Source: a virus
Reading direction: 5' to 3' (one strand)
DNA length: 26,735 bases
IMG/VR virus record: IMGVR_UViG_3300049629_001402
Span: 1 to 26,735 of that record
Position numbers and translations under genes: made by a program. How positions within the stretch are numbered: the stretch's first letter is position 1; every line of letters begins with the position of its first letter. The notes below the pieces were generated by a model. That model saw only the letters and a list, made by a program, of their open reading frames with translations. It made no database searches and was not told the origin of the DNA. Positions 1-26,735 of this stretch are shown here, piece by piece.

Positions 1-15
1 GCTACGGGACCATGA

Positions 16-38
16 TTTGACACGCGCCCTCGGGCGTG
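16..38 (+). promoter_or_regulatory. TTTGACAC start-proximal element, copy 1 (portal)
   Basis: The 14-mer TTTGACACGCGCCC is followed by three variable bases and GGCGTG, whose last three bases are the portal GTG start. Copy 3969-3991 differs only in the three variable bases and also ends in the next gene's GTG. CACGC (21-25) can pair with GCGTG (34-38) across 8 nt, which would put the start codon in a stem. The TGA at 18-20 inside the element is probably the stop of an upstream gene cut by the window edge. Function is unknown. No -10 box is seen at normal spacing. Confidence 0.5.
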
Positions 39-1529
39 CCGTCAAAAATCAAAAAATCAAGTTCCTCTTGGGGAGGATCACGCCCCGGAGCAGGCCGCCC
101 GCGCAAGCTCGACGCCAAAGCCGCCGCATTCGAAGCCGCCCAGCCCTCTCTGAATCGCGGCCTCGTCTGGATTCCGACCACCGATCCGAAACGCGAACTC
201 ACCGCCCACACGCGCCTCGAAATCCTCCGCCTCTCTCGTTGGCTTTACAACAACGCCCCGCAGGCCACCTACCTCGTCGAACACCTCGCCCAACGCGCCA
301 TCGGCACCGGCATCGTCGTTCAACCCAAAACCTCGAACACCGAGTGGAATAAAAAAGTTGATCAGTATTTCGAAGATCGAAACTGCGCCGAGGCGTGGGC
401 CTTCGACGCGTCCAGCCAAGTCAATTTCTACACCGCGCAAAGCCTCATCCTCCGCCAAGTCGCCATCGACGGCGACTTCTTCGCGCAGTTCTTGAAAACC
501 AAAGACGGCGCGGCCCGCGTCCGCTTCCTCGGCGGCGAGTCCATCGGCGGAGCCGGTTCCTTCGCCACCGATTCACACGATGGCGTCATCCTCGACCGCT
601 TCGGCGCGCCCGTAGCCTACACGCTCAACAGCGAAGACGGCCTCCGCATCCCCGCCGAAGACATCCTCCACTTCCGCCACATCCGCCGCCACTCCCAGCC
701 CCGTGGCGTCTCGTGGTTCCACGCCGCCGCCGCCAACCTCCGCGACATCTCCGAAATCAACGCATTCGTTAAGGGCGCGTATAAGGCAGGCGCACAAGTC
801 GGCTACATGATCACCTCCACCGAAGTCGCCAAGATCGGCCTCGGCGCTGGCATGAAAACCACCAGCAACGAAGTCGGCGACCTCACGACCACCGACCTCC
901 CGAACGGAATCCTCCTCCCGCGCCTCAAGCCAGGCGAAAAGCTCGAAGCCTTCAAAAACGACATCCCCGGCCAGACCTACGAAGCCGTCATGCGCGCACT
1001 CCGCTCGGATGTCGCCTTCGCCATCGGCCTCCCGCCCGAAGCCATGATGGTCAATGTCGGCCTCGCTGGCACCGAGCAACGCGCCGTTTTGGAAGTCACC
1101 CAAAACTTCCTCGAGCGCCTGCAACAGCAGGTCATCGATCAATTTTGCAGGCCGTTTTACAAATACTGGCTCTGGCACGAAATGCAGGCCGGACGCCTCG
1201 AATACCCCGGCGACGACTGGTGGCGCCACGAATGGCTCGCCCCCCGCAAGATCACCGTGGACAGCGGCCGCGACGCCCGCGCTTACAGCGAGCAGCTCGA
1301 CAAAGGCCACCTCAGCCCGACCCGATATTACAACATGCTCGGCCTCCGCGCCACCGAGGAAGAGGACGATGTCATCGACACCTACCTCCGCCGCAAAGCC
1401 AAGTGCGACGCCCTCGGCCTCGATGTCTCGCAGGTCTTCCCCAACTCCCTCCGCAACGGCATCGCCGCCCAACAACCCGCCGAGCCGGATGACGACGAGC
1501 AACCGATTCAACCACCCGCACAACCATGA
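36..1529 (+). CDS. Phage portal protein (lambda gpB-like)
   Basis: Portal proteins form the dodecameric ring at one capsid vertex through which DNA enters and to which the tail connector binds. The 497-residue length and overall sequence fit the lambda-type portal family. Recognisable stretches include a basic N-terminus with a GGSRPGAGRP segment (about residues 13-23), the region around LSRWLYNNAPQATYLVEHL, a long conserved middle, and an acidic, proline-rich C-terminus. The start is taken as GTG at 36 because the equivalent GTG sits at the same distance from an almost identical upstream element at 3969-3991. The TGA stop overlaps the ATG of the protease gene (ATGA), as expected for a portal-protease operon. 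The terminase should lie just left of the window. Confidence 0.93.
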   Translation: MPSKIKKSSSSWGGSRPGAGRPRKLDAKAAAFEAAQPSLNRGLVWIPTTDPKRELTAHTRLEILRLSRWLYNNAPQATYLVEHLAQRAIGTGIVVQPKTSNTEWNKKVDQYFEDRNCAEAWAFDASSQVNFYTAQSLILRQVAIDGDFFAQFLKTKDGAARVRFLGGESIGGAGSFATDSHDGVILDRFGAPVAYTLNSEDGLRIPAEDILHFRHIRRHSQPRGVSWFHAAAANLRDISEINAFVKGAYKAGAQVGYMITSTEVAKIGLGAGMKTTSNEVGDLTTTDLPNGILLPRLKPGEKLEAFKNDIPGQTYEAVMRALRSDVAFAIGLPPEAMMVNVGLAGTEQRAVLEVTQNFLERLQQQVIDQFCRPFYKYWLWHEMQAGRLEYPGDDWWRHEWLAPRKITVDSGRDARAYSEQLDKGHLSPTRYYNMLGLRATEEEDDVIDTYLRRKAKCDALGLDVSQVFPNSLRNGIAAQQPAEPDDDEQPIQPPAQP

Positions 1530-2650
1530 CCACACCCACATCCACCCCGAAATTTTATGCACTGGAAAAATCCGACAACGGCGAGGCAACGATCCATCTC
1601 TACGATGAGGTCGGTGCTTTCGGCTCAGGCTCAAAAGAATTCCTCGCAGACCTCGCCCGGCTCGACGGCCAGCACATCCACCTGCGCATCAACTCACCCG
1701 GAGGCTCGGTGGTTGAAGGCACCGCGATTTACAACGCTCTCCGCCGCCACAAAGGCGGTCTGACCGTCCACATTGACGCGCTCGCCGCCTCGATGGCCTC
1801 GGTCATCGCCATGGCAGGCGCTCCCGTCTACATCGCCGACAACGCCCTCTTGATGATTCACAACCCGTGGACCGTGAGCGCGGGAGACAGCGACCAGCTC
1901 CGCCGCGAAGCCGACCTCCTCGACAAACTCAAAGACTCCCTCCGTAACGCGTATGTCCGCAAAACCGGCATGGAGGCCGACCGCATCGCCCAAATGATGG
2001 ACGCCGAAACATGGCTCGACGCCGTCGAAGCCGTGGCCCTCGGATTCGCCGATGCCATCGAGGAAGGCGTCGCCGCCGCAGCCACTGCGACCCCCGCCCA
2101 ACTCCGCGCCCGATTTGACAAGTTCGCCTCGGGCATGACCCAGCCCGAAACCCAAGAGCCCGCCGCTCCCGAAGTCCTCGAGGAGCCAGCCGCCACCGTC
2201 GTCAGCGAATCCGCCGATTCGTCCACTCCGTCTGATTCGTCCGATTCCACGGAGCCAGCCGCCGAGCAGCCCGCAGAAGTCGAGCCAACCCCCGAGCCAG
2301 AGCAACCCGCTCCCGCCGAACCACAAGCTCGCGCCACCGCAGCCGACGCGATCCTCGCCAAATACAACGAAGTGATCGCCCGCGCCGAAGCCGCCGAAGC
2401 TCACGCCAAAGCGATCGAAGCCAAGCTCGACCTCGTGAAGGGCGAACTCGCCACCAAGTGCGAAGACCTCGACCGCCTCGAGCGCTCCCTCGGCCTTTCG
2501 CCCGCCCGCGTCGTTCCCGCCGTCGATCAAACGCAAGACTCCGGCTCGATCTACGACCAGTGGAAAAACTCCACCGGCGCCGACAAGACCCGAATCTTCC
2601 GCGCCAACCGCAAGGCCCTCGAAGCCCACGCAAAACTGCACGGCGTTTGA
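1526..2650 (+). CDS. ClpP-like head maturation protease fused to scaffold-like C-terminus
   Basis: The N-terminal ~180 residues are a ClpP-type (S14) serine protease like those that cut phage scaffold and capsid during head maturation. Visible landmarks are INSPGGSV (55-62), the nucleophile region LAASMAS with Ser89, and MIHNP with His112; the acidic residue is probably Asp159 or Glu161. A low-complexity Glu/Pro/Ser/Ala linker follows (about 185-268), then an Ala/Glu-rich predicted coiled coil (about 270-323) and a 50-residue tail. This resembles the lambda C/Nu3 arrangement, in which protease and scaffold share one reading frame. An internal start producing scaffold alone is possible but I cannot identify one. 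The gene overlaps the portal stop by ATGA and ends in a TTTGACAC junction. Confidence 0.92.
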   Translation: MTTPTSTPKFYALEKSDNGEATIHLYDEVGAFGSGSKEFLADLARLDGQHIHLRINSPGGSVVEGTAIYNALRRHKGGLTVHIDALAASMASVIAMAGAPVYIADNALLMIHNPWTVSAGDSDQLRREADLLDKLKDSLRNAYVRKTGMEADRIAQMMDAETWLDAVEAVALGFADAIEEGVAAAATATPAQLRARFDKFASGMTQPETQEPAAPEVLEEPAATVVSESADSSTPSDSSDSTEPAAEQPAEVEPTPEPEQPAPAEPQARATAADAILAKYNEVIARAEAAEAHAKAIEAKLDLVKGELATKCEDLDRLERSLGLSPARVVPAVDQTQDSGSIYDQWKNSTGADKTRIFRANRKALEAHAKLHGV

Positions 2651-2700
2651 CACCTCACCACTCCACGAACCCAACAACCTAACCACCACCACCCACTAAT
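2646..2700 (+). promoter_or_regulatory. TTTGACAC junction plus CA-rich leader of capsid gene
   Basis: TTTGACAC (2646-2653) contains the protease TGA stop and is followed by about 47 nt made almost entirely of C, A and T with very few G, up to the capsid ATG at 2701. There is no Shine-Dalgarno sequence. The same layout precedes the tail-tube-like gene (4709-4767) and a fibre gene (17216-17263). An unstructured CA-rich leader could favour ribosome loading through S1, but this is inference. Confidence 0.45.
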
Positions 2701-3606
2701 ATGGCCACCACCATCTCATCCGAACTCAAACTGAATGTCGTCCTCGACAGCGCCCTCATCGCGCTCCGCGAGGCACTTCTCCCGATCAACTCCTTCTCGA
2801 CCGTGTTCAACTCGGTCCCACTGCAAGGCACCGACAAAATCTCGGTTCCGTTTTTCCCTCTCGCCACTGACGCGACGAGCGACTTCAACGGCACCTACGC
2901 TTTCGGTGACACGAACGCGATCAACTCCCGCGAGATCACGGTCAACAAGCGCAAGTATCAAGCGCTGTCCTTCACATCGAGCGAACTCGCCCGCCAGCCC
3001 TACTTCAACCCCGAACAGTTGGGCTTCCTCAAAGGCCGCAAACTCGCCGAGGACATCCTCCGCGACATCCTCTCGATCGTCACCCTCGCCAACTACGGCG
3101 CGGCGATCCACACCGGCGCGGCTTCCGCGTTCGATTCGGATGACCTCATCACCATCAAGACCGCGCTCGATCAGGCCAAGTGGTCCAAGACCAGCCGCAC
3201 CATGATCCTCGACAACGCCTACGAAGGCGCGCTTCTTAAGGACAGCGCGATCAAAAACGCCGCCGCAGTCGGCAGCGCCACCGCGATCCAAAACGGACGC
3301 CTCCCGCAGATCGCTGGCTTCGATGTCATCGGCACGAACCTCATCCCCGGCAACAGCCAAAACCTCGTCGGCATGGTCGCACTCCCCGAAGCGATCCTCG
3401 TCGCCTTCTCGCCCATCAAACCCTCCGCTGGCGTGCTCAACCACCTCACAGCCTACGAGACAGCCGTCGATCCCGAGACCAACCTCACGATCGAATACCG
3501 CAGCTGGGCTGACCCCGACACCGACACCGAGAAGCAAGTTCTCGAGGTCAACTACGGCTACGCCCTCGGCCACGCCGCCGCCCTCAAGCGCATCGTTTCG
3601 GCTTAA
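2701..3606 (+). CDS. Major capsid protein (HK97-fold type)
   Basis: Predicted to be the main shell subunit. Its place right after the protease-scaffold gene, its length (301 residues) and its pattern fit the P22-coat-like/Phage_capsid_4 group of HK97-fold capsids. Supporting stretches are the early KISVPFFPL strand, a Ser/Thr-rich SFTSSELARQPYF segment, a helical FLKGRKLAEDILRDIL spine-like region (about 104-120), and a C-terminal half containing RTMILDNAY, a GFDVIGTN domain strand and the closing NYGYALGHAAALKR. No N-terminal delta domain is present, consistent with scaffold being supplied by the preceding gene. The long CA-rich, SD-less leader is unusual among genes here and suggests special expression. 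Family assignment is by recognition, not search. Confidence 0.85.
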   Translation: MATTISSELKLNVVLDSALIALREALLPINSFSTVFNSVPLQGTDKISVPFFPLATDATSDFNGTYAFGDTNAINSREITVNKRKYQALSFTSSELARQPYFNPEQLGFLKGRKLAEDILRDILSIVTLANYGAAIHTGAASAFDSDDLITIKTALDQAKWSKTSRTMILDNAYEGALLKDSAIKNAAAVGSATAIQNGRLPQIAGFDVIGTNLIPGNSQNLVGMVALPEAILVAFSPIKPSAGVLNHLTAYETAVDPETNLTIEYRSWADPDTDTEKQVLEVNYGYALGHAAALKRIVSA

Positions 3607-3611
3607 TCCTG

Positions 3612-3851
3612 ATGCGCCTCGGCCTCACACTCACCCGCACCGGCAACACTTGGAAGGTCGAAGCCCTTCCGAGTGTCCCGCTCGCCGACCAGCTCGCCGC
3701 CTTCAAGGCCAAGCAAGTCTCCGGCGAGTTGACCGCAGACGAAACGCTCGTCGTCTCCCTCGGCGACACCCTCAAGCGCCACATCTGCAAAGCCAAGCCC
3801 GCTCCCGCCGTTGAGGTGGAAGCCGAAGAGTCGCCCAAGAAGAAGAAGTAA
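3612..3851 (+). CDS. Small Lys-tailed protein after capsid gene, function unknown
   Basis: This 79-residue protein begins five bases after the capsid stop and ends just before a strong terminator, so it belongs to the capsid transcript. It has a beta-rich start (LGLTLTRTGNTWKVEAL), a short helix containing ADQLAAFKAKQ, and an acidic-then-basic tail ending in four lysines. I do not recognise the family. Its position could suit a head decoration, head-completion or scaffold-accessory protein, but the sequence gives no direct proof. Base usage matches the neighbouring late genes. Confidence 0.7.
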   Translation: MRLGLTLTRTGNTWKVEALPSVPLADQLAAFKAKQVSGELTADETLVVSLGDTLKRHICKAKPAPAVEVEAEESPKKKK

Positions 3852-3888
3852 TTCCCGCAAAGCGCCCGCACCGCGCTCCTCGCCCGCA

Positions 3889-3931
3889 AAAGCCCTCGCC
3901 GGTCTCACTCCCGGCGGGGGCTTTTCTTTTT
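3889..3931 (+). terminator. Rho-independent terminator after capsid operon
   Basis: A 14-bp stem (3889-3902 with 3911-3924, one T-G wobble) closes an 8-nt loop (TCTCACTC) and is followed by a T-rich tract broken by one C. It is the strongest terminator-like structure in the window and separates the head genes from the connector/tail genes, implying either partial readthrough or a fresh promoter before 3989. Confidence 0.8.
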
Positions 3932-3961
3932 CCCCTCCGTGTCTCCGCGCCTCCGTGAGAG
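3932..3961 (-). repeat. Dispersed CACGGAG-type repeat
   Basis: On the minus strand this reads as a run of CACGGAGG / GCGGAGACACGGAG units. Such GGAGxCACGGAG simple repeats are, from memory, widely scattered in intergenic regions of Verrucomicrobiota, Planctomycetota and other environmental genomes. It lies directly after the terminator and before a TTTGACAC element, so it is probably host-derived intergenic DNA captured at a module boundary. Confidence 0.5.
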
Positions 3962-3968
3962 CAAATCT

Positions 3969-3991
3969 TTTGACACGCGCCCAGTGGCGTG
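3969..3991 (+). promoter_or_regulatory. TTTGACAC start-proximal element, copy 2
   Basis: Matches the 16-38 element at 20 of 23 positions. CACGC (3974-3978) and GCGTG (3987-3991) are again separated by 8 nt and the final GTG is the start of the following gene. Here the TGA is not the stop of any visible gene, so conservation cannot be explained merely by stop-codon use. Confidence 0.55.
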
Positions 3992-4309
3992 TCGCCAACC
4001 GCTCGTAACGCCCTCGCTCTCCGCTCCGCGCAACTGCGCCAAAGCGCGCACGGCACCACGGTCAAATTCCGCCAGGCTGAAATCCGCGTCGGCCTCGCCC
4101 CCGTCTCCATCGGCCTCGACCTCGAAACCGGCGGCCTCCGGCAAGGCGGCGAGTTTTCGATCCGCTTCCTAGCCGCCGACCTGCAAAGCCCACCCCGCCG
4201 AGGCGAAGCCGTCACCTTCTCCGGCAAAACCTATTTCCTCTCGCAGATCAGCGAAACCCACGCCCCCGGCGAATACCTCGCCACCATGTCGCCAGGAGGT
4301 GCCGCGTGA
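3989..4309 (+). CDS. Head-tail joining-like protein
   Basis: A 106-residue protein located between the head genes and the tail genes, where siphoviruses encode connector or head-closure proteins. It is beta-rich: SIGLDLETGG (about 40-49), FSIRFLAADL, and a closing stretch with RRGEAVTFSGKTYFLSQI that resembles small beta-barrel connector subunits. The assignment rests on size, order and this pattern only. GTG 3989 is chosen because the repeated upstream element ends in exactly this codon. Its TGA overlaps the GTG of the next gene, and an AGGAGG lies just upstream of that start, one of the few clear SD sites in the late region. Confidence 0.55.
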   Translation: MSPTARNALALRSAQLRQSAHGTTVKFRQAEIRVGLAPVSIGLDLETGGLRQGGEFSIRFLAADLQSPPRRGEAVTFSGKTYFLSQISETHAPGEYLATMSPGGAA

Positions 4310-4713
4310 ATATCCCCGTCGAGTCCTCCCTCGCCGCATGGCTCCGCAGCCAGCCAGCCTTTGACGGCATCCCCGTCCACACCGGCCAATCCGCCGAGAC
4401 GATCCCGGAGGATCAAAGCGTCCTCCTCGCCGGTTGCAAATCCACAGAAGCCGTGGCGCGTGGTTTCTACAAGGCGACCGCGAGCATCGTGCTCGTCACG
4501 CCCTCCGTCATCGAAGGCTCGCTCGAAGCGCACGCCGCGCTCGCCGATTCCCTCCGCTCCTCCCTCCTTTCCGCCGCCGATCTCGCCGACGCCTTTGCGC
4601 CCGACCTGACCCTCGCCGGCGCCGACCTCCGCAGCGTGGACGACAGCCAAAGCGACGGCCGCTGGGTCACCACCGCCGCTCTGACCCTGGCCTTCACCGC
4701 GTCCGGCATTTGA
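4306..4713 (+). CDS. Tail terminator/minor tail protein U-like
   Basis: A 135-residue protein with an alternating helix-strand layout: an N-terminal amphipathic helix (VESSLAAWLRSQ), an IPVHTG strand, a VLLAGCKS strand, a helix (AHAALADSLRSSL, about 74-86), and a C-terminal strand pair (GRWVTTAALTLAF). Size, order and the closing strand fit phage tail terminator (lambda gpU-like) or completion proteins, which cap the tail tube and join it to the head. It starts with GTG coupled by GTGA overlap to the upstream gene and ends inside a TTTGACAC junction. I am confident it is a real structural gene, less sure of the exact role. Confidence 0.55.
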   Translation: MNIPVESSLAAWLRSQPAFDGIPVHTGQSAETIPEDQSVLLAGCKSTEAVARGFYKATASIVLVTPSVIEGSLEAHAALADSLRSSLLSAADLADAFAPDLTLAGADLRSVDDSQSDGRWVTTAALTLAFTASGI

Positions 4714-4767
4714 CACGCGACCCCCTTCCGAAACCCGCAACCAAACCAACCCAACTCCACCACCACC
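4709..4767 (+). promoter_or_regulatory. TTTGACAC junction plus CA-rich leader of tail-tube gene
   Basis: TTTGACACGCG (4709-4719) includes the upstream TGA stop. It is followed by a C/A-dominated leader that runs into CACCACCACC directly before ATG 4768. No Shine-Dalgarno sequence is present. It parallels the capsid leader at 2646-2700. Confidence 0.45.
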
Positions 4768-5136
4768 ATGGCCGCAACTCTCTATCGCTCATCCGCAGTC
4801 AGCTCCGCCGAATACGGCACACCTAATGTCACAGGGCTCATCGTCACCAGCTTTTCCGTCAACGAAACCGCCGCACTCTCCGAGGTCAAAGACGACCAAG
4901 GCGGCGTTGTCGCCGTGGCGGTCGCCGAGCCGATCCAAGAAATCTCCATCGAGGGCATGCGCACCGGCACCTTCTCCGCTTCGGTCGGCAGCGCGTTGAC
5001 CATCACGATGCCCGCCTCCGTGGATCTCGGCGCGACGACCATCGTCACCGGCCTCACGAGCAACTTCGCCGCCGAGCAGTTCGAGACCGTCTCGCTCACC
5101 GCCCGCTCCTACCAGACCACGATGACGGCTTCCTAA
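4768..5136 (+). CDS. Major tail tube-like protein
   Basis: A 122-residue, Ser/Thr/Ala/Val-rich protein that looks almost entirely beta, as expected for a tail tube subunit. It follows the tail terminator-like gene and precedes the assembly chaperone and tape measure, the usual siphovirus position for the major tail protein. Segments such as VTGLIVTSFSVNETAALSEV, EPIQEISIEGMRTG and VSLTARSYQTTM resemble tube subunit strands and their hairpin insertion. The dedicated CA-rich leader and the hairpin after the stop are what one would expect of an abundantly made protein. It is short compared with many tail tube proteins (about 150-250), so the call is likely but not certain. Confidence 0.65.
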   Translation: MAATLYRSSAVSSAEYGTPNVTGLIVTSFSVNETAALSEVKDDQGGVVAVAVAEPIQEISIEGMRTGTFSASVGSALTITMPASVDLGATTIVTGLTSNFAAEQFETVSLTARSYQTTMTAS

Positions 5137-5155
5137 GCCCAGCCCGCACCCAGCG

Positions 5156-5184
5156 CCCGGAGCGGATTGATTCACCGCTCCGGG
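5156..5184 (+). terminator. Perfect 10-bp hairpin after tail-tube gene
   Basis: CCCGGAGCGG (5156-5165) pairs exactly with CCGCTCCGGG (5175-5184) around a 9-nt loop. No T-run follows, so it may attenuate transcription or protect the 3' end of the tail-tube message rather than act as a classical terminator. Confidence 0.5.
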
Positions 5185-5198
5185 CCTCCCTACGACAA

Positions 5199-5603
5199 AT
5201 GACGACAAAACCTCTCGCTGTATTCAGCACCCGCGACCTCAAGCTCGCGACGATCCTCCTCACGCTCGGCTTCGAGCCTGAGAACCCCGCCGCCCCCGCC
5301 ACGCGCATCCGCCGCGATTCCGGCGACGAGACGACCGTCTTCCACTTCTTGGCCAACCATCCGACCAGCGGCCAGCAGGCCAACCAGGTAATGGAGTGGT
5401 TTCGAGACGCCGACATTTTCCTCGAGAAAAACCCCGAGCACCCCGTCGCCTACCTCATCGCCGCCCTCCGCAACCGCGACACGCTCGTCAGCGTCGTCAA
5501 GGCCACGCCTCGCCAGCTCGTTTTCGAGCGCAACGGCAAGATCGTGAGCATCAGCGAAAACGCCACCGAATCCGACAAGAAGCGCTTCGCCAAATTTCTA
5601 TGA
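5199..5603 (+). CDS. Phage tail-region protein, function unknown
   Basis: A 134-residue protein between the tail-tube-like gene and the frameshifted chaperone. It begins with FSTRDLKLATILLTLGFEP, a pattern that looks like a small alpha/beta fold, and has FHFLANHPTSGQQANQVMEWFRDADIFLEKNPEHPVAYLIAALRNRD in its middle, followed by a hairpin (LVFERNGKIVSI). I do not recognise the family. The last codons overlap the next start (ATG at 5600 within the stop), implying coupled translation with the chaperone gene and thus a role in tail assembly. Confidence 0.75.
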   Translation: MTTKPLAVFSTRDLKLATILLTLGFEPENPAAPATRIRRDSGDETTVFHFLANHPTSGQQANQVMEWFRDADIFLEKNPEHPVAYLIAALRNRDTLVSVVKATPRQLVFERNGKIVSISENATESDKKRFAKFL

Positions 5604-6013
5604 AAAACAAAAACGACAAATCCACCACCAACGAAACCCTCGAAACTGACGACGAAGTCCTCCGCGAGCAGGCCATGACCAGCGGCCCGCAGAAGCTCTC
5701 CCGCTGGGAACTCCGCCCCACCGCCGCGCTCGAAATCTCCTGGATGCAGCGCAACAAAATCCTCGCCACCGACATGGACATCATGTGGCGCGCCTCCGGC
5801 TTCGGCTTCATCCACGGCGCGCCCAAGGCCACCGTCCGCGCCGTCATCAACGACTTCTCCCGCTTCGCCTCCGCCGTGGACGACTGGATGGAAAAACAAT
5901 CTCCCAGCGCCCAAGAAATCGCCGACCTGCAAAGCCTCTGCCTCGAGCGGACGAACGAGTATTTCGCGTCCTACTCCAGCCAACCCGGCGCCAAGGATTC
6001 GGCGGGAAACTAA
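5600..6013 (+). CDS. Tail assembly chaperone, short form (lambda G-like)
   Basis: A 137-residue protein directly upstream of the minor tail and tape measure genes. In long-tailed phages the gene here makes a chaperone that coats the tape measure, often in two forms by programmed -1 frameshifting. The sequence GGGAAAC lies at 6004-6010, in the correct phase (G GGA AAC) and immediately before the TAA stop at 6011. The ORF in the -1 frame continues to 6234. ATG 5600 overlaps the preceding TGA. The protein has a charged N-terminus, a WELRPTAALEISWMQR segment (about 36-52) and a helical C-terminal half. The G-like role is inferred from position and the slippery site. Confidence 0.75.
   Translation: MKNKNDKSTTNETLETDDEVLREQAMTSGPQKLSRWELRPTAALEISWMQRNKILATDMDIMWRASGFGFIHGAPKATVRAVINDFSRFASAVDDWMEKQSPSAQEIADLQSLCLERTNEYFASYSSQPGAKDSAGN
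6004..6010 (+). promoter_or_regulatory. Programmed -1 frameshift slippery heptamer
   Basis: GGGAAAC fits the X XXY YYZ rule in the zero frame and differs from the lambda G/GT heptamer (GGGAAAG) only in the last base. A stop codon follows directly, and the -1 frame is open for another 74 codons. Confidence 0.8.
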
Positions 6014-6234
6014 ACTGCCCCGGCTGGCTCGCGAGCTATGTCTACCGCATCGCCAAGATCACCGGCTGGGGCTTCCGCGAAATCCTCGAAGACCTCCCGT
6101 TCGCGGCTGGCCTTCAAATCCTCCACGCCGACGACTTCGCGCACGGGCGCAAACGAGTCTGGGGCCGCAACAACCGCGCCACCGATTTTGACTCCCTCGC
6201 TGCGATAGAAGCCGCTTTCGAGAACCTGACCTGA
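6010..6234 (+). CDS. Frameshift extension of tail chaperone (T-like domain)
   Basis: This reading frame has no sensible start of its own near the junction and is entered by a -1 slip at 6004-6010. It adds 74 residues to the 137-residue chaperone, giving a product of about 211 residues. The extension begins LNCPGWLASYVYRIAKITGW and contains an aromatic, helix-rich region (FREILEDLPFAAGLQILHADDF), reminiscent of gpT-like domains that contact the tail tube protein. Its codon usage matches a real late gene. It ends one base before the start of the minor tail gene at 6236. Confidence 0.75.
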   Translation, partial: LNCPGWLASYVYRIAKITGWGFREILEDLPFAAGLQILHADDFAHGRKRVWGRNNRATDFDSLAAIEAAFENLT

Positions 6235-6235
6235 G

Positions 6236-7039
6236 ATGCCCAAATTCAAATTCGAAAACCTCAAGTTCGAGCAAATCATGAAAGACTACGCGACGATTCG
6301 TGAAACCACGATTCCGGACGCCGTCCACTTGAATGCTCGTCTCCTGTGTGCCGAATTTGCCCGCCGCACTCAAGCTTTCGGGAAGGATGAAAAGGTCGGC
6401 ACCGAGCGCGTGCGGAAGGACATCTCGAACATCATCAAGCCGCCGGTCTACTTCTTGCAATTCCTCGGGAAAACTCAAAGCGAGCGTTTGAAGAAAAATC
6501 TCAAAAAGAATTTCCAAGCGAGGAATTGGACCGGTCTCAAATCCACCCTTGCCGCTGTCGGCATGGGGTCCGAGGCATTCACGGTGGTAGAATCCGGCGA
6601 CTACGCAGGCATCCACCGAGAGAACCGGAACCCCAAGACCGGTCGAACATTCAAGCGCCCGCAGAAATTCTACCTCGGAGCCGATTCCACCTCGCTCTTT
6701 AACTACATCAAAGAGCGCCAGCAAAAAGTCGGCCTCGCCAAAGCAGGCTGGGCCGAGTGCGCGTTGAAGCTCAAGAAAGTGATCTCCCGCTCACAGACCT
6801 ACGACTTCGAAAAATGGTGGGTTCGCAATAAACCTGGCACAGGCTCCGTGCAGGACAACACCAGCAACGCCGCTGCACCTACGGTTACGCTCACCAACTC
6901 TTTGCCTTGGGCTGACAGCGTGCTTCGAGTCACTGAGCAACTCAACGGCATGGCCTTCGTCGCGCAGAAAATGAAAAAGCAAATGGAGATCATTTTGAAA
7001 AAACGCCAACTCAAACTCTCGGGGGGCTTGTTCCCTTAA
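6236..7039 (+). CDS. Minor tail protein (gpZ-like candidate)
   Basis: A 267-residue basic protein just before the tape measure. The C-terminal part contains KVGLAKAGWAECALKLKK (about 160-177) and then PTVTLTNSLPWADSVL, a pattern I associate with phage minor tail/virion morphogenesis proteins of the gpZ type, which often carry a KAGW motif and a conserved near-C-terminal N-S/PW segment. The central part is rich in Lys, Phe and Tyr. GC content and the C-skew are visibly weaker than in flanking genes, hinting that this gene was exchanged separately. Role is a moderate-confidence guess. Confidence 0.5.
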   Translation: MPKFKFENLKFEQIMKDYATIRETTIPDAVHLNARLLCAEFARRTQAFGKDEKVGTERVRKDISNIIKPPVYFLQFLGKTQSERLKKNLKKNFQARNWTGLKSTLAAVGMGSEAFTVVESGDYAGIHRENRNPKTGRTFKRPQKFYLGADSTSLFNYIKERQQKVGLAKAGWAECALKLKKVISRSQTYDFEKWWVRNKPGTGSVQDNTSNAAAPTVTLTNSLPWADSVLRVTEQLNGMAFVAQKMKKQMEIILKKRQLKLSGGLFP

Positions 7040-7043
7040 CGCC

Positions 7044-9791
7044 ATGGCCGATGTCAGCGTAGAATTCGGAGCCAAGGATGTCGGGCTACAAGAAAGCCTG
7101 AAGAAAATCCAAAGTGAGATGCAGACCCTCGAGGGGAAGGTCAAGAGCGGCGAACTCTCCTTTGAGGAATTGGAATCCACCATGAAGCGCCTCGGCCAAG
7201 TCGAGCGCCTCGAGAAGCAACTCCAAGCGATCGGCAATGAGTCCGCAGGCGCGGCCCCCAAAGTCGGCGAACTCGGCAAGGACATCCAAGACGCCGGAAA
7301 CAAGAGCGAGAAAATGGGTGAGCAGAGCGGCATGGGGTTTGGAAAGTTTGTTGCTGGCGTCGGCCTGGGGCAAATCGCCGCCAAAGCCTTCACAGCAGTC
7401 CTCGATTCCGCCTTCGCCGCCGTGCGCGGCACGATCCAAGGCTTCACCGACGCCCTCGACCTCGGCGGTCGCCTCTCCGACCTCTCTGCCTCCACCGGCG
7501 AGACCGCAGGCAAGCTCCTCGTCCTCGAGCGAGCTTTCGACAATTCCGGCATCGGCGCGGAGAAAGTCGGCAGCTCGATTGCAAAAATGCAGAAGAACAT
7601 CGAGGACGCCCGCGATGGCTCCGGCACGGCTGCCAGCGCCTTCGCCATGATGGGCGTGAGGGTCGAAGAACTCGAAGGCAAGCTCCCCACCGAGCAACTC
7701 AAAATCCTATCCTCCGGCATCAACTCGATTGACGACCCCACCCAGCGCGCAGCCGCCGCCATGGGAGTCTTTGGCAAGAGCGGCGCCGAACTCCTCCCAC
7801 TCCTCACCAACCTCGACGGCGAACTCGGCGAAGCCCGCGACACCGTAGGCTCCATGGCCGAGATCATGGACCGCCGCAACGCCACCTTCGACGCCGTAGG
7901 CGACCGCTTCAAAACCATCGGCGAAAAGGTCCGAGACTTCGCCGCAGGCATCCTCGACAAAGCCCTCCCCGCCATCGACGCCATTACCTCGGCCCTCTCC
8001 CGCATCGACGCCGCCAAGATCGGCCAAAACCTCGCCGACGCCTTCCTCGGCGGGCAGAATGCGATGAAAGGCTTCCAGTCCGCCGTGGATGCCATCTCGG
8101 TCGGCGAAATCAGCCTCGCCTTCAAAGCCTTCTTCGAGTCCGCAAAGCTCCAAGTCATGCAGACCGGCAACTCGATCATCAATATTTTCTCTGCCGCCTT
8201 CGATACCGTTTCCGAAATCATCGCCAATGTTTTCCGCTCTGATGGCCCCACGCTCATGGTCATCAAGTCGGCTTTCGATTTCGTCGCCGGATATGTGAAA
8301 GAAAAAGTCGCCGGGTCTCTCGCCGACACTTTTGCAGGCATGGGGCCAATGTTTTCCGGCATGGCCGAGAGCCTAAAACAGAGCGCCGAGGCCGGAGCCA
8401 CCTCCGCCGAACTCGCCCTCCAACGCATCCCCATCGCCGCCGAACTCGCCGCCGAAGACATCGGCACCAATCTCGCGGGGAGCGTGGATCGTTTTAAAGA
8501 AAACCTCGCCGAAGCAAACACTGAGTTTTTCAATACATCAGAGCAGGCCCAAAAAGTCGCCGACATTGAGGCCGAAATCGCCACGCGAGTCGCCGCCACA
8601 AACGAACAACGCGCCGCCACCACCGCTCAAACCGAAGCCGAACTCGCCAAGCGCGCCGAAATCCGCGCCGCCGCCGAAGCCGCCGCCGCCACCGAGCAAT
8701 CCAACGCCGCCGCGCTGGTCGAACTCGAGACCGCCATCAACGAAGCCAAAGCCGCCGGGAACGAGGAATTGGTCAAAACGCTCGAAAGCGAAAAGCAACA
8801 ACTCGAAGGCCAGCAGGAAATCGCCAAGCTCACCGAGGAATACAAGAACAAGCTCGGCGTGAATGCCGACGAAGCCGCCCGCCTCGCCAACAATTTCGTC
8901 AACGCCAAAAACGCCGCCGCTGGCATCGGCGACCGCAGCGCCATCGTCACCATCACCACCACGGTGGACGACACACGCTGGAAAGACCTGCTCGCCGAAC
9001 TCTCCGCGAACTCCAACCCAAAAGCCATCGCTGTCGCCCTCGAAGTCACCGGCAAGGACAATGTCCAAGACGCCTTCGCCACGCTCCAGAACATGGAGCA
9101 GATCAACAAAAACTTCCAAGCCAGCTTCGAGACCATCGGCGCGCGCAGCCTCGAAGAGGTCAAAGCCAACCTCGAAGGCATCCCCACCGAAGCGCAGAAG
9201 CAGCTCGCCCTTCAGATCACCGGCGAGACCGATATCGACCGCGCCATCGGCAAGCTCGACTCTTTCGCCGGAACCAAAACCGCCAACGCTCTTCTCGAGA
9301 CCCAAGGTTTCGAGAAGATGGACGAGCTCCAGAACGCCCTTAACGGCGTCGTCGGCGAGAAGCGAACCCAGATGATCGTCGAAGCGCTCGGCGTGAAAGA
9401 CGCCGAAGCCGCCAAAGATGCCCTCGACGCCATCCTCGCCAACAACGGCAAAACCGCCACCGTCACCGCCGACGCAGACACCAAGCCCGCCGAGCAAAAG
9501 ATCGCCGACCTCTCCACCAAAACCGCCACCGTCCCCCTCGATGGCGACACCTCCCCGCTCCAGAGCAGCCTCTCCGCCTTCACCGCCACCGCCCAAAGCA
9601 TCACCCTCGACGCCGCCGCCTCCATCTCCGCCATCCGCACCGCCCTCGCCGAGCCGATCACGATGGACCTGACTGGCTCCAACAGCGGCGGCGGCGAAGG
9701 GAGCAGCTCCGGCCTCGCCGGCCTCGTGAGCGAGATCAAAGGCATCCTCATCGAACTCAACCGCAAGCTCCCCAGCCCTGTCCTCACATGA
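7044..9791 (+). CDS. Tape measure protein
   Basis: A 915-residue protein, the longest in the window, placed after the frameshifted chaperone as usual for siphovirus tape measures. Features seen: a coiled N-terminus (about 10-65), a hydrophobic Gly/Ala-rich region (about 97-140), a further hydrophobic stretch near 370-440, a long Ala/Glu/Lys/Gln coiled coil (about 505-615), then weakly repeated units carrying DNVQDAF-, TDIDRAI- and ADADTKPAEQ-like segments to about 860, and a Gly/Ser linker before the end. By the usual 1.5 Angstrom per residue rule the tail would be near 137 nm. The stop overlaps the next ATG by ATGA. Confidence 0.9.
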   Translation: MADVSVEFGAKDVGLQESLKKIQSEMQTLEGKVKSGELSFEELESTMKRLGQVERLEKQLQAIGNESAGAAPKVGELGKDIQDAGNKSEKMGEQSGMGFGKFVAGVGLGQIAAKAFTAVLDSAFAAVRGTIQGFTDALDLGGRLSDLSASTGETAGKLLVLERAFDNSGIGAEKVGSSIAKMQKNIEDARDGSGTAASAFAMMGVRVEELEGKLPTEQLKILSSGINSIDDPTQRAAAAMGVFGKSGAELLPLLTNLDGELGEARDTVGSMAEIMDRRNATFDAVGDRFKTIGEKVRDFAAGILDKALPAIDAITSALSRIDAAKIGQNLADAFLGGQNAMKGFQSAVDAISVGEISLAFKAFFESAKLQVMQTGNSIINIFSAAFDTVSEIIANVFRSDGPTLMVIKSAFDFVAGYVKEKVAGSLADTFAGMGPMFSGMAESLKQSAEAGATSAELALQRIPIAAELAAEDIGTNLAGSVDRFKENLAEANTEFFNTSEQAQKVADIEAEIATRVAATNEQRAATTAQTEAELAKRAEIRAAAEAAAATEQSNAAALVELETAINEAKAAGNEELVKTLESEKQQLEGQQEIAKLTEEYKNKLGVNADEAARLANNFVNAKNAAAGIGDRSAIVTITTTVDDTRWKDLLAELSANSNPKAIAVALEVTGKDNVQDAFATLQNMEQINKNFQASFETIGARSLEEVKANLEGIPTEAQKQLALQITGETDIDRAIGKLDSFAGTKTANALLETQGFEKMDELQNALNGVVGEKRTQMIVEALGVKDAEAAKDALDAILANNGKTATVTADADTKPAEQKIADLSTKTATVPLDGDTSPLQSSLSAFTATAQSITLDAAASISAIRTALAEPITMDLTGSNSGGGEGSSSGLAGLVSEIKGILIELNRKLPSPVLT

Positions 9792-10534
9792 CGCTCTACA
9801 CCGACCTCAACGACTGGATCCCGCAGCCTGGCCGCATCACGCGCTCATGGCCCAGCGGGCTTGTGCTCCTTCAGCAGAACTTCATCGGCAATCTCGACAC
9901 CCTCGGTCCTGTCGCCGTCCCCGGCGATCCGTTCCCCGCCGACGATGCAGGCACCGCAGCCAAAGTTTACGGCCTCCCGGAATACCGTCAACTCGATAAC
10001 GGAATGACCTCCGCCACCGTCAGCGGCTACGGCATCCTTCCAGGACAATCGGGAGATCAAAAAGTCGAATCACTCGGGGCTGTTTCTTTTTTTGCCAAAA
10101 TGTTATTCGAAGCATCATATTATTATACAGGGCCATCAACTAACCTTATTGAATACGGCGAGTTGATTTTTCTTCAAAGAGGTTTTGCAGTTGTCGCCCA
10201 GACCAGCCTCGAGGTTCGCGTAGGCACTGGTCCACTGAGTGTCATCACCGAACGGATCGCGGAGCTTAAGACTATCGCAGACGAGCCAATCGGATCAAAA
10301 CCCGCAGGCACTATTTTGGAGGGCGAAAGTTTTTCGTCGCAGGAGATTTTTGAAAATCAAATCCCTGCAGCAGGGATTCAGCATACAGACCGCACTTTTG
10401 CTCCGAGTCAGTTTTTTTCCAAAAGGTCGGAATTTAATTATTACGGAGACATATGGGAGGAGCGCGCCAGTTTTACAGCCAATCTAGCTTCCATCGATTT
10501 CGGCATACTTAACGATGCCCCCCCACCATTATGA
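9788..10534 (+). CDS. Tail-tip protein, function unknown
   Basis: A 248-residue protein made right after the tape measure, where siphoviruses encode the distal tail/baseplate hub. It contains DDAGTAAKVYGLPEYRQLDNGM and later a hydrophobic, aromatic section (FFAKMLFEASYYYTGP). I do not recognise a Dit or Tal domain. Base composition changes inside the gene: from about 10080 to 10500 it is much more AT-rich and no longer C-skewed, suggesting that the C-terminal two thirds came from elsewhere. It is coupled to both neighbours by ATGA overlaps. Confidence 0.75.
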   Translation: MTLYTDLNDWIPQPGRITRSWPSGLVLLQQNFIGNLDTLGPVAVPGDPFPADDAGTAAKVYGLPEYRQLDNGMTSATVSGYGILPGQSGDQKVESLGAVSFFAKMLFEASYYYTGPSTNLIEYGELIFLQRGFAVVAQTSLEVRVGTGPLSVITERIAELKTIADEPIGSKPAGTILEGESFSSQEIFENQIPAAGIQHTDRTFAPSQFFSKRSEFNYYGDIWEERASFTANLASIDFGILNDAPPPL

Positions 10535-11325
10535 ACCCGCCCGTTAGCTTTGAATCCCTCGCCCGTGCGGCCAATACGCCAGTCTCCGGCGCGTATCCGT
10601 ATTCGCTCAAAGGCCGCGATCTCGATAAAAATTTCGTCTTCGCCACCCTCGATGTGGATGAAGGCCTTATCGAAGAGACCACCGGCCAAGGCGGGCACAC
10701 GGCGCGCAGGCTGAGGATCCCCGGGGCAACCGGAGACAAGACCCTTCAGCTTCTCTACCAAAATGAAGATTTTACATGGGGGCCTGCAGTTCCCCCCGGC
10801 GAGGAAAGCGGCCAAATGATTTTTTGGAGCGAATCATGGACACTTTCAGAAGCCCCCGAAAAATCCGGTCAATTTCTCATTTGGAACGAAATAAGCACAT
10901 CCTACGAAGTCATTGTTGCGCCAACGGAAGACGGCCAATTTCTCGTTTGGGACAAAGACGAAAAAGCATGGAAATACATTCCAACGCCCACAGCAGACGG
11001 CCAATTTCTCGTTTGGGACAAAGACGAAAAAGCATGGAAATACATTCCAACGCCCACAGCAGACGGCCAATTTCTCGTTTGGGACAAAGACGAAAAAGCA
11101 TGGAAATACATTCCAACGCCCACAGCAGACGGCCAGATTTTAAACTGGGATCAAACCGCCAAAGCATGGAAGCATATCACCGCTCCCACGCAGGAAGGCC
11201 AGCTTCTCAAGTGGGATGCCACCTTGAAAAACTGGGTTCCTTTTACTGCTCCGCCTAGCACCGGCACCCATGTCCTCGGCGCGGTGGACGGGGAGCTGCA
11301 ATGGATCGCGACGGAGGAATGCTAG
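10531..11325 (+). CDS. Repeat-bearing tail fibre-like protein
   Basis: A 264-residue protein whose centre is a run of about 22-residue repeats with a G-Q-x-L-x-W core. Residues 134-155, 156-177 and 178-199 are identical copies of a DGQFLVWDKDEKAWKY-type unit, with diverged copies on both sides (about 88-133 and 200-245). Such GQ(F/L)LxWD...W repeats resemble beta-rich phage fibre repeats built around a small strand pair. The N-terminus includes a LKGRDLDKNFVFATLD segment that may dock to the tail tip. It starts in an ATGA overlap. A virion fibre role is inferred from repeats and position. Confidence 0.7.
   Translation: MNPPVSFESLARAANTPVSGAYPYSLKGRDLDKNFVFATLDVDEGLIEETTGQGGHTARRLRIPGATGDKTLQLLYQNEDFTWGPAVPPGEESGQMIFWSESWTLSEAPEKSGQFLIWNEISTSYEVIVAPTEDGQFLVWDKDEKAWKYIPTPTADGQFLVWDKDEKAWKYIPTPTADGQFLVWDKDEKAWKYIPTPTADGQILNWDQTAKAWKHITAPTQEGQLLKWDATLKNWVPFTAPPSTGTHVLGAVDGELQWIATEEC
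10929..11135 (+). repeat. 66-bp perfect tandem repeat, about 3.1 copies
   Basis: The sequence repeats exactly with a 66-bp period over 207 bp inside the fibre gene. The unit is a multiple of three, so gain or loss of copies keeps the frame and changes the protein by 22 residues. Identity at wobble positions indicates recent expansion, unlike the diverged flanking copies. Confidence 0.95.
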
Positions 11326-11330
11326 TGCAG

Positions 11331-11396
11331 AACCGGAAACCTGAGACCGGAAACCGGAAATCCCTCTCCGCCTTCCGCCTTCCCTTCTCCGCCTTT
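11331..11396 (+). repeat. Intergenic purine/pyrimidine repeat, copy A
   Basis: An ACCGGAAACC-rich half is followed by a CTCCGCCTTCC-rich half. It shares a 16-mer (GAGACCGGAAACCGGA, 11343-11358) and a 13-mer (CTCCGCCTTCCGC, 11366-11378) in the same order with copy B at 12677-12754. It fills the gap between two fibre genes. Confidence 0.7.
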
Positions 11397-11398
11397 GT

Positions 11399-12277
11399 AT
11401 GACCCTCGGCCGCACCTCCGACAACAAGCTCAAAATCAAAACCGACGGCGAGGCCGGCCTCCGCGCAGTGTCGTGTGGGTGCTGCGGGGGTTGCAGCTTC
11501 GATGCCTTCTCCCCCACGCTTACGCCTATTGAGGGAGCGCAGAAATTCAAATATCTCACTCTTGAATCAACAAGTATTTACTCTATCGGGGGGTTAAACG
11601 CAGGTCTGCCATCGTATGATGTGGAATGTGCGCCTTATGAGTATGAAAATGAGGACGGGGAGACGGAGACAGGTGTCACCTGCGGTGCTTTTTCAGCAAT
11701 TCAAAGATCGGCCACGCGGAGTTTAACTTACAAGGCGACTTTTTACACGACGCTGGGAACCGAGGATTGGGAACCTTGCGTCTGCGAAGTCGTAAAGGCG
11801 GAAGGCTCCGACTCTGGTTCTCTTTACGAGCATTTTGGCGTCACCTATGCCGAAGAGTGGGCGGACATTAGCTTTTTTCAATACAGCCGGACGGTGGCCG
11901 ATGCAGTTTGGGAAACAGAGGAAATAGAAGGGGTGATTTACTTAATCGAAAAGACTTCTCCGGCCATTTTCGAAAATAGCTTTTGCGAAAGCGGGCGTTG
12001 GGATTGGGATTGCAGAAATTTTCCTCTTACATGCGCTGATTTGGCTGGGTATAACTATCTTACAACCGAGCACCCTTACACATATTCAGAGCCGCTTGAA
12101 TCGGGTGGCTTTAAGGTTCAAGAAAGAACCATCGTTGAGAGTTTGCAAACTTATAGTGGTAGTGGTGCGTTTGGAGCCCCGGCTACTTATGCGAACAGTA
12201 GTCACACATATCGCTTCACTCTCCACGACACGCTCAAAGAAATATGGGGGCCGGACCAACCTGAAATGCGTCCATGA
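11399..12277 (+). CDS. Cys-rich tail-region protein, function unknown
   Basis: A 292-residue acidic protein with a notable CGCCGGC cluster near the N-terminus (C26, C28, C29, C32) and further cysteines, for example in EPCVCEV, FCESGRWDWDCRNF and LTCADL. Cys and Tyr/Trp are far more frequent than in neighbouring fibre proteins. The N-terminal cluster could bind a metal or an iron-sulfur centre, or the cysteines could form disulfides in the virion; the sequence alone does not decide. From about 11560 to 12240 the DNA is AT-richer and lacks the late-gene C-skew. No family recognised. Its last four bases overlap the next start. Confidence 0.7.
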   Translation: MTLGRTSDNKLKIKTDGEAGLRAVSCGCCGGCSFDAFSPTLTPIEGAQKFKYLTLESTSIYSIGGLNAGLPSYDVECAPYEYENEDGETETGVTCGAFSAIQRSATRSLTYKATFYTTLGTEDWEPCVCEVVKAEGSDSGSLYEHFGVTYAEEWADISFFQYSRTVADAVWETEEIEGVIYLIEKTSPAIFENSFCESGRWDWDCRNFPLTCADLAGYNYLTTEHPYTYSEPLESGGFKVQERTIVESLQTYSGSGAFGAPATYANSSHTYRFTLHDTLKEIWGPDQPEMRP

Positions 12278-12717
12278 AATTCACCCCCGCAAAATTTCAA
12301 ACAAAAGCCGAAATGCTCACCAGTGAGCGGAAGAGCGAGTTCGCAGCCGTCTTGGAGACCAGCGAAATCTACAAGCTCAACGCGGCGGGCGAATACAAGT
12401 TTTTCTCCAAATTTTCTATGGCCCCGGCCACGCCTCCCAGCCTCCCGCAACAAGCCGCCAGCTTCGGAAAATCCCTCGTCAACTGGACTGCCTCGGGTTT
12501 CTCTCCAACCCCGCCCGACATCCTCGCCGCCCGCGAAGCCACCTGCCGCGCTTGCACCGAGTGGGACGCCGCCGCGCTGAACAACACCGGACGCTGCCGC
12601 AAGTGCGGATGCTCCACCTGGGCAAAACTCCGAATGGCCACCGAGCGCTGCCCGATTGGCAAATGGGAAGCCGCCGAACCGAGACCGGAAACCGGAGCGC
12701 TGAAACCGGAAACCTAA
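12274..12717 (+). CDS. Zinc-ribbon-like small phage protein
   Basis: A 147-residue protein with a C-terminal cysteine module: C91xxC94, C108xxC111xC113 and C126 within a CPIGKW ending. This C-x2-C...C-x2-C-x-C...C-P-x-G-K-W pattern looks like a small metal-binding domain found in some phage tail-region proteins; I do not know its activity. Residues 1-85 are low in recognisable features. The last ten or so residues (EPRPETGALKPET) are encoded by the start of dispersed repeat copy B, so the repeat has supplied a new C-terminus. Translation is coupled by ATGA to the Cys-rich gene. Confidence 0.75.
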   Translation: MKFTPAKFQTKAEMLTSERKSEFAAVLETSEIYKLNAAGEYKFFSKFSMAPATPPSLPQQAASFGKSLVNWTASGFSPTPPDILAAREATCRACTEWDAAALNNTGRCRKCGCSTWAKLRMATERCPIGKWEAAEPRPETGALKPET

Positions 12718-12754
12718 CCGCCTCTTTCCGCCCTCCGCCTTCCGCTCTCCGCAT
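12677..12754 (+). repeat. Intergenic purine/pyrimidine repeat, copy B
   Basis: Second copy of the element at 11331-11396, sharing the same 16-mer (12681-12696) and 13-mer (12733-12745) in the same order. Its left part is translated as the C-terminus of the zinc-ribbon-like protein; its right part is intergenic and leads to a TTTGACAC element. Confidence 0.7.
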
Positions 12755-12780
12755 TAGGAGACGCTCGGAAGCCCGCCCGA

Positions 12781-12808
12781 TTTGACACCCGCCGCTCGCT
12801 CGAGCGGC
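12781..12808 (+). promoter_or_regulatory. TTTGACAC start-proximal element, copy 3
   Basis: TTTGACAC (12781-12788) is followed by a perfect 8-bp inverted repeat (GCCGCTCG 12791-12798, CGAGCGGC 12801-12808) that ends exactly at the ATG of the fibre gene. As in copies 1 and 2, the last bases before and in the start read GGC-[A/G]TG. The TGA here is not a gene stop. Confidence 0.5.
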
Positions 12809-14623
12809 ATGAAACTTTTCCTCGACCAAAAAAACCGGCGCTTCGTGAAGTCCGCCGCGAGCAATGTCGCGTTGCAGACGCTCGTGCTCAAGCGCCGCGA
12901 CCAGGTGCCGATCGAGGTCATTTTCGTTGAGAACGGCGTCGCCATCTCCGCGATCCCCGGCACGCAGACCACCGTCGCGCTCAAGTCCTCGTTCTCCGAC
13001 GCCAACTTTCTCGCTCTGGCGGCCCACGGCCAAACCATCCTCGATCTCAATACCCAGCCGGTCGAGGCCGCCTTTTCATCTTCTCCCGACAGCATCCCCG
13101 CCTACCTCGAGGTCAAGTGGACTGCCCCCACGCAAGCCCTCCGCACGGCGACCCTCCAAGTCGAAATCCAAAACTCCGTCATCATCGGCACCGAAGGCAC
13201 CCCCGCCGCAGTTCCCGACGGCAAAGCCACCCAGGCCGAAGCCGAAGCCGGTCTCTCGAACGAAAAGTGGATGACGCCGCTCCGAACGGCGCAAGCAATC
13301 ACCGCTCTGGCCGATGCCACATTCTACGGCACCACCGCGCCCGACCCTGCACAATACACCCGCTGGGTCCACACGGACCTCGGGCGACTCTTCACTTGGT
13401 TCGAAGGCGCATGGGTCGAATTCACGCACTCCACCGCCGCCGGTATGGGGTCGACAGCCTGGGCCGAAATTATCGGCAAACCCCTCACCTTTGCTCCATC
13501 CACCCACAGCCACGCAATCGCCGACACGACCGGCCTTCAAACCGCGCTCGATAGCAAGGCAGCGACCACGCACACGCACACCATCAGCGACACCACCGGC
13601 CTACAGGCTGCGCTCGATGGCAAGCAACCCTCTGGGAATTATTCGCTAAACGGCCACACGCACACCACCGCGAATGTCACCGGCCTTGACGCCGCCCTCG
13701 CCGCCAAAGTCTCCGGAACCGGCGTGGCCTCGCTGGAAGTTGTCACCGCTTTGCCTGCCACGCTCGTCCCCACCACTTTCTACATCGTCGTCCCCAGCGG
13801 AGCCACGACCGCATCGGCCGTGCAGCTCGGCAGCATCCCGCTCTTCACCGGAGGAGGCGGTGGCGGCGGAGGGGGAGGGGGAGGAGAGCCGCCCGCATGG
13901 GCTCCGACTACCCTTGCCAATCTCGCCCTCTGGCTTGATGCCACATCCGGCCTCTTCGATGCCACGACCGGCGGAGCCGCCGTCACCGCCAACGGCGCGA
14001 AGGTCGCCCGCTGGGAAGACCGCTCGGGCAACGCCCGCCATTTCTCGCAGGCCACCGTCAACAGCCGCCCGACCCTCGCGACCGCCGGGCTCAATAGCAA
14101 AGCCACGATTTTATTCGACGGCACTGACGATTTTCTTGATGCGACCTACTCACGCCCATACTCCGCGCAGACACTTTTCATACTGTTCGCAATAAACACT
14201 GAGAAAGTTCAAGGCGGCCTGTTTAGCGAGTCGGAAGCCGGAGTTGCTGATGTCAGTATTTACACTGGCGCAATTCAGCGGACTACGGAGGTCGGCTCTT
14301 TTGTAGACGGCGCATCGACCACTCGCTCTCCAAAAGTCTACACACTAGGGGCCTATTGCATCGGCACTTTTAGCCACTCCGGGAGCCAGATATTGAATTA
14401 CCTCAATGCCGTCCCCGGAGCAGCCTTTGCAGATACTTTTCCGAGCGGACAATACAATGTCGCGCGAGGCAGAATCTCTGGCAGAATCAATGCCAGCGGA
14501 AGCCTGAATAGCCCCGGCGCCAATTCCATCGGCGAAGTCATCGCCTACGACCGCCTACTCACCACCTCCGAGCGCGACACCGTCCACGCCTACCTCTCCA
14601 CGAAATGGGGGATTGCGCTGTGA
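12809..14623 (+). CDS. Tail fibre with HxH repeats and LamG-like C-terminal domain
   Basis: A 604-residue fibre. Residues 1-130 form a beta-rich domain likely to attach to the tail tip. Around 230-300 there are three repeats with HSHAIADTTGL, HTHTISDTTGL and HTHTTANVTGL cores; HxH motifs in other phage fibres bind iron in trimeric needles. A run of twelve glycines (348-359) then joins to a LamG/concanavalin-like domain (about 365-604) with ALWLDA, VARWEDRSGNARH, FDGTDDF and a final YLSTKWGI, typical of carbohydrate-binding adhesins. ATG 12809 is preferred over an upstream in-frame start because it directly follows the element at 12781. Likely receptor binding. Confidence 0.85.
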   Translation: MKLFLDQKNRRFVKSAASNVALQTLVLKRRDQVPIEVIFVENGVAISAIPGTQTTVALKSSFSDANFLALAAHGQTILDLNTQPVEAAFSSSPDSIPAYLEVKWTAPTQALRTATLQVEIQNSVIIGTEGTPAAVPDGKATQAEAEAGLSNEKWMTPLRTAQAITALADATFYGTTAPDPAQYTRWVHTDLGRLFTWFEGAWVEFTHSTAAGMGSTAWAEIIGKPLTFAPSTHSHAIADTTGLQTALDSKAATTHTHTISDTTGLQAALDGKQPSGNYSLNGHTHTTANVTGLDAALAAKVSGTGVASLEVVTALPATLVPTTFYIVVPSGATTASAVQLGSIPLFTGGGGGGGGGGGGEPPAWAPTTLANLALWLDATSGLFDATTGGAAVTANGAKVARWEDRSGNARHFSQATVNSRPTLATAGLNSKATILFDGTDDFLDATYSRPYSAQTLFILFAINTEKVQGGLFSESEAGVADVSIYTGAIQRTTEVGSFVDGASTTRSPKVYTLGAYCIGTFSHSGSQILNYLNAVPGAAFADTFPSGQYNVARGRISGRINASGSLNSPGANSIGEVIAYDRLLTTSERDTVHAYLSTKWGIAL

Positions 14624-14859
14624 GCCGCTTTTTCCGCACTACCTCCGAGACCTACGAAGCCATCCGAACTGCGATGGATGCTGCCAGCGGATTCCCAAAT
14701 TCCAGCGCCTCCACATGGTTCGCTCCTGCCTCGGAAGCCCCGCGTGATGCGAAAGGCCACTGCCTCATCGCCGCCATCCCGCCCATCGCCTCGCATTTCG
14801 CCGTCGCCGGAGCCGAGGAAATCACCGCCGAGGATTACGCCGCCGCGCTCCTGCCATGA
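14620..14859 (+). CDS. Small fibre-associated protein, function unknown
   Basis: A 79-residue protein starting at a GTG that overlaps the fibre stop (GTGA) and ending in an ATGA overlap with the next fibre gene. It reads like a small folded alpha/beta protein: a helix TTSETYEAIRTAMDAAS near the start, then STWFAPASEAP and a hydrophobic HCLIAAIPPIASHF segment. Phages often encode a small tail-fibre chaperone or a tip subunit here, but I do not recognise the family. Coupling on both sides shows it belongs to the fibre operon. Confidence 0.75.
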   Translation: MSRFFRTTSETYEAIRTAMDAASGFPNSSASTWFAPASEAPRDAKGHCLIAAIPPIASHFAVAGAEEITAEDYAAALLP

Positions 14860-16253
14860 TCATCTTTCCACAAAACCCCACTCTAAATCAGGAATACGAA
14901 GCGCCCGACGGCCGCCTGTGGCGCTTCAATGGCTTCGCGTGGGTCGGCTTCTCCCCACCGCTCACCGCCGACAAGATCACCGACTTCGCGGCCGCCGTCG
15001 TCGCCGCCGCGCCTCCCACCACCGACGCCTCGCTGCTCACCACCGGCACTCTGCCAGATGCCCGCCTCGCCGCCACCATCGCCCGCAGCGCCGACCTGAC
15101 CACGGAGCAAAATGCACGCATCGCCGGAGACTCCGCGCTCTCGACGCGGATCGATTATCTAACCGCGAATCTGGACCCTGCCGCGCTTGATTCGATTGCC
15201 GAAGCAGCCGCCTCGATCGGCAGTCTCCAGACGCAGATCGACGGCAAAGCCCCCACCGTCCACACGCACCTCGCCGCCGACATCACCGACCTCGCCGGAG
15301 CCGTCGCCACGCTCGCCCCCACGCCGACCACGCCCGCGAACTCCGGCCTCGCCATCTCCGGCAACTCCCTCGCCACCGCTTACAACTCTTCGATCGCTGA
15401 TGGCGTCGTCTCCGTCTCAGTCGGTGGCGCACCCGCCGCACCCGCCAGCGCATGGAAGGCCAAGAGCCTCGTCCAAGTCCTCGACGACATCCTCTTCCCC
15501 ACCATCCTCGCCTCCGTCGGCTCCGCAAAATCCATCGCCCTCGCCGTGAGCGGAGCCTCTGGCGTCCTCGAGATCGGCACCAGCATCGCCCGCACGCTCA
15601 CCGCCACCTTCACACGCGGCACGATCCTCGACGGCAACGGCTCCACAAATGCCAATCCCCTCGTCGGCGACGCCACCGCCTACACCTTCACCGGCACCGG
15701 CATCAGCTCCACCACACAGCCCGGCAACGCGCTCACCTTCACCACCGCCGTCGTCAGCGGCACCAACAACTGGGCCGTCACCGCAGCCCACGCCGCAGGC
15801 TCTGGCACATACTCCGACAACAAAGGCGTCTCTGGCACCAACCTCGCCACCTCCCGCGCCGCAGGCACAGCCACCGACAGCACCAGCGCCCCCACCATCA
15901 CCGGCGTCCACCCCTACTACTTCCTCAAATCCTCCTCGCCCATCAGCGCCGCCGCCATGGTCGCAGCCATCCAGAACGGCACCGCCACCAAAGTCATCGC
16001 CGACTCCACCGGCACGCTCACCATCCCCTACGCCCCCAGCGCCCAATTCCTCGCCATCGCCTACCCCAGCACCAGCACGACCAAGACCCGGTATTTCGTC
16101 ACCGCGCTGGATAACGGCGCCATCACCGTCGTCTTCGCCCCCGTCGCCACCCTCAGCGTCACCACCGCACTCTGGACGCAAGGCTACAAAATCCACACCT
16201 CCAGCGGAGCGCTCACAAACTCCGCCGCGAACATCGAATTGAGGAACTCCTGA
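14856..16253 (+). CDS. Tail fibre-like protein
   Basis: A 465-residue fibre candidate. It begins FPQNPTLNQEYEAPDGRLWR, a common phage fibre or tip motif (FPxNPTxGxxYxxPdGrxxxWNGxxWV) probably used for attachment. Residues about 35-130 are Ala-rich and look helical or coiled, including the NARIAGDSALSTRI stretch that resembles the coil of the 17264 gene. An HTHLAADITDLAGAV unit near 136-150 matches the HxH repeats of the 12809 gene. The rest is Thr/Ser/Gly/Ala-rich beta sequence with no motif I can name. Linked by one-base or four-base overlaps to both neighbours. Confidence 0.8.
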   Translation: MIIFPQNPTLNQEYEAPDGRLWRFNGFAWVGFSPPLTADKITDFAAAVVAAAPPTTDASLLTTGTLPDARLAATIARSADLTTEQNARIAGDSALSTRIDYLTANLDPAALDSIAEAAASIGSLQTQIDGKAPTVHTHLAADITDLAGAVATLAPTPTTPANSGLAISGNSLATAYNSSIADGVVSVSVGGAPAAPASAWKAKSLVQVLDDILFPTILASVGSAKSIALAVSGASGVLEIGTSIARTLTATFTRGTILDGNGSTNANPLVGDATAYTFTGTGISSTTQPGNALTFTTAVVSGTNNWAVTAAHAAGSGTYSDNKGVSGTNLATSRAAGTATDSTSAPTITGVHPYYFLKSSSPISAAAMVAAIQNGTATKVIADSTGTLTIPYAPSAQFLAIAYPSTSTTKTRYFVTALDNGAITVVFAPVATLSVTTALWTQGYKIHTSSGALTNSAANIELRNS

Positions 16254-16996
16254 TGCCCACCGGAATCGAACTCTCAGCCGGAATTGTTGTAGGAGCCGCC
16301 AAGCCCATAGATGCGAAATATGGCCCCTACGCCAGCAGCGCCGCCGCGCTCGCCGATATCGGCCCCGCCCTCCGCTACAAAGGCCTGACCATCGGCATCG
16401 AGAGCGGCAGCGCCGTGGTCGAATACTGGTTCCGTGACGGCACCACGAATGCCGACTTCGTCGAAAAAATCACCCCGCTCGAGGCCACAAACATCATCGG
16501 CCTCTCGGACTTCATCGTGGCCGCCGCCCCCGGCCTTCAGATCAACACCACCGTCCGCGTCGGCACCGGCGTTGCCACCACCTTCTTGATCGACGGCCTC
16601 GTCAGCAGCGACCCCGAGCATGTCCTCGTCGCGCTCAACGGCGTCACCCAAACCCCCGGCACCGACTACCTCGTCTCCGAAGCCACCGGCACGATCACCT
16701 TCGACACCGCCCCGAGCGCCGGAATGCAAATCTCATGCACCGCCCTCGGCCTGCGCACCGTCCAGCGCCCGATCGATCCGACCCTCTACCTCTTCGCCTT
16801 CGACCAATCCGCCAACGGCCTCACCACCTACAGCGGACGCCTCCTCAATGCCAACCGCCCCGCCGCGCCAGCCCTGCCCGAGACCGCCACCACCTGGACC
16901 ATCCGCCGCAGCACCCTCAACGCCGCAGGCCAAATCCTCGCCACCGCCACCGCCGTCGGCTCGTGGGCTAACCGCACAACGCTCTCCTACACATGA
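16253..16996 (+). CDS. Tail-tip/fibre protein with duplicated C-terminal domain
   Basis: A 247-residue protein. The centre (about 95-165) has strands VLVALNGVTQTPGTDYLV and ITFDTAPSAGMQISCTALG, a pattern seen in phage fibre modules that carry a beta-sandwich. The last ~65 residues contain LFAFDQSANG, TWTIRRSTLNAAGQ and VGSWANRTTLSYT, which align with the C-terminus of the 18261 gene (WAFDLSADG, WEISRTIFNSAG, TGAWSNKGNLNYD). The two genes therefore share a paralogous C-terminal domain. Start ATG 16253 overlaps the TGA of the previous gene by one base, and the stop overlaps the next ATG. Confidence 0.75.
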   Translation: MPTGIELSAGIVVGAAKPIDAKYGPYASSAAALADIGPALRYKGLTIGIESGSAVVEYWFRDGTTNADFVEKITPLEATNIIGLSDFIVAAAPGLQINTTVRVGTGVATTFLIDGLVSSDPEHVLVALNGVTQTPGTDYLVSEATGTITFDTAPSAGMQISCTALGLRTVQRPIDPTLYLFAFDQSANGLTTYSGRLLNANRPAAPALPETATTWTIRRSTLNAAGQILATATAVGSWANRTTLSYT

Positions 16997-17220
16997 CGAC
17001 AATCACCGAGAGCAACATCACGCAGACGCTCGATCTCTCATCGTTCGAACTCACCCTCCCGCCGAGCGTCGTCGAATACCCGAGCCGCTCGAGCTTCCCG
17101 AGCATCGGGAAACCCGACCGCCTCTACCTGGCCCTCGACGAAGGCATGCCCTACCGCTGGTCGCCCACCGCGAGCGCCTACAGGTCGTTAATCGAAACCA
17201 TCGACGGCGGCAATTTTTGA
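16993..17220 (+). CDS. Small fibre-like protein
   Basis: A 75-residue protein with FPSIGKPDRLYLALDEG...YRWS, a motif often found at fibre or collar modules (FPxxGxxxxiYvalDxxxxYrW) that may bind other fibre subunits. It ends TIDGGNF, similar to the TIDGGVY end of the 17264 gene. Start is in an ATGA overlap and the stop TGA lies within a TTTGACAC junction. Likely a short fibre or adaptor subunit; which one is unclear. Confidence 0.7.
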   Translation: MTTITESNITQTLDLSSFELTLPPSVVEYPSRSSFPSIGKPDRLYLALDEGMPYRWSPTASAYRSLIETIDGGNF

Positions 17221-17263
17221 CACTCACCCACCCACGAACACCAACACCTAACCCATCACCACT
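17216..17263 (+). promoter_or_regulatory. TTTGACAC junction plus CA-rich leader
   Basis: TTTGACAC (17216-17223) includes the upstream TGA stop and is followed by 40 nt composed almost only of C, A and T before ATG 17264. There is no SD. Same design as the capsid and tail-tube leaders. Confidence 0.45.
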
Positions 17264-18175
17264 ATGCCACAAGTCATCAAACTAAAACGCGGTTCTGGAA
17301 TTCCCGTTTCCTTGCAGAACGGGGAAGCCGGTTTCGACACCTTAAACAAGGCCCTCTACATCGGCACAGCCGAGGGGGTCTACGACCTCGCGGGCGTCAA
17401 TTACGCGAAGAAAACCTTCGTCAACGACGCGGTAGAAGCCGAAGCCGACCTGCGAAGCGCAGCGGATTCGACGCTCACCACAAACCTCAATGCGGAAATC
17501 TCCCGCGCCCAAGGTGCCGAAAGCGACCTCGCCGACGACATCGCCGCCGAGACATCCGCCCGCCAGTCCGCGATCAGCGCCGCCGTTTCCGCTCTGGAAG
17601 CAGCCGACACGACCCTCGACGGCAAGATCACGACAGAGAAGGGCCGCATCGACGCAATTCTTTCTGCATCAAGCGCTGATGCCGATACTTTCAAAGAAAT
17701 CGTCGACCTCATTAACAGCGTCGATCTCACGAACGACAACGCCCTGGCGTCCGCAATCTCCTCGATCAACGACGACATCGCCGCCGAAGAGACCGCACGC
17801 ATCGCTGGCGACTCCGGCCTCCAGACCTCGATCAATGGCGTCTCGAGCGACCTCAGCGCGCTGACCACCCGCGTCACCGCAGCCGAGGCCGACATCGTTT
17901 CGGAAGAGACCGCCCGCATCGCCGCAGTCTCCGCCGAAGCCGCTGCCCGCGCGTCGGATGTGTCCGGCCTCGAGTCCGACATCGCCGCAGTCCAGAGCAA
18001 TCTGGATTCGGAAAGCTCGACTCGTTCGACAGCCGACACCTCGCTCTCCAACCGCATCACGGCCCTCGAAGGAGCCAGCGCAGACTCCCGCCTGGACGCA
18101 GTCGAGGCCGATGTCGCCGACCACGAACTTCGTATCTCCGCCTTGGAGAGCACGATAGATGGCGGCGTTTACTAG
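17264..18175 (+). CDS. Coiled-coil tail fibre with Mtd-N-like start
   Basis: A 303-residue protein. Residues 1-40 (KLKRGSGIPVSLQNGEAGFD, then a KALYIGT segment) resemble the N-terminal module of major tropism determinant-type fibres. From about 55 on the protein is a long Ala/Asp/Ser/Glu coiled coil with repeated units such as SDLADDIAAETSARQSAI, EETARIAGDSGLQTSIN and EETARIAAVSAEAAAR, plus a TFKEIVDLINSVD section like segments seen in T4-type and cyanophage fibres. It ends in TIDGGVY. Trimeric fibre shaft is the likely role. A hairpin follows the stop. Confidence 0.8.
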   Translation: MPQVIKLKRGSGIPVSLQNGEAGFDTLNKALYIGTAEGVYDLAGVNYAKKTFVNDAVEAEADLRSAADSTLTTNLNAEISRAQGAESDLADDIAAETSARQSAISAAVSALEAADTTLDGKITTEKGRIDAILSASSADADTFKEIVDLINSVDLTNDNALASAISSINDDIAAEETARIAGDSGLQTSINGVSSDLSALTTRVTAAEADIVSEETARIAAVSAEAAARASDVSGLESDIAAVQSNLDSESSTRSTADTSLSNRITALEGASADSRLDAVEADVADHELRISALESTIDGGVY

Positions 18176-18195
18176 TCCCTAAACCCACCAACCCC

Positions 18196-18221
18196 GGCGG
18201 GGCGCTCCATAGCGCTCCGCC
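18196..18221 (+). terminator. Hairpin after coiled-coil fibre gene
   Basis: GGCGGGGCGCT (18196-18206) pairs with AGCGCTCCGCC (18211-18221), 11 bp with one G-T wobble, around a CCAT loop. No clean T-run follows, so it may be a weak terminator or 3' stabiliser in the 85-bp gap before 18261. Confidence 0.45.
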
Positions 18222-18260
18222 AAGCGGGGGGTCTAACTCCGCAAAATCAAAATCCGGCCC

Positions 18261-18641
18261 ATGCCAACCCCAATCATCAAACCCAAATCCTCGACCGTAG
18301 CGTCGAAAGTCCCAGCCGCCTCCGACCTGGCCTTGGGAGAAATTTGCGTGAACCACGCAGACCGGCGGCTCTATTCGCGCAACCCCAGCACGGGACAGGT
18401 GTATAAATTAGCAGGCACCAAAGACGCCCCCGACCGCGTCTGGGCCTTCGACCTCTCCGCCGATGGCACCATCACCTTCCTCGGCTTTCTCCTTTATTCG
18501 GAATTTCCGTCCACCGGCTCGGTGTATGACAGCCCGAACTGGGAAATCTCCCGCACCATTTTCAACTCCGCAGGCACCTCCAGCACCGAATCCAGCGCCA
18601 CCGGCGCGTGGTCAAACAAGGGGAATTTGAATTATGATTAG
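18261..18641 (+). CDS. Small tail-tip/fibre protein with Mtd-N-like start
   Basis: A 126-residue protein. Its first 52 residues (IKPKSSTVASKVPAASDLAL, then a GEICVNHADRRLYSR stretch) follow the same plan as the N-terminus of the 17264 gene: a basic strand, a turn, GE(A/I) and a display-strand ending in a KLAG-like segment, typical of fibre attachment modules. Residues about 60-126 match the C-terminal domain of the 16253 gene. The gene thus joins an attachment module to a duplicated domain with no shaft between. The next ORF begins 8 bases before its stop. Confidence 0.75.
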   Translation: MPTPIIKPKSSTVASKVPAASDLALGEICVNHADRRLYSRNPSTGQVYKLAGTKDAPDRVWAFDLSADGTITFLGFLLYSEFPSTGSVYDSPNWEISRTIFNSAGTSSTESSATGAWSNKGNLNYD

Positions 18642-19440
18642 CCCACTCTACGGCCAACTCTCCCCGCTGCGCGTGCCAACCTCGATGCGCCGGGTATCTG
18701 ACGACAACGACGCGAACGCTTACCTGCTCGCCGTAGAGTCCGCCGACGGTCAACAACTCGAATCCGGAGTCATCTCGGCTGTCGAAGCATTCATCCTCGG
18801 TTGCAAAAGCGATGGCATCTGGGGCGCGATCAAAGCCTCCTGCATTCTCGCAGGAGCGCGAACTTTGAGCGGTGCGCTCGTTCCGCTTGTTGGCACCGCT
18901 CCGACGAATAACAATTTCGTATCAGGCGACTATAACCGCGAGACAGGCTTGAAAGGAAACGGAACAAACAAATACTTAAATCCGCAACGGACTGATTCCG
19001 CTGACCCGCAGAACTCCCACCATTACTCCGTCTGGGTAACGACCGCGCCGACTTTAAATGCTAATAGAGGCTACATAGGAAATGCTGCCGGCACTGGTTC
19101 TAACAATTATGTAATATCTCAGTCTGGCGCGACTGTTTTTTTTTACAACCGAAATGGCGGACTACAGCTTACTAGCCAAGGTTCAACGACTGGCTTAAAA
19201 GGGACCAGCCGCAGCTCCAGCACCGCGTGGGCGATACGGAGTGGAGGGGTTACAACCTCGGGCAACTTGGTAGTGAGCGTTGCTCCAACTGGTTCGACGA
19301 TAATCGTCTTTGGACGCGGTGTAGGCTCATTTAGCGACGCAAGGTTATCTTTTTATTCGATCGGCGAACACTTGCCCCTTGCCGCCCTCGACACCCGCGT
19401 CAGCACTCTCATGACCGCCCTCGCCGCCGCCATCCCATGA
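18634..19440 (+). CDS. LamG-like receptor-binding candidate
   Basis: A 268-residue protein. It has a helical start with VISAVEAFILGCKSDGIWGAIKA (about 47-69) and ASCILAGARTLSGALVPLVG, a stretch I recognise from phage virion proteins linked to LamG-like domains. The segment GLKGNGTNKYLNPQR plus HHYSVWVT and a C-terminal GSFSDARLSFYSIGEHL match the usual sandwich-fold layout of such proteins. The tail (LAALDTRVSTLMTALAAAI) is helical. Base composition between about 18890 and 19340 is more AT-rich and unskewed than its flanks, as in other receptor-facing parts. Function as adhesin is inferred. Confidence 0.75.
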   Translation: MISPLYGQLSPLRVPTSMRRVSDDNDANAYLLAVESADGQQLESGVISAVEAFILGCKSDGIWGAIKASCILAGARTLSGALVPLVGTAPTNNNFVSGDYNRETGLKGNGTNKYLNPQRTDSADPQNSHHYSVWVTTAPTLNANRGYIGNAAGTGSNNYVISQSGATVFFYNRNGGLQLTSQGSTTGLKGTSRSSSTAWAIRSGGVTTSGNLVVSVAPTGSTIIVFGRGVGSFSDARLSFYSIGEHLPLAALDTRVSTLMTALAAAIP

Positions 19441-19751
19441 CACTCGCCGACCTCATCCAACAGCCCGTGAGCTACGAGGCCACCAAAGACCTCGCGCTCG
19501 TCTTCTCGCCCGAACTCGCCACACAACTCGCCGCCGTGCAGAGCGAGCATGGCAACCCGCGCCATGTCGCCTCGCCCGTCGATCTGGTCGATGGCCGCAA
19601 AATGCTCTGCGCGGATTTGCTGACCGAAGTCGGCCCCGGCGGGCTTTACTCCGGCGGGTTCGCGCATCTGCCCGCCGAGCTTTTCCCAGCCGTTGAAGTC
19701 CTCCCAATGTCTCAAGTCCTCCCGCTACTGCCCCAACCCGAAGAAATCTAA
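19437..19751 (+). CDS. Small tail-region protein, function unknown
   Basis: A 104-residue protein beginning in an ATGA overlap and ending 12 bases before the next gene, separated by the C/A-rich string CCCACCAACACC. Features: TLADLIQQPVSYEATKDLALV at the start, GGLYSGGFAHLPAELFP in the middle and a Pro/Leu-rich end. No family recognised. In this position it could be a fibre-assembly chaperone or structural adaptor, but there is no direct evidence. Confidence 0.65.
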   Translation: MTLADLIQQPVSYEATKDLALVFSPELATQLAAVQSEHGNPRHVASPVDLVDGRKMLCADLLTEVGPGGLYSGGFAHLPAELFPAVEVLPMSQVLPLLPQPEEI

Positions 19752-19763
19752 CCCACCAACACC

Positions 19764-20963
19764 ATGCTCGAACAAGTCTCAACCTCCGTTAAATTCCTCG
19801 CTTTCTACACGGCGAGCAAACAAGGCAAAACCGGCCTCACCGTCACTGTTGACATCTACAATCCAAGCGGCACCCAAATCGTGACCGCAGGCAGCGCCAC
19901 CGCCCTCGGCGGTGGGCTGTATTCCTACACGCTCTCGACCAACAACAGCGCGGAGGGCGAATACGCCGCCATCTTCAAGACCACCGACTCCACCGTGGAT
20001 GCCCAGCACATCCCGAGCCTCTGGGTTCTCGGCCGAGCGGGAGTCGAAAATCTCGACGCCACGACTAGCTCGCGCCTTGCTTCCTCTGGCTACACAGCCC
20101 CAGCGAACTCGGACATCTCGGCAATCAAGGCCAAAACCGACAACCTCCCGGCCTCGCCCGCAGCGGTCTCCGACATCCCGACCACCGCGCAAATCGCCAC
20201 CGCAGTCGAAGGATCGCTTCTCAACGAAGGTGACGGCCAAGCAGTCCTCAACGCCCTCGTCGGCGCCATCGGCAACCAGAACCTCTCGGAAGTCTCGCTT
20301 GTCGCAGCCATCCGCAGCGACCTCGAGCGCACCGGAGGCAAGATCGACAGCATCCCGACCGATTCCGCTCCGAGCGCGGCCTCCGTGGCAAGCGCCGTGT
20401 GGAGCGCCAGCACCAAAGAGATCACCGGAGGCGTGGTCGATACCCTCACCAACTCGCCCGATGTCCCGACCGAGGCCGAAATTGCAACGGCGGTGTGGGG
20501 AGCAAGCACCAAGGAGATCACGGGCGGCACCGTCACCAACCTCACCAACGCCCCCGCCAGCGTCACTCCCGCTGATATCTGGGATTACAATGACCGAACG
20601 CTCACCAGCGCCAGCGGCCCGACAGCCGTGGAGATCCGTCAGGAAATCGATGCGAACAGCTCAAAGCTGGATGTCGCTATCAGCAGCCGCCTCGCCGATG
20701 CTGACTATGTCGAGCCAGCCAACAGCGATGTCGCCGCGATCAAAGCCAAGACCGACGCACTGCCAAGCGATCCCGCAGACCAAAGCCTCCTCGAGGCCGC
20801 TATCGCCGGAGTCACTGCCCCTTCAGCGGCTACCGTGGCATCAGCCGTTCGTTCCGAGCTATCGAGCGAACTCTCGAAGGTTTCGGCTTTGAATACCGAG
20901 CGCCTCGCGAATGTCGCGACAACAGCCATCGTCGGCAACCTCATCGCCCAGGCGAACTCATGA
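19764..20963 (+). CDS. Repeat-containing tail fibre-like protein
   Basis: A 399-residue protein. Residues 1-95 form a beta-rich domain (TGLTVTVDIYNPSGTQIV, YSYTLSTNNSAEGEYAAIF) of a type that often starts phage appendage proteins. The rest is built from duplicated segments: SSRL(A)...PANSDISAIKAKTDNLP and SSRLADADYVEPANSDVAAIKAKTDALP; and WSASTKEITGGVVDTLTNSP and WGASTKEITGGTVTNLTNAP. These repeats suggest a fibrous, possibly trimeric, shaft. The ATG follows a C/A-rich leader without SD, and the stop overlaps the first lysis-region gene by ATGA. Confidence 0.75.
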   Translation: MLEQVSTSVKFLAFYTASKQGKTGLTVTVDIYNPSGTQIVTAGSATALGGGLYSYTLSTNNSAEGEYAAIFKTTDSTVDAQHIPSLWVLGRAGVENLDATTSSRLASSGYTAPANSDISAIKAKTDNLPASPAAVSDIPTTAQIATAVEGSLLNEGDGQAVLNALVGAIGNQNLSEVSLVAAIRSDLERTGGKIDSIPTDSAPSAASVASAVWSASTKEITGGVVDTLTNSPDVPTEAEIATAVWGASTKEITGGTVTNLTNAPASVTPADIWDYNDRTLTSASGPTAVEIRQEIDANSSKLDVAISSRLADADYVEPANSDVAAIKAKTDALPSDPADQSLLEAAIAGVTAPSAATVASAVRSELSSELSKVSALNTERLANVATTAIVGNLIAQANS

Positions 20964-21259
20964 GCCCTGACTCTGCCCTCGGCATCATCAACCACGCCGC
21001 GCGTCAGGATGCCACTTGGCACCTGATCGCGCTCGTGGCGATCGGCCTCATTTTCGCCAGCGTGCTTTTCCGCTGGTTCACCCGCCGCCTTGAGCGCGTC
21101 GAGTCGAAGATGGACCAGCAGAACGAAGAATTCGTCACCCACCTCAAAACCGCGAACCGCGAAATGCTCGAAGTGATTTCCAGCAACCAGCAGACCACCA
21201 ACCGCGCCATCACGATCATGGACCGGCTGGAATCCAAGCTCGACCGGCACAACAGCTAG
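20960..21259 (+). CDS. Membrane-anchored coiled-coil protein of the lysis cassette
   Basis: A 99-residue protein with one predicted transmembrane helix (about 20-40, WHLIALVAIGLIFASVLFRW) followed by a basic TRR stretch and a predicted coiled coil. It lies directly upstream of a small holin-like gene, a lipoprotein and an amidase, so a role in lysis is reasonable: an i-spanin-like or accessory holin function would both fit the single N-terminal anchor and coiled-coil periplasmic region. It does not match a family I can name with confidence. Confidence 0.7.
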   Translation: MSPDSALGIINHAARQDATWHLIALVAIGLIFASVLFRWFTRRLERVESKMDQQNEEFVTHLKTANREMLEVISSNQQTTNRAITIMDRLESKLDRHNS

Positions 21260-21262
21260 GGC

Positions 21263-21284
21263 TTTGACACGCCGCGCCAACTCG
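21263..21284 (+). promoter_or_regulatory. TTTGACAC start-proximal element, copy 4 (holin)
   Basis: TTTGACACG (21263-21271) is 14 nt upstream of the holin ATG at 21285. The remainder (CCGCGCCAACTCG) is GC-rich but does not form the long hairpin seen in the other copies. It is not a stop codon of the upstream gene. Confidence 0.4.
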
Positions 21285-21458
21285 ATGAAAGCAATCTTCT
21301 TTGTCCTCGACCGTCTCTCCGAGAACTCTACATGGCGCGGACTGATTCTCGTCGCCGTCGCCCTCGGCGTGAAGCTCGAGCCAGAACTTCAAAACCAGAT
21401 CGTGGCGGCCGGCCTCGGCCTCGTCGGAACGATCAACATTTTCCGAAAAGAAAAATGA
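21285..21458 (+). CDS. Small holin-like protein
   Basis: A 57-residue protein with two hydrophobic stretches (about 17-30 and 37-53), a STWRGL segment before the first and a basic FRKEK end. The pattern STWRGL...ALGV...P...IVAAGLGLVGTINIFRKEK is one I associate with short phage holins encoded next to an endolysin. Holins permeabilise the inner membrane at the end of the lytic cycle. ATG 21285 is preferred to the further upstream in-frame start because it follows the TTTGACAC element and begins with MKAIFF. Stop overlaps the lipoprotein ATG. Confidence 0.75.
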   Translation: MKAIFFVLDRLSENSTWRGLILVAVALGVKLEPELQNQIVAAGLGLVGTINIFRKEK

Positions 21459-21706
21459 CCCCGCCCCGCGTCGCGGCAACCATGGTGATGCTGGGATGGA
21501 TATTTCTGGCGCTCGCCTTCCTGACCTCGTGCGTGGCCGTCCCGATGCCTCCTTTCGGCGACCGCGTCGGCGAGGCAGGCACGCTGCACATCCGCACCAG
21601 CGTCCGTTTCGAACCGCGCCTGACTGAAGGCGAAGCCGCCAACCGCGACCTCTGGAACGCCCTCGGCGAGTTCCAAAAAACCATCCCCGCACTGAAGGAC
21701 AAATGA
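21455..21706 (+). CDS. Small lipoprotein of the lysis cassette (o-spanin candidate)
   Basis: An 83-residue protein with a typical lipoprotein signal: basic start, hydrophobic core (MLGWIFLALAF) and an LTSC lipobox with Cys26. After cleavage, about 58 residues would be anchored in the outer membrane, beginning VAVPMPPFG. Position between holin and endolysin fits an outer-membrane spanin subunit, with the 20960 protein as a possible inner-membrane partner, but its sequence is not clearly Rz1-like. It starts and ends in ATGA overlaps. Confidence 0.65.
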   Translation: MTPPRVAATMVMLGWIFLALAFLTSCVAVPMPPFGDRVGEAGTLHIRTSVRFEPRLTEGEAANRDLWNALGEFQKTIPALKDK

Positions 21707-22311
21707 TCTCCCTCCTCGCCCGCTTCTTCATGCTGCCACGCCCGGCGCAATCCCCCGCGCCCGCGCCTGAGCCGAAGCCCGCGAAGCCCGCCAAAACCTC
21801 CCCCGCCAAAACCTCCGGCACCATCAAGCCCGAGCCGAAATACTACCAGCAGACAAACAAGCGCACGCCCAACATTTCAGCGGGCCGCGTCATCAAGCCG
21901 ACGCACATCGTCCTGCATCACACCTCCGGCGCTTACGCCGGAAGCGTCTCGTGGTGCAGCGATCCCGTCAGCAAAGTCAGCTACCACTGCATCATCGCTC
22001 GCAACGGCAAACGAACAGCCCTCGCCCTCCCGACGCAACGCACCTGGCACGCCGGGGTTTCAAGCTGGCAAGGCCGCAAAGATGTCAACAGCTTCTCCAT
22101 CGGCCTAGCCTGGGAAGGCGACACCTACACCACGCCCCTCAGCGAAGACGCCCTCCTCTCCGCCGTCGAATATCTCCTCCCCATCTTGCGCGAAAACCAC
22201 ATCCCTCTCGCCAACATCCTGCGCCACGCCGATGTCGCCCCCGGCCGCAAAGACGACTGCTCCCCAGCAGCCCACGCTGCCCTCCTAGCCGCCCTCAACC
22301 GCGTCCTGTAA
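21703..22311 (+). CDS. Endolysin, N-acetylmuramoyl-L-alanine amidase (Amidase_2/PGRP type)
   Basis: A 202-residue protein that should cleave the amide bond between N-acetylmuramic acid and L-alanine in peptidoglycan. After a short hydrophobic start and a Pro/Ala/Lys linker (about 13-45) the catalytic domain begins. Visible landmarks are IVLHHTSG (H72/H73), TWHAGVSSW, FSIGLAWEG and LRHADVAPGRKDDC (H175, D185, with C186 adjacent), matching the zinc-binding His/His/Asp pattern of AmpD-like amidases. It is the last of the lysis genes, coupled to the lipoprotein by ATGA. The N-terminal 45 residues do not look like a canonical signal peptide. Confidence 0.92.
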   Translation: MISLLARFFMLPRPAQSPAPAPEPKPAKPAKTSPAKTSGTIKPEPKYYQQTNKRTPNISAGRVIKPTHIVLHHTSGAYAGSVSWCSDPVSKVSYHCIIARNGKRTALALPTQRTWHAGVSSWQGRKDVNSFSIGLAWEGDTYTTPLSEDALLSAVEYLLPILRENHIPLANILRHADVAPGRKDDCSPAAHAALLAALNRVL

Positions 22312-22556
22312 TGGCCAAGAAACCCGCCCCGCCCAAAGACCGCGAGGCCGTCATGCTCCAAGCCCGCGCCCTCCTCGCCGAGCATTTCGCCCACGGCATC
22401 TGCGTCGTCTCGTGGGAGGACGAAGGCACGACATACAACATGGATTTCCAATTCGGAAACCAGTTCGCCGCCAAAGCCCTCGCCCGCGAAGCCGAAGACC
22501 TCCTCTGGCCCTACGAGGAAGAAGACGAGGACGAAGAAGAGGAGGAAGAAGCGTGA
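22311..22556 (+). CDS. Small acidic-tailed protein, function unknown
   Basis: An 81-residue protein that begins at an ATG overlapping the amidase TAA by one base. It has a basic start, a helical region (REAVMLQARALLAEHFAHG), then a strand pair (GICVVSWEDEG, YNMDFQFGN) and ends in a run of Asp/Glu. I do not recognise it. The acidic end is reminiscent of DNA-mimic or nucleoid-interacting proteins, but that comparison is weak. Stop and next GTG overlap (GTGA). Confidence 0.7.
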   Translation: MAKKPAPPKDREAVMLQARALLAEHFAHGICVVSWEDEGTTYNMDFQFGNQFAAKALAREAEDLLWPYEEEDEDEEEEEEA

Positions 22557-22810
22557 AAGCCACTCTCGAATTCACCCTGCCCGAAGAACGCACCGAGCAC
22601 ATCTGCGCCGTCAAGGGCATGGACACGATTTTAATAATCGACGACCTGCTGCAAGAAATCCGCTCGTTCCTTAAATACGGCGGCGGCGAATTTCAGTCAT
22701 GGCGCGACGACGAAGGCCGCGAATGCCAAGCCTGCCCGGACACCCTCGAAAAAATCCGTTCCTTCATTTGGGAACTTCGCAAAGACAACGAGATTCCCGA
22801 CCTCCCATGA
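22553..22810 (+). CDS. Small phage protein with KATLEFTLPEE start
   Basis: An 85-residue protein. It begins with MKATLEFTLPEERTEHICAV, which resembles a family of small phage proteins found in many Caudoviricetes (KATFxFxLPEE...), whose function is unknown to me. The central part is helical (DDLLQEIRSFLKYGG) and the C-terminal part has TLEKIRSFIWELRKDN. It is GTG-started and coupled on both sides by overlaps, placing it in the same transcript as the metallophosphoesterase-like gene. Confidence 0.7.
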   Translation: MKATLEFTLPEERTEHICAVKGMDTILIIDDLLQEIRSFLKYGGGEFQSWRDDEGRECQACPDTLEKIRSFIWELRKDNEIPDLP

Positions 22811-23538
22811 CGCCAATCAAGAAATGGAAAAAATGGATGGCCGTGGGATGCTCGCACGGCGAACTCATCTGCCCGGAAAGCCGCAAGGCCGTTCTGGATT
22901 TTGCCAAGAAATTTCGTCCAGACTTCCGCGCACACCTCGGCGACTTCATTGACCTCGCCGCCATGCGCGGTGGCGTCGCGTCTGATGTGGACAGCAAAGA
23001 CCGCGCTCGGAACATCGCCCAAGATGTCAGCGAAGGCATTTCGTTCCTTTATGAATTTTCGCCGAATGTCATAATGCTCGGAAACCACGAGGCCCGCTTG
23101 AACCGCATGGCGGAATCCCCCAACGCCGTCCACGCCCACGCCGCGCAGACCGTTCTCAACGAACTCGGAGACTGCGCCAAAAAGCTCAAGGCGAAAATCT
23201 ACCCCTACCACAACACCAAAGGCGTCCACCGGCTGGGAGACCTCGCCATGGTCCACGGCTATAGCTGCAATGTCAGCGCCATCCGCGACCACGCCGAGAC
23301 ATACGGCAAAGTTATCATGGCCCACCTCCACCGCGTCGGGATCGAGCGCGGCCGCCGCATCGACTCGCCCACCGGCTACTGCCTCGGGGCCATCTGCAAC
23401 TTGGACATGGACTACAGCTCCACCCGCCGAGCCTCCCTCGCGCACTCCAACGGATTCGCGTGGGGCTACTACACTGACAACTCAACAACGGTCAATCTGT
23501 GCGAAAGACAAAAAAACCAACCGTGGCTCCTGCCATAG
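22807..23538 (+). CDS. Metallophosphoesterase-like protein
   Basis: A 243-residue protein with the layout of calcineurin-like metallophosphoesterases: GCSHGE (14-19), GDFID (45-49), GNHE (92-95), VHGY (149-152) and AHLHR (172-176). The first motif is normally D-x-H, but here the Asp position is Cys15. The remaining metal ligands (H17, D46, N93, H150, H173, H175) are present. Such enzymes hydrolyse phosphoesters, often in nucleic acids or nucleotides; the substrate is unknown. The loss of the first Asp might change metal binding or make it a non-catalytic binding protein. Coupled by ATGA to the preceding gene. Confidence 0.85.
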   Translation: MTPIKKWKKWMAVGCSHGELICPESRKAVLDFAKKFRPDFRAHLGDFIDLAAMRGGVASDVDSKDRARNIAQDVSEGISFLYEFSPNVIMLGNHEARLNRMAESPNAVHAHAAQTVLNELGDCAKKLKAKIYPYHNTKGVHRLGDLAMVHGYSCNVSAIRDHAETYGKVIMAHLHRVGIERGRRIDSPTGYCLGAICNLDMDYSSTRRASLAHSNGFAWGYYTDNSTTVNLCERQKNQPWLLP

Positions 23539-23798
23539 AAGCCGCCTGGCAAAAAGTCTTCGCCGCCGTCGCCATCGAAGACCCCGCCCAACTCGCGAAA
23601 GAAGGCTGGCGCAACTCCTACGAAATCGCCCATGGCAGCCACCGCGAAAAGCAAGCCGTCGAAAGACAACTCGAAATCGCCGTGCGCAAAGGCGAATTCG
23701 AGAAAAAACAGGCAAAAGTCATGCGGGCCACAAAGGTTCAAAAAATTAACTTTTACAGACCTAAGCCGGGCAACAGCGGGCAACAGCCGCGCAAGTAA
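23499..23798 (+). CDS. Small winged-helix-like protein upstream of attP
   Basis: A 99-residue basic protein starting at GTG 23499, overlapping the metallophosphoesterase gene by 40 bases. Residues about 28-72 (LAKEGWRNSYEIAHG...REKQAVERQLEIAVRKGEFEKKQ) have the pattern of a winged-helix DNA-binding domain: a helix start, a second helix with regularly spaced Arg/Glu, and a KGxFEKK wing. It ends PKPGNSGQQPRK, encoded by the direct repeats at 23768-23787. Its place beside attP would suit a regulator, but its partners are unknown. The start is less certain than for other genes. Confidence 0.6.
   Translation: MRKTKKPTVAPAIEAAWQKVFAAVAIEDPAQLAKEGWRNSYEIAHGSHREKQAVERQLEIAVRKGEFEKKQAKVMRATKVQKINFYRPKPGNSGQQPRK
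23768..23787 (+). repeat. Left putative integrase arm-type repeats
   Basis: The decamer GGGCAACAGC occurs twice in tandem (23768-23777, 23778-23787) about 35 bp left of the tRNA-derived core. GGGCAACA is repeated to the right of the core at 23988 and 23997. Paired direct repeats on both sides of an attP are typical of tyrosine integrase arm sites. Confidence 0.6.
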
Positions 23799-23818
23799 TT
23801 GATAAACAAACCAAAAAA

Positions 23819-23878
23819 ACCGACTTAAAATCCGTTGATCCGAAAGGGTCGTGCGGGTTCGAGTCCCGCCGCCGGCAG
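23819..23878 (+). other. Putative attP: 3' part of tRNA-Leu(TAA)
   Basis: Bases 23822-23877 read as the 3' part of a class II tRNA: anticodon loop CTTAAAA (23824-23830, anticodon TAA), 3' anticodon stem TCCGT, a long variable arm (GATCC-GAAA-GGGTC), T arm GCGGG-TTCGAGT-CCCGC and acceptor strand CGCCGGC with discriminator A77. No CCA is encoded. The 5' half of the tRNA is absent, and the base at 23821 breaks the normal anticodon stem. Genes on both sides look phage-derived, so this is more like attP than attL/attR. It may be the point of integration into a host tRNA-Leu. Confidence 0.75.
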
Positions 23879-23884
23879 AGCGAC

Positions 23885-23913
23885 TTGTGACGATTTTGGC
23901 TAGTTTTTATGCG
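23885..23913 (+). promoter_or_regulatory. Weak promoter candidate upstream of integrase
   Basis: TTGTGA (23885-23890) and TATGCG (23908-23913) are 17 bp apart in a comparatively AT-rich stretch between attP and int. Match to consensus is poor, and the call is tentative. Confidence 0.2.
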
Positions 23914-23945
23914 GCTCGGCGGGGGTTTGGCTTTCAGAAACTACA

Positions 23946-24004
23946 GGCGGCTATTGGCGGCTAGTGGAAGAAAATAGTTGAGAATTTGGGCAACACGGGC
24001 AACA
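23946..24004 (+). repeat. Right attP direct repeats
   Basis: GGCGGCTA occurs at 23946-23953 and 23956-23963, then GGGCAACA at 23988-23995 and 23997-24004, followed by a near copy (GGGCAGCA, 24008-24015) just before int ATG 24020. The GGGCAACA copies match the left-side pair at 23768. Likely binding sites of integrase and/or excisionase. Confidence 0.55.
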
Positions 24005-24019
24005 AGTGGGCAGCAGACC

Positions 24020-25039
24020 ATGAGCACCTTTCTTGTGACACCTTACCCGCAGCGGCCTTCGACGCCTTGGAAGCTGACCATTCCGCAGAAAATTTTTGGC
24101 AAGAGGATCCGCCGTTTTTATCGCACCGAGGCGGAGGCTTGGGCGGCGGGGCCGGGTTTGCTGGAGAAACTTCAGAAAGGTGGGACCGATTCGCTTTCGG
24201 AAGAGCAGGCGAGGGGTATGTCGATGAAGTCGGCGATTCGGGATTACATCGCGAGTAAGGCGGGCAGCTCGGAGCGGCACAGGGAGAAGTTGGAAAAAAT
24301 ATGTGGGGAGCTTTTGGAGGCATTCCCAGGCGCGGTGGCGGCGGTGTCGCCGATGCAGGCGGCTCGGGTCTTTGGAAAGATCAAGGGCGCGCCGACCACG
24401 CGGGCGGGGTGGCATCGATATGCTTCGGGATTTTTCCGGTGGTGCGTCGACATGGAGCTTCTGGACCGAAATCCATTTCGCCGCGTCGTGGCGCCGGAGG
24501 CTGAGAGTAAACGGTCACTGATCTCGGCGAAGGAACTCCGGGCGATTCTGGATGCCACAATGAGCGACGCGCTTCGGGCTTGGTTTTTGCTGGGTGCGTT
24601 TGCGGGGTTGCGGTCCATCGAAGTCCACAGGATGCGGTGGGAGGATGTGGACCCGAAGACAGGACAGATCGAGGTTCGGAGGGAGGTCTCGAAACAATCC
24701 TCGGGCCTGCCGGAACGCATCGTGGATTTCACGGAGCCGATGAAAAAGCGGAAGGATTTCTTCAAAGGGAAATCCGGCCTGATCGTGCCGGCGAAATCGC
24801 TCCGGCTTTATCGGGAGAGGGAGGCTTTGATCGAGCGGCTGAACAACGAGGGCGTGGTTCCGTGGGCCATGCTGCCGGAAAATGCCCTCCGGCACTCTTT
24901 CGCTACCTACCACCTCGGACGGTGCCAGGATGCTGGCAAGACCGCGCACCAGATGGGGCATTCTTCGACGGCGCTCGTTCTCAAAACCTACGCGGTGCCA
25001 TCGCGCAAAGCGAACTGGCGGGCTTGGTGGAGGATTTAG
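24020..25039 (+). CDS. int: Tyrosine recombinase integrase
   Basis: A 339-residue site-specific recombinase that should join attP to the host tRNA-Leu. An N-terminal arm/core-binding part (about 1-165) is followed by the catalytic domain with GLRSIEV (R198), the box II stretch NALRHSF (R291), MGHSS (H314) and the nucleophile KTY (Y324). The usual His of HxxR is Asn288. Chosen start is ATG 24020 rather than TTG 23978, because the region between is occupied by direct repeats. Codon use is G-rich and clearly unlike that of late genes. It converges with the minus-strand regulator at 25073. Confidence 0.93.
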   Translation: MSTFLVTPYPQRPSTPWKLTIPQKIFGKRIRRFYRTEAEAWAAGPGLLEKLQKGGTDSLSEEQARGMSMKSAIRDYIASKAGSSERHREKLEKICGELLEAFPGAVAAVSPMQAARVFGKIKGAPTTRAGWHRYASGFFRWCVDMELLDRNPFRRVVAPEAESKRSLISAKELRAILDATMSDALRAWFLLGAFAGLRSIEVHRMRWEDVDPKTGQIEVRREVSKQSSGLPERIVDFTEPMKKRKDFFKGKSGLIVPAKSLRLYREREALIERLNNEGVVPWAMLPENALRHSFATYHLGRCQDAGKTAHQMGHSSTALVLKTYAVPSRKANWRAWWRI

Positions 25040-25045
25040 TTTTGT

Positions 25046-25064
25046 GCGCCTACAATCAAGGCGC
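25046..25064. terminator. Weak hairpin between convergent genes
   Basis: GCGCC (25046-25050) and GGCGC (25060-25064) flank a 9-nt loop in the 33-bp gap between int and the minus-strand regulator. It could end transcription from either side, but lacks strong T-runs. Confidence 0.3.
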
Positions 25065-25072
25065 GGCCCTTA

Positions 25073-25348
25073 TTATTGTTTCCTCTTAATTTTGGGCGTG
25101 TAAGTAATAGGAACGGTGGATCGGGCAGTTGGCGCAGTCTCGTGTTTGCTCGCAGGCGAGTCCTGCATCATTAAAAATTCGTTGTGCTCGCGGGTCTTTG
25201 TTTGCTGAACAGCGTCGGCAATGATGGCGGAGATTGAAGCCTTGGATAGCCGGGATTTTTTGTTTTCTTCGCTCTGCTTTTTGACGACCCAGGCGTGGAG
25301 TTCTTTCGGCAGCGAGATGTTCAATTTTTGGTGAGTTTTCTCTTTCAT
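25073..25348 (-). CDS. Ribbon-helix-helix regulator (leftward)
   Basis: A 91-residue protein starting at ATG (complement of 25346-25348), preceded by a GGGAG SD. Residues about 6-50 form an RHH (Arc/MetJ/CopG) domain: strand KLNISLPKEL, helix HAWVVKKQSEENKK and helix SKASISAIIADAVQQ. RHH proteins bind DNA as dimers or tetramers by inserting the beta ribbon in the major groove. The C-terminal 40 residues look disordered and basic. It diverges from a second RHH gene (25521), and operator-like repeats lie near both starts. A repressor role in the lysogeny switch is inferred. Confidence 0.8.
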   Translation of the reverse strand: MKEKTHQKLNISLPKELHAWVVKKQSEENKKSRLSKASISAIIADAVQQTKTREHNEFLMMQDSPASKHETAPTARSTVPITYTPKIKRKQ

Positions 25349-25357
25349 ATACTCCCA

Positions 25358-25370
25358 CCAGTAGCACCGA
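25358..25370. promoter_or_regulatory. Operator-like site O1
   Basis: CCAGTAGCACCGA matches the palindrome CCGGTAGCACCGG of site O2 at 11 of 13 positions. It abuts the SD of the leftward RHH gene, so a bound protein could block its expression. Confidence 0.5.
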
Positions 25371-25491
25371 AAACACCAGCGCGCAAATTTTCTGAAAAAT
25401 AAATTTTCGCCCGCAAACCTAGTGTTCATGCGGATGTCAATAGAAATCTTCGTATGGGTAGAACACCCCATTGACAATTTTTATTGCTTTA

Positions 25492-25504
25492 CCGGTAGCA
25501 CCGG
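25492..25504. promoter_or_regulatory. Operator-like palindrome O2
   Basis: CCGGTAGCACCGG is a perfect inverted repeat (CCGGT / ACCGG) around AGC. It lies 17 bp upstream of the rightward RHH start and 15 bp after a TTGACA (25471-25476). Confidence 0.55.
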
Positions 25505-25509
25505 AGATA

Positions 25510-25522
25510 TCGGTAGCACTAT
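25510..25522. promoter_or_regulatory. Operator-like site O3
   Basis: TCGGTAGCACTAT matches O2 at 9 of 13 positions, with identical CGGTAGCAC core. Its centre is 18 bp from that of O2, and it overlaps the ATG of the rightward RHH gene. Confidence 0.45.
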
Positions 25523-25682
25523 GCAAAGTGCATACACAAAAACCAGCGTGAGCCTCCCGAACGAACTCGCTGAATGGCTCCGCCAAAAAAGCGAGAAAAA
25601 CGGAGGGACGCCGATCAGCCGCTTAATCGCGGCGGCGATTCGCCAACAAGTGAGCAACGAAAAACGGAGGGCGAAGAAATGA
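25521..25682 (+). CDS. Ribbon-helix-helix regulator (rightward)
   Basis: A 53-residue protein, barely more than one RHH domain: strand KTSVSLPNEL, helix AEWLRQKSEKNG and helix SRLIAAAIRQQ. It is similar to the leftward RHH protein in its strand and first helix (SLPxELxxW), suggesting shared ancestry. The start at 25521 is preferred to the longer in-frame extension because that would cross the operator-like sites and begins with an unlikely hydrophobic segment. It is the first of an operon with the HTH gene and small ORFs. Arc-like or Cro-like switch function is inferred. Confidence 0.75.
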   Translation: MQSAYTKTSVSLPNELAEWLRQKSEKNGGTPISRLIAAAIRQQVSNEKRRAKK

Positions 25683-25912
25683 ACCTCTCCGATGTTTACA
25701 TTGATATGGACGAGGCAAAGCGCCTCTCGGGTTTTTCCAGCCGCTCGATCCGCGACTACATCAAGCGCGGTGAGTTCGCCGCCACGATGCCACGGGGCCG
25801 GTGCGGTGGCTGGCACATCGTCAGGGAATCCTTCCTTGATTGGTGGGGCTATCGCAACGCGAGCACCGCGAACCGCACGACGATTCCACAACGCAAAAGG
25901 AGGGCCGCGTAA
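25679..25912 (+). CDS. Excisionase-like helix-turn-helix protein
   Basis: A 77-residue protein with a MerR-like winged HTH: YIDMDEAKRLSGFSSRSIRDYIKRGEF (about 7-33) is the classic helix-turn-helix and wing layout of small excisionase/DNA-binding phage proteins, followed by GGWHIVRESFLDW. Start is in an ATGA overlap with the RHH gene and has a GGAGGG SD. Being in the integrase region, it could act as directionality factor or transcription regulator. The C-terminus is short and basic (PQRKRRA). Confidence 0.7.
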   Translation: MNLSDVYIDMDEAKRLSGFSSRSIRDYIKRGEFAATMPRGRCGGWHIVRESFLDWWGYRNASTANRTTIPQRKRRAA

Positions 25913-26019
25913 TGGACTACGAGACCACGCTCCGCTGCCTCGGTTACGGGATCGACTTTCTTCAAGTCATCACCCTGCCGGCTTTATTGGCCGCGCTCAC
26001 CTGGAGGCTCGCCCGATGA
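25912..26019 (+). CDS. 35-residue membrane peptide candidate
   Basis: An ATG overlaps the preceding TAA and has AAGGAGGG 7 nt upstream. The peptide is 35 residues with a hydrophobic C-terminal half (DFLQVITLPALLAALTW), ending in RLAR, and its stop overlaps the next ATG. Strong SD and coupling on both sides support translation. Function unknown; a small membrane peptide would be plausible. Confidence 0.55.
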   Translation: MDYETTLRCLGYGIDFLQVITLPALLAALTWRLAR

Positions 26020-26165
26020 AAAAGCGACTCTGGCACTGCGAGGGGCTGAATTTTCTTCGGCACAAAGTCGGGGAGTATTTCTGGGCGTTCTCGGCCTTCG
26101 AGGCTCGGGAGCGTTTCGCTCAACAATTCGGCGGCGTTCCAAGCCGGGTGGAGGTCGTGCGATGA
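26016..26165 (+). CDS. Small protein (49 residues), function unknown
   Basis: ATG 26016 overlaps the previous stop and follows a GGAGG SD (around 26003). Sequence starts KKRLWHCEGLNFLRHKVGEY and ends with a basic, helical segment (ARERFAQQFGGVP). No family recognised. It is part of the chain of tiny overlapping genes after the HTH gene. Confidence 0.6.
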   Translation: MKKRLWHCEGLNFLRHKVGEYFWAFSAFEARERFAQQFGGVPSRVEVVR

Positions 26166-26353
26166 GCGGGTGGCTTTCCGTGGAGGATCAAATGCCGGAC
26201 AGCGACACCGATGTCATCGTCGCGGCTGAAGATGGCCATGTGGAGGCCGGGTTCCACGATGGTCGCGTCTGGCGGTGGCTTAATGCCTGCCGCATCGACA
26301 TCGATGTCACGCACTGGATGCCGTTCCCAAATCCACCGGAGGTCGCACAATGA
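26162..26353 (+). CDS. DUF551-like small protein
   Basis: A 63-residue protein with the layout of the DUF551 family common in phages: GWLSVEDQMPDSDTDVIVA at the start, a hydrophobic core in the middle and VTHWMPFPNPPE at the end. The family's role is unknown. It has a GGAGG SD, an ATGA overlap with the upstream gene and an ATGA overlap with the next. Confidence 0.75.
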   Translation: MSGWLSVEDQMPDSDTDVIVAAEDGHVEAGFHDGRVWRWLNACRIDIDVTHWMPFPNPPEVAQ

Positions 26354-26502
26354 GCGGGTGGGAGGGGATCGGGCTAGCGGTGCTGACGCTGGGTTCGTGC
26401 TTCGCGAGCTACATGCTCGGACGGGATGCCATGTGGACGGAGATGAAGGGGCGCCGTGAGGAACGCCGTCGGCGCTGGGAGGAGTTCGACGATGAGGACT
26501 GA
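26350..26502 (+). CDS. 50-residue membrane-anchored protein
   Basis: The ATG overlaps the DUF551-like gene's stop and follows CCGGAGG. The protein has a hydrophobic N-terminal stretch (WEGIGLAVLTLGSCFASYML, about 4-23) and then a highly charged tail (KGRREERRRRWEEFDDED). One membrane segment with a cytoplasmic charged tail is predicted. Function unknown. In this region such genes are sometimes linked to superinfection exclusion, but there is no specific evidence here. Confidence 0.55.
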   Translation: MSGWEGIGLAVLTLGSCFASYMLGRDAMWTEMKGRREERRRRWEEFDDED

Positions 26503-26689
26503 CATGCGCACGGTTGACCTCCCTGTGGGCACCTTGTGCCTGCTCTGCGACTGCACGGGGCAAAGCACGACGGCGGCGATCGTAGATAACGACCTCGGGC
26601 CGCTCTGCGATGGCTGCCGCGAGCACGCCGATATGGCGACCGTGGAACTCCTTTGGCAAGCGGCGGCTGTGAGTCCGTCACGAGAATGA
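26492..26689 (+). CDS. Small CxxC protein, metal-binding candidate
   Basis: A 65-residue protein if started at ATG 26492 (ATG 26504 is also possible). It has CLLCDC and later LCDGCREH, giving a likely C-x2-C...C-x2-C zinc knuckle, with a hydrophobic region between and a helix at the end. A GGAGG SD precedes the first ATG. Small zinc-finger proteins of this kind are common in phage early regions, but I do not recognise this one. The window ends 46 bases after its stop. Confidence 0.65.
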   Translation: MRTDMRTVDLPVGTLCLLCDCTGQSTTAAIVDNDLGPLCDGCREHADMATVELLWQAAAVSPSRE

Positions 26690-26702
26690 TTTTGCCTCGC
26701 TA

Positions 26703-26717
26703 GTCCCCAAGGGGGAC
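26703..26717 (+). other. Hairpin at right edge of window
   Basis: GTCCCC (26703-26708) pairs with GGGGAC (26712-26717) around a 3-nt loop within a G-run-rich stretch that continues to the end. Whether it is a terminator cannot be judged because the window stops. Confidence 0.3.
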
Positions 26718-26735
26718 GCAGGGGCCAAGGGGGGC

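Follow-up and report, generated by a model that had tools for sequence, protein, structure and literature searches.

How might a temperate tailed phage control the choice between lysis and lysogeny from a locus at which two small ribbon-helix-helix (RHH) genes, and no recognisable CI-like gene, stand beside the integrase? The main lysogeny repressors of the textbooks belong to the helix-turn-helix (HTH) class; among phage RHH pairs the best known is Arc/Mnt, which guards a secondary immunity region. The locus lies in a 26,735-nucleotide stretch of viral DNA (IMG/VR record IMGVR_UViG_3300049629_001402, positions 1 to 26,735; hereafter the window). The reading that we favour, with a probability of roughly 0.58, is that it forms an RHH-based lysis-lysogeny control region in which the leftward gene product, L, acts as a CI-like repressor on three sites (O1, O2 and O3), and the rightward product, R, is a Cro/Arc-like first early product with another target.

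The two genes are divergent and separated by a gap of 172 bp. L (P0001, 25348..25073, - strand) encodes a 91-aa protein, the proposed lysogeny repressor with a role like that of CI or Mnt, and R (P0002, 25521..25682, + strand) encodes a 53-aa protein and stands as the first gene of the early operon, a position like that of Cro or Arc. R matched Pfam RHH_1 at 0.0028, under the RHH_1 gathering cut-off, and the PHROG Arc-like repressor family (phrog_3180) at 1.1e-5, and its AlphaFold model gave PDB fold matches that were nearly all RHH proteins (NikR, CopG, Arc, ParD), with weak E-values. L alone had no direct RHH match in the domain-profile libraries, and its fold model (pLDDT 67, moderate), which has two helices where expected, gave no fold match in the PDB; a PDB sequence search returned ubiquitin artefacts and weak RHH matches for R and nothing useful for L. 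Profile-profile comparison of L with R gave a probability of 97% (E 8.8e-11, 35% identity over 46 columns), and L proteins were matched by the R HMM. The hallmarks of the RHH (MetJ/Arc/CopG) superfamily, namely an N-terminal beta-strand, two helices and an RHH profile, were found in this way for both proteins, in L via the comparison with R. The strand reads K-L-N-I-S-L-P in L of the window and K-T/I-S-x-S, i.e. K[TI]S[VLI]S, in R. L and R look like homologous RHH proteins, the membership of L coming through its profile comparison with R, and the two divergent RHH genes proposed in an earlier, sequence-only reading of this DNA are indeed present as ORFs, R being assigned by Pfam and PHROG.

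That reading had also described three 13-bp copies of a shared palindromic operator near the two starts. All three copies lie where claimed (CCGGTAGCACCGG at 25492-25504, exact; CCAGTAGCACCGA at 25358-25370, 11/13; TCGGTAGCACTAT at 25510-25522, 9/13). The 9/13 copy said to lie over the R start codon is present, but in the direct-repeat register, at 25508-25520, it abuts the ATG with no overlap. About half of 32 aligned relatives have CCAA, CCGA or CCGC where the palindrome has its right arm (CCGG), and the direct repeat TAYCRGTARCACC is kept in the same orientation at O1, O2 and O3 with few departures. We dropped the palindrome as operator because its right arm is unconserved in this way; the perfect palindrome is incidental, and as an operator it is wrong for the window's own lineage. 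In direct-repeat terms O1 is TACCGGTAGCACC (25490..25502, + strand) and O2 is TATCGGTAGCACT (25508..25520, + strand), which abuts the R start codon and lies 18 bp from O1; nearly all close relatives have TATCGGTAGCACC at the O2 position. O3 is CACCAGTAGCACC (25356..25368, + strand), which adjoins the SD of L on its upstream side and lies over the L leader; a weaker copy of 9 bp, GAAAACACC, comes next (25369-25377).

A scan of the whole window for the site with three mismatches allowed gave 14 matches against 9.4 expected, which is not significant. The 172-bp gap contains three copies of GTAGCAC, and only 7 of 5000 dinucleotide shuffles had three copies of any 7-mer; clustering in the gap, rather than the whole-window scan, is the meaningful test of the sites. 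Spacing between O1 and O2 is 18 bp in the window's lineage and 19 bp in the relatives L294-L307. Self-match peaks at a lag of 9 in both site regions (0.38 and 0.40), with lag 10 almost equal at O3, and a half-site phasing of about 9 bp fits RHH dimers that would sit on successive turns of the helix.

Relatives were collected by IMG/VR scans with P0001, P0002 and alignments of both proteins; these metagenomic records are possibly fragmentary. They include 58 distinct R promoter sequences, with a divergent L adjoining wherever the contig extends far enough. No homologues of L or R were found in GenBank phages, and no prophage copy was found in bacterial genome contigs. Related records have about three copies each of the nine-base core RGTARCACC, almost all of them at O1-O3: among the matches listed, 4 of 50 fall outside these sites in the 16 records (about 0.55 Mb) with an L of the window's type, which has Asn among its predicted contact residues (Asn-type). 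In these 16 records the set of putative operators is confined to the L/R switch region. Conservation of the sites in related phages, which had been suggested as a check, holds in the form of the direct repeat, O1, O2 and O3 being kept in every Asn-type relative. As a search pattern CGGTAGCAC-N9-CGGTAGCAC had to be discarded, since most of the IMG/VR matches listed were collagen-like GXY repeats of tail-fibre genes and only those ending CACCATGCAA belonged to the L/R locus. A very frequent nine-mer of such repeats in phage tail fibres, GGTAGCACC (L036-L150), is a trap for operator searches.

Which of the two proteins reads the sites may be judged from how sites and proteins vary together. In the RHH fold, as known from Arc, the DNA-facing residues are those at P-6, P-4 and P-2 before the strand-ending proline. 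The predicted contact residues of R are K-S-S in every lineage; those of L are K-N-S in the window's lineage and L294-L307, K-T-S in L226-L229, and K-S-S in L274-L298, L308-L310 and L233. An Asn-type L goes with RGTARCACC sites in all but a few cases. With the Thr-type L of L226-L229, O1 and O2 are both GTATGACC, still 18 bp apart, and O3 is GTAATACC; O1 of L226 has GTATGACT rather than GTATGACC. With a Ser-type L the sites are inverted GGTAG/CTACC halves. All three sites have thus shifted together from GTAGCACC in two lineages, only where Asn of L has become Thr or Ser, and the R strand is unchanged in the lineages with altered sites. Overall divergence does not account for the change, because the more distant L294-L307 (30-36% L identity to the window) keep Asn and RGTAGCACC, whereas L226-L229, at 48%, changed both. 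The Thr lineage groups next to the window both in an L tree (beta-strand excluded) and in an R tree, which suggests a derived, concerted change; these trees were built from about 40-55 columns and are poorly resolved, and the co-variation sample is small (two residue shifts, about five lineages). A separate observation concerns L308-L310, in which O3 is a long near-perfect inverted repeat, e.g. CTTGGTAGCA-N5-TGCTACCAAG in L308, directly before the AAGGAGG SD; this repeat could also form an RNA hairpin acting on L translation.

Since the sites change with the L strand while the contact residues of R stay constant, it is most likely L, and not both proteins, that reads O1-O3, although the evidence is suggestive in kind. 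The sequence-only reading had both RHH proteins competing for the same operators, following the logic of CI and Cro. Much about the locus would suit such sharing: L and R are homologous, their predicted contacts are close (K-N-S against K-S-S, and K-S-S in both in the Ser lineages), and the sites flank both starts. Across the five lineages, however, the sites vary only with the beta-strand of L, and we now regard competition for shared operators as unlikely, if still the strongest of the rival explanations.

The placement of the sites relative to the promoters gives the favoured reading, with L alone on O1-O3, its regulatory content. A TTGCTT box at 25484..25489 (+ strand) lies exactly 37 nt before the R ATG and is a candidate -35 element of the rightward early promoter. 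TTG is found at -37 in 52 of the 58 R promoters, and in L110/L225 the distance is held by a compensated gain and loss of one base. A sigma-70-like promoter scan returned nothing, with no recognisable -10 box. A leaderless R mRNA, begun close to the R ATG, is possible. The missing SD of R was considered as proof of this; that argument is weakened, because most window genes checked have no clear SD (start codons being uncurated), and the leaderless reading now draws on the fixed -37 box only.

On the leftward side, a block at 25411..25440 (- strand), here called P_L, contains TTGACA (25440-25435, - strand) and an inverted repeat CCGCA/TGCGG (25411-25415 and 25429-25433). This arrangement (TTGACA, CCGCA-N13-TGCGG, then AT-rich bases) hardly varies in any lineage. 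We infer that it is the leftward promoter and a candidate site for R, the R strand being equally invariant, or simply the promoter itself. The arms were also considered as a co-varying palindrome, but they break in L064 and L279, leaving a conserved block of unproven symmetry. The somewhat longer segment 25398-25440, TTGACATCCGCATGAACACTAGGTTTGCGGGCGAAAAT on the - strand, hardly varies between lineages whose sites differ and, since the integrase is adjacent, could besides these roles be part of attP.

From features read in the sequence (the gene pair, the sites, their conservation and confinement, the concerted change of sites and L strand, and the content of the early operon) we infer a scheme for DNA binding, direction of regulation, the target of R and bistability. 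Dimers of L would occupy the GTAGCACC-type repeats O1 and O2, and as these fill the interval from the -37 TTG box to the R ATG, bound L would block the early promoter and shut off R, the excisionase-like gene and the replication genes. At O3, in its own leader, L would limit its own synthesis, an autoregulation suggested by the position of O3 beside the L SD. R, the first early product and a small Cro/Arc-like RHH protein, would have its target outside O1-O3, with the invariant CCGCA/TGCGG block at the L promoter as one possibility. The scheme in its full form, a primary lysogeny switch made of RHH paralogues only, with L co-evolving with three operators, a Cro-like R with a separate invariant operator at the L promoter, a leaderless early mRNA and operators filling the interval from promoter to start, is tentative and, taken as a whole, somewhat doubtful.

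Whether the locus is the main immunity region depends on its surroundings. A tyrosine integrase gene (24020..25039, + strand) is convergent with L; an integrase was matched in 22 of 26 related records, and where positions were compared it lies on the L side within about 2 kb. R is followed by an HTH_17/excisionase-like gene (25679..25912, + strand; phrog_66, excisionase and transcriptional regulator, 1.5e-4) whose ATG overlaps the R stop codon (ATGA), and in a 38-kb relative by genes for a Sak4-like annealing protein, a replication initiation protein and a DnaB helicase. The placing of the RHH pair at the position of the main repressor agrees with the adjoining integrase and with sites that would serve both promoters. 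As the sequence-only reading had noted, no CI/Cro-type HTH repressor is seen beside the integrase: neither Peptidase_S24, nor HTH_3 over cut-off, nor a CI/LexA-type repressor was found in the 26 related records, which are possibly incomplete. A recurrent weak HTH_3 match proved to be a protein of about 180 aa in the rightward operon. This conserved HTH protein (L234:17934-18767, with homologues in L237, L238, L239, L243, L244 and L245; core FAAGLDQLNGKRSQAQVARELGVTRALVSHYV) is encoded at the end of the early operon and is possibly a late regulator or small terminase. A likely verrucomicrobial host is indicated by a ClpP-like protease whose closest match (54%, covering 45% of the query) is in Verrucomicrobia phage P8625, and by the only near full-length integrase matches, to two Akkermansia phages at about 24%.

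We consider it improbable that the RHH pair is an accessory immunity module, controlling an antirepressor or other side function as in P22 immI, with an unrecognised gene as main repressor. In favour of such a module are the identical two-RHH layout of P22 Arc/Mnt, the possibly fragmentary state of the related records and the conserved HTH protein encoded downstream; against it, no S24 or HTH_3 repressor and no ANT domain passed the cut-off in the 26 records, and the operon behind R concerns replication and recombination, not ant. A weak ANT antirepressor match in the window (23519-23779, + strand; E 1.1e-5, below cut-off) lies in a lysine-rich segment with two internal stops and is probably compositional. 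More improbable again is that L is an autorepressor and regulator of excision or replication copy control only, with no part in lysogeny, as in plasmid CopG/omega systems: the half-site phasing resembles CopG-type repeats and bacterial genomes yielded no prophage copy, but the integrase in most records and the structural genes in the window show a temperate phage, and O1/O2 sit at a promoter that serves the entire early operon.

If the favoured reading of L as repressor and R as first early product is true, an RHH-only switch at the main position would offer a compact system in which repressor-operator co-evolution could be tested on natural lineages whose operators and repressor strand have changed together, and in which the immunity groups of an uncultured phage family could be studied; annotators would be warned that phages without a CI-like gene may still be temperate.

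In P22 immI two related RHH proteins are encoded divergently with operators between them; Arc (53 aa) heads the rightward operon, with the ant antirepressor gene downstream of arc, the longer Mnt is encoded leftward, and a separate c2-type protein is the main repressor. The locus described here shares the divergent RHH pair with sites, putatively operators, between the genes, and the comparison with Arc/Mnt was apt in that R, of Arc length, comes first in the rightward operon and has in L a longer partner. It differs in that the rightward operon holds replication and recombination genes and an excisionase-like gene in place of arc-ant (the gene after R is the HTH_17 gene), in that it adjoins the integrase, the main immunity position, with no c2-type repressor found in the 26 possibly incomplete records, and in that the window's lineage has direct repeats of 9/18 bp as putative operators; R has no sequence relation to P22 Arc beyond the weak PHROG match. 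The plasmid repressors CopG and omega likewise bind as RHH dimers to short tandem repeats, each about one helical turn long, and are autoregulated, as we propose for L, whereas here two paralogous RHH proteins lie one on each side of the sites in a temperate phage with an integrase. A search of open-access papers turned up no RHH main lysogeny repressor; the nearest case, YosL from SP-beta, belongs to the Arc-type RHH proteins and promotes lytic development (PMC10516654), as proposed for R; the master repressor of SP-beta, MrpR, is recombinase-like and not RHH. With lambda CI/Cro the region shares a divergent repressor and first early gene, and repeated sites that cover the early promoter and lie close to the repressor start. 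It differs in having the RHH fold in place of a lambda-type HTH repressor with an S24 cleavage domain, hence no obvious SOS induction, and in that the evidence points to separate rather than shared use of operators. The L/R region resembles the CI/Cro switch in layout and is a member of neither the CI/Cro nor the immI family.
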